From NCBI GenBank assembly GCA_025055675.1, contig JANWWT010000004.1, forward strand, positions 62,001-126,000: a stretch of DNA of 64,000 bases. Direction: 5' to 3'. This DNA comes from Pseudanabaenaceae cyanobacterium SKYG29 (GTDB taxonomy: Bacteria; Cyanobacteriota; Cyanobacteriia; Pseudanabaenales; Pseudanabaenaceae). Below the pieces are notes generated by a model. The model saw only the letters and a program-made list of their open reading frames with translations. It did no database searches and was not told the origin of the DNA. The position numbers were made by a program, and so were the translations under genes. Position 1 is the stretch's first letter. Every line of letters begins with the position of its first letter. Shown in pieces: positions 1-64,000 of this stretch.

Positions 1-1180
1 CTAAGCCTAGTATCTCAGTTAAACCCTCTAGGCTAGCTAAATTCCGATCGTTCTGTTTCTGAATACGGGCTAGTTCATACTGGGCGTTCCGTTCCACCAT
101 TTCAATCAATTCAGCTTTCTGTTGCCTTTGTGGCGTAAAAAGATAGACCTTCTTTTGTTTCCTTTCACTTAACCAGGCTGATAGTAGTTCTCCCTCTGGT
201 AGTTCTAGTTGGGTGTGAATTTCCGTCGGTATCTCCTGGGGTTCACAGTTTTGGTAATGAGCTTCTAATGTCCGTTGCAAGATCATAGCGGGGTCAGCAC
301 TCTGGCTGTCAGCTACAAAACCTAAACGACCAACTAAACGCCCTGCACGAATTTGAAATAACTGAATACAGGTGTGGTGTTCATCTTGGGCTAGGGCAAT
401 AGCATCACGGGAAATAGTGTCATCGGGTAGGGTCACTTTTTGGTCACTGTGCAGTGCTTTTAGGGTATTAATCTGATCGCGAATTTTCGCTGCCTGTTCA
501 AATTCCAGATTCTCGGCGTGCTGTTCCATCCGTTCTGTCAAACTATCAACCAGCTCTTTGATTCTGCCCTGGAAAACCATTCCTACTTTGTGCATTGTGC
601 GGCGATACTCTTCTGGACTAATAAGCTTTTGGCACACACCAGGACAAAGTCCAATATCATAGTTTAAGCAGGGTCGGTCTTTGAACAGGGGTTGGGGTCG
701 CTGCCGTAAGGGAAAAATCCGTTTTACTATCGATAATGTCCGCTTGAGGGCAAAACTGTCTACGTACGGACCATAATAACGATCGCGGGGGTTACCTGTC
801 TTTCTTCTAGTAATAAAGATGCGGGGATATTCCTCTGACCAGGTAATGCAGACGTAGGGATATTTTTTATCATCTTTTAGTAAAACATTGTAGTAGGGTT
901 GATATTGCTTAATTAGGTTATCCTCTAGGGCAAGGGCTTCTGCTTCTGTATCTGTGACGATGAATTCAATCTCCCACACTAGCTGTACCATCATGGCAAT
1001 GCGGGGGGAGAGTTCCAAAGACGATCGGAAATATGACCTTACTCTATTTCTTAGGTTTTTCGATTTGCCAATGTAGAGTACCTGATCGTCCTTGCCACGC
1101 ATGAAGTAAACGCCAGGCTCAGGGGGTATTTCTTTTAGTCGCTCTTCTAGTTTGTCTTTGTTTTGCACTAGAGGTGTCAT
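1..1180 (-). CDS. uvrC: UvrABC excinuclease subunit C, 3' end beyond window
   Basis: UvrC makes the dual incisions around bulky DNA lesions after UvrA/UvrB recognition. The ATG is at 1178-1180 and the frame runs open to base 1, so about 393 codons are visible and the C-terminal endonuclease and helix-hairpin-helix parts lie outside (the family is usually about 600 residues). The N-terminus carries a GIY-YIG nuclease signature (PGVYFM near residue 20, then YIGKSKNLR). Further in are a Cys-containing segment ([14 protein letters not shown]) and a UVR-like helix ([13 protein letters not shown]) that would contact UvrB. It lies 3 bp downstream of the vWA-like gene on the same strand, so the two may be cotranscribed. 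Confidence 0.93.
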
Positions 1181-1183
1181 AGG

Positions 1184-1813
1184 TCAGTCTAAGACTGCAT
1201 CTTTTAGCAAATCTACTAGGCTCATTTTCTGCATCACCCGCCAGTGTTTCGCATCTACCAGGTCTTTGCCTCCTAGGTCTACAATTCGATCGTCCAGGAA
1301 AGCTAAAAATTCCCTCGTTGCTGCATTGTCACCAATCTGTAAGAAGCTAATACCCAATTCGTAGTTGGTTTCATGTTCTTTTTCCTTTCCCAGTTTGTGA
1401 CTAGTCTCTAATAAAATATCAACAATTTGTTCACTCTCAGGGGGAATGTGGTCTATTAAGGTAATAATAATCTCGCCATTGACATTGGCTTTCCAGCCCC
1501 GTCGACTAAAGTAGTAAGTAATTACTTCTCTGATTGCTCCCAGTAAGTTATTCATCACAGGGGGATTCTTCCTTTGGAAAATTTCTGCTAAACCTTTTAG
1601 GTCGCTACATTTTACAAACTCTACAGGGTCAGTCGCCCAGTATATGTTTAACCCATTCCGATCGTATTCTAGACATTTCTTCCCCAATTGAATAATCGCT
1701 GATGGTGCCGATCGCCATTCACTAAAAAAGGGATGGTGGTTATTGTAGGTCTCTATATTGCGACAGATAACAAAGCTAAAATCCCGATCGCGTAGGAGTT
1801 TATTAGTATTCAT
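1184..1813 (-). CDS. von Willebrand factor A-like protein with degenerate metal site
   Basis: A 209-residue soluble protein. Its C-terminal part (ISFLQIGDNAATREFLAFLD, then MSLVDLLKDA) matches what I recall of cyanobacterial vWA-domain proteins of about 200 residues. Those normally start with a beta strand ending in DxSxS, the MIDAS metal site. Here the equivalent strand reads FSFVICRNIETY, so Asp and both Ser are missing, which suggests loss of metal-dependent ligand binding. The start ATG overlaps the stop of an upstream tnpB-like fragment (ATGA), and uvrC follows 3 bp later. The partner is unknown. Family assignment is by eye and rests mainly on the second half. Confidence 0.6.
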   Translation of the reverse strand: MNTNKLLRDRDFSFVICRNIETYNNHHPFFSEWRSAPSAIIQLGKKCLEYDRNGLNIYWATDPVEFVKCSDLKGLAEIFQRKNPPVMNNLLGAIREVITYYFSRRGWKANVNGEIIITLIDHIPPESEQIVDILLETSHKLGKEKEHETNYELGISFLQIGDNAATREFLAFLDDRIVDLGGKDLVDAKHWRVMQKMSLVDLLKDAVLD

Positions 1814-1977
1814 TGGGTCAGGTCAACATCAATTATTACTATATTACTATTACGACGATAGCTGATAGCTAAAAACTGGTTCTTAGGCTTGCCGAACACT
1901 CGCTGTGCAGTAAGGATAGCTTCATCCAGTGCTTGGTGTTGTTGGGATGTGCCTTTGAGTTTAGCTTCTCTGACCAA
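1810..1977 (-). pseudogene. tnpB-like N-terminal fragment (IS200/IS605 type)
   Basis: An open frame begins with TTG at 1977, inside the last codons of anmK, and ends at TGA 1812-1810, overlapping the vWA-like start. Its first 25 residues (LVREAKLKGTSQQHQALDEA, then ILTAQ; DNA 1903-1977) resemble the N-terminus of one class of cyanobacterial TnpB proteins, which typically read EAKLKGT..QY..LDEAIRTAQF. After that the similarity stops: the expected Asn-Lys-Cys and Trp stretch is absent and the following 30 codons are unrelated. It looks like a 5' remnant left by deletion of an IS element. No matching tnpA, tnpB remainder or end hairpins were found nearby. Confidence 0.5.
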
Positions 1978-3088
1978 AGTAGATTTCCCCTAACCCCACC
2001 GAGCGTTTTGCCCCTGTCACCTGGGGTAAGTTGCCTGCCCGCCCCTGCATACGCCAGTAGCCCAAGACTGCGAAAGCAATTGCTTCTTTATAATCTGAGG
2101 GGATGCCATAGACATCGGTAGTAGTGACCACCATAGGATGGAGGAGGTGGGATAACCGCGCCAGCAGATAGAGATTACGACTACCCCCACCACAGACCAA
2201 TACCTCCTGGGGAAGGCGGGGTAAAAATCGCTGGTAACTGGTGACGATACCCTGCACTGTCAATTCCGTCAGTGTTGCCAAAAAGTCAGCTATGCTCAAC
2301 CCCCGTGCCTGCGCCTGCTGCCAACAATTATTCAAAAACTCTTGGTCAAACAATTCCCGTCCCGTCGATTTGGGTGGTGGCAAATAAAAGAAGGGATGCT
2401 CCAACCAAGCCTGACACAAAGCTAGATCAATTTGCCCTCCCCTAGCAGTTGCCCCATCCCTGTCGTAGGGAGTACCTAGTAGAAATTGAGCTGCCCGATC
2501 GAGCAACACATTGCCAGGCCCATTGTCGAAGCCGATGACATTCTCTACTGGGGCACCAGCGGGCAAAAAGGTGAGATTACTGATACCACCAATATTCTGG
2601 ATAACGCGGTCCTTAGCTGTATCCCTGAGCAGCAGCCAGTCCACCATTGGTACTAGGGGTGCCCCCTCTCCCCCTGCCTCTATATCCGCCCGTCGAAAAT
2701 CAGCCACCGTGACAATCCCTGTCTGCTGGGCAATTACCGCCCCCCGCCCCAACTGCACCGAGTAACCTAAGTTGCCCCTAGGGGGACGATGAAATACCGT
2801 TTGACCGTGGGAGGCAATAACATCGATCGTCTCTCCTGCCTCCAGATACACCTGCGCCACTTGACTAAAAGCGAGGGCAACCCGATCGTCCAAGTCCGCC
2901 AACTCTGCCACTGTTATCGGTTTACCATCTGCCACTGCCACCAGCATTTCCCTTAGGTGTTGAGGATAGGGGAAAGTAGCCGCTCTAATTACCTGCCAGT
3001 TCAGTTTGCCGCCCCCTTCGGAAATAGCTACGAGTGCACTATCAATCCCGTCCAGGGAGGTGCCGCTAATTAACCCCAACACTTGCAT
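1961..3088 (-). CDS. anmK: Anhydro-N-acetylmuramic acid kinase
   Basis: AnmK phosphorylates and opens 1,6-anhydro-MurNAc to MurNAc-6-phosphate during recycling of murein. The 375-residue length is normal for the family. The N-terminal phosphate-binding motif LGLISGTSLDGIDSALV, the central GFDNGPGNVLLD and the VCGGGSRN segment near residue 300 are diagnostic of this sugar-kinase-fold family. The last codons (EIYFGQRS) overlap, in another frame, a tnpB-like fragment, so the natural C-terminus may have been altered by an insertion. It is divergent from the coiled-coil gene at 3162 across a 73 bp spacer. Confidence 0.93.
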   Translation of the reverse strand: MQVLGLISGTSLDGIDSALVAISEGGGKLNWQVIRAATFPYPQHLREMLVAVADGKPITVAELADLDDRVALAFSQVAQVYLEAGETIDVIASHGQTVFHRPPRGNLGYSVQLGRGAVIAQQTGIVTVADFRRADIEAGGEGAPLVPMVDWLLLRDTAKDRVIQNIGGISNLTFLPAGAPVENVIGFDNGPGNVLLDRAAQFLLGTPYDRDGATARGGQIDLALCQAWLEHPFFYLPPPKSTGRELFDQEFLNNCWQQAQARGLSIADFLATLTELTVQGIVTSYQRFLPRLPQEVLVCGGGSRNLYLLARLSHLLHPMVVTTTDVYGIPSDYKEAIAFAVLGYWRMQGRAGNLPQVTGAKRSVGLGEIYFGQRS

Positions 3089-3161
3089 TTACGACTTGAC
3101 TAACCTAAACGACACCAATTTAGGGTAATATCTACCCCGAAAGGCAAGTGAGCGACAACCT

Positions 3162-3650
3162 ATGGAAACTAACCTGCAACAGGAAGTAGAACGGCTACAA
3201 CAGGAGCTAGCCCAGCGGGATGTTCTGATCGAACAATTGTCGGAGGAATTATTCCGCCTTTTGAAGGGGAATGTCGCCTTTATGCCCCAGGCAAGGGCGG
3301 AGACCAAGGAATTAGACCTTGCCCAGGAACAGATACAAACCTTAGAGACAGAGTTAGCGGCTGCCCAGAATCTCCTAGCGGCTAAGGATGAAGAAATTGC
3401 CAATCTCAAGGCCCAGATACAAGACATGAGCGAGCGCATTCGCCGCTTGGAAAAGATTGTGCAAGAAATGCCTGCCATTTACAAACAGAAATTTACGGAA
3501 CGGATGCTCCCCATCAAGGCAAAGGTGGAAATGCTGCAGCGGGAAAATCGGGAACTGCACATGGAGTTGCAAACCCTCAACTATCACCTCACGAAAAACA
3601 TTCGTCCTAAGCGTTTGGAACTACCCCTAGTCAATCTACCCACCTTCTAG
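3162..3650 (+). CDS. Coiled-coil protein, cyanobacterial, unknown function
   Basis: A 162-residue protein made almost entirely of heptad-like helix rich in Glu, Gln, Leu and Lys (about residues 1-45 and 53-145), broken by a short LLKGNVAFMPQ segment near residue 33. The tail is basic then hydrophobic (NIRPKRLELPLVNLPTF). The layout resembles a conserved cyanobacterial family annotated after Npun_F5560, but I recognise it only by architecture. No signal peptide or membrane segment is visible, so it is probably cytoplasmic. The next gene starts 7 bp downstream and is likely cotranscribed. Confidence 0.7.
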   Translation: METNLQQEVERLQQELAQRDVLIEQLSEELFRLLKGNVAFMPQARAETKELDLAQEQIQTLETELAAAQNLLAAKDEEIANLKAQIQDMSERIRRLEKIVQEMPAIYKQKFTERMLPIKAKVEMLQRENRELHMELQTLNYHLTKNIRPKRLELPLVNLPTF

Positions 3651-3657
3651 TCCGCAG

Positions 3658-4092
3658 ATGGATATTGCCACTAAGTGCCAGGCAGTTGCCAGTCTACGGG
3701 CATGGGTTAAGGAAGTATGCCATTTGGAGAGCCGAGAGGGGGGAAATTTGTGGTTGCCCCTCGTCCTCACTGCCAGGGGACCCCTCTATGGCGAAGTTAT
3801 CATACAACGAGAAGATGGTACCTACGAGCAACCCTATCCCCTGCCTGATCCTATCAAACAACCTCTGTTCCGTCTCGGCTGGCAGTTGATACGCCACTTG
3901 GAAGCTACCCCCGCTGTCTACCTGGTGCAATTTGGGCTGGCGGAGGGGGTGATCTATTTCGATCGGGTCATCCCCTACCCCAGCGAACCCGCCGTTGCCT
4001 CCAAGGGGGTGCAGGAACCTGACCTATTTACCTGCCACTGGCTCTGTCTGCAGCGGGAACCCCTCTTTGATTTAGTAATCAAGAAGCCTTAA
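3658..4092 (+). CDS. Conserved hypothetical protein, 144 aa
   Basis: I do not recognise the family. The protein is soluble-looking, with alternating strands and many aromatic residues ([20 protein letters not shown] near residue 42; [14 protein letters not shown] near residue 94) and no membrane segment. It follows the coiled-coil gene by 7 bp, so the two form a likely operon. Its 3' end overlaps the convergent ilvN gene by 14 bp. Codon use and composition match the neighbours, supporting a real gene. Confidence 0.6.
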
Positions 4093-4585
4093 GCAACTCC
4101 GTATTTATACCTGATTCCCGCACCAAGGAAATCTTGCCCGTGCGAGCAATCTCGCGGATACCGAATTTTTGCAACATCTTTACGATCGCCGCTATTTTGC
4201 CCGGGTCGCCCACCACTTCCAGCATCAGGGCATCGTCAGACACATCGACAACGCGGGCACGGAAAATCTGGGCAATTTCTAGGGCTTCGGAGCGGGCACT
4301 GGGGCCAGCATTAATTTTAATCAGCATCAACTCCCGTTCCACGCAGGGAACGCTAGTTAAGTCCCGCACCGTGATCACATTGACTAACTTGTTCAGTTGT
4401 TTGATGATCTGTTCAATTACATGGTCATCTCCGGGTACCACCATGGTAATGCGGGAACAGCCATTTTGCTCCGCTGCCCCCACTGCCAGACTTTCGATAT
4501 TGAACCCCCGGCGGGCAAAGAGGTTAGCAATGCGCATAAGTACCCCCGCCTCATCTTCTACCACCACGGAAATCGTGTGCTTCAT
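4079..4585 (-). CDS. ilvN: Acetolactate synthase small (regulatory) subunit
   Basis: The regulatory subunit of acetohydroxyacid synthase binds valine and activates the large subunit in the first common step of branched-chain amino acid synthesis. The N-terminal ACT domain ([20 protein letters not shown], then [15 protein letters not shown]) and the C-terminal half ([22 protein letters not shown]) are typical, at 168 residues. I chose the start at Met 4585 because the family begins at MKHT; a seven-residue upstream extension to 4606 is possible. ilvC lies 19 kb away, so the pathway genes are dispersed. The 3' end overlaps the convergent 144-aa gene. Confidence 0.93.
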
Positions 4586-4729
4586 TGACCGACTGTCGCT
4601 CTGCAAAATAAACTAGGCTGATTTTAAGGCTAAACATCTAGTTGTGACTAAATTTTCGTCCCTACAGGTTTAGTACTTCTTGCGTTAACATAATTAGTAT
4701 TGATAAACCAAACTTAAGAGAGGAATTTT

Positions 4730-4975
4730 ATGGCTGGAACTACGGGTGAACGTCCCTTTGCCGACATTATCACTAGTGTGCGGTATTGGGTCATTCATGC
4801 TTTTACTATCCCTGCCCTATTTTTAGCGGGGTGGCTGTTTGTCAGCACTGGTCTGGCTTACGATGTGTTTGGCACCCCCCGTCCCAATGAATACTATACC
4901 GATACTCGCCAAACTGCTCCTGTGATTCAAGAGCGTTTTGATGTCGCTAAAGAGTTACCGAAGTTGCAAAAGTAA
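4730..4975 (+). CDS. psbE: Cytochrome b559 alpha subunit (photosystem II)
   Basis: PsbE is an 81-residue single-span thylakoid protein. Together with PsbF it binds the cytochrome b559 haem in the PSII reaction centre and is required for assembly. The haem ligand is His23 in RYWVIHAF, followed by the membrane span ([20 protein letters not shown]) and the lumenal [10 protein letters not shown] motif. A GAGAGG purine stretch lies about 8 bases before the ATG. It is the first gene of the universally conserved psbE-psbF-psbL-psbJ operon. Confidence 0.98.
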
Positions 4976-4985
4976 GGAGGAAAAT

Positions 4986-5120
4986 ATGGCAACCCAAAAT
5001 CCTAATCAACCCGTCCAATACCCCGTGTTCACAGTCCGCTGGCTGGCTGTACATGCCCTGGCTGTACCCACTGTCTTCTTCATCGGGGCAATTTCCGCTA
5101 TGCAGTTCATTTCTCGTTAG
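4986..5120 (+). CDS. psbF: Cytochrome b559 beta subunit (photosystem II)
   Basis: PsbF is a 44-residue single-span protein donating the second axial haem ligand of cytochrome b559, His23 in VRWLAVHAL. The membrane span follows ([19 protein letters not shown]). A strong ribosome site (AAGGAGGAAAAT) sits directly before the ATG at 4986, only 10 bp after the psbE stop, so the genes are cotranscribed. An in-frame upstream extension exists but would overlap psbE and is not used in the family. Confidence 0.97.
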
Positions 5121-5132
5121 GTAGGTATCCCT

Positions 5133-5249
5133 ATGGCACCCAAGAATCCCAATACGCAACCCGTGGAATTAAATCGCACTTCCCTGTTTTTAGGGTTGTT
5201 GTTGATTTTGGTGACGGTCTTGCTGTTCTCTAGCTATTTCTTTAACTAG
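5133..5249 (+). CDS. psbL: Photosystem II protein L
   Basis: PsbL is a small single-span PSII subunit near the quinone-exchange region at the dimer interface. The translated product is 38 residues, with the conserved N-terminal [10 protein letters not shown] motif and the C-terminal LLFSSYFFN, both hallmarks of the family. It starts 12 bp after psbF. No strong ribosome-binding sequence precedes it (GTAGGTATCCCT), so translation may be coupled to psbF. Confidence 0.96.
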
Positions 5250-5261
5250 GAGGAAAGACGG

Positions 5262-5384
5262 ATGATGTTACAAAATGGACGCATTCCCCTCTGGATTGTG
5301 GCGACAGTCGCGGGTCTGTCTGTGATTGCAGTGATGGGTCTGTTCTTTTATGGCTCCTATGTGGGCTTAGGTTCCAGTACCTAA
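5262..5384 (+). CDS. psbJ: Photosystem II protein J
   Basis: PsbJ is a 40-residue single-span PSII subunit affecting electron flow from QA to the plastoquinone pool. The sequence [13 protein letters not shown] and the ending [12 protein letters not shown] identify it. An AGGAGG-like site precedes tandem ATGs at 5262 and 5265, and either may be used. Its TAA stop overlaps the TAG stop of the convergent cyanophycinase gene by 3-4 bases, so no terminator fits between the operon and its neighbour. Confidence 0.96.
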
Positions 5385-6193
5385 ATTTTAGGGGTGAGGG
5401 GGATACGTTTAGTCAGGTGGTATTTCCCCCCACTACAGAGAATATGTACCCTCAGGTTGTGGATGGCGAGGGGGGCAGTGCCGCTGATAAAGTGCTGGTT
5501 GGTGTAAGTCACGTCCTGGGGGTCGATGATTGTCACAGTACCGCTCCCCTGTACGTCTACAATTTCACTATTTTCATAGGCAAAAATTGCCGCTGTATCT
5601 TCATCAATGCCGATCCCTAGCCGATCGGGGTGGGCGGCTATGGCAGTAATCAGTCTAGCCATGCGATTGCGGTTTTGGAAGTGTTGGTCAATAACGATCC
5701 CCGGCAGGATGCCCAGACCAATCCCCATACAGACCATCTCTTTGTGGGGGGGTTCACCACTAATGCCACTGGCAATCATGTGATGTCCCATAACCGCTGC
5801 CCCCGCACTTGTTCCTGCTAGGGTAAGTTTGCCCTTGTGCACCCGATCGCGAATTTGGTAGGCAAGGGGAGTATCACCTATCAGATTGCATAGGCGGACT
5901 TGGTCGCCCCCGGTGAGGAAAACGCTGTTAAAGCCATCTAGCACGGCGGGGTCCTGGGCATGGTCGCGATCCCGTATATCTAGGACTTCTACATACTCTG
6001 CCCCTAGCTCCTGGAAGATGTCGGTGTAGATTTTGCCAATTATGTGGGGTTCACGGGAGGCACAGGGGATAATGGCGATGCGAGCACTACTGGCACCCGC
6101 ATAGGATACAAACAATCTCAGTACCTTGCGTTCGTTAATTTTGTCTTCGCCACCCCCAATGACGATAACGGCGGGCTTGCTAGGTTCGGTCAT
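5381..6193 (-). CDS. cphB: Cyanophycinase
   Basis: CphB is an intracellular serine-type exopeptidase that releases beta-Asp-Arg dipeptides from the nitrogen reserve cyanophycin. The 270-residue length fits. The nucleophile elbow [10 protein letters not shown] places Ser129 as catalytic residue, and [22 protein letters not shown] and GIDEDTAA are family motifs. cphA (cyanophycin synthetase) is not in the window, whereas these two genes are often adjacent. It converges on psbJ with overlapping stops, so transcripts running past the stop would be antisense to psbEFLJ. Confidence 0.95.
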
Positions 6194-6314
6194 GCTCTCT
6201 AGGATAACTTAAGTTCTGGGACGCGGGAGCGGCTTGAGGTAGCTCGCCGACCTCCTCATCGACCGACATACTAGCAGATTTTGGGGGAGCTTTGGTTCAT
6301 AGGGCACCAGTGAC

Positions 6315-6533
6315 TTAGTCCCAACTCCATTCCTCTCTGCCCACCAAGTCAGAAATCCGATCCCGCAGCAAGTATTGGTTGATTTCTAACTCTTTTTCTA
6401 TCATGAGCCATTCCCGATCGGGATAAAATTTACTGAGGACATGGATAGGCTGATTGCGAGTAACTAAGCCCTTTGCTATAAGCCGCAGAACCTCTTCGCG
6501 AATGGCATCGATTGTTAAAGTTTTAGTAGCCAT
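6315..6533 (-). CDS. DUF4327 family small protein
   Basis: A 72-residue cytoplasmic protein. The block of IDAIREEVLRLIAKGLVTRN followed by REWLMIEKELEINQYLLRDR is, as I recall, the conserved pattern of the cyanobacterial DUF4327 family, whose function is unknown. It is predicted helical with no membrane span. It is divergent from the penicillin-binding protein gene at 6679 across 145 bp that contain an AT-rich stretch with a TATAAG-like box near 6580. Confidence 0.8.
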   Translation of the reverse strand: MATKTLTIDAIREEVLRLIAKGLVTRNQPIHVLSKFYPDREWLMIEKELEINQYLLRDRISDLVGREEWSWD

Positions 6534-6678
6534 AAAAATTTACCGTTATTGGGTAAAACCCCTTTAGGTACTATCGCTGTATAAGATTATACATCCGATC
6601 GGGTCATTTGGGCAGAAGGGTCACAAAATTTAATTATGGTAGGGGCTAGTACTCCCTAGGGGAGGTTATGCTAAGACT

Positions 6679-8850
6679 ATGGCTAAGGTTCTGACGCAGG
6701 TAATTGGCTATTTTAAGGTAAAGCCGAGGGTACGGGTACCGAAGTTAGAGGTATGGCGGGGCGGGCAGCGGGAAATCTACGCCCTCGTGGCGGACCGCTA
6801 CGTGATTGGTCGTAACCCCAAGGAATGTGACATTGTGCTGGTGACCCCCTTGATTAGCCAAGTCCACGCGGAGTTAGTGCGTGACCGCCGCCAGTCCGAT
6901 CGGTTTTACATTCGGGACCAGGATTCTACTAATGGCATCTATCGTCAGAAGGGATTAGGACGACAACGAATTAAATCTGCGCCCCTGCGCCACAATACCC
7001 GCATCAGTCTCGGTCCCCCTGAACTAAAAGAAGCGATTACCCTGCGCTTTATTGACCCACCCCCTTGGTATGTGCAATTGCTGGGTTGGTTAGGCAAAGG
7101 TGTATTGGTTTTATTCCTGGGGCTGGTGTTGGCAATTGCCTGGGAGTGGCAGAAGTTCTCCGTTAAGCCCTTGCCGCCAGTGGAGCAGGGACCGATCGAG
7201 GTTTTAGCCGGGGATGGTACTTCTATTAGTCCTGCCGATCGCATACCCCACACAGAACTAGAGCGCCTAGAGGACTTTGGGGAGCTGTTGCCCAAGGCGG
7301 TAGTCATCTCGGAAGACCGCACTTTTTACTGGAATATTGGTATTGACCCGATCGGGATTGCCCGCGCTGTGGTGACTAATGTGCGCACCAGGCAACTGCG
7401 GGAGGGAGCTAGTACCATCACCCAGCAGCTGGCACGGAATACCCTGCGTAGCTATGTGGGGACAGGAGACAGCCCAGGGCGCAAGTGGCGGGAAATGGTG
7501 GCGGCGCTCAAAATCACTGCTACTTACTCCAAACGGGAGATTTTGACTTTCTACCTCAACCGTGTCTACTTGGGCTATGGGGTCTACGGCTTCCGCGATG
7601 CCGCCCTGTTTTATTTTGGTAAGGAACCCAGTCAACTGTCTCTCAGCGAAGCGGCTACCCTGGCGGGGATTCTGCCTGCGCCTGAACGGATTAATCCTTT
7701 TCGCAACAAGCAACTAGCTTTGGAGTACCGCGATCGGGTTTTGCAACGCCTGGCAAATGCTAAATTGGTCAAGGCAGAGGAGGCAGAACGGGCACGGCGG
7801 TCGGTCTTGAAACTAAATACTGAATCTCTGAAGAATTCCCAGGGGACCTTGGCTCCCTATTTCTACGGCTACATCATGGAGGAATTAACGGAACTGTTAG
7901 GGGAGAACTTTGCTAGGGAAGGAAATTTAATTGTGGCTACCGACCTGAACCTTGCTTGGCAGCGGGAAGCCGATCGGTCATTGCAGGAATTCGTGGCACT
8001 GGCTGGTCCTGCCTACAACTTCTCCCAGGGGGCGATATTGACGATCGATACCACCAAGGGGTCGATCCTGGCTATGACAGGGGGAGTAGACTTCCGCCAA
8101 AGCCAATTCAACCGTGCTAGCCATGCCCAGCGCCAGCCGGGTTCTACATTTAAGTTGTTTGCCTATGCCGCTGCCTTAGAGGGAGGCATTAGTCCCAGCC
8201 AAACCTTTGACTGCAGTCCTTTGGGGGGGGTGAGTGGCTGTCGCAGTGGGGCAGGGGGACTAGATATGTACACTGCCTTTGCTCTGTCAGAAAATGTAGT
8301 AGCTATCAGAGTAGGGGAAAGCATTGGCTTAGATAGAGTAGTCAAGCTGGCTCGCCAGATGGGAATTCGCAGTCCTCTGCAACCCGACGGCAATATGGTT
8401 CTAGGTGGATATGAAGTCACTATGCCGGAGATGGCGGCTGCCTATGCCACAGTCGATCGGGGGGGCAAGTACCTACCAGTGCATGGGATCGTGAAAATTT
8501 GGGACAGCGCTGACTGTCAAGACCGCAAGCAGATTTCTACCTGTCGCCTCATCTACGAAGCTGAGACTGGGGGTAGTGCTGTTCTATCTACCGCTACAGT
8601 GGACATTTTGCACCAGATGATGGCCCTGGTGGTCAGTCAAGGTACGGGCAGAGCCGCTGCTATCCCCCAAGGGCAAGTGATTGGCAAAACGGGTACCACA
8701 GATGACAGCCGGGATTTGTGGTTTATTGGTATTGTCCCCGATCGGCATATCCTCACTGCAGTGTGGCTAGGCAACGATGAAGGTGTTACCAACGGCAGTA
8801 GCAGCCTTGCTGCCCAACTGTGGGGCGAATACATGGCTAAGGTTCTTTAA
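6679..8850 (+). CDS. Class A penicillin-binding protein with N-terminal FHA domain
   Basis: A bifunctional murein synthase that polymerises lipid II and cross-links peptides outside the inner membrane. Residues about 42-125 form an FHA phosphothreonine-binding domain (VIGRNPKECDIVL, SxxH-like SQVHAEL, DSTNGIY). A single membrane span lies at about 139-158. The GT51 domain begins at EDRTFY (catalytic Glu212) with REGASTITQQLARN. The transpeptidase has STFK (489-492), SEN (537-539) and KTGTT (670-674). The cytoplasmic FHA suggests recruitment by a Ser/Thr-phosphorylated partner; this FHA-PBP arrangement is known in cyanobacteria. A short out-of-frame ATG frame (6668-6694) overlaps the start. 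Confidence 0.93.
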   Translation: MAKVLTQVIGYFKVKPRVRVPKLEVWRGGQREIYALVADRYVIGRNPKECDIVLVTPLISQVHAELVRDRRQSDRFYIRDQDSTNGIYRQKGLGRQRIKSAPLRHNTRISLGPPELKEAITLRFIDPPPWYVQLLGWLGKGVLVLFLGLVLAIAWEWQKFSVKPLPPVEQGPIEVLAGDGTSISPADRIPHTELERLEDFGELLPKAVVISEDRTFYWNIGIDPIGIARAVVTNVRTRQLREGASTITQQLARNTLRSYVGTGDSPGRKWREMVAALKITATYSKREILTFYLNRVYLGYGVYGFRDAALFYFGKEPSQLSLSEAATLAGILPAPERINPFRNKQLALEYRDRVLQRLANAKLVKAEEAERARRSVLKLNTESLKNSQGTLAPYFYGYIMEELTELLGENFAREGNLIVATDLNLAWQREADRSLQEFVALAGPAYNFSQGAILTIDTTKGSILAMTGGVDFRQSQFNRASHAQRQPGSTFKLFAYAAALEGGISPSQTFDCSPLGGVSGCRSGAGGLDMYTAFALSENVVAIRVGESIGLDRVVKLARQMGIRSPLQPDGNMVLGGYEVTMPEMAAAYATVDRGGKYLPVHGIVKIWDSADCQDRKQISTCRLIYEAETGGSAVLSTATVDILHQMMALVVSQGTGRAAAIPQGQVIGKTGTTDDSRDLWFIGIVPDRHILTAVWLGNDEGVTNGSSSLAAQLWGEYMAKVL

Positions 8851-8980
8851 GGGTATCTCTCACTATACTCTTAGTAATTCTAAGTTTTGTTAAGCAATAC
8901 CGTAGATTTTCTGGTGTATGATGGGTCAAGGTTAAAATAACTTTACGGTTAACCCCACGGCAATCATTGGTTACAAATAC

Positions 8981-9628
8981 ATGAGTAAGGTCTACGAATG
9001 GTTTAATGAGCGTCTGGAACTGGACGCGGTGGTAGAGGATGTTACTAGTAAGTACGTCCCCCCCCACGTTAACATTTTTTATTGTTTGGGTGGCATTACC
9101 CTCACTTGTTTTTTAATTCAGTTTGCCACGGGCTTTGCTATGACCTTTTACTACAAACCGACGGTCACAGAAGCCTTTGACTCTGTCCGCTACATCATGA
9201 CCGAGGTTAACTTTGGTTGGCTCATCCGATCGATACATCGCTGGTCGGCAAGCATGATGGTCTTGATGATGATTTTGCACATTTTCCGGGTTTATCTCAC
9301 GGGTGGGTTCAAAAAGCCCCGCGAACTGACTTGGGTAACGGGGGTAGTGATGGCAGTGATTACGGTGTCCTTTGGTGTCACTGGTTACTCTTTGCCCTGG
9401 GACCAGGTGGGTTACTGGGCGGTGAAGATCGTGTCTGGGGTACCGGAAGCTATCCCTGTGGTTGGTCCCGCCTTGGTGGAACTGATTCGCGGCGGTGTGA
9501 GCGTGGGGCAAGGTACGTTGACTCGTTTCTACAGTCTGCATACTTTTGTGTTGCCCTGGTTGATGGCAGTCTTCATGCTGCTACACTTCCTCATGATTCG
9601 CAAACAAGGTATTTCTGGTCCACTGTAA
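8981..9628 (+). CDS. petB: Cytochrome b6
   Basis: The core haem subunit of the thylakoid cytochrome b6f complex, carrying four membrane spans and haems bp, bn and cn. The 215-residue protein has Cys35 (VNIFYCLGG) for covalent attachment of haem cn and His pairs in the spans near [17 protein letters not shown] and the HTFVLPW to LHFLMIR region for haems bp and bn. The C-terminus KQGISGPL is typical. The 130 bp before the gene hold no other gene. petD follows after 14 bp, so the pair is an operon as in other cyanobacteria. Confidence 0.97.
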
Positions 9629-9642
9629 GTTGAGAGAAAGTC

Positions 9643-10128
9643 ATGTCTAAGATTCAAAAGTTACCTGACCTCAATAATCCCGTCCTGCGGGCGAAGTTGG
9701 AAAAGGGCATGGGGCATAACTACTACGGCGAACCCGCTTGGCCCAACGACCTGCTCTATATCTTTCCTGTGTGCATTCTGGGCACGATCGCTCTCTGTGT
9801 AGGTTTGGCTGTGCTTGACCCTACTCCCATTGGCGAACCCGCTGACCCCTTTGCCACGCCCTTGGAAATTTTGCCAGAGTGGTTCCTCTATCCTGTGTTT
9901 CAAATTTTACGGGTTGTCCCCAACAAGCTTTTGGGGATTGCCCTCATGGGTTCCATTCCTTTGGGATTGATGCTGGTGCCCTTTATTGAAAACGTCAACA
10001 AGTTCCAAAATCCCTTCCGCCGTCCCCTGGCAACCGCCGTATTCTTGTTTGGCACTCTCTTTACCATCTACCTAGGCTATGGGGCGACGCTACCGATCGA
10101 TAAATCTCTCACTCTTGGTTTATTCTAG
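9643..10128 (+). CDS. petD: Cytochrome b6f complex subunit IV
   Basis: PetD, with PetB, forms the quinol-oxidising core of cytochrome b6f. The 161-residue protein starts with [20 protein letters not shown], has the quinol-site [13 protein letters not shown] motif (the PEWY-like loop, here PEWF) and three membrane spans. PEWF instead of the more common PEWY is a visible variant. It lies 14 bp after petB. The next gene, tmk, converges 14 bp downstream, leaving no clear terminator. Confidence 0.97.
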
Positions 10129-10142
10129 TCGTCTCATCCTGC

Positions 10143-10778
10143 TCATTTCCTCTGCTCAACTGGGGGCAGGGGATATTTTTTGACTACTGCAACAATTGTT
10201 TGCCTGACTACCTCAGGCGCTAAATTGGCATCGATGCGCTTGACCCGATCGGTCTCTCTTTGCCAAACATATTGGAATCCATCCCTCACCCTTTGATGAA
10301 ATTCCAGATTAAATTTTTCCATGCGATCGGTGCGATGCTTCTGTTTTGCTCTGGCTAAACCCACTTGGGGGTCAACATCCAGCCAAAAGGTCAAGTGGGG
10401 AACTAATCCCCCTGTAGCTATCCTGTTCAAGTTATCAATCAAATGGCAATCGATCCCATGACCAAACCCTTGATAGGCAATCGTAGAATCAGAAAAGCGA
10501 TCGGTAATAACAATCTTGCCCTCTGCCAGCGCCGGGCGAATTAAGTGACTGACATGGTGGGAACGATCGGCTAACAGCAAATACAGTTCCGTTACGGGGG
10601 TAATTGCCTCTCCCTGTAAAAATAATTGGCGAATTGTTAAGCCTAAGTTTGTACCCCCTGGCTCCCGTGTGAGGACAACCCTATATCCCTGGGCTTGCCA
10701 AAACTCAGCTAGGAATTTCGCCTGGGTAGATTTACCAGCCCCTTCCCCCCCCTCAAAGCTAATGAACAGGGAAGACAT
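10143..10778 (-). CDS. tmk: Thymidylate kinase
   Basis: Phosphorylates dTMP to dTDP for DNA synthesis. The 211-residue protein shows the P-loop FEGGEGAGKST at residue 7, the DR(Y/F) dTMP-binding motif in ITDRFSDSTIAYQGFG, and the TREPGG sequence of the family. The start overlaps the end of pgsA by 20 bp, so translation is probably coupled. It is the last gene of a set ABC1 kinase - pgsA - tmk, all on the minus strand with overlaps. Confidence 0.95.
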   Translation of the reverse strand: MSSLFISFEGGEGAGKSTQAKFLAEFWQAQGYRVVLTREPGGTNLGLTIRQLFLQGEAITPVTELYLLLADRSHHVSHLIRPALAEGKIVITDRFSDSTIAYQGFGHGIDCHLIDNLNRIATGGLVPHLTFWLDVDPQVGLARAKQKHRTDRMEKFNLEFHQRVRDGFQYVWQRETDRVKRIDANLAPEVVRQTIVAVVKKYPLPPVEQRK

Positions 10779-11268
10779 AAGTAATGCCCGAAATAACTGT
10801 TAAAACCACCGCTAACCAAAAGCTCCAAAGAGCGTAGGGAACCCGCAACAACAGAAGTAAAATGGCAATGATCTGACTGGTAGTTTTAACCTTACCCCAC
10901 AGATTTGCCCCCGATTGTTTAGGTGCGCGCCATAGAGTGATTAAAAATTCCCGCGCCAAAATTATGTATACTCCCCAAGCAGGAATTTCTCCCAATTCTA
11001 CTAACATCAACAGGGGGGCAAATACAACTAACTTATCCACCAGGGGGTCAAGAATTTTGCCCAGTTCTGATTCTTGCTGCCATTTCCTTGCCACATAACC
11101 ATCCAACCAATCCGTAATTCCCGCCACCCCTACCAAGGCAGCACACCACGATCGAGTGGCAATACTATCTTCCCAGGTCAATAGTGCCAAAATGAAAGGC
11201 ACCACCAACAGCCGTGACAACGTAACCGCGTTAGCTAAAGTGAGGGCAGGACTACCAAGTTTTACCAT
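10759..11268 (-). CDS. pgsA: CDP-diacylglycerol-glycerol-3-phosphate phosphatidyltransferase
   Basis: Makes phosphatidylglycerol-phosphate, precursor of phosphatidylglycerol, the only phospholipid of thylakoids and needed by PSII. The CDP-alcohol phosphotransferase signature DG-x2-AR-x8-G-x3-D-x3-D is complete in DGYVARKWQQESELGKILDP followed by LVDKL. Several membrane spans follow. At 169 residues it is at the normal length. It overlaps tmk by 20 bp and its start overlaps the end of the ABC1 kinase by 17 bp. Other CDP-alcohol transferases share the signature, so substrate is inferred from length and family resemblance. Confidence 0.88.
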   Translation of the reverse strand: MVKLGSPALTLANAVTLSRLLVVPFILALLTWEDSIATRSWCAALVGVAGITDWLDGYVARKWQQESELGKILDPLVDKLVVFAPLLMLVELGEIPAWGVYIILAREFLITLWRAPKQSGANLWGKVKTTSQIIAILLLLLRVPYALWSFWLAVVLTVISGITYVFPVH

Positions 11269-13063
11269 TGACAGTGCGATAAAGAGAAGGAGTGCCCGTT
11301 AGCTTAGGGGAATTTTCTTCTTCCTGCAATACCCATTCTTGAATCCACCGCGCGATCGCCCTTTGGGACACCTGCGCCACCACCTGACCACCCAATTGAT
11401 AGAATTCAGGACGGCTGAGAATTTGACCCGCGATGGGGATTAACTGTTGGGTAGGGAGCAGGTTTTCCGATCGGATTATGTCCCACAGCTCCCACAATTT
11501 AGCAGGGGTTTGTCCATTTTGACGGAGGAGATGATCGAGGGAATTAGCTAGTTCCTCCACCAACTTTTCCCGCAGATAAAATCCCTCTTCCGAAAACAAA
11601 AAATCAGCAATATGGTTAACAGCTCTCTCGAAGTTGTAGTCCTGGTTAGCTTGGGCATTTTTGAGGAGATTATGCAGACGATGCCAGCGGAAAGAGCCAT
11701 CTTTAATCAAAACATCCCGTAGGGCATGGTGCAGTTCAGGGGTGGGTTCAGTGAGCAGACGATTAGCCACGTAGGGATAGGCTACACTCATCACCTTAAA
11801 GTTAGGGTCAACCCCTAAAGCTATGCCTTCCAGGGTCACCAACGAGCGAATAATCAGAGCATAGTAAGCAGGCACCCGGAAAGGGTAATCATACATGATG
11901 GCTGACAGTTGATCCGTTAATCCCTTGAAGTCCAACTCAGTCACACTGCCCCGCAAAGAAGTGGTGAATACCTGCTCCAGAGCAGGAGTGATTTTCTCTA
12001 AATTCGTCTCTGGTTTTAAGAAGCCCAAGCGCACGTAGTCACGGGAAAGAGCTTCATAATCACGGTTGACCAAATGCACGATTGCTTCGATCAAGCCATA
12101 GCGCTGTTCCCTGGAGACATGGCTCATCATGCCGAAATCCAAGTAAGCTAGCCTGCCATCTGCCATCACCAACAAATTGCCAGGATGGGGATCAGCATGG
12201 AAGAACCCCTGGTCTAACAATTGCCGGAGAGAACATTGGACACCCACCTCAATTATTTTGCGACCATCAAATCCCTGTTCCTGTAGGCGCTGAATTTCTG
12301 TCAGCTTTGTCCCCTCAATCCACTCCATGGTTAACACTCGTTTGGCGGTATATTGCCAATAAATTTTGGGGACATAGATACCAGGTAAATCGCCATAGTA
12401 TTCAGCAAATTTTTCCGCATTTGCCGCTTCGCAGGTGTAATCCATTTCCTCAAAAATGCGGCTGGCAAACTCATCTAAGATCGCCCGTAGGTCACTGCGG
12501 ATAAACCAAAAGGTACGCATCATCCATACTGCCAATCCCCGCAAAATAAATACATCGAGGGCAATCTGTTCCACAATGCCGGGGCGTTGTACCTTAATTG
12601 CCACCGCTTCTCCTGTTTGAAGTCTGCCTTTGTATACCTGCCCCAGGGAGGCGGCAGCGATCGGTTGGTCAGAAATTTCGGCATAAATTGTGTGGGGGTC
12701 TGCTCCTAATTCTTCGCGGATAAACTGAAAGGCAATCTCGTTGGGAAAAGACGGCAAACGGTCCTGTAACTGCGCTAATTCCTCTAAATAGACGGGAGGC
12801 ACAATATCAGGTCTAGTCGAGAGTGCTTGCCCAATTTTAATGAAGGCTGGTCCCAGTTTTGTCAGCAGTTCTCGCAATTCTACTGCCAGTTCCTTGTCAT
12901 TTTTTATATCCCTACCCAGTTTACTGAGACACCACAACTTAAAAATAAACCCAAAAATGGGCACAAAAATAGCTAAATACCTACTCCCCACCTGTAACCA
13001 GCGGGAACGATAATATTGGGCGATAACCTCAGCATCGTAACGCAGTAGCTCAGTAATCTTCAC
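11252..13063 (-). CDS. ABC1/AarF (UbiB) family atypical kinase
   Basis: A 603-residue member of the ABC1 protein-kinase-like family, linked to quinone and prenyl-lipid metabolism in bacteria and plastids. Seen motifs: KIGQALSTRPDIVPP (KxGQ), the Ala-rich loop AAASLGQVYKG replacing the glycine-rich loop, AIKVQRPG with the ATP lysine, the ExD-like EEMDYTCEAANAEKF, FFHADPHPGNLLV (catalytic Asp) and YLDFGMMS (metal Asp). Hydrophobic segments occur near residues 25-45 and 370-395. It heads a three-gene overlapping unit with pgsA and tmk. The exact substrate cannot be told from sequence. Confidence 0.9.
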   Translation of the reverse strand: MKITELLRYDAEVIAQYYRSRWLQVGSRYLAIFVPIFGFIFKLWCLSKLGRDIKNDKELAVELRELLTKLGPAFIKIGQALSTRPDIVPPVYLEELAQLQDRLPSFPNEIAFQFIREELGADPHTIYAEISDQPIAAASLGQVYKGRLQTGEAVAIKVQRPGIVEQIALDVFILRGLAVWMMRTFWFIRSDLRAILDEFASRIFEEMDYTCEAANAEKFAEYYGDLPGIYVPKIYWQYTAKRVLTMEWIEGTKLTEIQRLQEQGFDGRKIIEVGVQCSLRQLLDQGFFHADPHPGNLLVMADGRLAYLDFGMMSHVSREQRYGLIEAIVHLVNRDYEALSRDYVRLGFLKPETNLEKITPALEQVFTTSLRGSVTELDFKGLTDQLSAIMYDYPFRVPAYYALIIRSLVTLEGIALGVDPNFKVMSVAYPYVANRLLTEPTPELHHALRDVLIKDGSFRWHRLHNLLKNAQANQDYNFERAVNHIADFLFSEEGFYLREKLVEELANSLDHLLRQNGQTPAKLWELWDIIRSENLLPTQQLIPIAGQILSRPEFYQLGGQVVAQVSQRAIARWIQEWVLQEEENSPKLTGTPSLYRTVNGKTW

Positions 13064-13136
13064 GGGGTTCCCAGGATAGATTTAAGGTAATTTTAACAAT
13101 TTGCTCCCCCATATATTTGTACCCCTGGAAATAACC

Positions 13137-14147
13137 TCAGGCAAGGGATGGTACTGGCTCCACCTGGGCTGCTTCCAGAACAAGACTGGCTAGGTCGTTG
13201 ATAAAGGTGGGATGCAGATTGAGGGCTGGTACTCGATCGAAGTGATGAATCCCCGCTACTTCTGCCACTTCCCGATACTCAATGTCAATCTCTTCTAGGG
13301 TTTCGATGTGCTCAGAGACAAAACTGATGGGGACGACTACTAGACGTTGGATACCACGGCGGGCTAGGCGCTTGATAGCTTCTTCTGTGTAGGGTTGCAA
13401 CCACTCCACAGGACCAACCCGACTTTGATAGGCTAGGATGTGGGGGTTATAGCGATGGAACTCACGGCGCAGGCACTGCATGATTAAATCCACACAGTTT
13501 TCCATCTCAATTTGATAGGGGTCACCAAATTTTTCTACATACTTGACAGGCACCCCGTGGGCACTGAAAAAGATATAACTGTTGTCGGGGTTTGGTGCTT
13601 TCCCTAATTCCCTATCAATCAACTCCGCCATGGCCCGAATGTAGCCAGGACGATCGTACCAGGACTTAATTGTTATTCGCTCAATCTTCTGCAGGTCCGG
13701 GTCTTGTGCCCACAGTTGGTCAATTTCTTTTAAGCTGGAGCCTGTGGTACTGATAGAAAATTGGGGATAGAGGGGTAAGACAACTAACTTGGTAATCCCA
13801 TCTTTTTTAATCTGAGTGAGGGTATCTTTAGCAAAAGGGTGCCAGTAGCGCATTGCCACATAGGTTTTGGCTTCTACACCTTTTTCCTGCAGCACGTTTT
13901 GCAAGGCTTGGGCTTGTTGCTCCGTAATTTGACGCAGGGGCGAACCACCACCAATGGCACGATAGTTTTCCTGGGAGAAGGGAGTACGGGTAGCAGCAAT
14001 GAGAGCAGCGATCGGCTTTTGCAAGAAGGGAAAAGGCAGGCGAATCAGGTCGGGGTCAGCAAACAAGTTGAACAAAAAGAGGTAGACATCCTCTAGTCTG
14101 TCTGGTCCACCCAGATTCAGTAATAATACGCCGAGTTTACCTGCCAT
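13137..14147 (-). CDS. hemH: Ferrochelatase, short form without C-terminal CAB domain
   Basis: Inserts Fe2+ into protoporphyrin IX, the last step of haem synthesis. The 336-residue protein has the N-terminal [18 protein letters not shown], the [14 protein letters not shown] substrate loop, the catalytic His in [13 protein letters not shown] and [22 protein letters not shown]. Most cyanobacterial ferrochelatases run to about 385 residues and end with a Hlip-like chlorophyll-binding helix; this one ends at VEPVPSLA and no such helix is encoded in the following 70 bp in any frame. A free Hlip gene is present at 29.4 kb. Confidence 0.94.
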
Positions 14148-14266
14148 AAAGTTATCCTAAAAGTTTTTATCAATAAATGTAAATTCTATGATAGCCCAAG
14201 GTGGGGCAGGCAACAATTTTTCTGCCCTACTCGTCTCTAGGTTCAGCTTTAGGGAAGATTTGAGTT

Positions 14267-14893
14267 ATGCAGTATGCGCTGATTTTGGCGTTGACAGTGA
14301 TGGGTGGTTCTGCTATGGCACAAGAGGTAATCCCGATCGAGCCACCGCTCCCCAATTCTGTACCCCCTGTAACAATTCCTACTCCCCCGCCAGAACCTGC
14401 AACGACTGGTACAACTACGGGGGAACGATTTATCTGTGAGTTGCGCAACGGTCAACTTGTGGTGTCCTATCGCCCTGAGAGTGACCCCAATCGATCGTTT
14501 CCCTGGGCTGCTCCCCGCACGTTGGGGGGAGGTTGGTCTGCCGAACGCCGTTGCCAGGAGATTGCCCGTAGATTGGAGTCCTATCGCCCCGATGGTTTAG
14601 ACGAACTACGCATTGGCAGGGAAAATGGCTACAACACGGTGTGCGCTACCACCGATCGTGTCCCCACCTGTCGCATTGTCTTTACTGTACCCCCTGGACA
14701 AGACCCGCTGCTTACCAGAGATAGAGTATTTGCCAATCTGGTCTCGGCAGAACAGGGACAAGTAACTGCCCCTGTAAACACTTTTGCCCATCAGAGTTTT
14801 CGTTTCGGCGATTTATGGCGGCTTAGACAACCAGGGATTAAACTGAAACCATTTCTTGCCCCTGCCGATGGCGGTACTAGAACTAATTTTTGA
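14267..14893 (+). CDS. COP23-domain-like secreted protein
   Basis: A 208-residue protein with an N-terminal signal peptide (MQYALILALTVMGGSAMAQ, cleavage after AMA), a Pro/Thr-rich linker (about residues 23-48), then a domain with conserved Cys and the pattern RFICELRNGQLVVSYRP ... GWSAERRCQEIARRLESY ... NTVCATTDRVPTCRIVFTVP. This matches the layout of COP23 (circadian oscillating protein, 23 kDa) domains of cyanobacteria, which are membrane-associated or periplasmic with unclear function. The assignment is by pattern. It is divergent from hemH and convergent with the phosphatase gene, 2 bp apart. Confidence 0.7.
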   Translation: MQYALILALTVMGGSAMAQEVIPIEPPLPNSVPPVTIPTPPPEPATTGTTTGERFICELRNGQLVVSYRPESDPNRSFPWAAPRTLGGGWSAERRCQEIARRLESYRPDGLDELRIGRENGYNTVCATTDRVPTCRIVFTVPPGQDPLLTRDRVFANLVSAEQGQVTAPVNTFAHQSFRFGDLWRLRQPGIKLKPFLAPADGGTRTNF

Positions 14894-14895
14894 CC

Positions 14896-16365
14896 CTAAA
14901 TTTGTTTGATCACTAGTAGGGTAATGTCATCATCAATAGGGGCAACGCCAATAAAGTTCATTACATCTTCTGCTATGGCTTCCCTGATTTCCTTTGCCGA
15001 GCGGTTGTAGTTAGCCACAATTGCCGCCTCTAACCGATCGATGCCGTAAGTTTCCTGCTCACTATTCATAGCCTCGACAATGCCATCGGTGTAGAGCACC
15101 AGCCCATCCCCCCTGTCCAAATATATTTCTTTCTCCTGCACAAAAGGGGAAATATTGGGTTCTAAACCCAGCATAAATCCCAGGGGGGCTGTATCAATTA
15201 TTTCCAGCTTACCTGTGTGGCGGACTAGGATAATTGTCTCATGCTGACCACAAATTTTTACTTTACCCCGATCGTATTGTAGTAATACAAAAGTGACGCA
15301 TTTATCTGATTGCATCCGCTTGGCGTTGTGATAGAGTAACTTATTTAATGTATTCAGCACTTCTTTTGGGGAGTATTCGTGGCAATTGTGGATCAATCCC
15401 ACCGCTGCCTGTAACATGACCGTAAAAATACCACTCTCCAAGCCATGCCCTGTCACATCCCCAATAGCGATCGTGGCTCTATGGGTGTCATTATCCACCA
15501 ACACATCAAAATAATCTCCTCCCACTTCTGTTGCCGGCGACATTAAAGCGGCTACCTCTAAAAACTCAATTTCGTCTAGCTCACATTGTTCAGGTAATAT
15601 CATCTCTTGAATATGTCTAGCTATACTTAGCTCGTAGTTCATGCGAAAATTTTCTGCCCGTAGTTTCTCGTTTAATTCATGAATATCATTGTAGGCTTTA
15701 GTTAAACTGATGGTTTGTTTTTCAATCGTGCGTTGGTTAAGAAACTCCCTGATCCTAGCCTGGAATAAGCTATCAGAAACCACTATCCCGAACCAGAAGG
15801 ACAATATACCTGATAGATAGGTAGCACTTAAGTGTTCTACACGGGTATAAATAACAGGAAATGGTAAAGTATTGACGCAGAGAAAAAATGACAGGATAGA
15901 GAGTGCATAGGTGATATAGCCGATTCTGCTAGGACGAAAAAAGAAGACACAGTAAACTATAAAACCGATTAAGTATTGTGTTACTACACCAGCAATTAAC
16001 CACATAATTATCATAATCAAATGGATGTGCACGAGAAAGCAGGCGGTGTAGGTAATAATTGCTGTTCTGTGCCTCTTAGTTAGGCATCGTGTGTCAGATA
16101 AAGGCTGGCTAGTAAATAAGGTATAAGCAGATATGACCGCCATGCCCCCAAGCACACTGGTCAGGCAGATAGGCAACACTAGGGAATGGGAGGAATTAGA
16201 AGTCAGCCTCACTGTCCACAGTATAGGCAATGCCAAAATGGGGTAAATAGAAGTTACCCAGGCTACTTTCCGTACCCGCAAGTAGACAATGTAGTTCCAC
16301 TGTTGCAGAAATTCCGCCCACCATTCTGGTTCTTCCCTATGCCAGCTTTTGCCTAATATCTTCAC
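14896..16365 (-). CDS. Membrane PP2C-type (SpoIIE/RsbU-like) Ser/Thr phosphatase
   Basis: A 489-residue protein. The first ~210 residues hold six or so hydrophobic spans, then a short coiled coil (about 210-245, ending EKLRAENFRMNYELSIARHI), then a PP2C phosphatase domain with the metal-binding motifs VGGDYFDV, AIGDVTGHGLESG and VLYTDGIVEAMN. RsbU-type phosphatases activate partner-switching anti-anti-sigma proteins, so a role in stress or envelope signalling is likely, though no STAS antagonist gene lies next to it. An 11-bp-period repeat lies in its 157 bp upstream region. Confidence 0.9.
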   Translation of the reverse strand: MKILGKSWHREEPEWWAEFLQQWNYIVYLRVRKVAWVTSIYPILALPILWTVRLTSNSSHSLVLPICLTSVLGGMAVISAYTLFTSQPLSDTRCLTKRHRTAIITYTACFLVHIHLIMIIMWLIAGVVTQYLIGFIVYCVFFFRPSRIGYITYALSILSFFLCVNTLPFPVIYTRVEHLSATYLSGILSFWFGIVVSDSLFQARIREFLNQRTIEKQTISLTKAYNDIHELNEKLRAENFRMNYELSIARHIQEMILPEQCELDEIEFLEVAALMSPATEVGGDYFDVLVDNDTHRATIAIGDVTGHGLESGIFTVMLQAAVGLIHNCHEYSPKEVLNTLNKLLYHNAKRMQSDKCVTFVLLQYDRGKVKICGQHETIILVRHTGKLEIIDTAPLGFMLGLEPNISPFVQEKEIYLDRGDGLVLYTDGIVEAMNSEQETYGIDRLEAAIVANYNRSAKEIREAIAEDVMNFIGVAPIDDDITLLVIKQI

Positions 16366-16420
16366 AGAAGTAAGTAAGTGAACCTTCTCTCAGATTAACC
16401 CTCACAGTTCTCCCACGGTT

Positions 16421-16441
16421 AAAATTTCCTGAAAATTTCCT
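16421..16441. repeat. 11-bp-period direct repeat in divergent promoter region
   Basis: AAAATTTCCT occurs twice, at 16421-16430 and 16432-16441, giving an 11 bp period and followed by a weaker AT-rich third unit. The spacing resembles sites of OmpR-family regulators such as the cyanobacterial Pho box (8-mers with 3 bp spacers), but the 8-mer matches that consensus poorly. It sits between the phosphatase gene (minus) and the 91-aa gene (plus) and could serve either. Confidence 0.3.
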
Positions 16442-16522
16442 AAAAATTAAATTTTTCTGCATTAAGGACAAGTGATTCCTCACTGGCTATAAAAATTAGA
16501 ATCAAATTGGGGAAGGTGTGCT

Positions 16523-16798
16523 ATGGAAGAATTGAAGGCGCAAATCGCATTACTGCAGGAGGAGGTTAGACATTTACGCCACATGGTGGAACTGTTACTG
16601 CAAAGGGTCAACCCCCGTCCGCTAGAGTTGCACAAGGATATTTTGCCTGACGAGCAGCGATCTAACCTAGTCCTCAGCTCCGATCGGTCTAACGTGGCTT
16701 TGGAATGGCAGATTCGCCGCCTGACTAATCAACTCACCGTTGCCTATAACCGCATTGCTGCCCTGGAAGATGAGTTGATGCTCCGCCGTCAACGCTAA
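16523..16798 (+). CDS. Small coiled-coil protein, unknown function
   Basis: A 91-residue hydrophilic protein with two helical coiled-coil stretches (residues 1-28 and 58-91: LEWQIRRLTNQLTVAYNRIA, then ALEDEL) joined by a less structured linker. I do not recognise the family. A GGGGAAGG purine run lies 10-15 bases before the ATG, supporting translation. Its stop overlaps the convergent def gene by 4 bp. Confidence 0.6.
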   Translation: MEELKAQIALLQEEVRHLRHMVELLLQRVNPRPLELHKDILPDEQRSNLVLSSDRSNVALEWQIRRLTNQLTVAYNRIAALEDELMLRRQR

Positions 16799-17364
16799 TT
16801 TCTGATGGGTCGGACATCTTTTAGGGAAAAGCCCTGCTTGGTTAAATTCTGACTGAGGGCAATGGCGTTTTGTACCCGATCGACGAACATGATGCCGTTG
16901 AGGTGGTCCATCTCATGCTGAATCACCCTAGCTAATAATCCTTCCGCGGTGAGCTTTTGGGGGCGACCCTCTAAATCACGGAAGACAACAGTAACTCGAT
17001 CGGGACGGACTACATCCATAAACACCTGGGGCACGCTCAAGCAACCTTCTTCGCCACTGCAGAGTTCGCCGCCCCGTTCCGTAATTTCCGGGTTGACCAA
17101 TACTAGGGGCTGGGCTTCGGGCTGGTCGGGGTGAATATCAATCACAATCAATTGCTTTTGTACCCCTACCTGGGTTGCAGCTAAGCCAATGCCATCGTAG
17201 CTATACATTGTTTGCAACATCTTGTGGGCTAGGTCCCGAATTTCATCGGTGATTTTGCTAATACGTTTGGCAGGCTGCCGTAGTACTTTGTCCCCCAGTT
17301 TGTGCACCTGTAGGGGAGGATTCTTCAACTTTTCTTTAGAAACAACAGGAATAGTAGCAACCAT
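16795..17364 (-). CDS. def: Peptide deformylase
   Basis: Removes the N-formyl group from nascent proteins, using Fe2+. All three family motifs are present: GIGLAATQVG, EGCLSVP (metal Cys) and QHEMDHLNG (two metal His and catalytic Glu). The 189-residue length is normal. About 25 residues precede the domain, a modest N-terminal extension. topA lies 32 bp downstream and its reading direction is away on the same strand, so each may have its own promoter. Confidence 0.96.
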   Translation of the reverse strand: MVATIPVVSKEKLKNPPLQVHKLGDKVLRQPAKRISKITDEIRDLAHKMLQTMYSYDGIGLAATQVGVQKQLIVIDIHPDQPEAQPLVLVNPEITERGGELCSGEEGCLSVPQVFMDVVRPDRVTVVFRDLEGRPQKLTAEGLLARVIQHEMDHLNGIMFVDRVQNAIALSQNLTKQGFSLKDVRPIRN

Positions 17365-17396
17365 AACGATCGTTTGTTTAACAAGTTGCTTCTATT

Positions 17397-20006
17397 TTAC
17401 TTGCTTGCCACCTTGGACTTCGATCGAGTGCTAGTTTTTTTGCTAGTGGTTTTGGGGGCAGCGGCTGTTTTTTTCTTAGCGGGAGCTTTGTCCCCCAGTA
17501 GTTCCAGAGCTTCTGTCAATGTCACCCTCTCTATATCCATATCCTTGGGGATAGCTACATTAGTGGCTTCATACCTGATGTAGGGACCGTAATTGCCTTC
17601 CAGCAGTTCGATCGGGCTGCCATCGGCTGGGTGCTCTCCTAGAACGCGAATTAGTTTGCTGTTCCGCGATCGAGTGGCTTTGGGTTGGGCAAGTAACTCC
17701 AACGCTCGTTCTAGGGTGATGGTGTAGGGGTCATCAGGGGCTTTGAGGGAGCGATAGTCCTTGACTTTGCCTTGGTCATGGACAATAAAGGGACCAAATC
17801 TACCGTTGTTGGCAATAATTGGTTTACCTGTGTCAGGATGGTCGCCCAGGTATCGGGGGAGACGCAACAAATCGAGCGCCATTTGCAGTGTAACTTCCTC
17901 TGGCTGCACACCCTTTGGTAAACTTGCCCGCTTGGGTAGGGGCTGCCCTTCTGCCGCTTTGCCCAACTGCACATAGGGTCCGTAGCGACCTACGAGCAAA
18001 AAGATTGGCTCCCCCGTTTCAGGATGAACACCGATTTGGTCCGGACCTTCCAGCTTTTGTTTGAGTAAGGTCTCAATCTTATTTTGGTCAAGGTCAGCGG
18101 GAGTGACATCGGGGGGCAGAGAAGCCGACACATCCCCTACCTGGATATAGGGACCAAACTTGCCAATCTTAATCTTGACATCCCCTAAACCCTCTAGCTC
18201 GATCGTTTTTGCTGTTTCGGGGTCGATCTGTTCTTCCTTTTCTTTTACCTGTTTTTCCAATCCCTCTTCACCACTGTAAAACTCCCGCAGATAGGGCAAC
18301 CAATCAATACTGCCTGTAGCAATGTCATCCAGGGTTTGTTCCATCTTAGAAGTAAAGGAGGTGTCAACCAGATGGGGAAAATGTTTTTCTAACAGTTCCG
18401 TCACAGCAAAGGCAGTAAATGTCGGCACTAGGGCATTGTTGATAATTTGCACGTAGCCCCGTTCACCACAGATTTTGTCAATAATAGTGGCGTAGGTACT
18501 GGGTCTGCCAATTCCCTCAGCTTCCAAGGTCTTTACCAAAGATGCTTCTGTGTAGCGGGGGGGCGGTTGAGTTTCGTGCTTGACTGGTTCTAGGTGACGT
18601 AACTCCAACTGGTCACCCACTTGCACCAGGGGCAGTAATATTTCTTGGTCTTCTAGGGCAGCAGTGGGGTCATCGGAACCCTCCACATAGGCGCGCAGAA
18701 ATCCAGGGAAATCAATCCGCTTGCCAGAGGCTTTGAAGACAGCATCTGCCACACCGATCGTGATAGTTGTCATTGTCTGGCGGGCATCAGCCATTTGACA
18801 AGCCACTGTCCGTTTCCAAATCAAGTCATACAGCTGTAATTCTTTGCCCGTTAACCCTGTCTCTTGGGGCGTTCTAAAGCTAGAACCAGCGGGGCGGATC
18901 GCTTCGTGGGCTTCCTGGGCATTCTTGGTTTTTGTTGTGTACTGTCTGGGCTTAGGACTGAGGTATTCTTGCCCATACATCCTCGCGACGCATTCCCTTG
19001 CCGCCGTAATCGCTTGGTCAGACAGGTGCACAGAATCAGTACGCATGTAGGTAATATAGCCCTGTTCGTAGAGCGCCTGGGCAATGCGCATTGTCTCCTT
19101 GGCACTAAACCGTAATTTGCGGTTGGCTTCCTGTTGCAAGGTAGAAGTAGTGAAGGGGGGCGCAGGTTTGCGCGTTAGAGGTCGTTCTTCCCGATCGGTA
19201 ACTGTCCATGGTTGCTCCCGTAATCGGACACAGAGGGCCTCTGCCTGCGCCTGGTCCAACAAAACCACATCCCGACCAGGTAGCAGTTGTCCTGTGCGGT
19301 CATCAAAATCCTTGCCACTAGCTAAATTCTTACCCCCCAAGCTCACCAGCTGGGCAGGAAATTCCAACTTGGGAGCATACAAAATTGCTTTTAAGTCCCA
19401 GTAGGTAGCCGAGCGGAAGGCACGCCGTTCCCGTTCCCTATCTACAATCAACCGCACCGCTACAGATTGCACCCGCCCTGCTGACAAACCCCAGGCTAAC
19501 TTTTTCCAGAGCAGAGGGGAGAGAGTGTAGCCAACCAAACGATCGAGGATGCGCCTAGTTTCCTGCGCCCTGACCAACTGTTCATCAATATCACGGCAAT
19601 TTTGCAAGGCTTTTTGGATAGCTTCCGCCGTAATTTCGTGAAACACCATCCGTTTAGTGGGAACTTTTGGTTGCAGCACCTGCAATAGATGCCAGGAAAT
19701 ACTCTCCCCCTCACGGTCTTCGTCCGTTGCCAGAATTAACTCCGTGGCATTTTTTAGTTCCTGCTGCAGCTCTCTTACCACCTTCTTCTTATCCGCTGGC
19801 ACCACATAAAGAGGTTCAAAATCCGCCTCCACATTCACACCCAGGTTTGCCCAGTCATAGGACTTGTAGGCAGGGGGAATCTCCTTGGCAGACTGGGGTA
19901 AGTCCCGCACATGTCCCATCGATGCCTGCACCCTGTAGTTACTGGGCAAGAAATTGCGGATAGTACGGGCTTTGGTTGGGGATTCGACAATAACCAGGGT
20001 AGACAT
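17397..20006 (-). CDS. topA: DNA topoisomerase I
   Basis: Type IA topoisomerase relaxing negative supercoils. The Toprim domain starts the protein ([15 protein letters not shown]) and the catalytic Tyr320 lies in YITYMRTDS. The C-terminus lacks the zinc-finger cysteines and instead has four Topo_C_Rpt-type repeats marked FGPYIQ, YGPYVQ, FGPFIV and YGPYIR, then a Lys/Thr/Ala-rich tail. I chose the ATG at 20006 because the Toprim strand begins there; a 37-residue upstream extension is open but unlike the family. Length from this start is 869 residues. Confidence 0.95.
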
Positions 20007-20300
20007 AGCAGTAACACAGACGCAACTCCCTGTATAGCATATATTTAACTGCCCTGCCACTTCAGAGCCGATCGTTTCCTCTCTAACCCACAGGCCCACC
20101 AGTTCCAATAAACACAAAAACTAAAATCCAGATTTTTACTTATAAAACTAGCTATACTTCCTAGAATAAAATCTATAGGATTTGTATTTAATAATATTTA
20201 ATTACAAATATAAACATAAAATTTTACAAATATATATACAAACTGTCTCTACAGTGGCTTATATTATATTTATAATTTGGGAATCTAAGCTAATAAAAAC
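20007..20300. other. AT-rich divergent intergenic region
   Basis: This 294 bp region between topA and the kinase gene is markedly AT-rich from about 20120 onwards, unlike its neighbours. It holds a small inverted repeat AAATC-tatag-GATTT near 20168 and several TATAAT-like boxes, any of which could drive the kinase/REC-RelE operon. No gene, tRNA or repeat element is recognised. Confidence 0.5.
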
Positions 20301-22244
20301 ATGCTTATTAGTAAAAGTCTTAATAATTTGGCAAGAACAACCAGTAATGTTAAAGCATGGATTATTGGTGGAGTAGTTTTTGTTACAGCCTTTACTGGAA
20401 TAGTTGCAGTTATGCCAGGTATTAGTCCAGTGCGGCGAGCATTTCGGGAATTCTTTATTAAAGTCATACCCAGGGTACAGACAGTGGATTTTAATATGCT
20501 ATTTCATATGCTCCCACCAGCTCTGTCCCAAGCCTCAGAGGGCAACTCTTTTGAAAAAATATTTTCTAATCCTCAAAAATATTACAAACAAGCAGAACGT
20601 CTCAAATCAATACTAGATAGCAACTATGGGGTTTTTAGTTTAGTAATTACTGACATTTCTACAGATTCTGTCCTAGATGAAACAAAAATTTTATACAAAA
20701 CTAAAAAGACCCGATCAAAAAATGTTTTAGATGAGGGTTATGTAGTCCACAGTGATTTAATTTTGTACCCCCAACCTAATTGTAATACTGCCAGTTACCC
20801 TAGTAGTAGGGCGAGAGACATAGAAATTAACTTAGATTGCCAGAGAATTATTCAATCAGCTGTCAAAGCAGGTGAGAGTAGAGTTATTGGCAAGGTTTAT
20901 TATATTAGGGGGAAACCACCAAATTTTTGGAGCAAGTTTTCTCAGTTCCTTACTAACTTCGCCAGTGATAGCGGTGGCTACGCCTTCATTCGAGGTAGTA
21001 TTTATTTTACTGCTGGCATGGGTGCGCTACTCTACTCTCTGTTCTATCTCTTCCTTAGGAGCTTATACACTAAAGAACTGGCCAGAGAATTAGCAGAGCA
21101 AAAGAGCATAACCCTAGAGTTTGAGAGAAGAGCGATCGAGCAGGAATTACAAAGGCAGTACCTAGAAGTGGAAAAAGCAGAAATACAGAAGAGAGCTATT
21201 TTGGAAGAGAGGAAGGTGCTAGAAGCAAATTTCAAGCGGCAGCGGTTAGAGGTGGAGAAAAGGGAGATACAAAAAAGAATTCTTGTGGAGCAGCTTAAGC
21301 GTAAGCAGATAGAATATGAAAAGAAAATAGCTGAAGAGAGAGCCAAGTTTCTAGAAGCCCAGAATAAGTTATTGAGAATGAAGGAGTTAGATGCAGCAAT
21401 CCGCTCAATTTTTGATGATGAGTTTGTTTCACCAACTGGTAATAAATTGCAGTTAATTCAAGAAGAGTACACCAACTTGTGTTTGCGGCTAAAAACCGAT
21501 GTGCAAAATATAAAGCACGATTTAAGTAAGGCTCCAATACTGCTTAACACAAATTACATTCCTGAGCAAATTGATAAATTAAAAGCAAGTATACACAACA
21601 ACATGATTGACCCTGATATTATTATAGAAACTCTGAGAGATATAGAACATAGCATAACTGTTATCAGTCAACTTACCGAAAATTTAGATAAGATAATCTC
21701 TACTGAACCTCAGTTATGCAAGTTGTCCGAACTTATACAAGTAGTTTACGATCGGGCGAAAGCAAGGTTACCAGAGGCAAATATAAAAGTCTTTTGTCAG
21801 AATTCATCCTCGGGTTGCTTAGGAGATTGTGACTGTAAAATCTCTATAAACCCCTGGCATTTTATGAGTATTCTCAAAAATATTATTGACAATGCTTACA
21901 AAGCTTGTGGTGCTAAGAGTAGACGTGTGCGTATCATCAACCGCAATAGTGGTAGTAGCCAGACTCAAAATACATACACACCACTAATTACCATTGGTTG
22001 CCGAATTGATGCTGCTGCTCAGGAGTGTAGCATTGCCATAGAAGATAATGGCCCTGGCATTCCTGAACATATGCTAGACAAGCTTTACCAGTGTCACGAA
22101 AGACTAAATAATACCAACGGAACACTCAATGGAAATGGTAGCATGATATGCTTTGCCTATTTAAAGTTTTGGGATGGCAAAGTGAAGGTCGAAAATTTAG
22201 CAGAAGGAGCAAGAGTAACTGTAAGTTTTCCAATATGTCAATAA
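20301..22244 (+). CDS. Membrane sensor histidine kinase with long coiled coil
   Basis: A 647-residue kinase. A first membrane span (about 19-38), an extracytoplasmic sensor region of some 185 residues and a second span (about 226-247) are followed by a Glu/Lys/Arg-rich coiled coil (about 250-360) containing two copies of RQxLEVEKxEIQKR. The catalytic part has a candidate phospho-His406 in KHDLSKAP, N-box NIIDNAYKAC (Asn527, Asn531), G1 box DNGPGIP (582-588) and a G2 box NGNGSM. The sensor region is not a family I recognise. The response regulator starts 19 bp downstream, so the pair is an operon. Composition is AT-rich relative to neighbours, hinting at transfer. Confidence 0.85.
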   Translation: MLISKSLNNLARTTSNVKAWIIGGVVFVTAFTGIVAVMPGISPVRRAFREFFIKVIPRVQTVDFNMLFHMLPPALSQASEGNSFEKIFSNPQKYYKQAERLKSILDSNYGVFSLVITDISTDSVLDETKILYKTKKTRSKNVLDEGYVVHSDLILYPQPNCNTASYPSSRARDIEINLDCQRIIQSAVKAGESRVIGKVYYIRGKPPNFWSKFSQFLTNFASDSGGYAFIRGSIYFTAGMGALLYSLFYLFLRSLYTKELARELAEQKSITLEFERRAIEQELQRQYLEVEKAEIQKRAILEERKVLEANFKRQRLEVEKREIQKRILVEQLKRKQIEYEKKIAEERAKFLEAQNKLLRMKELDAAIRSIFDDEFVSPTGNKLQLIQEEYTNLCLRLKTDVQNIKHDLSKAPILLNTNYIPEQIDKLKASIHNNMIDPDIIIETLRDIEHSITVISQLTENLDKIISTEPQLCKLSELIQVVYDRAKARLPEANIKVFCQNSSSGCLGDCDCKISINPWHFMSILKNIIDNAYKACGAKSRRVRIINRNSGSSQTQNTYTPLITIGCRIDAAAQECSIAIEDNGPGIPEHMLDKLYQCHERLNNTNGTLNGNGSMICFAYLKFWDGKVKVENLAEGARVTVSFPICQ

Positions 22245-22263
22245 TTTGATAGGGAGGTTAACT

Positions 22264-23265
22264 ATGGCTCACTTTTTGATTGTGGATGATGATCAGAGAA
22301 TCTGTCAAACTTGGCAGGGGTGGCTACTAAATGATGGTCATACCTGTGATTTTGCTTTCACTCTTGATAGTGCATTTAATTCCATTCTTGATAGTGAAGA
22401 AGGTATTCGCGAACCCTATGATTTAGTCCTCCTCGATCATAATCTGGATGGTAGTAATCTAGGTCTGGGAGTCCTTGATGCAGTGAGAGAAGCTGGTCTG
22501 TCTGATTGGTGCGAAAACCGAGTAGTGGTCATCACGGCATCCCACAATATGGCAATTGTACCTGAATATACTAAAAGGGGATCAATCGGTTACCTGGGTT
22601 ACCTGATCAAGCCTACTAACCGAGTGCAGTTCACAGCTACTATCACAAATGCTTTGCTGCGTCGCGAATTGTATGTAGAGAAAAAGGAGGACTGGGAGCA
22701 AGCAGTAAAACTTTTGGAAGACTTGCAATTACTGCCAGCGATCGAGGGCATGCAAAGAGAAGTAGAATCCCTCAGAGTCATCGAAGCTTACTACAATCAG
22801 CTCCTCAGGGATTTATGTGCTGCTGGCGGTAATGAAGCTAAAATTGCTGATAGCTACAAGAAGGCAAGTGCATCAATTAACAACAGTATTGTATCAATTT
22901 CTTCTATTCTTCCCTTCCTCAAACCCTTCAAGTTTACACAGGCATTTTGGAAGGATGTGGAATATGTGTTTTATCAGGATCGGATTAAGTTCCATGCCCT
23001 ACAAAGTTACCTAGCTCGTATTGGTAATAACCCTAATGCCTATAGGATAAAACACTTGGATGGCAGAGCTAATGGGCACTATGAGTACCGTACAGGTATT
23101 AGCTACCGTCTATACTTTCGCCGTGAAGGTGGCTTCATTGTTTTGGAGAGATTTGGTAATAAAAATGAGCAGAACCAAATTATTGATTTTCTTGCTAATA
23201 CTGGGGGCGGTGACATCATCAATGAAACAGATTTGGATTTGGATGCTTGCATAATCTTGAGGTAA
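22264..23265 (+). CDS. Response regulator fused to a RelE/ParE-like toxin domain
   Basis: 333 residues from the ATG at 22264, which has a GGGAGG ribosome site 7 bases upstream; a TTG start six codons earlier is less likely. Residues 3-130 form a receiver domain with the acidic triad Asp8-Asp10, phospho-acceptor Asp58 (LVLLDHNLDG), Thr91 and Lys116. A helical linker (about 135-230) follows. Residues about 235-312 read like a RelE/ParE/HigB toxin: helices, then AYRIKHLDGRANGHYEYRTG, SYRLYFRREGGFIVLERFGN, KNEQ, with Lys and Arg at positions where these RNases place catalytic or RNA-binding residues. No DNA-binding domain is present. The toxin-fold call is by pattern, not by search. Confidence 0.75.
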   Translation: MAHFLIVDDDQRICQTWQGWLLNDGHTCDFAFTLDSAFNSILDSEEGIREPYDLVLLDHNLDGSNLGLGVLDAVREAGLSDWCENRVVVITASHNMAIVPEYTKRGSIGYLGYLIKPTNRVQFTATITNALLRRELYVEKKEDWEQAVKLLEDLQLLPAIEGMQREVESLRVIEAYYNQLLRDLCAAGGNEAKIADSYKKASASINNSIVSISSILPFLKPFKFTQAFWKDVEYVFYQDRIKFHALQSYLARIGNNPNAYRIKHLDGRANGHYEYRTGISYRLYFRREGGFIVLERFGNKNEQNQIIDFLANTGGGDIINETDLDLDACIILR

Positions 23266-24681
<1,416 letters not shown>

Positions 24682-24690
24682 ACTAGTACA

Positions 24691-24711
24691 GGGAGTGGTC
24701 ATCCCACTCCT
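24691..24711 (+). terminator. Hairpin after ilvC, no T-run
   Basis: GGAGTGG (24692-24698) pairs perfectly with CCACTCC (24704-24710) around a 5-base loop, with a possible extra G-T pair at the base. There is no following T-tract on either strand, so it is a weak or Rho-type terminator at best, or a processing or stability hairpin between ilvC and the kinase gene. Confidence 0.4.
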
Positions 24712-24731
24712 AAAGCGACTGTTAGAAAACT

Positions 24732-26216
24732 ATGTGGTCAGGGCTCCTGGGATTAGCACTGTTAGGCACTTGGGTTTGGCTATACTGGCGCTCACGGCGG
24801 GGGATAAAAGCAGAAGAACGCTACCGCTCGATCGTGGAGAATCAGCAAGAACTAATTATTTGTTGGTCAACCGCTGACAACAGAATCACCTACGCCAATG
24901 CTGCTACAAGAAAATTATTTCAGTGTGACAAAGAACCAGTAGAAAATAAAAGCATATTGGATTATATCTACAGCGAGGACAAAGAATGGGTAACACAAAA
25001 AATAAGTGCCCTTAGTTTATTAAGCCCGCACGTGAATATCAAGTGTCGTATTGTCCTACCCGATAAGCAAGTGCGTTGGCAAGTCTGGCAACTCTATCTG
25101 ACCACGACGCAAGAAGTACAGGGGGTAGGGAGGGATATTACAGAGCAAGTGTTAATTGAAGAAACCCTAGAAAAGTTCGAAAATCGCAGTCGTGCTCTCA
25201 TTGAGAGTATCCCTGATTCTATTTTTATCGTCAATCGAGAGGGTATTTTACTCGATATTCATTCCCGTCTACCCCTACCCTCCCAACCTGTAGTTTATCC
25301 CCATATTAGTAGTTTCCCCTGCTTTCTTGCCATTAGCGATCGTTTATTACGGCTGATTAAAATTGTCCTGACTATGCAACAAATCCAAACCTTAGAATTT
25401 AGTTATCCAGAGGGGGAAACCTACTATGAAATGCGGCTAGTGCCAACTGGGGAAGATGAAGTGACTATGATTGTTAGGGATGTCACTGATCGGAAACAGG
25501 CAGAAGCTATTCAATTAGCCCTACGCCAGGAGCAGGAGATTAATGAGCTGCAGCAACACTTCTTTGCTATGATTTCCCACGAATTCCGTACACCCTTGAA
25601 TGTCATGGCGATTGCGATTAGTTCCTTGGAAAATCACGAAATAATAGAGCAAAATCCCAAACTGCGGCGTAGTATTATGCGGATTAAGAATGCCTCCGAT
25701 CGTATTCTGGCGACAATAGATAATATTATTACCATCTATCAGATTAAGACTAACTTTTTTGTGCCTAACTGGCAGGTGATCTCGATTAATAGTCTTTGTC
25801 AAGACGTAATTGAGAAATTAAATATCTACAATCACCAGTCTATTAACTTCTACCCGGAGGAAAGTAATTCTTCTTTTATTAGTGACCCCCGCCTATTGAG
25901 TTGTATTTTGGAACAGCTCTTAACCAATGCCCTTAAATATTCCCAATCTGATGTGTTTATCAAAGCTGCGAGGCAGGCTAACACAGTTGAAATTACTGTG
26001 TCTGATCAGGGAATTGGCATTCCTGCAGGGGAAGTAAAACATATTTTTGAACCGTTCTTCCGGGGGAGCAACGTGCAAGGGATTCACGGTTCGGGCTTGG
26101 GTTTGAGTTTGGTGCAAAAGTGTGTAGAAATTTGTCAAGGCAAGATAGATGTCCTCAGCAATCCAGAGGGGGGCACCACGTTTAGGCTCAACTTCCCTCT
26201 CTCGCCTGCATTATGA
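24732..26216 (+). CDS. PAS-domain sensor histidine kinase
   Basis: A 494-residue kinase with one N-terminal membrane anchor (about residues 3-18), a PAS/PAC unit (about 28-140, ending VGRDITEQ), a second PAS-like unit (about 150-255, ending IVRDVTDRK), a HisKA domain with phospho-His283 in SHEFRTPL, and an HATPase_c domain (N-box EQLLTNALKYS, G1 DQGIGIP, G2 GSGLGLSLV). There is no extracytoplasmic loop of note, so it probably senses a cytoplasmic cue. No response regulator adjoins it. The stop overlaps the hydrolase start as ATGA, suggesting translational coupling. Confidence 0.93.
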   Translation: MWSGLLGLALLGTWVWLYWRSRRGIKAEERYRSIVENQQELIICWSTADNRITYANAATRKLFQCDKEPVENKSILDYIYSEDKEWVTQKISALSLLSPHVNIKCRIVLPDKQVRWQVWQLYLTTTQEVQGVGRDITEQVLIEETLEKFENRSRALIESIPDSIFIVNREGILLDIHSRLPLPSQPVVYPHISSFPCFLAISDRLLRLIKIVLTMQQIQTLEFSYPEGETYYEMRLVPTGEDEVTMIVRDVTDRKQAEAIQLALRQEQEINELQQHFFAMISHEFRTPLNVMAIAISSLENHEIIEQNPKLRRSIMRIKNASDRILATIDNIITIYQIKTNFFVPNWQVISINSLCQDVIEKLNIYNHQSINFYPEESNSSFISDPRLLSCILEQLLTNALKYSQSDVFIKAARQANTVEITVSDQGIGIPAGEVKHIFEPFFRGSNVQGIHGSGLGLSLVQKCVEICQGKIDVLSNPEGGTTFRLNFPLSPAL

Positions 26217-27223
26217 CCTATACTCCCCCTTGGTTTCTAACTAACGGTCTGGCTATGACAGTCTGGACTGCCTTAGTCACTTCCAGGCGCTGGCGTTCAA
26301 CTGTAGTAGTACCGGAACCAGAATATAGATCAATCCTTTTTAGTGGTCAGGGAAATGTACCGATCTATGGCTGGGTGGCAATTCCGCGCCAGGCAAGAGG
26401 AACTGTCATTGCTACCTATGGAATCACGGGCAGTCTAGCAGACCAAGGTTATTTGCGGGTCTTGGGAGCCAAAGCCTATGCCCAGGATTTTGCTGTGGTG
26501 TTGTTTGATTGGCGCGCCCATGGGGTGACGGGTTTACTCTCTCCTACCTTGACTTCCGATGGTTTGTATGAAGGGGCGGATTTTGTTGAAATTGCCCACC
26601 AAGCCCAGCGTTACGGTTGTCCAGCACCTTGTTTTTTCGTGGGCTATTCCCTGGGGGGACAACTAGCCCTGTGGGGGGCGAAAGAAGCCCAAACTATACC
26701 AGAGATAAGGGGAGCTGCTGTAATTTCTCCCAATTTGGATGCAGCCCGTTCTCTCCGTTACCTCTGTCGTACTCCCTGGGGCAGAGCGATCGAACAGCGG
26801 ATTGCTAGGGAATTAAAAGTCTTAGCTTGGCAGCTTTATCAGGCGCACCCTGGGGCTTTAGACAGAGAAGCAATCGATCGGGCTAACAGCATTTGGGGTT
26901 ACGACCAGGAATTAGTTGTGCCCCCCTTGGGTCTTGGGAGTGTGGAAGAGTATTACCGTCTCAGCAGCCCCTTACCTTTTTTACCCCACTTGCACAAGCC
27001 CACCTTGATTCTCTACCCCCAGGATGACCCCCTGTTTGACCCCACGATCGTGCCCGATTTGGTTGCTGCCTGTCATCACAACCCGCAAATTAGCTTGCTC
27101 TTAACTCGGCATGGTGGTCACGGGGGTTTAATTAGCTCCCGCAAATGTCAGCAAGAATATGGTGATCAAGACTGTTGGTGGGGGTGGAATCGGGTTTTAG
27201 AGTGGTGTAGTTCTTGGCTATGA
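26213..27223 (+). CDS. Alpha/beta hydrolase fold protein
   Basis: A 336-residue hydrolase. The nucleophile elbow GYSLGGQLALWG gives the catalytic Ser, TYGITGS is the oxyanion region, LILYPQDDPLFDP holds the likely acid Asp and the His is in RHGGHGGLIS. The layout resembles the YheT/Abhd1-type esterase-like family. Substrate is unknown. It begins within the stop of the PAS kinase (ATGA) and its end overlaps the convergent rlmD by 6 bp. Confidence 0.82.
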   Translation: MTYTPPWFLTNGLAMTVWTALVTSRRWRSTVVVPEPEYRSILFSGQGNVPIYGWVAIPRQARGTVIATYGITGSLADQGYLRVLGAKAYAQDFAVVLFDWRAHGVTGLLSPTLTSDGLYEGADFVEIAHQAQRYGCPAPCFFVGYSLGGQLALWGAKEAQTIPEIRGAAVISPNLDAARSLRYLCRTPWGRAIEQRIARELKVLAWQLYQAHPGALDREAIDRANSIWGYDQELVVPPLGLGSVEEYYRLSSPLPFLPHLHKPTLILYPQDDPLFDPTIVPDLVAACHHNPQISLLLTRHGGHGGLISSRKCQQEYGDQDCWWGWNRVLEWCSSWL

Positions 27224-28624
27224 CATAGCTTCTAGGAGGAGCACATTTTCCACGTGGGCAGTTTGGGGAAACATATCGAGGGGTTGGATTTTGCGGACAT
27301 GATATTTGTGTAATAAATTTTTTACATCCCTAGCTTGGGTAACGGGGTTACAACTGACATAAATAATTTTGGCAGGGGCTATGGTAAGTAACTGTGCTAT
27401 CACCTTGTTCGTCATACCCGATCGGGGGGGGTCAGTAATTACCACATCAGGTTGACCGTATTGGCAGACTAAGTTTGGGATGGAAATTGTTTGTAAATCG
27501 CCCGTGATGAACTCTACATTGGTGATATTGTTCAACTCCGCATTAAACTTAGCATCACGAATGGCATCTGCAATTAATTCTATGCCCACTACTTTTTGAC
27601 TGTGACGGGCAGCGGTTAGACTAATAGCACCAGTACCACAGTAGAGGTCATATACTGTTTCATTGTTGTTGAGTTGGGCAAATTCTAAAACTAATTGGAA
27701 TAGTCTTTCCGCTTGGCTGGTGTTAACTTGAAAGAATGATTTAGGGGTGATGGCAAAACTTAGGTCACCAATTTTTTCCATGATATAAGGCTGCCCAGCA
27801 AACAAAGATAATTCACAGTCATAGATAGAGTCATTCCCTTTGGCATTTTGTACTGAGTAGAGAGAAGTAATAGTGGGAAATCTTTGATATAGTCTAGATA
27901 ACAGAGCTATCTGTTGCTCTAATTGATCGGGATAGAAAGCAATAATCACCATAACTTGCCCTGTAGAACTGGTGCGGATAGTAACATTCCTAAGAGTGCC
28001 GATTTGCTGTACGGGATTATAGAAAGTTATACCTAGTTCTTCTGCTATCTCTTTAATTGCCAGGCGGAGGGAGTTACTGGGGTCAGGTTGGAGATAACAC
28101 GTATCGACCTGAAATATTTTGGCCCAACGGTGGGGTACATGAAATCCTAAGGCATTCGCCTCGGGAGCCTCGCCGACCGACTTGTTACCCGTCAACTCAG
28201 GTGATTCTAATTCGGTGACCCACCGATCGTTTGTTGCTGAAAACTCCAACTTATTGCGGTAAAAAAGGGTTTGGGGAGCAGGTAGGACAGGGGGAATTGG
28301 TATATCAAATAGTTCCTGCACTAACTCCTGCTTCCACAACAACTGTTGTTCATAACTGACGAATTGCCAGCGACAACCACCACACAACCCAAAATGGGGA
28401 CAAATTGGCTCTAGGCGTAAATCCGATCGTTTGTGAAAGTAAATAGCTTTACCTGTATAGCTGCCTTTTTCCCGTTTGTAAATCTTCACATCACAAATAT
28501 CACCTATCACGCCATTTTCTACATAAATTTTTTTGCCCTGCTCACTCCAGCCATAGGCAATCCCTTCTGTACTCATGTTAGTAATTTCCAGGTGATTAAT
28601 AACTGGTAGCTTTCTCGGTCTCAT
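27218..28624 (-). CDS. rlmD: 23S rRNA (uracil-C5)-methyltransferase, RlmD/RumA family
   Basis: A SAM-dependent RNA m5U methyltransferase of 468 residues. A TRAM-like N-terminal domain is followed by a 4Fe-4S cysteine set in CPHFGLCGGCRWQF with an upstream Cys, the SAM motif YDLYCGTGAISL, DPPRSGM, and the catalytic Cys in VSCNPVTQARD. Near residue 150 there is an insertion (SPELTGNKSVGEAPEANA) whose DNA is GC-rich and partly repeated elsewhere. Whether the target is U1939, U747 or tRNA cannot be decided from sequence. Confidence 0.9.
   Translation of the reverse strand: MRPRKLPVINHLEITNMSTEGIAYGWSEQGKKIYVENGVIGDICDVKIYKREKGSYTGKAIYFHKRSDLRLEPICPHFGLCGGCRWQFVSYEQQLLWKQELVQELFDIPIPPVLPAPQTLFYRNKLEFSATNDRWVTELESPELTGNKSVGEAPEANALGFHVPHRWAKIFQVDTCYLQPDPSNSLRLAIKEIAEELGITFYNPVQQIGTLRNVTIRTSSTGQVMVIIAFYPDQLEQQIALLSRLYQRFPTITSLYSVQNAKGNDSIYDCELSLFAGQPYIMEKIGDLSFAITPKSFFQVNTSQAERLFQLVLEFAQLNNNETVYDLYCGTGAISLTAARHSQKVVGIELIADAIRDAKFNAELNNITNVEFITGDLQTISIPNLVCQYGQPDVVITDPPRSGMTNKVIAQLLTIAPAKIIYVSCNPVTQARDVKNLLHKYHVRKIQPLDMFPQTAHVENVLLLEAMS
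28155..28181 (-). repeat. GC-rich repeat-like segment inside rlmD
   Basis: The segment at 28158-28177 matches an intergenic sequence at 6232-6251 at 14 of 20 positions, with an identical 9-base end (CTCGCCGAC), and both are followed by more CCGAC-type sequence. In rlmD it encodes part of an insertion (VGEAPEA) not expected in the family. Two copies matched by eye is weak evidence for a dispersed repeat. Confidence 0.25.
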
Positions 28625-28633
28625 CGTTATGTC

Positions 28634-29347
28634 TTAGGATTCGTAGGGGTTTGGGGGGGGGGAGACAGGTATGATTTCCTGGGGAATGATAGCTAATTTA
28701 CGCTTACCTTGCCACTCGATCGTATCCATTACACCTTTAATCCTTAACCAGCGATCGGGAGGATACCCAGTGCGGTCACTATTTTCTAGCTTAACCAATA
28801 AACCTACAGGATAGACATCAGCAGCACAGCAGGTAATCACAAAGCGCGAAATCAAGAAGTAGTTACTGGGAAGACCAGAAGGATGCACCACAAATCCTGT
28901 CACATCAACTTTTTGTCCCCTATAGGCATCGGGTTCAGGATAAACATGCAAAGTGCGTACCCATTCCACGATCGTCCGCTGTTCTGGTTTGTTACTGCGA
29001 CGGAAAGTTTGTGCACCTCTGACTACAGCAAAACTATCATCTATACCCCGTTGAAAAGCGATGTCACTAGCAAAAGGGCGGGGTGGTATTACCAAACCCA
29101 AAATGCCTGTCATCAGTAACAATCCGCTGCTCCACTGCCGTGGTAGTAAATTGTTGTGTAATACTGTTTGTTGTGGTTTGAACAGCAATCTAATCCCCAA
29201 CCCTAAGAGACAAAAACCTGCTCCAATTGTTAGTAATTTGTAATTTGGATGAATTAATAGGAATAGTTGCCCCGTCAGCCACAAACGCAAAAACAAGACA
29301 CCCCATACCAAAATAGCTAGGGTGTCCACAGTCAATCGGTTGGTCAT
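28634..29347 (-). CDS. TIGR03943 family membrane protein
   Basis: A 237-residue protein with hydrophobic spans near residues 9-30, 38-58 and 72-88, then a soluble domain with the family motif RFVITCCAADVYPVGLLV (paired Cys). TIGR03943 (YcgQ-like) proteins are usually encoded beside a permease of the YcgR/DUF318 type, thought to be an export complex; no such permease is present here, which is odd. It lies 9 bp upstream of rlmD and 41 bp after the Hlip gene on the same strand. Confidence 0.85.
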   Translation of the reverse strand: MTNRLTVDTLAILVWGVLFLRLWLTGQLFLLIHPNYKLLTIGAGFCLLGLGIRLLFKPQQTVLHNNLLPRQWSSGLLLMTGILGLVIPPRPFASDIAFQRGIDDSFAVVRGAQTFRRSNKPEQRTIVEWVRTLHVYPEPDAYRGQKVDVTGFVVHPSGLPSNYFLISRFVITCCAADVYPVGLLVKLENSDRTGYPPDRWLRIKGVMDTIEWQGKRKLAIIPQEIIPVSPPPNPYES

Positions 29348-29388
29348 GGGAAGGTAATCACAACTTCCCGTTTAGTTTAACCTAGAGA

Positions 29389-29604
29389 CTAATAAATTGA
29401 GCGCAGAATGCTAACAAATCCGTGACCTGTAACTGCCTCAATAGCCAACAACAGGACAAACCCAATCATGGCAAACCGTCCATTCCATTTCTCAGCAAAC
29501 TCCGTAAAGCCAAAACGGGGTTCATCGTCAATATACATGGGCGGCTCATAGGCAAAGTTGTTAATTAAACCACGTTCGTCTACAACACTGGTGCGTTGGC
29601 GCAT
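29389..29604 (-). CDS. High-light-inducible protein (Hlip/Scp)
   Basis: A 71-residue single-helix chlorophyll-binding protein of the thylakoid, protecting PSII and chlorophyll synthesis under high light. The chlorophyll-binding signature is intact: FAEKWNGRFAMIGFVLLLAI (ExxNGRxAMxGF type). The N-terminal half (PRFGFTEFAE) resembles HliA/B-type ScpC/D proteins. I saw no matching HLR1 element in the 75 bp upstream. The ferrochelatase of this genome lacks its own such helix, so this may be the functional substitute. Confidence 0.92.
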   Translation of the reverse strand: MRQRTSVVDERGLINNFAYEPPMYIDDEPRFGFTEFAEKWNGRFAMIGFVLLLAIEAVTGHGFVSILRSIY

Positions 29605-29679
29605 AGAAATACATTACTCAATTCAATGCGTCTAATTTAACAAAACTTCACATAAGTTGCCATATCTCCAATGAAAGAT

Positions 29680-30273
29680 TTACCTGTCGCAGGTGCGTTG
29701 CACCAAAACCCCGTTGAGAAAGATGTCAGCAATCCCTTCCGCCATCAGGCGTAGTTCTAGGGGGTCGGTTGTCATAGTTTCGTTGCTAAACCCTGCCACA
29801 GCAAACATACCTACAAACACGCGGGCAATTACCTTGGGGTCGAGAGAGGCGCGGTAAACGCCCTTAGCAATTGCTTCGGTGAAATAGATTTCAGCAATTT
29901 CCGTCATTTTGGCGATTACCTCGGATTGAATCTTGTCCCGCAAATCTGGGTGGAACTGGGCTTCCATAAAGCAAACCTTCATCAGGTCGTGATTTTCCTT
30001 CAGGTGGGTCATCCGCCGTAACATCATTTGGGAAATAGCTTTGTAGCTACCCATTTCGCTTAATTCTGTCAATAAGTCGGTGAGCATCTTAATCCAGCCC
30101 TGGGTTGCCACTTCTACCAAAATTGCCTTCTTGTTACTGAAGTAGCGAAACAGAGTTCCCTCTGCTACCCCTGCATGATTGGCAAGGTCTTTAGTCGTAG
30201 TGCCCTCAAATCCCTGTTCCGCAAACAGCTTCTGTGCTGATTGCAAGATGCGCGACCTAGTATCGATTTCCAT
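29680..30273 (-). CDS. TetR family transcriptional regulator
   Basis: About 197 residues from MEIDTRSRIL. The N-terminal helix-turn-helix is typical (LFAEQGFEGTTTKDLANHAG, then VAEGTLFRYFSNKKAIL). The ligand-binding C-terminal domain is not assignable to a known subgroup. In-frame upstream Met codons at 30297 and 30333 are possible starts; none has a clear ribosome site. It is divergent from the DUF3318 gene at 30410 over about 140 bp, a likely site of autoregulation or of control of that gene. Confidence 0.88.
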   Translation of the reverse strand: MEIDTRSRILQSAQKLFAEQGFEGTTTKDLANHAGVAEGTLFRYFSNKKAILVEVATQGWIKMLTDLLTELSEMGSYKAISQMMLRRMTHLKENHDLMKVCFMEAQFHPDLRDKIQSEVIAKMTEIAEIYFTEAIAKGVYRASLDPKVIARVFVGMFAVAGFSNETMTTDPLELRLMAEGIADIFLNGVLVQRTCDR

Positions 30274-30409
30274 GCCAACAGTGTGAGACAATTTCATAGG
30301 ACTACACCAGTAACTGAGGTAATTTTGCCCCATTTGCCCCAGGAGGAGAAGGTGTTGATGTATTTCTACAGAAAATGCAACAATTGATTACCTAGCGTAG
30401 GCAAATTGT

Positions 30410-31024
30410 ATGGATTCCGTTACACACCCCAGTAGTGAAATTAGCCGTTTGTTAGATTTGCTACCTGCTTCCTGGCGGATGCACACGATCGTGGCGCAGC
30501 GGCCTGACCAAGCCCAGGTGATTACTAGCACACCGATTTTACCCTGGCGGCGAGATACGCAAATTAAAATCAACTTTCGTTACTGGTTTAATCTACCTGT
30601 AAATGAGCGGGATTTGTTATTCTTAGCTGAAGTGTCCTGGCGGCAACAGACCCAATACTTCCAGTGGGGAACATATCAATTGGTAAGTTTATTTGCCCTA
30701 GCAGGCACAATTTGGGAGACAATTGAGGGGGATATTCCTGGTTTAGCAGTAGGAGTTTTATTAATAGCAATTGCCTGGAAACAAATCGATCGGCAGAGTA
30801 AGAGTGCCAAAACTTTTTTGGAGTCGGATAATGAGGCAATTCGAGTGGCGCAGCGACGGGGTTACACAGATGTGGTAGCAGCTAGGAGTTTATTGGAGGG
30901 TATCCAAAATGCGGCTAAGTTGGAAGGAAGACAAATTCCTTCTTTTACGGAGTTAATACGCTGCCAAAATTTGCGTTCATTAGCAGGCATTTCCAAAATC
31001 ACTGTTCCTTCTGAGGTGGAGTAA
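30410..31024 (+). CDS. DUF3318 family membrane protein
   Basis: A 204-residue cyanobacterial protein. The N-terminal part (LLPASWRMHTIVAQRPDQAQ, then PWRRDTQIKINFRYW ... LPVNERDLLFLAEVSW) matches what I recall of DUF3318, followed by two hydrophobic spans (about residues 85-125). Function unknown. Its stop codon directly abuts the stop of mrpB on the other strand (no bases between). Confidence 0.8.
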   Translation: MDSVTHPSSEISRLLDLLPASWRMHTIVAQRPDQAQVITSTPILPWRRDTQIKINFRYWFNLPVNERDLLFLAEVSWRQQTQYFQWGTYQLVSLFALAGTIWETIEGDIPGLAVGVLLIAIAWKQIDRQSKSAKTFLESDNEAIRVAQRRGYTDVVAARSLLEGIQNAAKLEGRQIPSFTELIRCQNLRSLAGISKITVPSEVE

Positions 31025-31687
31025 TTACAATAGACCCCGATAACGAATAAACAAAAGAATAGCTGACCAGGAACCGAGAGCTACTTTCACAGCCACCAAA
31101 ATATTTAATATGGGAATCCAACCCCCACTGAATAAGTCACCAAATTTACCATAAACTAACTCCATACCCCCTAGACTAAGCACAGCTAGCACAATAAATA
31201 TGGCAACGGAAATTTTCTCCAAAGCATTAGCCCGCCAACGTTTATAAATCTTTTCCATGTATGCCCAGGAAGAAGTGATTGCTACTAGCCCAATTGCTGT
31301 TCCCCCTGCTACTCCCGCTGCAAATCCTCCCCCAGGACTCAAATGACCCCTAATGGCTAACTCAATTCCTACTAGCGTGGCTATTGTGGCTCCCAGTCTT
31401 GCTAAAACGATCGAGGGGGCATCAGTAAATTGATAAACTTTCTGCACAGGGGATTCATTAGCTAGCAAGTAACCCACGCCCATAATAGCAATAGTAAATA
31501 CAGTTACCTCAAAAATAGTATCGTATAGGCGATTGTGCAGAATAATAGCGGAGACAGTGTTAGGGATATCGGCAAATTCCGCAATGGCATTCACGATATT
31601 AAAGCCTGGGTCGTAGTCAGCATTGGTGACAATCGCTAGCAGCTTCGCGCAGATAAGAATACTGCAGATAGTAGCAATAATTTTCAT
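31025..31687 (-). CDS. mrpB: Mrp-type cation/proton antiporter subunit B
   Basis: About 220 residues with six or so membrane spans and the MnhB hallmark RGHLSPGGGFAAGVAGGTAI. The start Met at 31687 overlaps the stop of the upstream gene by 4 bases (ATGA); an in-frame start eight codons earlier is less likely. MrpB is an essential membrane subunit of the multi-protein Na+/H+ antiporter. It is the last gene of the bicA-mrp operon. The extra N-terminal hydrophobic region (about 80 residues before the MnhB core) may correspond to a fused MbhE-like segment. Confidence 0.85.
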   Translation of the reverse strand: MKIIATICSILICAKLLAIVTNADYDPGFNIVNAIAEFADIPNTVSAIILHNRLYDTIFEVTVFTIAIMGVGYLLANESPVQKVYQFTDAPSIVLARLGATIATLVGIELAIRGHLSPGGGFAAGVAGGTAIGLVAITSSWAYMEKIYKRWRANALEKISVAIFIVLAVLSLGGMELVYGKFGDLFSGGWIPILNILVAVKVALGSWSAILLFIRYRGLL

Positions 31688-32199
31688 ACTGGTTCCTCCC
31701 TTTTCTCCCATAGGACAATCTCCAGGTTAGGCATAGACTCCTTAGTTAGAATTTCATACAATCTGGGTACACGGATTACTAATCTATTGCCTGCCATATC
31801 ACTTCTGTCAAACTGGCAGTGGATGTCGCCTTTCTGTAAAGCCAAGTTGAGGTCATCTGAATTAGCAAATTCCACTATTTCCAGTCGCATAAAGTGTTTG
31901 CCCAGTAACCTACTAATTGGAGCCAGTATAGGGTCAGATTTATCTAGTTTTATAGCACCAATACGCATACTCAAAGAGGCCCTGACTGCAATAGCATAAA
32001 GAGTAATTGATAACATGGTGCCCACTAAAGCATCAGTCAAAGAGACATCTGCTGCGCCTAGCAAGGCATAGACCAGTGCAGAAATAGCCCCCAAGATTCC
32101 CCGCATAACTAGGGCGGTATAGGGATTAGTTTGAATTACCACCATGACAGCACTGAGAGGCAATAAAAACACGATCGGTACTAGGTATAACTCATCCAT
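31684..32199 (-). CDS. MrpA C-terminal-like (DUF4040/MbhD) subunit with soluble tail
   Basis: A 171-residue protein. The first ~85 residues form three membrane spans with the DUF4040 pattern ALLGAADVSLTDALVGTMLS, the part of MrpA that in many cyanobacteria exists as a separate small subunit without the large NuoL-like domain. The remaining ~85 residues are hydrophilic (SRLLGKHFMRLEIVEFANSD onward) and unlike Mrp subunits I know. Starts 8 bp before the end of mrpG and overlaps mrpB as ATGA. Confidence 0.8.
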   Translation of the reverse strand: MDELYLVPIVFLLPLSAVMVVIQTNPYTALVMRGILGAISALVYALLGAADVSLTDALVGTMLSITLYAIAVRASLSMRIGAIKLDKSDPILAPISRLLGKHFMRLEIVEFANSDDLNLALQKGDIHCQFDRSDMAGNRLVIRVPRLYEILTKESMPNLEIVLWEKREEPV

Positions 32200-32470
32200 C
32201 TCTCTGCCCTCCGCGGGAACAAAAAGCTAACACATAGCCTAAAATTGTGTTCCAAATTGCTAGGGAAATTAATGCCAAAAATAGCAATGACCAATCTGCC
32301 GGAAAGTGCACGAGCAAGCCGACAGTGATAGCCATAGAACCCAAGGTATCAGAAACAGACAGACTGTGGAGCTTAAATAGCACCGATCGTTTTCCCAGTA
32401 AGGGCAGGGTGCCCCACAACCAAAATATCAAGCCTAGAGAGATCAAGCTATAACTAATAATTTCTTTCAT
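32192..32470 (-). CDS. mrpG: Mrp-type antiporter subunit G
   Basis: A 92-residue protein with three membrane spans. The segment LLGKRSVLFKLHSLSVSDTL with GSMAITVGLLVHF matches MnhG/PhaG. It starts with an ATGA overlap on mrpF and runs 8 bp into the DUF4040 gene, so translation of the set is probably coupled. Confidence 0.88.
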   Translation of the reverse strand: MKEIISYSLISLGLIFWLWGTLPLLGKRSVLFKLHSLSVSDTLGSMAITVGLLVHFPADWSLLFLALISLAIWNTILGYVLAFCSRGGQRDG

Positions 32471-32718
32471 AACTCATTTAACCGCCGTAAAATATGAGCC
32501 AACAACATTAAAGCTGCATTTCCTAAACTGAGAATTAGTACCCCTACAACACCGATCGTCCAATCATTACGAATCACAGATATAACCAAAACCATGACTG
32601 ATGTTTTGGTGGCAATACTACAAAAAGCCAACATTCTTTGCCACACATCTTGGTCTTTTGCCCCTACATAAATAGGTATGAGGAGGATTAATAACATAAC
32701 CATTAACACTATAGTCAT
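32467..32718 (-). CDS. mrpF: Mrp-type antiporter subunit F
   Basis: An 83-residue protein with three hydrophobic spans and the layout of MnhF/PhaF: a short N-terminal span, a central AKDQDVWQRMLAFCSIATKT loop and a C-terminal helix ending HILRRLNEL. Identification depends partly on position between mrpE and mrpG. ATGA overlaps are present at both ends. Confidence 0.82.
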   Translation of the reverse strand: MTIVLMVMLLILLIPIYVGAKDQDVWQRMLAFCSIATKTSVMVLVISVIRNDWTIGVVGVLILSLGNAALMLLAHILRRLNEL

Positions 32719-33095
32719 TGTCGTTTTACTCGGTGGACTTCGTAGTAACCATCTTCACGGTAGTTGAGAACAATTGTTTTCGGCGTAAATGTAATCACGA
32801 ATATCTCTAAAAAAATCAGTGCTGGAATGCGGTTTACCCTGACTCTCTCCAAAGTCACCTGTTCCTGTTGATGGGGAAAAATAATCATCTCTATGGCTTC
32901 GAAATAGGCGCGGGGGATGGAAACAATAATATTCCAGATCGCTAATAGCCATTCCCCCACAGTTGCCCTTCCCCTTCTATTAGGCAAGACTAACACAATT
33001 ACTAAACCAATAATAATGTTAGCTATACTCAAATCAGCAGTAAGTAGAAACCAAATTAACAATCTAAGTAGGAGGTTAAGGTAGTTCATAGGCAA
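32715..33095 (-). CDS. mrpE: Mrp-type antiporter subunit E
   Basis: A 126-residue protein with two N-terminal spans and a soluble C-terminus. The FVITFTPKTIVLNYREDG block is a version of the MnhE motif (TPGT-like). It overlaps the end of mrpD by 14-20 bp depending on whether the first or second Met is used, and overlaps mrpF as ATGA. Confidence 0.87.
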   Translation of the reverse strand: MPMNYLNLLLRLLIWFLLTADLSIANIIIGLVIVLVLPNRRGRATVGEWLLAIWNIIVSIPRAYFEAIEMIIFPHQQEQVTLERVRVNRIPALIFLEIFVITFTPKTIVLNYREDGYYEVHRVKRQ

Positions 33096-34500
33096 TCAAG
33101 CTAAAGATCAAAATTGCGACAATAGTTACTAGACTTAGTAAATTGTCCAGCTTTTCTAGGGGGGAGAAATAGTTCCACTTGAGCCTACGCAGTATCAGAT
33201 AATAAATCCCTGCACCCAATCCAACTAGAATCAAAGTTTGGCTTATTTTATCCCATCTATAACTGTTCAGATATAGGAAACTACCCATTACTAGAATGGC
33301 ACTTAGAAATATACCCGGACTATTTTCCATCTCTAACTTTTTGCCCTGCAGGGGAAGCAATAGTACGGGAGATAAAATAATAGACGTACCGATGCTGCAG
33401 ATGTTTAACCACAAGCTTTGCCAGGGAGGCAGACTAGTCAAAACTAAATCCTTGGCGCTAAATCCCACTAACCCAGGTACACCCATAATTGAGAGGCTGC
33501 ATACAACTAATACCAACCAACTTGAGAAAGGTATCCCAGATATACTACCTACTTGCCGCGACGGTAAAGTACTGCTAGTTAAAAACAAGCCTGCCTTGGC
33601 TAACCCGTGGGCTAGGGCATAGAAACCAGCAGTTGCATTACCAGCGAGAATATAACCCAGTTGGGAAATAGTGCTAAAAGCAAATATCCGTTTGATGTCT
33701 GTACAAAATATCCCTAAAACCACGCCAAGAGTAGCAGTAGCTGTGCTAAAAATTTCCACGATCGGAGTCAACTCTTCTACCATCTGGGCACAACGAATAA
33801 TGGGGAAAATGCCTGTTTTTACCACGATACCTGATAGAGTTGCCGACACAGGACTTTCGGACTCTGCATGGGTTAAAGGTAACCACATACCTGAGAGAAA
33901 TATCCCTCCCTTGGTTAGTAATCCTAGTAAAATTAAGGATGTGGCTTCGGGGGAGGCATTATCTAAAGCTGTGAAGGCAAAGGAACCCTGCGCTTGAAAT
34001 ACTAATACCACCCCCACCAAATAAAATAACATTACAGTATTGCTCACGAGGAGATAGCGTAGACCGATCCATATCGATCGGTTAGTGCGAGGATAGGAAA
34101 TCAATAAGGATGTAGCTATAGCTATTACTTCCAGGGATACGTACAGAGTAATAAAATCAGCACAGCAAAATACAGAATTGACACTGCCATGCAAGATAGT
34201 TAGTTGAGTGTAGAAATAGGGACTTTTAGATTTCAGCCAGGCATAAATCACTACTGCTAAAGTTACCAAGCCATTGGTTAGTATGAAATAGCCACTGAGA
34301 TTGTCCACAGTTAGACTAACACCAAAGTTACCCATCAAAACTAAGCTAAATTCCTGACGAGTAACTAAAATAATGCCACCACAAACAATGGACAGGAGAC
34401 TAGCAGTAGTTGCTAAAAACCGATCGGTTCTCGGCAATAGGTAAGCGATAAAACCTAATAAAAAGGGTAGGAAGATGAAGATAACCGTCAAAGCTCTCAC
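33076..34500 (-). CDS. mrpD: Mrp-type antiporter subunit D (proton-translocating)
   Basis: A 474-residue protein with about 13 membrane spans, related to NuoL/M/N of complex I. Typical features are the LEVIAIATSLLISY segment with the conserved membrane Glu, KTGIFPIIRC with a key Lys, and AHGLAKAGLFLTSS (second channel Lys). Most cyanobacterial Mrp operons I know have two D-type genes or a full MrpA; here this is the only such subunit. Start overlaps mrpC by one base. Confidence 0.88.
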   Translation of the reverse strand: MRALTVIFIFLPFLLGFIAYLLPRTDRFLATTASLLSIVCGGIILVTRQEFSLVLMGNFGVSLTVDNLSGYFILTNGLVTLAVVIYAWLKSKSPYFYTQLTILHGSVNSVFCCADFITLYVSLEVIAIATSLLISYPRTNRSIWIGLRYLLVSNTVMLFYLVGVVLVFQAQGSFAFTALDNASPEATSLILLGLLTKGGIFLSGMWLPLTHAESESPVSATLSGIVVKTGIFPIIRCAQMVEELTPIVEIFSTATATLGVVLGIFCTDIKRIFAFSTISQLGYILAGNATAGFYALAHGLAKAGLFLTSSTLPSRQVGSISGIPFSSWLVLVVCSLSIMGVPGLVGFSAKDLVLTSLPPWQSLWLNICSIGTSIILSPVLLLPLQGKKLEMENSPGIFLSAILVMGSFLYLNSYRWDKISQTLILVGLGAGIYYLILRRLKWNYFSPLEKLDNLLSLVTIVAILIFSLIAYELP

Positions 34501-34853
34501 TATTTCCCACCCTCAATTTCACTTACTTCTAAAGTAGGATGATCCTTGGCTATTTTGATCGCTCCCACTAGCATCAACGCCTGGATCGATAAACCAATGA
34601 CAATTGCTGTGAGAATTACTGCCTGGGGCACAGGATCACCATAATCCAAATTCGATCGGTCGGCGACAATTGGTGCAATTAGCCCCCTGCGGGCAGCGAT
34701 AAATACATAAAAGGCCACTACCCCTGTACTCATCACATCCATGGCAATAATTTTCATCAGCAAGTTCTTTTTCCAGAGAATGCCAAAGAAACCGATCGTG
34801 ACTGTTGCCAGCACTAACGCCTTAACTATTGCTGTAACACTAAACAGCAACAT
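34500..34853 (-). CDS. mrpC: Mrp-type antiporter subunit C
   Basis: A 117-residue, three-span protein of the NuoK/MnhC family (KNLLMKIIAMDVMSTGVVAF near residue 29; DPVPQAVILTAIVIGLSIQA near residue 73). It follows bicA with a 14 bp overlap and abuts mrpD by one base. The C-terminal tail is short and charged. Confidence 0.88.
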   Translation of the reverse strand: MLLFSVTAIVKALVLATVTIGFFGILWKKNLLMKIIAMDVMSTGVVAFYVFIAARRGLIAPIVADRSNLDYGDPVPQAVILTAIVIGLSIQALMLVGAIKIAKDHPTLEVSEIEGGK

Positions 34854-36507
34854 CAGCAGTTCTCAGCCCCGCCACCACAGTTTCTAAGGCAATTCTGCGG
34901 TCAGCTACTTGATTTTCAGGGGGAATTAAATCCAAAACTCCTAGACGTTGGAGACGAATTTTTGTCGCTCCTTTTGCCCCAGCTAGAAACACATTCCTGC
35001 CCTCCTCTACGGCTTCTTTGATAACGTTTTCAATTGCCAAAGAGGCAGTTACTCCAAGCATAGGTACATCCCCTAAGTCAATAATAATAGTATCGACCTT
35101 CTGCATAGCGTTGTGTTCTCGGGCAATTGCCTTGGCTACCCCAAAAATCATGGGACCGCTTAAGTAAAATAATAATACCTTGCCCTTGGCCTGATTGAGT
35201 AATTCTTTTTCTAGGGCACTGAGGGGCATGTCATCATCTGAATCAGTGATTGTCCTCACTTCCTGGGATTGGAGATTAGAAAGTTTCTCAATGGTCAGAA
35301 TGTTGGCAATAAATACCCCAACCCCCACTGCCACAATCAAATCTACTAGGACAGTTAATGCCAGTACTCCGTACATGATCAAAGCACCCCGTAGAGAAAC
35401 TATATGGGCCCGCTTCAGGAAACTCCAGTCTAGAATATCAATACCTACCTTGACAGCGATGCCGGCTAACACGGCCATAGGGATATTCTGCATAAGTGGG
35501 GCAGCCCCTAAAACAATCACCAGCAGAACAAGGGCGCGACAAATTCCAGAGACTGCTGTTTTTGCACCAGTTTGAATGTTAACTACTGTCCCCATTGTGG
35601 CCCCTGCCCCTGGCAAGCCGCCACAAAATCCAGAGACAATATTGCCTATCCCCTGGCCGATTAGTTCTTTGTCAGAGTCATGCTGAGTGCGAGTTAAACT
35701 ATCAGCAATCACTGCTGTCAAAAGTGTGTCAATACACCCCAGCATACCCAGGACGAGACCATCGACAAAAATTTGTGTTGCTTGCTCCGGAGTAAATACA
35801 GGGAAACGAAATTCTGGTAGACCAACAGGAATTACACCAATTCTACGTATATCAGTGCCATTAAAAGCAATAACCGACACGATCGTACCAAGAACTAGTG
35901 CTAACAATTGGGGTGGGCAATAGCGCTTCCACTTAGAAGGAATGAGAAAAATAATAGCAAGGGTCAGCCCCCCTAGAATTAAATCGGGAGTGTTAATCCC
36001 TGTCAACAAATTTGGTAGGTTTTTAATGACTCCAATTACGCCCCCCTTGGGTGCCGCTTGTCCCAAAATCGCAGGGATTTGCAAGATAATTAAAATCACA
36101 CCAATCCCCGACATGAACCCAGAAACCACACTGTAGGGCATCAGGGTAATGTATTTACCTAACTTGAAAAAGCCAAACACCACCTGGAATAGACCTGCCA
36201 ACATTACCACAGTAAATGCCATAGCTATGCCGGTCTCTCGATCGGGAGCACTGGCTGTCAAGCCTGCTACCACTGAGGTCATGACTACGGTCATGGGTCC
36301 TGTTGGCTCGGAGATCAGGGTAGGAGTACCGCCAAAGAGGGCAGCAAAAAAACCTACACAGATTGCCCCGTATAATCCCGCAATCGGACTTTGCAAAGCT
36401 GCCATGCCAAAGGTGAGAGCCAGGGGAACCGAGACGATCGCTGTGGTCACCCCCCCCAGGATGTCGTTCCGCAAGTTGTCGAATTTAATCAAGTTTGTGA
36501 TTGCCAT
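34840..36507 (-). CDS. bicA: BicA-type Na+-dependent bicarbonate transporter (SulP family)
   Basis: A SulP family transporter of 555 residues with about 12-14 spans and a C-terminal STAS domain (from KVLLFYLSGPMIFGVAKAI). The block FGGTPTLISEPTGPMTVVMT is near-identical to BicA of Synechococcus as I remember it. I chose the Met at 36507 (MAITNLIKFDNLRNDILGG), which aligns with BicA starts; an upstream Met at 36549 is possible. In BicA, Na+ enters with bicarbonate; cotranscription with mrp genes that expel Na+ fits. Sulfate or other anions remain possible substrates. Confidence 0.85.
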   Translation of the reverse strand: MAITNLIKFDNLRNDILGGVTTAIVSVPLALTFGMAALQSPIAGLYGAICVGFFAALFGGTPTLISEPTGPMTVVMTSVVAGLTASAPDRETGIAMAFTVVMLAGLFQVVFGFFKLGKYITLMPYSVVSGFMSGIGVILIILQIPAILGQAAPKGGVIGVIKNLPNLLTGINTPDLILGGLTLAIIFLIPSKWKRYCPPQLLALVLGTIVSVIAFNGTDIRRIGVIPVGLPEFRFPVFTPEQATQIFVDGLVLGMLGCIDTLLTAVIADSLTRTQHDSDKELIGQGIGNIVSGFCGGLPGAGATMGTVVNIQTGAKTAVSGICRALVLLVIVLGAAPLMQNIPMAVLAGIAVKVGIDILDWSFLKRAHIVSLRGALIMYGVLALTVLVDLIVAVGVGVFIANILTIEKLSNLQSQEVRTITDSDDDMPLSALEKELLNQAKGKVLLFYLSGPMIFGVAKAIAREHNAMQKVDTIIIDLGDVPMLGVTASLAIENVIKEAVEEGRNVFLAGAKGATKIRLQRLGVLDLIPPENQVADRRIALETVVAGLRTADVAV

Positions 36508-36561
36508 AGGAAAATTTTTATAGAAATTTAATAATCTAAAACTTAGCAAGTTTAGAGAGAA

Positions 36562-36578
36562 ATCTATATTAAGTAGAT
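36562..36578 (-). promoter_or_regulatory. Inverted repeat upstream of bicA operon
   Basis: ATCTA (36562-36566) and TAGAT (36574-36578) flank a 7-base centre, 55 bp upstream of the chosen bicA start, in a very AT-rich stretch. The T-N11-A spacing fits LysR-type regulators such as CcmR/CmpR that control inorganic-carbon genes, but the match is generic. Confidence 0.3.
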
Positions 36579-36695
36579 ATTTATATTTCTAAGTCTAACC
36601 ATATACAAAAATCTATAGTTTGTCCGCTGTAAGATAGGACTAGGTAATTATTTATGTATCTAGGGTAGTCTTATAGACAAGAGTTTGGGGGGGAT

Positions 36696-38192
36696 ATGAG
36701 CAAGGTTTTGGACAATCGCTACAAACTGTTAAAAGTCCTGGGCAAGGGGGGGTTTGGGCGCACCTATCTGGCACGGGATCAGCGGCGACCGGGGGCACCT
36801 TTGTGTGTAGTCAAGCAACTGAAACCAGCTAGTAATGACCCAGAGTTTATTCGAGAGGCACGGCGGCTGTTTGCGGCAGAGGCGGAAACCCTAGAAAGGC
36901 TGGGTAAGCACGACCAGATTCCCCAGCTACTGGCTTATTTTGAGGAAGACAACGATTTTTTCCTAGTACAGGAGTACATTGATGGTACGCCCCTTAACAA
37001 AGACTTAGAAGCGCCTTTGCCCTCCGAGGGAGAGGAGATCACTGCTGCGGATATTGTTCTATCTGCACAGGCCCAGCCCAGAGGTAGGCAACTGTCAGAG
37101 ACAGAAGTGATCAAGATTTTGAAGGATATTTTGAATGTATTGGAGTTTGTCCATGCGGAAAATGTCATTCACCGCGATATTAAACCAGAGAATTTGATCC
37201 GCCGCCACAGTGATAACAAACTCGTCTTGATTGACTTTGGGGCAGTGCGGGCAATGACGGATGAAAATGCCAAGCTAGAAGTGGTGGATGGACAGTCTCG
37301 CTTTACCGTCACGATCGGTACCCCTGGTTATATGCCCAGCGAACAGTGTGCTGGTCGCCCCAATTACACCAGTGACATCTATGCCGCTGGCATGGTAGCC
37401 ATTCGTGCCTTAACGGGGATTGACCCCCAGGATTTGCCCACTGACCCTGAAACAGGGGAAGTTGTTTGGCGGGATAAAGCCAAGGTAAGTAATGGTTTGG
37501 CAATGGTTTTAAGCCGCATGGTGCGCTATCGCTTTACTGAGCGTTATCAATCCGTGAAAGAAGTGCAACAGGCTCTCAATGCCTTTTTAATTGCTCCTGA
37601 TACCAAACCTGTCATCACTGGTCGTAGTCGCGCTACTACAGCCAGACCGAAAACAACAATTACCAAAGCCCAGGTGCAATCCAGTGCAGGGGCAGGTTTA
37701 TTGATCATTGGTTTACTGTGCATAGTGGCAGCGATCGGTTTTTTGGTTTTAGGTAGGACTTCTACGCAAAAGGAGGTTTTGGTGATCAAGGAGGACAAAC
37801 CCCAGCCTGCCCCAGAACCAGTGAAAAAGACAGCCAATCCGTCAGCAACGTCTGAGGTGCAAATTATCGAAAACAGTGTCAATCTAGTAGATGATCAAGA
37901 GACACAATTGCAAGGTAATATTTTGAAGGGGCAGGTAGTGCACTACAAATTTACTGCCAAGCCTGAACAACGGTTTAAGTTAAAAGCAATGGGTGATGGC
38001 ATAGTTGTCAATCTCCTAGCACCTGGGGCAGCTCTCCTAAAGAGCAATATCAGCACCTACGACGATCTGTTGACGAGGGGGGGAGAATATATTGTGGAAA
38101 TCAAACCCACACTGAATCAAAGTAGCTACTCCCTGCAGTTATTATTGGCTGCTCCCCCTGCAGAAGTGGAAAGGGTGATTCAGGTGCGCTAG
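36696..38192 (+). CDS. Eukaryotic-type Ser/Thr protein kinase, membrane anchored
   Basis: A 498-residue kinase. The catalytic domain (about 9-300) has the Gly loop LGKGGFGRTYLA, ATP Lys in VVKQLKP, the catalytic loop HRDIKPENLI (His159, Asp161), DFGAVR and the activation segment GTPGYMPSEQ. A membrane span lies at about 329-350 (GLLIIGLLCIVAAIGFLVLG). The outer part (about 390-498) has the beta pattern of a PPC-like domain. This is the common cyanobacterial SpkA/B-type layout. Possible phosphorylation targets could be read by FHA proteins such as the PBP at 6.7 kb, but that link is inference. Confidence 0.93.
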   Translation: MSKVLDNRYKLLKVLGKGGFGRTYLARDQRRPGAPLCVVKQLKPASNDPEFIREARRLFAAEAETLERLGKHDQIPQLLAYFEEDNDFFLVQEYIDGTPLNKDLEAPLPSEGEEITAADIVLSAQAQPRGRQLSETEVIKILKDILNVLEFVHAENVIHRDIKPENLIRRHSDNKLVLIDFGAVRAMTDENAKLEVVDGQSRFTVTIGTPGYMPSEQCAGRPNYTSDIYAAGMVAIRALTGIDPQDLPTDPETGEVVWRDKAKVSNGLAMVLSRMVRYRFTERYQSVKEVQQALNAFLIAPDTKPVITGRSRATTARPKTTITKAQVQSSAGAGLLIIGLLCIVAAIGFLVLGRTSTQKEVLVIKEDKPQPAPEPVKKTANPSATSEVQIIENSVNLVDDQETQLQGNILKGQVVHYKFTAKPEQRFKLKAMGDGIVVNLLAPGAALLKSNISTYDDLLTRGGEYIVEIKPTLNQSSYSLQLLLAAPPAEVERVIQVR

Positions 38193-38193
38193 G

Positions 38194-39714
38194 CTAAACT
38201 ACCCCCAGGCGTTGTAATAGAGGTAGGCGGTTGCTAGTGAATTGCTCCCAAGCTTTTTTCAAGTGGGTGATGTTTTCTTCAGGAGTCTCTAGGGTCTTGC
38301 CTTCCACGATCATCTTTTGGTTTTGACTAGCGAGGATTTGCCAAGCAAAGTCAACGGGGCTTTTTTGGTTAGCCATGGCTAACAGGAACATTTGTTCCAC
38401 ACGATTGACTTGTACACCAGTTCCCAGTGTAGGTGAAGCAAGGAAGGATAGCTGGGCAGAATAGGGGGATTGTTCAATCACAAACCGATTAAACTTGTCG
38501 GTTATAGCTTTGCGTTTCTTATATCCTTCCAGGGGTAGGACCGGGTGGAAATAGCCCAATCCTGTGAAGATAACAATTGCCTGAAAAAGGTTTTGGGGGG
38601 TTATACCCGTCAAGCTACTGTGGCTTTGTAGTTCACCAAAGGTAAGTATGTTGTCTTTGAGTACTTGCACGATCGGTTGATAGATTTGCTCTTGTAATTT
38701 AGCCTGACCCGCTGTAAAAGTGTGTTCATATTTGACTTCTTCCAGACTGACAATAAGAGTGAAGCGCTGCTTGTGCAGCTGCTGTAGATGTTGACCGCCC
38801 AACAGTTTACCGACACCACGATAGAATAAATCCCGCCGAAATTGAGCATTGGTAAGAAAGTCTTTCATCTGTTCCTTTTCCACAGGATTAGTCACTTCAT
38901 TGTAGAGGGGCATCAGGTTAGGAGCGATCGTAATGTTGTCAATTTGCTCCAAAATACTAGCAGAGCCAACAAAGCTGAGTTTGGCATCATTCATTTCCGC
39001 CGCCACCTGCTCAAAATACAAGGCTTGCCAATGCTCATTAAAGTATTCATGAATGAGATACAAACGGTCTTGTTTTGCATAACGCTCGTACCTGGTTTTG
39101 AGAATAGGGTTTTGCACAAAGTAGGGAGCATTGGCTTCAATCATCTTGCTCACTAGATCGAGGGCACTGTTCATCTTCTGCAAAATGTCCCCTGTCGCTC
39201 GTCTGCCTTGCCAGCGCAAAAGATATTGCATAGGCGCTGCTGCTCCCCAACCAGGCATACAGTTGTAAGATACATAAACAGCACCACCAGGTTTGAGTTT
39301 TTCCTTGATGAAATTAACGATGGCTCTTCTATTTTCGACACTAATCCAGCTGTAGATGCCATGTAGGCAGATAAAATCAAATTGGGGCAAATCTCTGTGC
39401 AAAAATTCCTTAAAGCTGTCATCGTAGAAAGTGACATTGGTTAACCCTGCCCCTTCCGCTAAACTTCTAGCCGTAACAATATGTTGAGGGTTATAGTCAG
39501 TGGCATAAAATTTGCCTTGGGGGTAGCAGGCAGCTAGAATCGTAGTCGTCAATCCCTGCCCACAGGCTAACTCACAGTAGGTAAAGTCATCGGGATTGTA
39601 GCTATGCTTTATGCCCCGCAACAGGGTGGCAAAGTCAATCCAAATCGGGCTTAGCTCTCGGTAGAAGCCAAAGGTGTATTCAACCTCTGATACATAACCC
39701 TCGTTCCAGCTCAT
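38194..39714 (-). CDS. SAM methyltransferase with methyltransferase regulatory domain
   Basis: A 506-residue protein. The N-terminal class I fold has the SAM motif CELACGQGLTTTILAACYPQ, acidic ribose binder FYATDYNP and the motif LPQFDFICLHGIYSW. From about residue 215 a helical regulatory domain follows, rich in Leu/Gln and with a winged-helix-like part (ILTFGELQSHSSLTGITPQN). This two-part layout is found in proteins beside protein-modifying systems; the substrate is unknown. It converges on the Ser/Thr kinase with 1 bp between stops. Confidence 0.82.
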   Translation of the reverse strand: MSWNEGYVSEVEYTFGFYRELSPIWIDFATLLRGIKHSYNPDDFTYCELACGQGLTTTILAACYPQGKFYATDYNPQHIVTARSLAEGAGLTNVTFYDDSFKEFLHRDLPQFDFICLHGIYSWISVENRRAIVNFIKEKLKPGGAVYVSYNCMPGWGAAAPMQYLLRWQGRRATGDILQKMNSALDLVSKMIEANAPYFVQNPILKTRYERYAKQDRLYLIHEYFNEHWQALYFEQVAAEMNDAKLSFVGSASILEQIDNITIAPNLMPLYNEVTNPVEKEQMKDFLTNAQFRRDLFYRGVGKLLGGQHLQQLHKQRFTLIVSLEEVKYEHTFTAGQAKLQEQIYQPIVQVLKDNILTFGELQSHSSLTGITPQNLFQAIVIFTGLGYFHPVLPLEGYKKRKAITDKFNRFVIEQSPYSAQLSFLASPTLGTGVQVNRVEQMFLLAMANQKSPVDFAWQILASQNQKMIVEGKTLETPEENITHLKKAWEQFTSNRLPLLQRLGVV

Positions 39715-39878
39715 CTTTTTCCCTTGCCCTGCACAATTGTCTGCATAATATTACCAGATGTAGAAATGTGTGCTAGCTATGAGCATGCCTACAGTGGCGG
39801 GATGGATAGGCAAGTTCAGTTGAGGAGCAAGAGCGGTCTTTCCTCAGAAATATAGTAAAACTTGAGCAGGTGGACTAC

Positions 39879-39884
39879 TATAAT
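39879..39884 (+). promoter_or_regulatory. Candidate -10 box of speA
   Basis: A perfect TATAAT 29 bp upstream of the chosen speA ATG. No TTGACA-like -35 lies at 16-18 bp; the best, TTGAGC, is only 11 bp away. The leader would be about 20-25 nt. Confidence 0.35.
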
Positions 39885-39913
39885 CTGTTTGTCATCGCGA
39901 AGGAGTGGACACA

Positions 39914-41824
39914 ATGGTACAGTATGCCCTGGCAAAAAAACAATGGACGATTCAGGACAGCGAAGATTTGTATCGCATCAAGGGCTGGGGCGAACCCTAC
40001 TTTAGTATCAATGAGGCAGGGCATGTCACGGTGACTCCCGCGGGAGAACGGGGGGGCTGTATCGATCTATATGAGCTAGTGGAGGACTTACGTCAACGTA
40101 ATCTACGGCTGCCTTTGTTAGTGCGCTTTTCCGATATTCTAGCCGATCGGATTGAGCGCTTAAATGCCTGCTTTGCCCGCGCTATTGCTCGCTATAACTA
40201 CAACGGGGTCTATCGGGGGGTCTATCCCGTTAAAGTCAATCAGCAGCGGCAATTGGTGGAAGAGTTGGTGCGTTTTGGTAAGCCCTATCAGTTTGGCTTG
40301 GAGGCGGGGTCGAAACCAGAGTTATTAATTGCTTTAGCCCTATTGCAAACGCCAGGAGCACTTTTGATTTGTAATGGCTACAAAGATGCGGCCTACATTG
40401 AAACGGCATTGTTATCCCAGCGGTTGGGACAAACTCCCATTGTTGTGCTGGAACAATTGGAAGAACTTGACCTCGTCCTGCGGGCAACCATTAAACTGGG
40501 CATTAAACCCATTCTGGGGGTAAGGGCAAAGCTCAGCACTAAGGGGACAGGGCGCTGGGGAGAGTCCGCGGGGGACCGGGCGAAGTTTGGTTTGAGTATT
40601 TATGAGATTTTGGAGGTAGTCGATCGTTTACGGGATGCGGGTTTGCTGGATACGCTGCAACTGTTACATTTCCACATTGGTTCCCAGATTAGTTCTATCT
40701 CTGTGATCAAGGATGCCCTGCGGGAAGCGTCGCAAATCTATGTGCAGTTAGCTCTGCTGGGAGCAAATATGCAGTACATGGATGTGGGTGGGGGTTTGGG
40801 GGTGGACTACGACGGCTCCCAGACTAATTTCTATGCTTCCCAGAACTATACCATGCAAAACTATGCCTATGATGTGGTGGCTGCCATTAAGGAAGCCTGT
40901 GCCAAACACAATATCCCTGTGCCCACGATCGTCAGTGAAAGCGGTAGGGCCATTGCTGCCCATCAGTCGGTGTTAATTATGGATGTAGTGAGTGTGAGTG
41001 GAACACCGACCCAACCGATCGTGCCCCCTGGGGAGGATGACCCCTTGGTATTGAAGAACATCTACGAGACTTTGCAGAACATTTCGGAGCAAAATTACCA
41101 AGAGGCTTATCACGATGCCACACAGTTCAAAGAGGAAGCGACGAGTTTGTTTTCCTTTGGTTATATCTCTTTGAAGGACAGAGCCAGGGTAGAACGAATT
41201 TACTACGAATGCTGTGAACGGATTTTAGCCATCATGCGGCGTTTGGAATATGTGCCCGATGATTTGGAAGAACTGGAAAAGTTCATGGCAAAAATTTACT
41301 ATTGCAATTTCTCGGTCTTTCAGTCCGTACCTGATAGCTGGGCGATCGATCAACTTTTTCCCATTATGCCGATTCATCGATTGAATGAAGAGCCTACTTG
41401 GCGCGGTACGTTGGCAGATTTGACCTGTGACAGTGACGGCAAGATTGATAAATTTATTGACCTGAGAGATGTGAAGTCAGTGTTAGAATTGCATCCCTTT
41501 GTGCCAGGGGAACACTACTACCTGGGCATCTTTTTAGCAGGTGCCTACCAGGAGATTCTAGGGGACTTACACAATCTCTTTGGTGATACAGATGCTGTGC
41601 ATATTCATTTGACCCCTGGGGGTTATCAAGTGGAACACGTGATTAAGGGAGACAGTATGACGGAGGTGTTACAGTACGTACAGTACGATCGGGAGAGTCT
41701 GCTAGAGTGCATGCGTCGCCAGACGGAAAAAGCCCTGCAACAAAAACAAATCAGCCTCACAGAAGCCCGTTTACTTTTGCAGAACTATGAAACTAGTTTG
41801 AACAGCTATACCTATCTTAGTTAA
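39914..41824 (+). CDS. speA: Biosynthetic arginine decarboxylase
   Basis: PLP enzyme converting arginine to agmatine for polyamine synthesis and arginine catabolism. The PLP lysine is in YRGVYPVKVNQQ, with GSKPELL, LQLLHFHIGSQ (His stacking on PLP) and the C-terminal FDLR-like region typical of group IV decarboxylases. Length 636 residues is normal. I prefer ATG 39914 over GTG 39905 because AAGGAG lies 8 bases before it. No other polyamine gene is adjacent. The small membrane protein gene follows 2 bp after the stop. Confidence 0.95.
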   Translation: MVQYALAKKQWTIQDSEDLYRIKGWGEPYFSINEAGHVTVTPAGERGGCIDLYELVEDLRQRNLRLPLLVRFSDILADRIERLNACFARAIARYNYNGVYRGVYPVKVNQQRQLVEELVRFGKPYQFGLEAGSKPELLIALALLQTPGALLICNGYKDAAYIETALLSQRLGQTPIVVLEQLEELDLVLRATIKLGIKPILGVRAKLSTKGTGRWGESAGDRAKFGLSIYEILEVVDRLRDAGLLDTLQLLHFHIGSQISSISVIKDALREASQIYVQLALLGANMQYMDVGGGLGVDYDGSQTNFYASQNYTMQNYAYDVVAAIKEACAKHNIPVPTIVSESGRAIAAHQSVLIMDVVSVSGTPTQPIVPPGEDDPLVLKNIYETLQNISEQNYQEAYHDATQFKEEATSLFSFGYISLKDRARVERIYYECCERILAIMRRLEYVPDDLEELEKFMAKIYYCNFSVFQSVPDSWAIDQLFPIMPIHRLNEEPTWRGTLADLTCDSDGKIDKFIDLRDVKSVLELHPFVPGEHYYLGIFLAGAYQEILGDLHNLFGDTDAVHIHLTPGGYQVEHVIKGDSMTEVLQYVQYDRESLLECMRRQTEKALQQKQISLTEARLLLQNYETSLNSYTYLS

Positions 41825-41826
41825 GT

Positions 41827-42153
41827 ATGACCCTTAGCCCCCGTATAATTTTTGTCTGCAGTCTGCTCTTTGTCATTATGATTCTCTTAGTGCAGAACTT
41901 GGGCACATTTGTACGGATTGCTTTTCTGGGCTTTTCTTCCTTACCCCTGCCTTTGAGTGTAGCGATGTTGTTTGCCTTTCTCAGTGGGGGGCTGTCTGCT
42001 TTTCTCTGGCAGCAATTAGCCCGGTGGATAGCTCCTCCTTCAGAAAAACCAGCGGACAACCGCACAGAAACAACGGAGACAGAGGATGATGAAGAATATG
42101 ACTATGATGACGATGAAGATGATGTGATCGAGGTAGAGTACATCGATCGTTAA
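41827..42153 (+). CDS. Small LapA-like membrane protein with acidic tail
   Basis: A 108-residue protein with two membrane spans (about 6-28 and 38-60) joined by a short loop, then a very acidic Asp/Glu/Tyr tail (EDDEEYDYDDDEDD). The layout is like LapA/DUF1049 small membrane proteins of bacteria, though the match is structural only. It starts 2 bp after speA and probably shares its transcript. Its stop is followed by a hairpin. Confidence 0.65.
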   Translation: MTLSPRIIFVCSLLFVIMILLVQNLGTFVRIAFLGFSSLPLPLSVAMLFAFLSGGLSAFLWQQLARWIAPPSEKPADNRTETTETEDDEEYDYDDDEDDVIEVEYIDR

Positions 42154-42172
42154 CAAAAGTCAAACTTACTGC

Positions 42173-42196
42173 CCAGGGGATCAGCTATCCCTCTGG
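42173..42196 (+). terminator. Hairpin between LapA-like and PilZ-like genes
   Basis: CCAGGGGAT (42173-42181) pairs with ATCCC-CTGG (42187-42196, one bulged T) around a 5-base loop. It lies 20 bp after the stop of the speA unit. There is no T-run after it, so a terminator role is weakly supported; it could also affect translation of the next gene. Confidence 0.35.
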
Positions 42197-42231
42197 TAAA
42201 ATTGGGGATAAACTAAAAGGTAGCTGTAACT

Positions 42232-42543
42232 ATGATTATGACAATTCCCCACAATGAAGCCCGCCGTTACCTGCGCTTTCCCCCTGACCCTACAGACGTT
42301 GCTTTTTTAGATTTCACCGTCTGGCGCGACAAGTTTACAGCGGAACTAGCAGCGGTTGTGGTGGATGTAGCGCCTAAAGGGGGCTGCAGTCTGGTGTTTC
42401 GTCTGCCAAAGGACTTACAGATAGTGGAGGGGCAGCGCTGTCGGATCAAGGTAGGGGATATGACACCGCTGATAGCAGAATTGGTGTGGAAGAAAGAAAT
42501 TGACAAAGACATTTACCGTTGTGGGTTCATGTTTCTCAACTAA
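42232..42543 (+). CDS. PilZ-like small protein
   Basis: A 103-residue beta-rich protein. RRYLRFPP near residue 11 resembles the RxxxR motif and VVDVAPKGGCSLVF the D/N-x-S-x-x-G motif of PilZ c-di-GMP receptors, but the second lacks the Ser and so may not bind. The C-terminus CGFMFLN is typical of PilZ ends. The start at 42232 or two codons later is open. It overlaps the convergent yggS by 8 bp. Confidence 0.6.
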   Translation: MIMTIPHNEARRYLRFPPDPTDVAFLDFTVWRDKFTAELAAVVVDVAPKGGCSLVFRLPKDLQIVEGQRCRIKVGDMTPLIAELVWKKEIDKDIYRCGFMFLN

Positions 42544-43189
42544 ATAGCTTGCTACCTAGGCGCACGATCGTGGCTCCTGCTTTGATTGCTTCCTGGTAAT
42601 CAGCGGACATGCCCATAGATAGATGGGGAAGTTTTAACCCCTGTGCCTCTAACTGAGCGCGGAGGGGGTGAATGCGTTGGAAAATTTCATAGGCAGCTTC
42701 TCCCACCACTCCCTGGGGCAATATGGTCATCAGTCCCACTAGCCGCAGATGGAGGAATTGCCGAAGCTGGGGTGCGGCGGCCAAAAGTTGGTCAGGCTCC
42801 CAGCCAAATTTAGTAGGGTCAGGGGCGAGTTTTACTTGGAGGAGGAGCTGGGGTGATTTGCCCACAATAGGAACTAACCGATCGATTTCCTCTGCCAATT
42901 CTAGGCGATCGAGGGAGTGAATCCAGTCAAACAATTGTAGTGCTTTCTTGACTTTATTCCGCTGCAAATGCCCAATCAGATGCCAGGTCAAATCGGGGTA
43001 GCCCTGGAAATGGGGATACTTTTCCGCAGCAGCCTGGAGGCGGTTTTCGCCAAAGTGTCTAATACCAGCGGCATAGGCTTGGTGCATGGCTTCTAGGGAG
43101 GCAGATTTAGTCACCGCGACCAGAGTGACATGGGGGGGCAGAGATGCCAAGACTTCCTGCATAGAAAACCTAGCCGAAATTAACGCCAT
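42536..43189 (-). CDS. YggS/PLPBP family PLP-binding protein
   Basis: A member of the PLP homeostasis family (PipY in cyanobacteria), about 217 residues from Met 43189. The PLP lysine is in TLVAVTKSAS; FGENRLQ, WHLIGHLQRNK and LSMGMSADYQEAI are diagnostic. In cyanobacteria pipY normally follows pipX, a partner of NtcA; no pipX gene is seen here. An in-frame Met ten codons upstream (43219) is possible. It is divergent from pyrH. Confidence 0.93.
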   Translation of the reverse strand: MALISARFSMQEVLASLPPHVTLVAVTKSASLEAMHQAYAAGIRHFGENRLQAAAEKYPHFQGYPDLTWHLIGHLQRNKVKKALQLFDWIHSLDRLELAEEIDRLVPIVGKSPQLLLQVKLAPDPTKFGWEPDQLLAAAPQLRQFLHLRLVGLMTILPQGVVGEAAYEIFQRIHPLRAQLEAQGLKLPHLSMGMSADYQEAIKAGATIVRLGSKLFS

Positions 43190-43225
43190 CTGATGTAATG
43201 GTAGGGGAACAAATAGCAAAAAAAC

Positions 43226-43963
43226 ATGGCTTACAAATATTCACGCATCTTGCTTAAACTGAGCGGCGAGGCTTTGATGGGAAATCGTGGATATGGCATT
43301 GATGCAGAGGTAGTACACACTATCGCCGAGGAAGTAGCAGACATCGCCAGGGACGGAGTAGAAGTAGCGATCGTGGTGGGGGGGGGTAATATTTTTCGGG
43401 GCATCCAGGGAGCCGCCCAAGGCATGGACAGAGCTACAGCGGACTATATCGGGATGATTGCCACAGTCATGAATGCCCTCACCCTGCAAGATGCCCTAGA
43501 ACGCCTGGAGAAGCCCGTTGCCACTAGAGTCCTGACAGCCATTCAGATGCAGGAGGTAGCAGAACCCTATATCCGCCGCCGTGCCATCCGTCATTTAGAA
43601 AACAAACGGGTAGTCATTTTTGGCGCTGGCTCCGGCAATCCTTTTTTTACTACCGACACAACCGCTGCTTTAAGGGGGGCAGAGATTAACGCTGAAATCA
43701 TTTTCAAAGCCACCAACGTCGACGGTGTCTATGACAGTGACCCCCGCCACAATCCCCATGCCCATCGCTTTGACCATATTAGTTACGATGCCGTAATTGC
43801 CAAGGGACTGAAAGTAATGGATTCCACTGCCTTTACCCTCTGTCGAGAAAACAATATACCGATCGTGGTCTTTAACCTGTTAGAGAAGGGCAATATCAAA
43901 CGGGCAGTGATGGGGGAACCCGTAGGGACTTATGTTGGCAATTTTTGTATGTTACGCAGTTAA
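43226..43963 (+). CDS. pyrH: UMP kinase
   Basis: Phosphorylates UMP in pyrimidine nucleotide synthesis; hexameric amino-acid-kinase fold. The 245-residue protein has [35 protein letters not shown] and the [14 protein letters not shown] motif. In many bacteria frr follows pyrH; here a glycosyltransferase overlaps it instead. Divergent from the yggS-like gene across 36 bp. Confidence 0.97.
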
Positions 43964-45027
43964 TGCCTGGTCTACTAGTTAATTTTGCCTTCCTGCACCC
44001 CCAGCCCACAGGACTGGCTACCTATGCTCTCAACCTATTGCCCTACCTAACAGAATTAGAGGCCCAGATTGCCTCTCCCCTCTCCCTACCCGTTCCCCAC
44101 CTGATCCCTACCCCTAAACACATGACTGCCCAAGAGGGACTGGCAGGACACGCCCGCCGTCTGTGGTGGACACAGTGGCAATTGCCCCAAATCTATCGCC
44201 AACTCCACAGTCGCTTACTGTTTAGCCCCATTCCCGAAGCTCCCCTTTGGCAGAATTGTCGTTTTGTCGTAACTGTCCATGACCTGATCCCCCTGCGGTT
44301 TGGCAAATGGTCTTCCCGTCTGAGTAATTATTTTCGCTTTGTTGTGCCCCAAATTCTGCAGCAGGCTACCCATATTCTCTGTAATTCCCATAGCACTGCC
44401 CAGGAAGTAGGGGATTTCTTTCAGATTAAACCCGATCGGCTAACTGTTATTCCCCTGGCTTTTGACCCCGATCGTTTCTATTGCTTGCATCTCCCCACTG
44501 CCAATTATTTCTTGTATATTGGTCGACACGATCGCCATAAGAATTTACCCCGTTTAATTCAGGCATTTCAACAGGTGGATAGGGATTACGAATTGTGGAT
44601 TAGTGGCAGTTATGACCAGCGTTATACCCCTGCCCTGGTTCGGTTAGTAGAGGAACTAGAGTTGAGGGAGCGGGTGAAATTTATTGGCTATATTGAGCGG
44701 GAGAATTTATGTCCCCTACTCAATCAAGCGGTGGCGTTAGTGTTACCTAGTTTGTGGGAAGGCTTTGGTTTACCCGTATTAGAGGCAATGGCTTGCGGCA
44801 CCCCTGTAATTACTGCCAATCTCTCCGCCCTGCCTGAAACCGCGGGTGATGCTGCTCTATTAGTTGACCCCTACAACGTCGATGACATTGCCGACAAAAT
44901 GAAGGCATTAACTCGATCGGACGCGCTTCGCGCTCAGTTGCGCCAGTTGGGGTTAGAGCGGGTAAAACATTTTAGCTGGCAGAAAACGGGGAGAGCCACT
45001 GTGGCAGTCCTAGCCAATTATTTGTAA
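43963..45027 (+). CDS. Glycosyltransferase family 1/GT4
   Basis: A GT-B fold transferase of about 354 residues. The C-terminal donor domain has FLYIGRHDRHKNLPRLIQAF, LVLPSLWEGFGLPVLEAMAC (E-x7-E) and GTPVITANLSALPETAGDAA. The N-terminal part begins [20 protein letters not shown]. The ATG at 43963 overlaps the pyrH stop (TAATG), which suggests coupling; a TTG six codons upstream is less likely. Acceptor unknown, likely a surface polysaccharide. Confidence 0.92.
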   Translation: MPGLLVNFAFLHPQPTGLATYALNLLPYLTELEAQIASPLSLPVPHLIPTPKHMTAQEGLAGHARRLWWTQWQLPQIYRQLHSRLLFSPIPEAPLWQNCRFVVTVHDLIPLRFGKWSSRLSNYFRFVVPQILQQATHILCNSHSTAQEVGDFFQIKPDRLTVIPLAFDPDRFYCLHLPTANYFLYIGRHDRHKNLPRLIQAFQQVDRDYELWISGSYDQRYTPALVRLVEELELRERVKFIGYIERENLCPLLNQAVALVLPSLWEGFGLPVLEAMACGTPVITANLSALPETAGDAALLVDPYNVDDIADKMKALTRSDALRAQLRQLGLERVKHFSWQKTGRATVAVLANYL

Positions 45028-45058
45028 GATAGAAGCGTGGGTCAGATAACTACCAGCC

Positions 45059-45403
45059 ATGAAGCTACACCGCATGGGGCACACTGCTATCTGCGTCAAA
45101 GACATTCCTAAGGCGATCGAGTTTTACCAGCTCTTGGGGATGGAACTAGTCTGGCAAGACCAAGACTGGGCATATTTGAAAGCAGGGGATGACGGTTTAG
45201 CTCTCCTAGGACCTGAGTATCGGGGGGCGGGACCCCACTTTGGCTTTATTTTTAAGGACCGATCGGAACTAGAAGCCCATCACCAACGCCTGAAAGCAGC
45301 GGGAGTACTGGTAGGGGAAATTCATGGACATCGCGACGGCACCGCTTCGTTTTATAGTAAAGATTTAGACAATAACACGATCGAATTTCTCTACGAGCCT
45401 TGA
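45059..45403 (+). CDS. VOC/glyoxalase family protein
   Basis: A 114-residue vicinal-oxygen-chelate fold protein. It opens [20 protein letters not shown] with a metal-type His and ends [17 protein letters not shown] with a metal-type Glu. Related to lactoylglutathione lyases and dioxygenases, but too short and generic to name. Its TGA overlaps the TTG start of accC. Confidence 0.82.
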
Positions 45404-46764
45404 CGACACCGAAAATCCTGATTGCTAATCGCGGGGAAATAGCTCTCCGTATCCTGCGCACCTGTGAAGAAATGGGCATTCCGACGGTAGTAGTTTACTC
45501 CCAAGCCGATCGGAACTCTTTGCCTGTGCAACTAGCGACAGAAGCAGTCTGCATTGGTGAACCCCCCAGTTCCAAAAGTTACCTCAACATTCCCAACATC
45601 ATTGCTGCTGCTTTGAGCAGGGGAGCCACTGCTATTCATCCTGGCTATGGTTTTTTGTCAGAGAACGCCCGCTTTGCCGAAATCTGTGCCGATCACAAGT
45701 TATTGTTTATTGGACCATCCCCTGCCGCCATTGCCGCGATGGGAGACAAATCCACTGCCAAGAAGACGATGCAACGGGCAGGCATACCCACCATTCCAGG
45801 GAGCGATGGACTGATTGAAAGTGAAGAGCAAGCCCGCAAAGTCGCCGATCGGATTGGCTACCCCATTATCTTGAAAGCCACGGCGGGGGGAGGGGGGAGA
45901 GGCATGCGCATCGTGCGGACACCCGAGGAACTAGGTACGCTCCTAAAAGCCGCCCAGGGAGAAGCAGAAGCTGCCTTTGGTAACGGGGGGGTATACATTG
46001 AAAAACTGATCGAAGAACCGCGGCACATTGAATTTCAAATTCTTGCCGATGCCTACGGTAACGTCATTCACCTAGGGGAGCGGGATTGTTCCGTGCAGCG
46101 TCGCCATCAAAAACTGATAGAAGAAGCCCCTAGCCCTGCTCTTAGTCAAAACTTGAGAATCAAAATGGGCAACGATGCTGTCAAAGCCGCCAAAAGCATC
46201 AACTACGTAGGGGTAGGCACGATCGAATTTCTCCTAGACAAAGACCAGAAATATTATTTTATGGAGATGAACACCCGCATTCAGGTGGAGCATCCCGTAA
46301 CAGAGATGATTACAGGCATTGACCTAGTGGCAGAACAAATTCGGGTGGCAATGGGAGAAAGACTGCGTTTGACCCAGAAAGATATAGTGCTGCGGGGGCA
46401 TGCCATCGAATGTCGCCTCAATGCAGAAGACCCCCGCCATAACTTTCGCCCCAGCCCAGGTATTATTCGCGGTTATTTACCGCCTGGGGGACCTGGTGTA
46501 CGCATGGATTCCCACATTTATACTGACTACGAAATCCCCCCCTATTATGATTCTCTCCTAGGTAAACTGATAGTCTGGGCGCAAGACCGCCCCGCTGCCA
46601 TTGTGCGGATGAAACGTGCCCTCTCAGAATGTGTGATTACTGGTGTACCGACCACGATCGGTTTTCACCGCGCCATCTTGGCTGATGAGAAATTCCAGAG
46701 TGGCAAAGTATTCACCAATTTCGTTGCCGAGTTTATGGCTAGAAACCCAGAATTTAGCTTGTAG
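45400..46764 (+). CDS. accC: Biotin carboxylase subunit of acetyl-CoA carboxylase
   Basis: ATP-grasp enzyme carboxylating biotin on AccB for fatty acid synthesis. The N-terminus [20 protein letters not shown], the Gly-rich [14 protein letters not shown] loop and [20 protein letters not shown] are diagnostic; length 454 is normal. No ATG start exists at the right place: the frame begins at TTG, overlapping the preceding stop as TTGA, with no evident ribosome site, so expression is probably coupled to the VOC gene. accB is not in the window, as often in cyanobacteria. Confidence 0.96.
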
Positions 46765-46791
46765 TATGATGGGAAAGGAGGAGGGGTAAAG

Positions 46792-47364
46792 ATGGAACTA
46801 GCAGAGATTGAGGCTAACTTACGGCAAGAGGACTTCCAGTATCGGTTAAAAGCAGTGCAGGCACTGGGTAATAGCCCCACGGAAATTGCTCTGCCCTTGT
46901 TGATGCAGCAAGTCAATGACCCTGAATTCTTGGTGCGTTCTTTTGTAGCGCGGGAATTAGGTAAACATCAAACCCCCGAATCATTTGCTACTCTTTTACA
47001 ACTGATGAAATTAGATAACACCCCCAATGTGCGGGCAGAAGCAGCTAACTCCCTTTCTTTATTTGGCAAAGCCAGTGCTTCCCACCTTTTGCTAGCAGTG
47101 CACACTGACGACCATTGGTTAGTGAGTGCTTCAATTCTAGCTGCCCTAATTGAACTGGAAGCCTGGGATGAATTGTATGAAGCCTGTCAAGTGATTGTCA
47201 ATCGAGATGACCCCATTTTACGAGAGACAGCGATCGGCAGTCTAGCTCCCCTAGCTAAGAGTCACAAACGGGAAGAAGCCCTGAACTTGCTTAATCAATA
47301 TGCAGATGATCCCTCTCCCCGCATCCGTGCTCGTGTCCAAGCAGCCCGCCAATATTTTTTGTGA
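46792..47364 (+). CDS. HEAT-repeat protein
   Basis: A 190-residue all-helical protein of four to five HEAT/PBS-lyase-type repeats (KAVQALGNSPTEIALPLLMQ; FVARELGKHQTPESFATLLQ; NVRAEAANSLSLFG; ILRETAIGSLAPLAKS). Cyanobacterial relatives include phycobilin lyases and NblB, but no phycobiliprotein gene is near, so I leave function open. A GGAGGGG site precedes the ATG. Its stop overlaps the next gene. Confidence 0.8.
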   Translation: MELAEIEANLRQEDFQYRLKAVQALGNSPTEIALPLLMQQVNDPEFLVRSFVARELGKHQTPESFATLLQLMKLDNTPNVRAEAANSLSLFGKASASHLLLAVHTDDHWLVSASILAALIELEAWDELYEACQVIVNRDDPILRETAIGSLAPLAKSHKREEALNLLNQYADDPSPRIRARVQAARQYFL

Positions 47365-47366
47365 CC

Positions 47367-48806
47367 ATGCCACCCCTTGTTAGCATTTGTATTCCCACAT
47401 TTAACGGTGCGCCATTTATCGCCGCCACTCTCCATTCTGCCATCCACCAAACCTATCGCCCCCTGGAAATAATTATTTCGGATGATGACTCCACCGATTG
47501 CACTTTAACGATTGCCGAAGAAATTTTAAGTAACAGTGATATTCCCTACAGAATTTATCGTCACGATCGTTTTGGTCTAGGTCACAATTGGAACTACTGT
47601 ATAGCCCAGGCGCAGGGGAAATATATAAAATTTTTACTACAGGACGATCAGCTGCACCCAGACTGTGTGAGTGAGTTAGTGAGCATATTTGAGCACAATC
47701 CCCACAGGAAGTTAGGCATGGTATTTTGTCGGCGGCAGTTATTATTTAGCGATGACACTAGGATAGACGATATTTATGCTGATGTAGCAAGTCAATGGAC
47801 AAAATTAGAAACAATTAACTACGGCTATAACTTACTACAAGACCCCCAGTTATTCAATGATCCTCTGAACAAAATTGGTGAACCAACTAACACCCTAATT
47901 CTTAAGACTGTCTTCGATCGGATAGGCACTTTTGACCCCCAATTCCAACAACTGATTGATTTAGATATGTGGTGGCGGATCATGGGTCATTATCAAATTG
48001 GCTTTAGGGATCGGGTTTTAGCCCAGTTTCGGATTCACCGTCAACAGTTTAGTCAGACTAATAGTAATTCTGCAGTTGCCTGGTTAGATTCCTGGCGGTT
48101 ATTTTTCAAGATGCTCAGTCACGCCGACTATGAATTTCTCTCACCCCAAATAAAGAAAGCAGTAGCCGACAAATGCAATGCCCAAATCACGGAAGTCAGT
48201 GCTGAACTCTATCAACTGCGCCGAGACAATCAGGAGCTAAATGCCAAAATCACCCAGTTAGGTACAAATAACGAAAAGTTAGGAGAACGGGTACAAGAGC
48301 TGGGCAGGGAACTGACAGAAGCTCATAGGAAGTTAACAGAAGCACAAACAGCCTTTCAAGCCCTCACCCAGGCAGAAGCCAAAATCCAAGACCTGAGCCA
48401 AGAACTGGAAAAAGTACATCATCTATATCAGACCACCGTTACACAAGTACAAGACCTTGTCCAACAATTGCAAGACATCGATCGGAATCTCAGGCAGACC
48501 CAAGCCCAACTGGCGGAGAGCAATAGTTTAGTCGCTTCCCAACAGGCACAGATTACCTATTTACAAGGGAAAGTACAACAGTTGCAGACAGACAACGCAG
48601 AGCTACAGAAAATTAACCAAGAGCTAACAAACGATCGGGATGAAAAAGTCAGACAGTTACAGGAGACGCTAGAGAAACTGAGAGAAAAAAACACCGCCCT
48701 TGCGCAGGCAGAGAACACCATAAGGGCGATGGAATCTAGCAAATTTTGGCAGTTACGAATGAAATGGATTGCCCTAAAAAGACGGATAGGACTGACAACA
48801 GAATAA
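47367..48806 (+). CDS. Glycosyltransferase family 2 with long C-terminal coiled coil
   Basis: About 479 residues. The GT-A domain (1-220) has PLVSICIPTFNGAPFIAATL, IISDDDSTDCTL and LLQDDQLHPD (DxD-type). From about 240 to 460 the chain is a coiled coil of Gln/Glu/Leu heptads, ending in a short basic tail (KFWQLRMKWIALKRRIGLT). The coil may tether the enzyme into a complex at the membrane. The start ATG lies just after the HEAT stop; a GTG six bases earlier is possible. Confidence 0.87.
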   Translation: MPPLVSICIPTFNGAPFIAATLHSAIHQTYRPLEIIISDDDSTDCTLTIAEEILSNSDIPYRIYRHDRFGLGHNWNYCIAQAQGKYIKFLLQDDQLHPDCVSELVSIFEHNPHRKLGMVFCRRQLLFSDDTRIDDIYADVASQWTKLETINYGYNLLQDPQLFNDPLNKIGEPTNTLILKTVFDRIGTFDPQFQQLIDLDMWWRIMGHYQIGFRDRVLAQFRIHRQQFSQTNSNSAVAWLDSWRLFFKMLSHADYEFLSPQIKKAVADKCNAQITEVSAELYQLRRDNQELNAKITQLGTNNEKLGERVQELGRELTEAHRKLTEAQTAFQALTQAEAKIQDLSQELEKVHHLYQTTVTQVQDLVQQLQDIDRNLRQTQAQLAESNSLVASQQAQITYLQGKVQQLQTDNAELQKINQELTNDRDEKVRQLQETLEKLREKNTALAQAENTIRAMESSKFWQLRMKWIALKRRIGLTTE

Positions 48807-49679
48807 CTAGGCAGACTTCCTTACTGAGAGTTGACCAGACAGGAACATAGGCAAGAGATTTTGGAAGAACTGGGCAGGGTCTCTCTGCCAAGCCTTCTGG
48901 AGAAGTTCCCATCTTGTCTTTTGCAATTCCCCATCAAAGAGAGCATCAGGCAAACTCTTAAGTAGGTACTGAGGACGCTCCCACACAGGCAAAGTCTCAG
49001 CAATCTTGAGCAGATGGTCAATCCGCCGCAACTCAGCTCCCGCCAAAATATCCATACCCGACTCATAAGCCGCTTGCTCGATCGCCATATACTTTTGTTT
49101 TGCCTGTTCTACCTTCTGTTTCATTGCGGGGCTTTGTTTAGCGATTTCCGCCAACTTACGATTCCCCCAGCGCACATGAGCCGCCTCCTCTGGCATAATG
49201 CGTTCGATCGTGGCACGGATTTTATCATTCTCAGGGCTGGGATTCTCTTTCAGAACCTTGATATGGGCAGAGAAATACTCACAACCCCGTTTTTCCGTCA
49301 CGTTGATCGCTGCCAGCGCTTCGATCACACCAGTTTCTTTATCAGAAATAGTGGAATAGCCCAACAGCCGTTCAAAATTGTCGATATAGGAGACACCAGG
49401 GGGAGTGCCCAGATCAGCGCCTAGTTCATAGAGCAAATCTGTCAACCATTCCGCATGATTAGCCTCATCCTTGATATGATGGGAGAGGTCTTTCACTAAT
49501 TCCCGCGGTTGACCATTCAAAGTTTCAATCAAATTAGTCAGGTCTTTACAACTGCGCTGTTCATTGAAACGATAGCGATTGAGAGTCACTAGATGCAACT
49601 CCCGATTCTTGACCACCTGGGACAAAATGTCATGGGCACTCAATTGATTACGAAATTTACGAGGATAGGTGACAGTCAT
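48807..49679 (-). CDS. Ferritin-like di-iron fold protein
   Basis: A 290-residue helical protein with candidate metal ligands in the ferritin-like pattern: E-x2-H in KDEANHAEW, Glu/His in EKRGCEYFSAH and E-x2-H in PEEAAHVRWG. Similar proteins are widespread in cyanobacteria and unnamed. The C-terminal ~90 residues add further helices. It converges on the glycosyltransferase with stops directly abutting, and shares a 92 bp divergent promoter region with the J-domain gene. Confidence 0.8.
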   Translation of the reverse strand: MTVTYPRKFRNQLSAHDILSQVVKNRELHLVTLNRYRFNEQRSCKDLTNLIETLNGQPRELVKDLSHHIKDEANHAEWLTDLLYELGADLGTPPGVSYIDNFERLLGYSTISDKETGVIEALAAINVTEKRGCEYFSAHIKVLKENPSPENDKIRATIERIMPEEAAHVRWGNRKLAEIAKQSPAMKQKVEQAKQKYMAIEQAAYESGMDILAGAELRRIDHLLKIAETLPVWERPQYLLKSLPDALFDGELQKTRWELLQKAWQRDPAQFFQNLLPMFLSGQLSVRKSA

Positions 49680-49701
49680 AGCAAATGGATAAAGATGGTG
49701 T

Positions 49702-49711
49702 TATAATTATA
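49702..49711. promoter_or_regulatory. Overlapping divergent -10 boxes
   Basis: TATAATTATA contains TATAAT on the plus strand (49702-49707) and on the minus strand (49711-49706). It lies midway between the ferritin-like gene (minus) and J-domain gene (plus), so one region may serve both. No convincing -35 was found for either direction. Confidence 0.35.
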
Positions 49712-49771
49712 CAAAATCCACTTACCTGTTGATTCTGCACAGAGACATAGAGGTGCGTACTAGTTGACACA

Positions 49772-50287
49772 ATGAAACCCACTCCCATCAACTATTCCTT
49801 AGCAGGACTGAAGTTTTTGTATGGAGTCTCCTTGGGCTTCGATGCCTACCGTCAACAGCGGATTTTATGGGTAGCACAACATCGGATTTTGGAGTTAACA
49901 GATACTACAGTATGGATTGCTGAGGGAGAATACCGCCCTAACTTAGGGGAAGCCAAAGCCTTTTGTGACCAGTGGGGGAGACCATTTCGCATTCCCCTCG
50001 ATCGTTTTACCTTGGAAGAAAAAGGCAGCATTGAATGGGAAGAGGGGATCGGCACAAGATTTTACGTCAAAGAAAACAGTTGGAATTTTACTGATTTTCT
50101 CACCAAACCCCGTCGTCTGGTACCCTACTTAGATATTCTTAATTTAGATTATCCATTTACCATAGCAGAATTAAAACAGGCTTATCGCCGTCAGGCACTA
50201 CAAAACCATCCCGATCGGGGGGGCGATGCCGAAAAATTTCGGAGAATCCAAGCTGCCTACGAATACCTACTACAGAACATTAAGTAA
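49772..50287 (+). CDS. Protein with C-terminal J domain
   Basis: A 171-residue protein. The last ~50 residues are a J domain (YPFTIAELKQAYRRQALQNH followed by PDRGG, HPD motif intact), the DnaK-stimulating module. The first ~115 residues form an unrecognised beta-rich domain. No G/F or zinc domain is present, so it is a type III co-chaperone likely tied to a specific client. Confidence 0.85.
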   Translation: MKPTPINYSLAGLKFLYGVSLGFDAYRQQRILWVAQHRILELTDTTVWIAEGEYRPNLGEAKAFCDQWGRPFRIPLDRFTLEEKGSIEWEEGIGTRFYVKENSWNFTDFLTKPRRLVPYLDILNLDYPFTIAELKQAYRRQALQNHPDRGGDAEKFRRIQAAYEYLLQNIK

Positions 50288-50378
50288 TGTTTTAGTTCTA
50301 GGCGGGTAGCTATTGGTTTATATATAATTTTTGTATATAATTTAATTTGTCAACTTGTTAGTCAGAAGTGTTAGAGCT

Positions 50379-50732
50379 ATGACTAAGGTTGTAGTAATTG
50401 AGGACGACCCGATAATTCGCACAGATATGGCTTACATTTTGGCAGAAGCTGGTTATACAGTCTTCGAGTGTAATGATGGTAACACAGGTATTAATACTGC
50501 CTTACGGGAATTACCAGAGGTGATGATTGCCGACATTAACCTACCAGATATGAGTGGTGTAGAAGTTATTAACAGACTACGACAGGAGGACAGCTTAAAA
50601 CAAGCATCTTTTGTTATTTGCAGTGGTTCCATTCCAGAGGAAGAAATCAGAAGTTTGGTAGATGGTGTATTATCCAAGCCGTTTCATCCTCGTCAGTTAA
50701 TAGACCTAGTAAAACAGCTAACTATGAGTTAG
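50379..50732 (+). CDS. Single-domain response regulator (CheY-like)
   Basis: A 117-residue receiver. Acidic pocket Glu-Asp-Asp in VVVIEDDPII, phospho-Asp in MIADINLPDMSG, Ser in VICSGS (replacing Thr) and Lys in VLSKPFHP. No output domain. I use the ATG at 50379; an eight-codon upstream TTG extension is not family-like. It starts a three-gene signalling operon with the kinases at 50761 and 54096, and could be a phospho-carrier between them. Confidence 0.9.
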   Translation: MTKVVVIEDDPIIRTDMAYILAEAGYTVFECNDGNTGINTALRELPEVMIADINLPDMSGVEVINRLRQEDSLKQASFVICSGSIPEEEIRSLVDGVLSKPFHPRQLIDLVKQLTMS

Positions 50733-50760
50733 ATTACAGTAACAACTTACTGAGAAGTGT

Positions 50761-53700
50761 ATGGTTAAAAAGATACTAGATCATCTTATAGGGTCGCCAG
50801 ACCGTTTTACCTTACAACAGCGCATCTTTCATATTTGTTCCCTCATAGCTTTGCTCTTTAGTCTAGTGAGATTGGTAGCTAATATTAGCTTGCATCTCGA
50901 TATTTACATAAGGTCATTTACACTTCTAAATAGCATATGTTTCCTAGTGGGATTTTGGTTAAGCCGCTACCGTTTGCACCGCAGATGGTTCAAATACCTA
51001 GTTCTATCTCAATTTATTCTAATTTATCTTTCTCAATTTGTAATTTGGTGGCGCAGTGGTGGCATATTGGGGAGGGTTCAGCTTATCATAATTGCTCTCA
51101 TACAGTACTTTACATTTTTACTGCGTCCCAGATGGATTGTTCTCCTCGGCAACCTAATATTTATCTTCCTCTGCCTGATTATAGACCTTCTCTTTCCCAG
51201 TTCAGTCACACAGAACTTTAGTATTTATACATACAAACTGGATATCTACTTCTCTTTGCTTATCATTAGTAGCTTAGTATCCCTATCTTCTCTCATGGTA
51301 GCTCAAGAATACGAATTAGAGAAACAACAATTACAGGAAAAAAACAAAATTCTGAGTCAGGCGCAGAAAACAATTAGGATGGGAGTATGGGAATATAGAC
51401 TGCCGGCTAGAGAACTCCTGTGGACAGAAGAAGTCTTCTCAATCTTCGAACTAGACCCAGCTCTTGGTCCACCTAGTTTAGAAGAGTACAAGTTAATGAT
51501 TCCCACTACTGAATGGCAGCAGATAGAAACTAAATTGTACAGGGCTATAACTGAAGGTATAGGATTCCAAGTTGAACACAGAGTTATCACTAGAGACGGT
51601 GGCCATAAATTTGTAGTTTGCAATGCCGAAGCTGTTAAGGATCAAAACGGTAAGGTAATTAAATTATTCGGAGTAGTACAGGATATTACAGATCGGAAGA
51701 AATTAGAACTTAGCTTACAACGTAGCCAACAAATGCTAGCAGAGGCACAACGATTAGCTCAGGTCGGATATTGGGAATATGAACTGGATGGCGATCGGGT
51801 GGAGTGGTCAGAAGAGACATTCCGCATCTTTGGGTTTCCTATATCATCCAAAGCACCTAGCAAAGCAGAAATTGAAGGTAGAATTCACCCAGACGACTTG
51901 AGGTTATATAAAGAGGCTATTAGTAGAAAAATTCAAGGAATAGAACCAGATGCCACCGACAAAATTGAGATGAGGTTTTTGCTGCCTGATGGAACCATTA
52001 AGTACACCGAGACTGCTTACAATATACTGAGGGAGAATGGTAAAGCTGTCAAGGCATATGGTTCTGTAATTGATATTACCGATCGGAAACTAGTAGAAAT
52101 AGCCTTAGAGGAGACTAATAGGGCTTTAGAAGAGAGTAACAAACGTTTGCAGCTGATTTTGGAGTTGAATCAAGTAGGTACTTGGGAATGGCATGTTTTT
52201 GATAACCGTATTGTGTGGAGTAAACAGAAATATCAACTTATGGAAATACCACAGTACGTGGAACCAAGTTATGCCATGTTTGAACAAATATTGCATCCCG
52301 ACGATCGAGAACTGTTCAGAGAAGAACTAGCAGCAGCTGCAGGGGGAAGCCCTTTAGAACTAGAGTATAGGATACAGCTCAGGGACGGCAGTGTTAGGTG
52401 GTTACTATCCAAGGCAGAGAGTTTCCACCATTATATAGCAGGTATTACGATTGATATAACCGATCGGAAGTATTTGGAAAACTCCCTCAAGTCACAAAAT
52501 TATTTACTAAAACTTATAGCCAGCGGTCGAGCTTTAGATGAGATACTGATGGAGACAATTAATACACTGGAAAAAGAAGTTTATGGTTCAATTGGGTGTA
52601 TTCTGCTAACAGAACACTCCAGGATTAAAGCAATCAAAAGCAAGACTTCTACCAAAATAGGTGCTGATTACTTGAAGGCAGTGGATAATCTCCTCTTAGA
52701 GGAAGGGACAGGAGCCTGTGGCAGTGCTGTTGCTCGTAAGCAAGCAGTTATGGTCTATGACATTGCTAGCGATACAAGATACAAGCAGTTTTTGTCCCTC
52801 ACAGAAAAATACAATTTTCGGTCTTGCTGGTCAGTCCCAATTCTAGCCAAAGATGATCAGGCAATTGGTACAATAGTAGCCTACTTTCATGACAACCATA
52901 TATTCAAAAAATATGAATTAGATTTTGCTAAAAGCTTGGCTGACATTGTGAGCATTGCCATTGCCAAACATGAGTTTGAGGCAGAACTTGTCGCTAGTGA
53001 AGAAAGATTCCGTGCAATAGCTAACAACATTCCTGGGGTAATTCTACGCTACATTCTCTATCCCGACGGCTCAGACGGATTGCTTTATATTAGCCCTGGC
53101 TCTATCGATTTATGGGGTGTTCCTCCTGAGGAAGCCTTAACAGATGTGAGTAAACTGTGGGCTTGCACCCTAGAGGAAGATATACCAATGCTGCGTGCTA
53201 GTATTCGCAAATCAGCAGAGTCACTGACTACTTGGAAGCATGACTGGCGTACACGGACAAGGGATGATATGCTCAAATGGGTTACTGGTGTGGGTGTTCC
53301 CCATAGACTGGATAGTGGTGCTGTCGTGTGGGATACCATAATCACAGATGTCACCGATCGGAAAATTTTTGAATCGGAGTTAGAAGCTTTAGTTACCCAG
53401 CGAACAGCAGCTTTGCAAAAATCTCAAGAATTTTTAGAAAGGCAGTTAGCCAAAGAGAAAGAGTTAATGTTACTGCTGCAAACAGAATTAAGACAAAAAG
53501 AAACACTGCTGAAGGAGGTACACCACAGAGTAAAAAATAACCTCCAAATTGTTTCCAGTTTACTCCGTTTACAAGTGGAAAATATCCTGGATGACTCGGT
53601 AAAAATAGCTTTACAAGACAGCCAAAACCGCATTCAATCAATGGCACTAATCCATGAACGTTTATACCGATCGGATGACCTTAGTCAAATTCCAGTTAGC

Positions 53701-54099
53701 ATTTATTTCCGTGAATTAACTGACTATCTCTGGCAAACCTATAATGCCTACAGACGGAATATTGAGCTAAGTTTGCAGGTAGTGGATTTACAACTGGAAA
53801 TGGATCGACTGATTCCCTGTGGGTTAATTGTCAATGAGCTAGTTAGTAATTGTCTCAAATATGCATTTAGCGGGAGAGAAAGGGGTAAAGTTACCTTAAG
53901 TTTTTACCTGTCTGCTAGTCAGTACTACTTGCAGGTGGCAGATGATGGTGTAGGCTTACCCCCTAATTTTAATCTACAATCTTCTACTTCTTTAGGGCTG
54001 CGTTTGGTAGGGAGGTTAGTACAGCAATTGCATGGTCACCTAGAGATAGGTTATGATGGGGGTGCAATTTTTACCATCACGTTTCCCCAAAGCCCATGA
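50761..54099 (+). CDS. Membrane multi-PAS/GAF histidine kinase (HisKA_2 type)
   Basis: A 1112-residue kinase. Residues 20-190 hold six or so membrane spans; then three PAS/PAC units (each ending in an ITDRK motif near residues 315, 445 and 570), a GAF domain (about 590-740, with GTGACGSAVARKQAVMVYDI), a fourth PAS unit (about 745-875, ending VTDRK), a coiled segment and a HisKA_2 dimerisation helix with HHRVKNNLQ (His921-922), followed by an HATPase domain (NELVSNCLKYAF, DDGVGLPPNF). The GAF lacks the Cys of bilin binders, so it is not an evident phytochrome. It lies 28 bp after the receiver gene and overlaps the next gene as ATGA. Confidence 0.92.
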   Translation: MVKKILDHLIGSPDRFTLQQRIFHICSLIALLFSLVRLVANISLHLDIYIRSFTLLNSICFLVGFWLSRYRLHRRWFKYLVLSQFILIYLSQFVIWWRSGGILGRVQLIIIALIQYFTFLLRPRWIVLLGNLIFIFLCLIIDLLFPSSVTQNFSIYTYKLDIYFSLLIISSLVSLSSLMVAQEYELEKQQLQEKNKILSQAQKTIRMGVWEYRLPARELLWTEEVFSIFELDPALGPPSLEEYKLMIPTTEWQQIETKLYRAITEGIGFQVEHRVITRDGGHKFVVCNAEAVKDQNGKVIKLFGVVQDITDRKKLELSLQRSQQMLAEAQRLAQVGYWEYELDGDRVEWSEETFRIFGFPISSKAPSKAEIEGRIHPDDLRLYKEAISRKIQGIEPDATDKIEMRFLLPDGTIKYTETAYNILRENGKAVKAYGSVIDITDRKLVEIALEETNRALEESNKRLQLILELNQVGTWEWHVFDNRIVWSKQKYQLMEIPQYVEPSYAMFEQILHPDDRELFREELAAAAGGSPLELEYRIQLRDGSVRWLLSKAESFHHYIAGITIDITDRKYLENSLKSQNYLLKLIASGRALDEILMETINTLEKEVYGSIGCILLTEHSRIKAIKSKTSTKIGADYLKAVDNLLLEEGTGACGSAVARKQAVMVYDIASDTRYKQFLSLTEKYNFRSCWSVPILAKDDQAIGTIVAYFHDNHIFKKYELDFAKSLADIVSIAIAKHEFEAELVASEERFRAIANNIPGVILRYILYPDGSDGLLYISPGSIDLWGVPPEEALTDVSKLWACTLEEDIPMLRASIRKSAESLTTWKHDWRTRTRDDMLKWVTGVGVPHRLDSGAVVWDTIITDVTDRKIFESELEALVTQRTAALQKSQEFLERQLAKEKELMLLLQTELRQKETLLKEVHHRVKNNLQIVSSLLRLQVENILDDSVKIALQDSQNRIQSMALIHERLYRSDDLSQIPVSIYFRELTDYLWQTYNAYRRNIELSLQVVDLQLEMDRLIPCGLIVNELVSNCLKYAFSGRERGKVTLSFYLSASQYYLQVADDGVGLPPNFNLQSSTSLGLRLVGRLVQQLHGHLEIGYDGGAIFTITFPQSP

Positions 54100-55220
54100 A
54101 CAAACCAGCAATCTTGATTGTGGAAGACGAAGCAGTGGTGGCTATGGATATTGAAAATACAATCTGTCGTCTAGGATACACATTATTTGGGAGTGTCACT
54201 ACGGCAGAAGAAGCCCTATGCTTGGTGGAACAAAACAAACCCAACCTTGTCCTCTGTGACATTCGTTTAGCAGGGGAAATGGATGGTGTTACTCTGTCAG
54301 AAGTTTTACGACAAAAATACAGTATTCCCGTAGTGTTTCTAACAGCGCATGCAGATGTTGTGACCATTGAGCGAGCAAGCCAAACGAAACCTTTTGGTTA
54401 TGTAGTCAAACCGTTTCAAGAAAAGGACCTCCATGTAGCTATAGAGATTGCTCTTGCTCGTTATGAAGCAGAGTCTAATCTAGCTTTAGCTTTACGCAAG
54501 GAAGAAGAGTTACGGCAAGTCAAAACCAGATTTTTTGCTACCGCTATCCATGATATTCGTTCTCCCCTAACGCAAATTGCTTTTGCTGCTCACATTTTAG
54601 AATCTACCTTTGCTAATGTCCAACATCCCCATAAACAGAGGTATTTCGATCGGATTCACAAAGGAGTAGAAAATATCCGTCAACTATTGGATGATGTATT
54701 GCAAATTCAACGTTTAGAATCAGAGCGTTTAGCGCTCAATCCTATGCCTACAGAATTAGTTAAGCTTTGTCGACAATTACGGGATGAGGTACAAACCTGC
54801 GCAGGAGATAGATACAATATTTCCTTTAATGTCAATATTGATCGAGAAGTAGTTGTGTTGGTGGATCAGATGCTTTTGCAAAGAATGCTTGGTAATTTGC
54901 TATCCAATGCGGTCAAGTATTCCCCAGGAGGAGGTACTGTCTTTTTCAGCTTGGACATTACCGCAAAGTCTGTAACCTTTACTATCAGAGATAACGGCAT
55001 TGGTATCCCTGCTGCTTCTTTAGAACATATCTTCGAAGCATTTCAAAGAGGAACCAATGTTGCTGATATTCCGGGTACTGGTCTGGGTTTAGCGATCGTG
55101 AAAATGTGCGTTGATGCCTGTGGCGGTGAGATAACGATCGATTCCACTGTTAACGTAGGCACTACAGTGAGGGTGAGCCTGCCACTAGTAGAGTGTGCGT
55201 CTTTTCTCCCCGCTGTGTAG
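54096..55220 (+). CDS. Receiver-histidine kinase hybrid
   Basis: A 374-residue protein: an N-terminal receiver (ILIVEDEAVVAMDIE, phospho-Asp in LCDIRLAG, Thr in FLTAHAD, Lys in VVKPFQ), then HisKA with phospho-His152 in HDIRSPL, and HATPase_c (NLLSNAVKYS, DNGIGIP, GTGLGLAIV). The REC domain in front of the kinase suggests control by phosphotransfer from the upstream membrane kinase. No output domain; the final target is not in the operon. It starts inside the stop of the preceding gene and ends 4 bp from urtE. Confidence 0.92.
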   Translation: MNKPAILIVEDEAVVAMDIENTICRLGYTLFGSVTTAEEALCLVEQNKPNLVLCDIRLAGEMDGVTLSEVLRQKYSIPVVFLTAHADVVTIERASQTKPFGYVVKPFQEKDLHVAIEIALARYEAESNLALALRKEEELRQVKTRFFATAIHDIRSPLTQIAFAAHILESTFANVQHPHKQRYFDRIHKGVENIRQLLDDVLQIQRLESERLALNPMPTELVKLCRQLRDEVQTCAGDRYNISFNVNIDREVVVLVDQMLLQRMLGNLLSNAVKYSPGGGTVFFSLDITAKSVTFTIRDNGIGIPAASLEHIFEAFQRGTNVADIPGTGLGLAIVKMCVDACGGEITIDSTVNVGTTVRVSLPLVECASFLPAV

Positions 55221-55224
55221 TAGA

Positions 55225-55926
55225 CTAGACGGACAAGTACGACTGTATAATCTCCCTGCTCAAGCTATCGGTGCTACCAGAAGCTACTATACCACCCTTT
55301 TGCATAGCGTAATAATAATCTGCCTGTTTAACAAAGTGTAAGTGCTGCTCCACTAGCAGAATACCAATTCCTCGTTTGCTGACTATACTGCGCACTGCTG
55401 CTTCAATTTCTAAAATAATGGAAGGTTGAATTCCTTCTGTTGGTTCATCCATCAAGAGGAGTTGGGGATTGCCCAGGAGTGCTCTCCCGATCGCTAGTTG
55501 CTGTTGTTGTCCACCGCTGAGGTCACCGCCACGGCGATTTTGCATAGACGCTAAGACCGGGAACAACTGAAAGACTTCTGCTAGCGCCTCTTCCACATCT
55601 ACCTTGCCATTTTTCTGGGCTTCTAAGCCTAACAGTAAATTCTCTCTTACGGTCAGACGGGGCAAAATTTCTCTGCCTTGGGGAACGTAGCCAATGCCTA
55701 ACTGCGCTCTCGCATAGGGCTTAAGGGATAAAATCGATCGGTCTTGAAACTTTATATCCCCGGCTCTGGGTGACAGCAGACCCATGATTGTTTTTAGTAA
55801 AGTGGTTTTACCAACACCGTTACGACCAATCAAACAGACAATTTGCCCAGGATTGACATGGAGATCGACTTGCCGCAAGATATGGCTTTCACCATAGAAA
55901 ACATCTAAATTACTAATGGTGAGCAT
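55225..55926 (-). CDS. urtE: Urea ABC transporter ATPase UrtE
   Basis: LivF-type ATPase of the high-affinity urea transporter, 233 residues. Walker A GRNGVGKTT, signature LSGGQQQQLAIGRAL, Walker B LLLMDEPTEGIQP and the switch His in VEQHLHF are present. It overlaps urtD by 14 bp and is last in the urtABCDE operon. Family members LivF/UrtE cannot be split by motif alone; the operon context supports urea. Confidence 0.94.
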   Translation of the reverse strand: MLTISNLDVFYGESHILRQVDLHVNPGQIVCLIGRNGVGKTTLLKTIMGLLSPRAGDIKFQDRSILSLKPYARAQLGIGYVPQGREILPRLTVRENLLLGLEAQKNGKVDVEEALAEVFQLFPVLASMQNRRGGDLSGGQQQQLAIGRALLGNPQLLLMDEPTEGIQPSIILEIEAAVRSIVSKRGIGILLVEQHLHFVKQADYYYAMQKGGIVASGSTDSLSREIIQSYLSV

Positions 55927-56668
55927 CCTCTTCCTCCTGCGCTCCTAGATAAACTTCAATAACACGCTGATCATTTTGCACTTCTGCCATTGACCCCTCA
56001 CACAAAACAGCACCCTGATGTAAAACTGTCACTCTTTGGGCTATCTGACGGACAAACTCCATGTCGTGCTCAATCACAATAATCGAATGATCACCCGCCA
56101 GGGAAAGTAACAAATTACCCGTCTTTTCCGTCTCTTCATCAGTCATGCCCGCCACAGGTTCATCAACCAGCAACAAATCAGGGGACTGCGCCACTAACAT
56201 ACCAATCTCCAACCATTGCTTTTCACCGTGGGATAGCAGACCTGCTTGCCAATGGGCTTTGGGTGCCAGACCAATAAAAGAAAGCAGTTCATCCACCGAT
56301 CGTTTTTCCACAACTGAAGTAGGACGAAATAAAGTGTGCCACAGGTCCTTGTAGGGATTTTTTGCTAGTTCCAAATTCTCTCGCACTGATAGATTAAGAT
56401 AAATACGGGGAGTCTGAAACTTTCTGCCTACCCCCATTCTAGCAATCTCAAATTCACTATAACGACTAATGTCCTTACCCTGGAAACGTACTTCCCCACT
56501 TGTTGGTTTGACCTTACCAGTAATAACATCTAGGAAGGTAGTTTTACCTGCGCCATTAGGACCAATAATCGTCCGCAGTTCCCCCGCTTCCATGGAAAAG
56601 TTGAGGTCATTGAGAGCCTTGAAGCCATCAAAACTAACAGTTAAATGTTCAATCTCCAGGATGTTCAT
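55913..56668 (-). CDS. urtD: Urea ABC transporter ATPase UrtD
   Basis: LivG-type ATPase, about 251 residues. Walker A GPNGAGKTT, LSHGEKQWLEIGMLV (a signature variant LSHGE typical of UrtD), Walker B LLLVDEPVAGMTDEE and VIEHDMEFV. The LSHGE form supports UrtD over general amino-acid LivG. I use Met 56668; an in-frame Met three codons upstream (56677) is possible. It overlaps the end of urtC by about 20 bp. Confidence 0.95.
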   Translation of the reverse strand: MNILEIEHLTVSFDGFKALNDLNFSMEAGELRTIIGPNGAGKTTFLDVITGKVKPTSGEVRFQGKDISRYSEFEIARMGVGRKFQTPRIYLNLSVRENLELAKNPYKDLWHTLFRPTSVVEKRSVDELLSFIGLAPKAHWQAGLLSHGEKQWLEIGMLVAQSPDLLLVDEPVAGMTDEETEKTGNLLLSLAGDHSIIVIEHDMEFVRQIAQRVTVLHQGAVLCEGSMAEVQNDQRVIEVYLGAQEEEDAHH

Positions 56669-57791
56669 ACCTCTCATCCATTTCTAATTCCAGTTTGGGA
56701 TAAGTAAAAAGTTCTCGCTTGCCTGTCATTTTCTCCCACAGTTCTAGTCCCTGGGTGCGCAACCAACCCACTACCCCATCTGGCAGTAACATGACGATTA
56801 ACAAAAACAATCCCCCCTGGAAGAAAAGCCAAACCTGCGGAAATGTCTCACTCAAAAGACTCTTAGCAAAGTTGACCACCAGTGTCCCCAAAATTGCCCC
56901 GACCAAAGAAGCTCTACCACCCACCGCCACCCAGATTACCATCTCAATGGAAAAGGCAATATCCATTGCTTTGGGAGAAATGATACCTGTTTGAGGAGTA
57001 TAAAGAGCACCAGCTATACCTGCTAAAGCTGCCGACACAGCAAAGACAAACACCTTGATAGAAGTGGGGTTATAACCAGTAAACCTTACTCGCGGTTCAT
57101 CGTCACGAATCGCTACTAATAAGCGCCCAAATCTGCCACTAGTCAGCCACCGACAGAGGGCATAGGCAAAAACTAAAAACACGATCGTGAGTATATAGAA
57201 CCACCTCTGCATTTCGGGAGAACTTACTTTCATGCCAAACAGAGTTTGAAAATCTGTCAGCCCATTGGTACCATTGATTAATTTCTGCTGTCCATTAAAG
57301 AAGTTGAAAAATATAATTGTCAAAGCTTGGGTGAGGATGGAAAAATATACCCCCTTGATCCGATTACGAAAAATCAAATAGCCAATTAGTCCCCCCAATA
57401 CAGCAGGGACTAACACAACTGCTAGGAGAGTAAAAGGAAAAGAGAAAAACGGTCGCCAGAACCAGGGTAATTCAGTCACGCCGTAGAGAGGCATAAAACT
57501 AGGTAAATGTATATCCGTACCAGGGGGAAATTGCAACTTTAAGTGCATGGCAAAGGCGTAGCCCCCCAAACCAAAAAATACCCCATGCCCCAAACTCAAA
57601 AGACCTGTATAACCCCAAATTAAATCGATCGCCAATGCCACGATCGCAAGAGCAAAAAATCTACCCAATAAATTCACGCGGAACCCCTGTCCCACTGCCA
57701 CCAAAATCGGCGGGATCACAAATATAAATAACAGTGCTACACCCAGAACAACTCCCACTTCTATCAATATTTTTTTCTGTTCTGGTTTCAT
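56649..57791 (-). CDS. urtC: Urea ABC transporter permease UrtC
   Basis: LivM-type permease of 380 residues, 8-10 spans. The starting region VAVGQGFRVNLLGRFFALAI and the DLIWGYTGLLSLGHGVFFGL motif identify it. I chose Met 57791, 4 bp after the urtB stop; an in-frame upstream frame overlapping urtB is open but unlike the family. A long periplasmic loop (HLKLQFPPGTDIHLPSFMP) is as in other UrtC proteins. Confidence 0.94.
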   Translation of the reverse strand: MKPEQKKILIEVGVVLGVALLFIFVIPPILVAVGQGFRVNLLGRFFALAIVALAIDLIWGYTGLLSLGHGVFFGLGGYAFAMHLKLQFPPGTDIHLPSFMPLYGVTELPWFWRPFFSFPFTLLAVVLVPAVLGGLIGYLIFRNRIKGVYFSILTQALTIIFFNFFNGQQKLINGTNGLTDFQTLFGMKVSSPEMQRWFYILTIVFLVFAYALCRWLTSGRFGRLLVAIRDDEPRVRFTGYNPTSIKVFVFAVSAALAGIAGALYTPQTGIISPKAMDIAFSIEMVIWVAVGGRASLVGAILGTLVVNFAKSLLSETFPQVWLFFQGGLFLLIVMLLPDGVVGWLRTQGLELWEKMTGKRELFTYPKLELEMDERYEHPGD

Positions 57792-57795
57792 AGCC

Positions 57796-58947
57796 CTAAG
57801 TCTCCACTGTCCGTCCTTTTTGCGGGAATAAACCTGCTGGTCGATATTGTAAAAATGCCACAATGAGAGCGAATAACATAACCTTTGCCATGCTGGTAGT
57901 AGCAAAAAAACTAAAGAACTCAAACACGCCAGGAATTGATTTCACTAGGTTAGCAATCGTCCCTGAACCCAAGAGATAGTTAATCGTACCAATTGCCAAA
58001 GCCGCTACTACACTGCCCCAGAGATTGCCCACACCCCCCACCACTACCACCATGAAAGTATCCACGATGTAGTTTTGCCCTGTGTTTGGTCCCACAGAAC
58101 CGAGAAAGCTAACAGCACATCCTGCAATCCCTGCTAAACCCGAACCAATCGCAAAGGTTAATGCATCTACTCGATCGGTATTGATTCCCAGACAGGCACT
58201 CATACTGCGATTTTGCGTCACTGCGCGAATGCGTAAACCCCAGGGTGATTTCTGCAAGAACAACCACATCCCTGCTAGACAAAGAACCGTTAAGACAATG
58301 ATGAAAATTCTGGTGTAGGGCAGTTGTAAGTTTTCACTCACCCGCAAACCCGATCGCAGCCAAGCAGGAGCAGTAACATCCACGTTCTGGGCACCAAACC
58401 AGGGCTTGTTGACAGCTAGACCGAATCTCTGACTGAGAAACGCCCCTGTGACCAAAGATATAGCCAGGGACAGACAGAACAACACTGCCCTAGCCCAAGA
58501 CGGCACCAAACGCCTTAACTTCTGGGCAAGAAAGATAGCCCCCCCGAACAAAACCAAAAACAAGACTATACCGATGACCAGCACCCAGTTCACACTGCGG
58601 ACAAACTGCTGCAGTATCAAACTTACACCCCAGGTAGCCAAAAGCGTCTCTAATGGTCTGCCATAAAGAAAACGAATAACCGATCGTTCCAAAACCAGCC
58701 CAAACAGAGCTGTCACAAAAAAGGCAGCCAATAAAGCGAAGAATACATAACTCTCCTGCCAGGGCTGCCCCAAACCCTTAAAGACATTTTGCACAACAAA
58801 AGTGGTGTAAGCACCTAGCATCATTAGCTCGCCATGAGCCATGTTTATAACTCCCATCAGCCCAAACACGATCGTTAGACCGAGAGCTGCTAGGAGTAAA
58901 ACTGACCCTGTAGCGATGCCGTTAAATGCTCCACTCAATAATTCCAT
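57796..58947 (-). CDS. urtB: Urea ABC transporter permease UrtB
   Basis: LivH-type permease of 383 residues with 8-10 spans. The N-terminus ALGLTIVFGLMGVINMAHGE with LMMLGAYTTFVVQ is the LivH/UrtB motif. A large central insertion (about 150-210) between spans is a mark of UrtB relative to shorter LivH. Its start overlaps the urtA stop by one base (TAATG), so translation is coupled. Confidence 0.94.
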   Translation of the reverse strand: MELLSGAFNGIATGSVLLLAALGLTIVFGLMGVINMAHGELMMLGAYTTFVVQNVFKGLGQPWQESYVFFALLAAFFVTALFGLVLERSVIRFLYGRPLETLLATWGVSLILQQFVRSVNWVLVIGIVLFLVLFGGAIFLAQKLRRLVPSWARAVLFCLSLAISLVTGAFLSQRFGLAVNKPWFGAQNVDVTAPAWLRSGLRVSENLQLPYTRIFIIVLTVLCLAGMWLFLQKSPWGLRIRAVTQNRSMSACLGINTDRVDALTFAIGSGLAGIAGCAVSFLGSVGPNTGQNYIVDTFMVVVVGGVGNLWGSVVAALAIGTINYLLGSGTIANLVKSIPGVFEFFSFFATTSMAKVMLFALIVAFLQYRPAGLFPQKGRTVET

Positions 58948-60254
58948 TAAATCTTGTACTTACCTCCCTTAGCTGGATCAGACCAATCACAGGCAAAGCC
59001 CTTGGTTTCTGCTACATACTGATTCCAGGGCACAGGATCGACTGCCTTATCTGTAGAGAAGACAATATCAAACAGACCGTCATCCCGCACACGACCAATC
59101 CGCACAAACTTAGAAATGTGATGGTTAGTGTGCATCTTGATTCTACCCTCAGGAGCATCAAACTCTTGACCGTAGGCAGCTTGGCGCACTTTTTCTAAAT
59201 CCTCAAATGTACCTGCCTTCTCCACAGCTTGCTTCCACAGATAGACCATGATATAAGCAGCTTCCATAGGGTCATTAACCACGCGGTCAGCACCGTACTT
59301 AGCCTTGAAACTCTCCACAAACTTCTTGCTAGCAGGCGTGTCCACTGTTTGGAAATAATTCCAAGCAGCAAAGTGACCTTTGAGAAATTCCACCCCGATC
59401 GCCTTTACTTCTTCTTCCGCAATACTGACGGACATAGACGGGTATTTATCCGGACCCAAACCTGCCCCCTGTAACTGTTTGAAAAAAGCAACATTACTGT
59501 CGCCATTGAGACTGTTGTAAATCACGCCGCCATTGGGTAGAGCTGCCTTGATCTTTGTAATGATTGGTGTTACTTCCGTACTCCCCAGGGGAATATAGTC
59601 CTCTCCTACCACTTTGCCACCCTTGGCTGCCAGCTGCGCTTTGATAATCGTGTTAGCTGTGCGAGGGAAAACGTAGTCAGAACCAACCAGGAAAAACTCC
59701 TTACCCTTATTCTCTAGCAGCCAGTCCACGGAGGGCTCAATCTGCTGATTTGGCGCTGCACCTGTGTAAAAGATATTCTTAGAACATTCCTGCCCTTCAT
59801 ACTGCACGGGATACCACAGCATGTGGTTTTTCTCTTCAAACACAGGCAAGACAGCTTTACGACTAGCAGAAGTCCAGCAACCAAACACAGTTGCCACCTT
59901 GTCCTGATCAATTAACTTCCGTGCCTTTTCAGCAAACGTGGGCCAATCCGAAGCACCATCTTCCACGATCGGTTCAATCTTTTTGCCCAAGACCCCCCCA
60001 GCGGCATTGATTTCCTCGATCGCCATTAACTCTGCATCTACCACACTCTTTTCACTGATTGCCATTGTTCCACTCAGGGAGTGTAAAATCCCTACCTTGA
60101 TTACGTCACCACTTGTGGCGCCCCCAGGAGTACTAGGAGTAGAGGTTTGGGTAGGAGTTCCTCCCTGTTGAGTGCCGCAGGCTTTGATCAGTAAACTTGT
60201 CCCCACCAGCAAAGAGCCAGACAGCAGAAACCGACGACGATTAAAAGAAGTCAT
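58947..60254 (-). CDS. urtA: Urea ABC transporter substrate-binding lipoprotein UrtA
   Basis: A 435-residue periplasmic urea receptor. The N-terminus has a twin-arginine motif (NRRRFLLSG) and a lipobox (LLIKAC), so it is probably a Tat-exported lipoprotein. The mature part is a type I binding fold with [19 protein letters not shown] and [20 protein letters not shown] as UrtA signatures. A perfect NtcA box lies 118 bp upstream, so expression should rise on nitrogen limitation. Confidence 0.96.
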
Positions 60255-60372
60255 GGGCTAATTTTTCTCCTCGCAACGATAAAAACAAACTTGTCTTGTC
60301 CACACCTGCATTGAGCAAAGGATCATGTAAACAAGTTTAGGAAGATGATTAGGGAAATGAACTAAGATAGTG

Positions 60373-60386
60373 GTATCATATGATAC
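60373..60386 (-). promoter_or_regulatory. NtcA binding site upstream of urtA
   Basis: GTATCATATGATAC is a perfect 14-base palindrome of the form GTA-N8-TAC, the NtcA consensus for nitrogen-stress activation in cyanobacteria. It lies between the ureG stop and urtA, facing urtA on the minus strand. About 21-22 bases further on that strand, TAATCA is a fair -10 candidate, matching the usual class II activator spacing. Confidence 0.8.
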
Positions 60387-60401
60387 CAATTACCGAAAGA
60401 T

Positions 60402-61016
60402 TTACGCTTTGACCACAGGTTGGGGCAAGAACTGGGAGAGAAAGTTGATGACTGAATCTAGGCCTGTACCAGTTTTAAGGTTGGTAAAGACGAAGGGCTT
60501 ATCTTTACGCATCTTGCGTGCATCTCTCTCCATGACTGCCAAATCTGCTCCTACGTAGGGTGCTAGGTCAATCTTGTTGATGACTAACAAGTCGGACTTG
60601 GTAATCCCAGGACCGCCTTTACGGGGAATTTTGTCACCAGCAGCAACATCAATCACGAAGATAGTTATATCAACCAGTTCGGGGCTAAAGGTAGCAGAAA
60701 GATTGTCACCTCCACTTTCCACAAAAATCACATCTAGGTCGGGGAATTGCTTTTCCAGGGTGTTAATTGCTGCCAAATTAATGGACACATCATCACGGAT
60801 AGCAGTATGGGGACAGCCACCTGTTTCCACGCCAATAATCCGATCGGGGCTGAGGGCTTGGGCACGCACCAAAAACTGGGCATCTTCTTTTGTGTAGATG
60901 TCATTGGTGACGACAGCAATGTTGTAACGATCGCGTAAAGATTTGCAGAGTGCTTCTGTTAGTGCTGTTTTCCCTGACCCCACTGGTCCGGCGATGCCCA
61001 CATGGAGAATGCCCAT
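60402..61016 (-). CDS. ureG: Urease accessory GTPase UreG
   Basis: SIMIBI-class GTPase delivering Ni2+ to urease with UreD/F/E. The P-loop [10 protein letters not shown], the metal-binding CPH motif in [21 protein letters not shown] and [10 protein letters not shown] are intact; 204 residues is normal. It is divergent from ureE across 43 bp, and the transcript runs toward urtA. The urtA NtcA box lies just past its stop. Confidence 0.97.
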
Positions 61017-61059
61017 ACGTTTTCCTCAAACCCTATATGGTGTATTTTAGTGAGGAGAA

Positions 61060-61518
61060 ATGTATGAGTGGGTAAAGATGGCTACATTTGCTGCTGTTCT
61101 CCTAGAACATGACAGCCTTGTTGAGGTTGACGGTACTCTTAACTTAACAGCAGAGGAAAGACGCAAGCGCATTTTGGGTTGGCAGACAGAAGCAGGGGAG
61201 CAATTCTACTTTGAGTTGCCGAGGGGGATTTATCTGCATGATGAAGATTTGGTGCATATTCCCGATCGGGATTTGGTACTCAGAGTTGCCCCCCGACCAG
61301 AGCCGGTCATGACAGTTAGGGCTAGTAGTCCTCTACAACTTTTGCGAGCTAGCTATCATTTAGGCAATCGGCATGTGCCTCTGCAAATTAGTGAGACCTG
61401 GCTACGTTTTCCTCCCGATCCCGTCATAGCGGAAATGTTACAAGAGATGGGTTTAACTGTGGAGGAAGAGATAGTACCCTTTTACCCAGAAGTAGGCGCA
61501 TATCACCATCACCATTGA
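61060..61518 (+). CDS. ureE: Urease accessory nickel chaperone UreE
   Basis: UreE dimer carries Ni2+ to the urease assembly complex. The 152-residue protein has the N-terminal peptide-binding domain (GWQTEAGEQFYFELPRGIYL) and the metal domain NRHVPLQISETWLRF, with a short His tail HHHH at the end in place of long His-rich tails of some species. The ATG at 61060 has GAGGAG only 3 bases before it; the Met at 61078 may be a better start. Its TGA overlaps the TTG of ureF. Confidence 0.93.
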   Translation: MYEWVKMATFAAVLLEHDSLVEVDGTLNLTAEERRKRILGWQTEAGEQFYFELPRGIYLHDEDLVHIPDRDLVLRVAPRPEPVMTVRASSPLQLLRASYHLGNRHVPLQISETWLRFPPDPVIAEMLQEMGLTVEEEIVPFYPEVGAYHHHH

Positions 61519-62180
61519 ACAACAGTTTTCTCGCCGCTTTACAATTGGCTAGCCCTGCTTTACCGATCGGTGCCTATAGCTATTCAGAAGGGATTGAGTG
61601 GTTGGTAGAGGAGGGGGTAATTAAAAATGGGGCTGACCTCGATCGGTGGCTGCGCCATGAATTGTGCTATGGTTCTGTTAGCTTGGATGGGCGGATACTA
61701 AAACTAATTTATCCCCTGGTAGTTGATTTTGATATTGACCACCTAATTTACTGGAATAACTGGTTATCCGCCCAAAGGGATACAGAAGAATTGCGCTACC
61801 AAAGTTGGCAAATGGGAAGTGCCCTCATTAAATTATTACAGGATATGGGTCAGTTTCCCCCTAGTTTAGCTATTAACCTAACTCCCTGTAATTATGTGGT
61901 AGCTTTTGCTATTACTGCCTATCACTGGGGTATTTCTCTGGAAGAAAGCTTGTCCATTTTCCTGTTTACTTGGTCTGCCAATATTATCAGTGCCGCAATC
62001 AAGGCAATCCCGATCGGGCAAACGGAGGGGCAGAAAATCCTATTTGATTTGCATCAACTGATTCAGGCACAGACTGGGGCGATTTTACTGACGGAGGTGG
62101 AATTAGAGAGCTGTACGATCGGGCTTGGTCTAGCTAGCATGCGCCATGAAACCCAATACAGTCGCATATTTCGCAGTTAA
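61515..62180 (+). CDS. ureF: Urease accessory protein UreF
   Basis: Helical assembly factor linking UreD/apo-urease with UreG. The start region LQLASPALPIGAYSYSEGIE and the C-terminal LASMRHETQYSRIFRS are family hallmarks; 221 residues is normal. The start is TTG overlapping the ureE stop (TTGA), no ATG being available nearby, so translation is probably coupled to ureE. Confidence 0.94.
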   Translation: MNNSFLAALQLASPALPIGAYSYSEGIEWLVEEGVIKNGADLDRWLRHELCYGSVSLDGRILKLIYPLVVDFDIDHLIYWNNWLSAQRDTEELRYQSWQMGSALIKLLQDMGQFPPSLAINLTPCNYVVAFAITAYHWGISLEESLSIFLFTWSANIISAAIKAIPIGQTEGQKILFDLHQLIQAQTGAILLTEVELESCTIGLGLASMRHETQYSRIFRS

Positions 62181-62185
62181 AATCT

Positions 62186-63016
62186 ATGGGGAACTGGCAG
62201 GGCGAGTTAATTGCTCAGTGGGCAAATCGAGGGGGAGAAACTATATTAGCTTCCGCCTATGTCACCTCCCCTTGGCAACTACAGCGACCTTTCTATCCTG
62301 AAGGCAAAGACTGGTGTCATATTGTGACTCTGCATATTGCGGGGGGCATGGTAGGAGGGGATAAATTAACTCTTAATGGTCAGCTGGGGTCAGGAGCGAA
62401 AGTCTGTCTCACTACAGCCACGGCAGGCAAAATTTATCGATCCTTGTCTCCCCACCTAAAACAGCTAAATTACAGCCATTGGCAGTTAGACCAAGATGCC
62501 ATACTAGAGTTATTCCCCCAGGAGACAATCTTATTTAGTGGTGCCCAGTTCTATCAACAATTGTTGATCAATTTACATCCCCAATCTCTCTGTTGTGGCT
62601 GGGATATTTATCGCTTCGGGCGCACAGCTAGGGGTGAGGAATTTTTAGGGGGAAAGTGGCAAAGTCACACCGAAGTTTGGTGTCAAAATCAACCCCTGTG
62701 GATCGATCGGCAGTTTATTTTAGGCACACCTGATTTTTTGCACAGCCCTAATGCTTTAGCGGGCAAATCTGTGTTGGGGACTTTCTGGCTAGTCGGGCAA
62801 GAATTATCTACCGACTTAGTGGCTATACTGCGGGAATTACTGGCAGATTGCTCAGCCACCATTGCTATTACTCGCCTCCTCAAGGGTCTAGTGTGTCGTT
62901 ATCGAGGCAACTCCACAGCAGAATGTAAACAATACTTTATCTCCCTGTGGCAAAAACTACGTCCACTCTATGCCCACCGTTCCCTTTGTCTGCCCCGAGT
63001 CTGGCAATTAAAATAA
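62186..63016 (+). CDS. ureD: Urease accessory protein UreD (UreH)
   Basis: A 276-residue scaffold binding apo-urease before metallocentre assembly. [31 protein letters not shown] and the [20 protein letters not shown] block are diagnostic. It lies 5 bp after ureF. It ends overlapping the convergent ureC by 9 bp, an unusual layout since ureD usually lies upstream of ureABC on the same strand. Confidence 0.93.
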
Positions 63017-64000
63017 AAAGTAACGCTGTGCCATTGGCAGTTCTTTAGCTGGTTCGCAGGTCAGAACTTCCCCATCTGCCCGCACAACATAGGTTTCTGG
63101 GTCAACTTCTATCTTAGGCAGCGCATTGTTTAACTTGAGGTCTTTCTTCCCGATCGTGCGGGTGTTTTCCACAGGCAATACCCGTCTTTGCAGTCCCAAC
63201 ATTTGGGGTACTCCTTCTTCTATGGCAATCTTGGACATAAAAGTAAAAGAAGTTTGATAGACCGATCGACCGTAACTGGCAAACATGGGACGCATGTGGA
63301 TAGGCTGCGGTGTGGGAATACTGGCATTAGCGTCACCCATCTGACTCCAAGCGATCGCGCCTCCCTTTAACACCATCTCTGGTTTCACGCCAAAAAAGGC
63401 AGGTTTCCACAAACACAAATCAGCAAATTTACCCACCTCCACCGACCCCACGTAGCGGGAAATCCCATGGGTAATTGCTGGATTGATAGTGTATTTGGCA
63501 ACATACCTTCGCGCGCGAAAGTTATCAGCTCTGTCATCTTCTGGCAATCTACCCCGTTGTACCTTCATCTTGTGGGCTGTCTGCCAAGTACGTATAATTA
63601 CCTCTCCAATCCTACCCATAGCTTGGGAATCCGAGGAAATAATACTGAAAGCCCCCATGTCTTGCAGGATGTCTTCTGCAGCGATCGTTTCTCTTCTAAT
63701 GCGTGACTCGGCAAAAGCCACATCCTCAGGGATAGCAGGGTCGAGGTGATGACAGACCATCAACATATCCAGGTGTTCTTCCAGGGTGTTGATCGTGTAG
63801 GGGCGGGTGGGGTTGGTGGAGGAAGGCAAAACGTTTGGTTCACCACAAATTCTAATGATGTCAGGAGCGTGTCCTCCGCCTGCCCCCTCAGTGTGATAGG
63901 TGTGAATTACCCTGCCCTTAAACGCCCGAATCGTATCCTCGACAAAGCCTGCCTCATTTAGGGTATCAGTGTGGATTGCTACTTGTACATCAAATTCTTC
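63008..64000 (-). CDS. ureC: Urease subunit alpha, 5' part beyond window
   Basis: Catalytic subunit of urease, hydrolysing urea at a dinickel site. The frame is open through base 64000, so the C-terminal ~330 residues are visible and the N-terminal ~240, with the Ni-binding carbamylated Lys, lie outside. Visible motifs: [31 protein letters not shown], the flap region [20 protein letters not shown] with the catalytic His, and the C-terminal PMAQRYFLF. ureA and ureB are probably further right. Confidence 0.97.

Follow-up and report, generated by a model that had tools for sequence, protein, structure and literature searches.

A cyanobacterial sensor histidine kinase paired with a response regulator of RelE-fold output, and its kinship with a family of receptors with exchangeable ends

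Organization of the locus

The window analysed here, a 64,000-nucleotide stretch of cyanobacterial DNA, carries two consecutive genes coding for a membrane sensor histidine kinase and for a response regulator that ends in a domain of the RelE/ParE fold (Table 1). The 19-bp spacing between the two ORFs, given in a preliminary description of this DNA, is confirmed, as is the AT-rich character of their surroundings: the segment hosting them has 38.2% GC, compared with 46.3% on average over the window, and is the lowest among 303 sliding windows of 3.57 kb. DNA homology with two genomes of the same genus (G001 and G002) stops at position 20046 and is back at 23621/23646, and the kinase/regulator pair has no convincing homologue in these two genomes. 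The two-gene signalling module was probably acquired horizontally; an empty site is not demonstrable through topA/ilvC synteny in close relatives, because the two genes lie there on separate contigs. The expected absence of an ordinary antitoxin gene also holds, as no antitoxin-like ORF flanks the pair, the interval 23266-23685 wholly contains no ORF of at least 40 aa, and Pfam and NCBIfam scans reveal no antitoxin domain in the module proteins. No defence gene adjoins the window's own copy of the module, and a second sensor histidine kinase is encoded at 24732-26216, after ilvC.

Table 1. Features of the two-gene module, in window coordinates
Feature	Position	Strand	Basis
AT-rich accessory segment with the two-gene module	20047..23620	.	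lowest GC and homology break
Membrane sensor histidine kinase, 647 aa	20301..22244	+	ORF, HATPase_c 1.1e-11, family alignment
Predicted first transmembrane helix, residues 20-38	20358..20414	+	hydropathy 2.22
Predicted periplasmic sensor domain, ~residues 57-235	20469..21005	+	common to other receptor proteins; outside Pfam
Predicted second transmembrane helix, residues 234-252	21000..21056	+	hydropathy 1.64
Charged, probably coiled-coil signalling stretch	21066..21380	+	sequence
His406, predicted phospho-acceptor, NIxHDxxKA motif	21516..21518	+	invariant in 8 kinases
HATPase_c, residues 521-645, DNGxGIP and GxG boxes	21861..22235	+	Pfam, alignment
Ribosome-binding site GGGAGG of the regulator gene	22252..22257	+	sequence; just 5' of ATG
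Response regulator with RelE-fold output, 333 aa	22264..23265	+	ORF, alignment, AlphaFold
Receiver domain, residues 1-130	22264..22653	+	Pfam Response_reg 1.3e-7
Asp58, predicted phosphorylation site	22435..22437	+	invariant
Helical linker, residues 131-221	22654..22926	+	AlphaFold helices
RelE/ParE-fold output domain, residues 222-315	22927..23208	+	Foldseek PDB; Pfam/NCBIfam in homologues

Judged from their sequences, the two proteins possess what a two-component system would need, namely a putative phospho-histidine and ATP-binding boxes in the kinase, and the Asp, Thr and Lys of the receiver. An alignment of 8 kinases shows no variation at H406, N527 and N531 or in the DNGxGIP/GxG boxes. 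D9, D58, T91 and K116 of the receiver, three of which form the phosphorylation site proposed earlier (Asp58/Thr91/Lys116), are unchanged in 8/8 homologues. The Pfam Response_reg match spans regulator residues 5-127 and is followed in the AlphaFold model by helices at 120-139, 141-153, 157-187, 191-206 and 212-219. Besides this receiver and the ATPase of the kinase, Pfam detects nothing in the pair, and in particular no output domain in the window regulator.

The RelE-fold domain and its cyanobacterial family

The AlphaFold model of the regulator (pLDDT 90) displays the topology of RelE at its C-terminal end, and the best 50 matches listed by Foldseek against the PDB all belong to the RelE superfamily (best E 2.6e-5, target TM 0.71), with RelK, YoeB, YafQ, HigB, RelE and ParE proteins, plus Cami1, among them. 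Taken alone, the window copy gives weak matches below threshold (Pfam HigB-like, E=0.048; TIGR02385 RelE_StbE, 0.062), a single-sequence PDB search with the C-terminal domain returns chance matches only, and the RelE call is thus not possible from the window sequence by itself. Homologues are more informative: the Aulosira protein matches ParE_toxin at 7e-5 (score 23.8, for a gathering cut-off of 23), that of genome G125 matches the HigB-like model at 7.9e-4, and further ones match RelE_StbE and a related RelE/ParE model with E down to 1.7e-4. Next in rank, the domain profile matches mostly short ORFs in the genomes; those that could be read are typical RelE/ParE toxins, one of them with an overlapping upstream gene in an antitoxin-like arrangement. 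Because homologue profiles and predicted structure both support it, the assignment of the C-terminal domain to the RelE/ParE fold is secure as a prediction, and bears out the earlier suggestion of a RelE/ParE-like end.

The catalytic side of the domain is less straightforward. R282 and K300, which on our reading of the alignment occupy the positions of RelE R61 and R81 (the latter a conservative change), are invariant in the regulators, and so are R276 and a family-specific E295/R296 pair. The usual C-terminal Tyr of RelE is absent. With this Tyr missing and R81 replaced by Lys, catalysis may be lost or altered; given such incomplete conservation of the catalytic residues, the domain may have a non-catalytic or a ParE-like role.

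Is this gene pair peculiar to the window? A search of genome contigs with the single sequence found nothing, and relatives appeared with an alignment as query. The same receiver-RelE fusion beside a kinase, for which the preliminary description had proposed a search in other cyanobacteria, was found in nine further pairs, making ten loci in nine genomes, all cyanobacterial: the window, two copies in Gloeomargaritales VI4D9 (G094), G125, G352, G050, an Aulosira laxa plasmid, Chlorogloea purpurea, Nostoc FACHB-892 and Tolypothrix FACHB-123. The pair is convincingly present in 5 of 390 sampled cyanobacterial genomes; the kinase catalytic family occurs in 6 of the 390, and such a regulator follows in all six. 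Kinase and regulator distances are correlated (r=0.83, Mantel p=0.0016), and mean pairwise identity is higher in the RelE domain (56%) than in the receiver (47%) or the linker (44%). These sequence comparisons support a cognate pair whose members diverge together. Two candidate members, in G207 and G144, were rejected, having only weak genome matches. Outside cyanobacterial genomes, no relatives were recovered from viral contigs with the regulator alignment, nor from phage records with the sensor of the receptor family described below, and the C-terminal domain gave only weak matches in phage records (E 0.5).

The module is patchily distributed and mobile, and some copies sit beside defence genes: DISARM DrmA/B/C adjoin the Nostoc copy, DrmD/DrmMI the Tolypothrix copy, and a type I restriction-modification system with a GmrSD-type gene the Aulosira copy. 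The modules of Aulosira and Tolypothrix, closely related to each other, have the upstream integrase in common but are flanked by different defence systems. The link between the module and these neighbours is no more than suggestive. Similarity of a G352 neighbour to the PD-T4-6 defence kinase was discounted as that of a generic Ser/Thr kinase. Insertion sequences break three loci (the regulator in G050 and G079, the kinase in one G094 copy), suggesting that the module is costly. The Chlorogloea and Nostoc copies neighbour genes for PhnD-type periplasmic-binding proteins, and that of G352 adjoins a gene for a Ser/Thr kinase that includes a PhnD-type domain. The PhnD-type loci near the module (L020:5214-8060, L027:3012-6245 and L026:6590-7498) include a Ser/Thr kinase in two of three cases, and DUF4145 in L027.

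A sensor domain with exchangeable ends

The N-terminal half of the kinase consists of a predicted transmembrane helix, about 180 residues and another predicted transmembrane helix. This sensor domain has no Pfam relative and no PDB relative. With residues ~57-235 as query and a limit of E <= 0.01, 30 of 380 cyanobacterial genomes prove to encode it, usually in proteins that lack a kinase domain. The 16 such proteins examined end in a NERD nuclease (8), a HicA toxin (3), a DUF2325-like domain (3), a Gp49-type domain (1) or a Card1-like endonuclease (1). The HicA matches go down to 4.6e-15, HicA being fused straight to the sensor at L080:9352-11124, L081:8794-10617 and L086:8190-9818 (minus strand); an incidental look at the neighbours showed no HicB-like gene beside those of L080 and L081. 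Two of the three DUF2325-like ends are recognized by Pfam and the third via its similarity to the G079 protein. The Gp49-type end is itself a RelE-superfamily domain (E 2.9e-10), and the Card1-like end (L083:9316-11283) matches at E 9e-5, under the curated cut-off. In plasmids of Synechococcus elongatus IITB, the sensor is fused straight to a ParE/RelE domain (Pfam 3.6e-4) that resembles annotated RelE/ParE toxins at 1e-4, and the gene neighbours HEPN and N6-methylase genes, joined by a GIY-YIG gene in the case of the IITB3 plasmid (L140:3914-5362).

Exchange also affects the kinase-borne form, as in G079 a DUF2325-like output replaces RelE in a kinase/regulator pair, at a locus split by an inserted transposase (L076:5286-9352). 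The best support for the RelE domain being an effector comes from this family, in which a single type of receptor carries many interchangeable toxin or nuclease ends. Several receptor-only relatives adjoin ordinary housekeeping genes, which counts against the explanation favoured below.

Proposed control of the RelE domain and alternative explanations

Taken together, these data lead us to favour, with moderate confidence, a RelE effector controlled by phospho-relay and free of antitoxin, likely serving anti-phage defence or emergency growth arrest. On sensing an envelope or periplasmic cue, the membrane kinase would transfer phosphate from its His406 to the regulator's Asp58, and access of the RelE domain to its target would depend on whether the receiver is phosphorylated. 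In this scheme the receiver would take the antitoxin's place, as the preliminary description proposed. Phosphorylation might dimerise the regulator or free the linker, allowing the domain to act on ribosomes, most likely at the A-site and on the mRNA it holds, possibly by RNA cleavage, so that translation would halt with no separate antitoxin. We presume an activating rather than restraining phosphorylation, although the direction of control may be either. Within a broader family of cyanobacterial receptors, in which one sensor is combined with exchangeable toxin or nuclease ends, the module would then represent the phospho-relay form, and its purpose is probably anti-phage defence or another form of emergency growth arrest.

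The principle has known relatives, because Cami1 gates RelE by a signal and Detocs gates an immune effector. Cami1 is a CRISPR-activated CARF-RelE mRNase, in which a sensor domain gates an antitoxin-less RelE (PMC11229360). Its structures (PDB 8phb/8phj) are among the Foldseek matches, and both proteins fuse a signal-receiving domain to a RelE-family domain in the absence of an antitoxin; Cami1, however, is a type III CRISPR effector triggered by cyclic tetra-adenylate through its CARF domain (PMC11229360), whereas the domain here is a receiver, identified by Pfam as such and not as CARF, and presumably fed by the membrane kinase. Detocs, a defensive two-component system whose proteins govern an immune effector, is the closest two-component immune system; it comprises three genes, with an ATP-cleaving PNP domain as the best-described effector (PMC11249213), in contrast with the two genes, RelE-fold effector and membrane sensor of the present module. 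A PADLOC scan of the module, with a release that may or may not include Detocs models, gave no match. Type II RelE/ParE/HigB/YoeB toxins have the same BECR/RelE fold but are small, stand-alone and accompanied by an antitoxin (PMC11980606), whereas in this module it forms the output end of a response regulator and has no adjacent or fused antitoxin. ToxM joins a BECR toxin to a membrane receptor-like protein, as do the directly fused relatives; yet its toxin domain is N-terminal, its transmembrane segment central and its ToxR antitoxin encoded upstream (PMC11980606), while the toxin here is C-terminal or on a separate receiver, with no antitoxin. Gerdes 2025 catalogues BECR multidomain toxins, many without antitoxin being set aside, and its text contains neither 'response regulator' nor 'histidine kinase' (PMC11980606). 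A literature search largely confined to papers outside subscription turned up neither a receiver-RelE protein nor the sensor-receptor family. The preliminary remark that no described system of this kind was known would hold, within that search, for the receiver-RelE architecture, but not for the principle, which Cami1 and Detocs precede.

Could the RelE fold have lost catalysis and become a phosphorylation-controlled module that binds, for example, the ribosome, RNA or a partner protein, and that adjusts translation or signalling instead of acting as a poison? The missing Tyr, the Lys at the R81 position and the invariant, family-specific Glu295-Arg296 pair would fit such a role, which we nevertheless consider rather unlikely given the strong conservation of R276, R282, E295, R296 and K300, the intact-looking toxin or nuclease ends of sibling receptors, and the insertion-sequence interruptions, which suggest a costly module. 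A ParE-like output that poisons DNA gyrase upon receiver phosphorylation appears improbable: the Aulosira homologue does match the Pfam ParE_toxin model, but this model covers mRNases as well as gyrase inhibitors (PMC11980606), the top structural matches are the mRNases RelK, YoeB and YafQ, and ParE2 comes close to the bottom among the Foldseek matches listed.

The remaining alternative concerns purpose. Because phosphonate-binding-type proteins are encoded near three of the kinase loci (those by the Chlorogloea and Nostoc copies, and the PhnD-type Ser/Thr kinase by G352), the module might sense a nutrient or stress, for instance a phosphonate-like ligand, and slow growth as a matter of normal physiology, without taking part in any conflict. 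The patchy, mobile distribution, the DISARM and restriction neighbours and the exchangeable toxin or nuclease ends make this unlikely, and the antitoxin-free, phospho-relay-controlled effector remains our preferred reading. Its extension to the whole family, in which one sensor with interchangeable RelE, HicA, NERD, Card1-like and DUF2325-like ends, wired directly or through a His-Asp relay, would form an undescribed antitoxin-free system of immunity or self-arrest, is put forward more tentatively, as plausible but short of probable.

If the proposed control is correct, a phosphorylation switch, and not an antitoxin, can govern a RelE toxin, and a classical two-component system can exert direct post-translational control over translation. 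That HicA, NERD, Card1-like and RelE ends have a receptor in common suggests that cyanobacteria possess a modular surveillance system; the Synechococcus elongatus plasmid version makes it testable close to a standard laboratory species. Finally, a nucleoside 2-deoxyribosyltransferase-like gene, absent near the other copies, lies near the module in all four G094, G050 and G125 loci (L017:7028-7447, L018:3663-4091, L021:6477-6908 and L019:10304-10735), where it possibly encodes a second effector.
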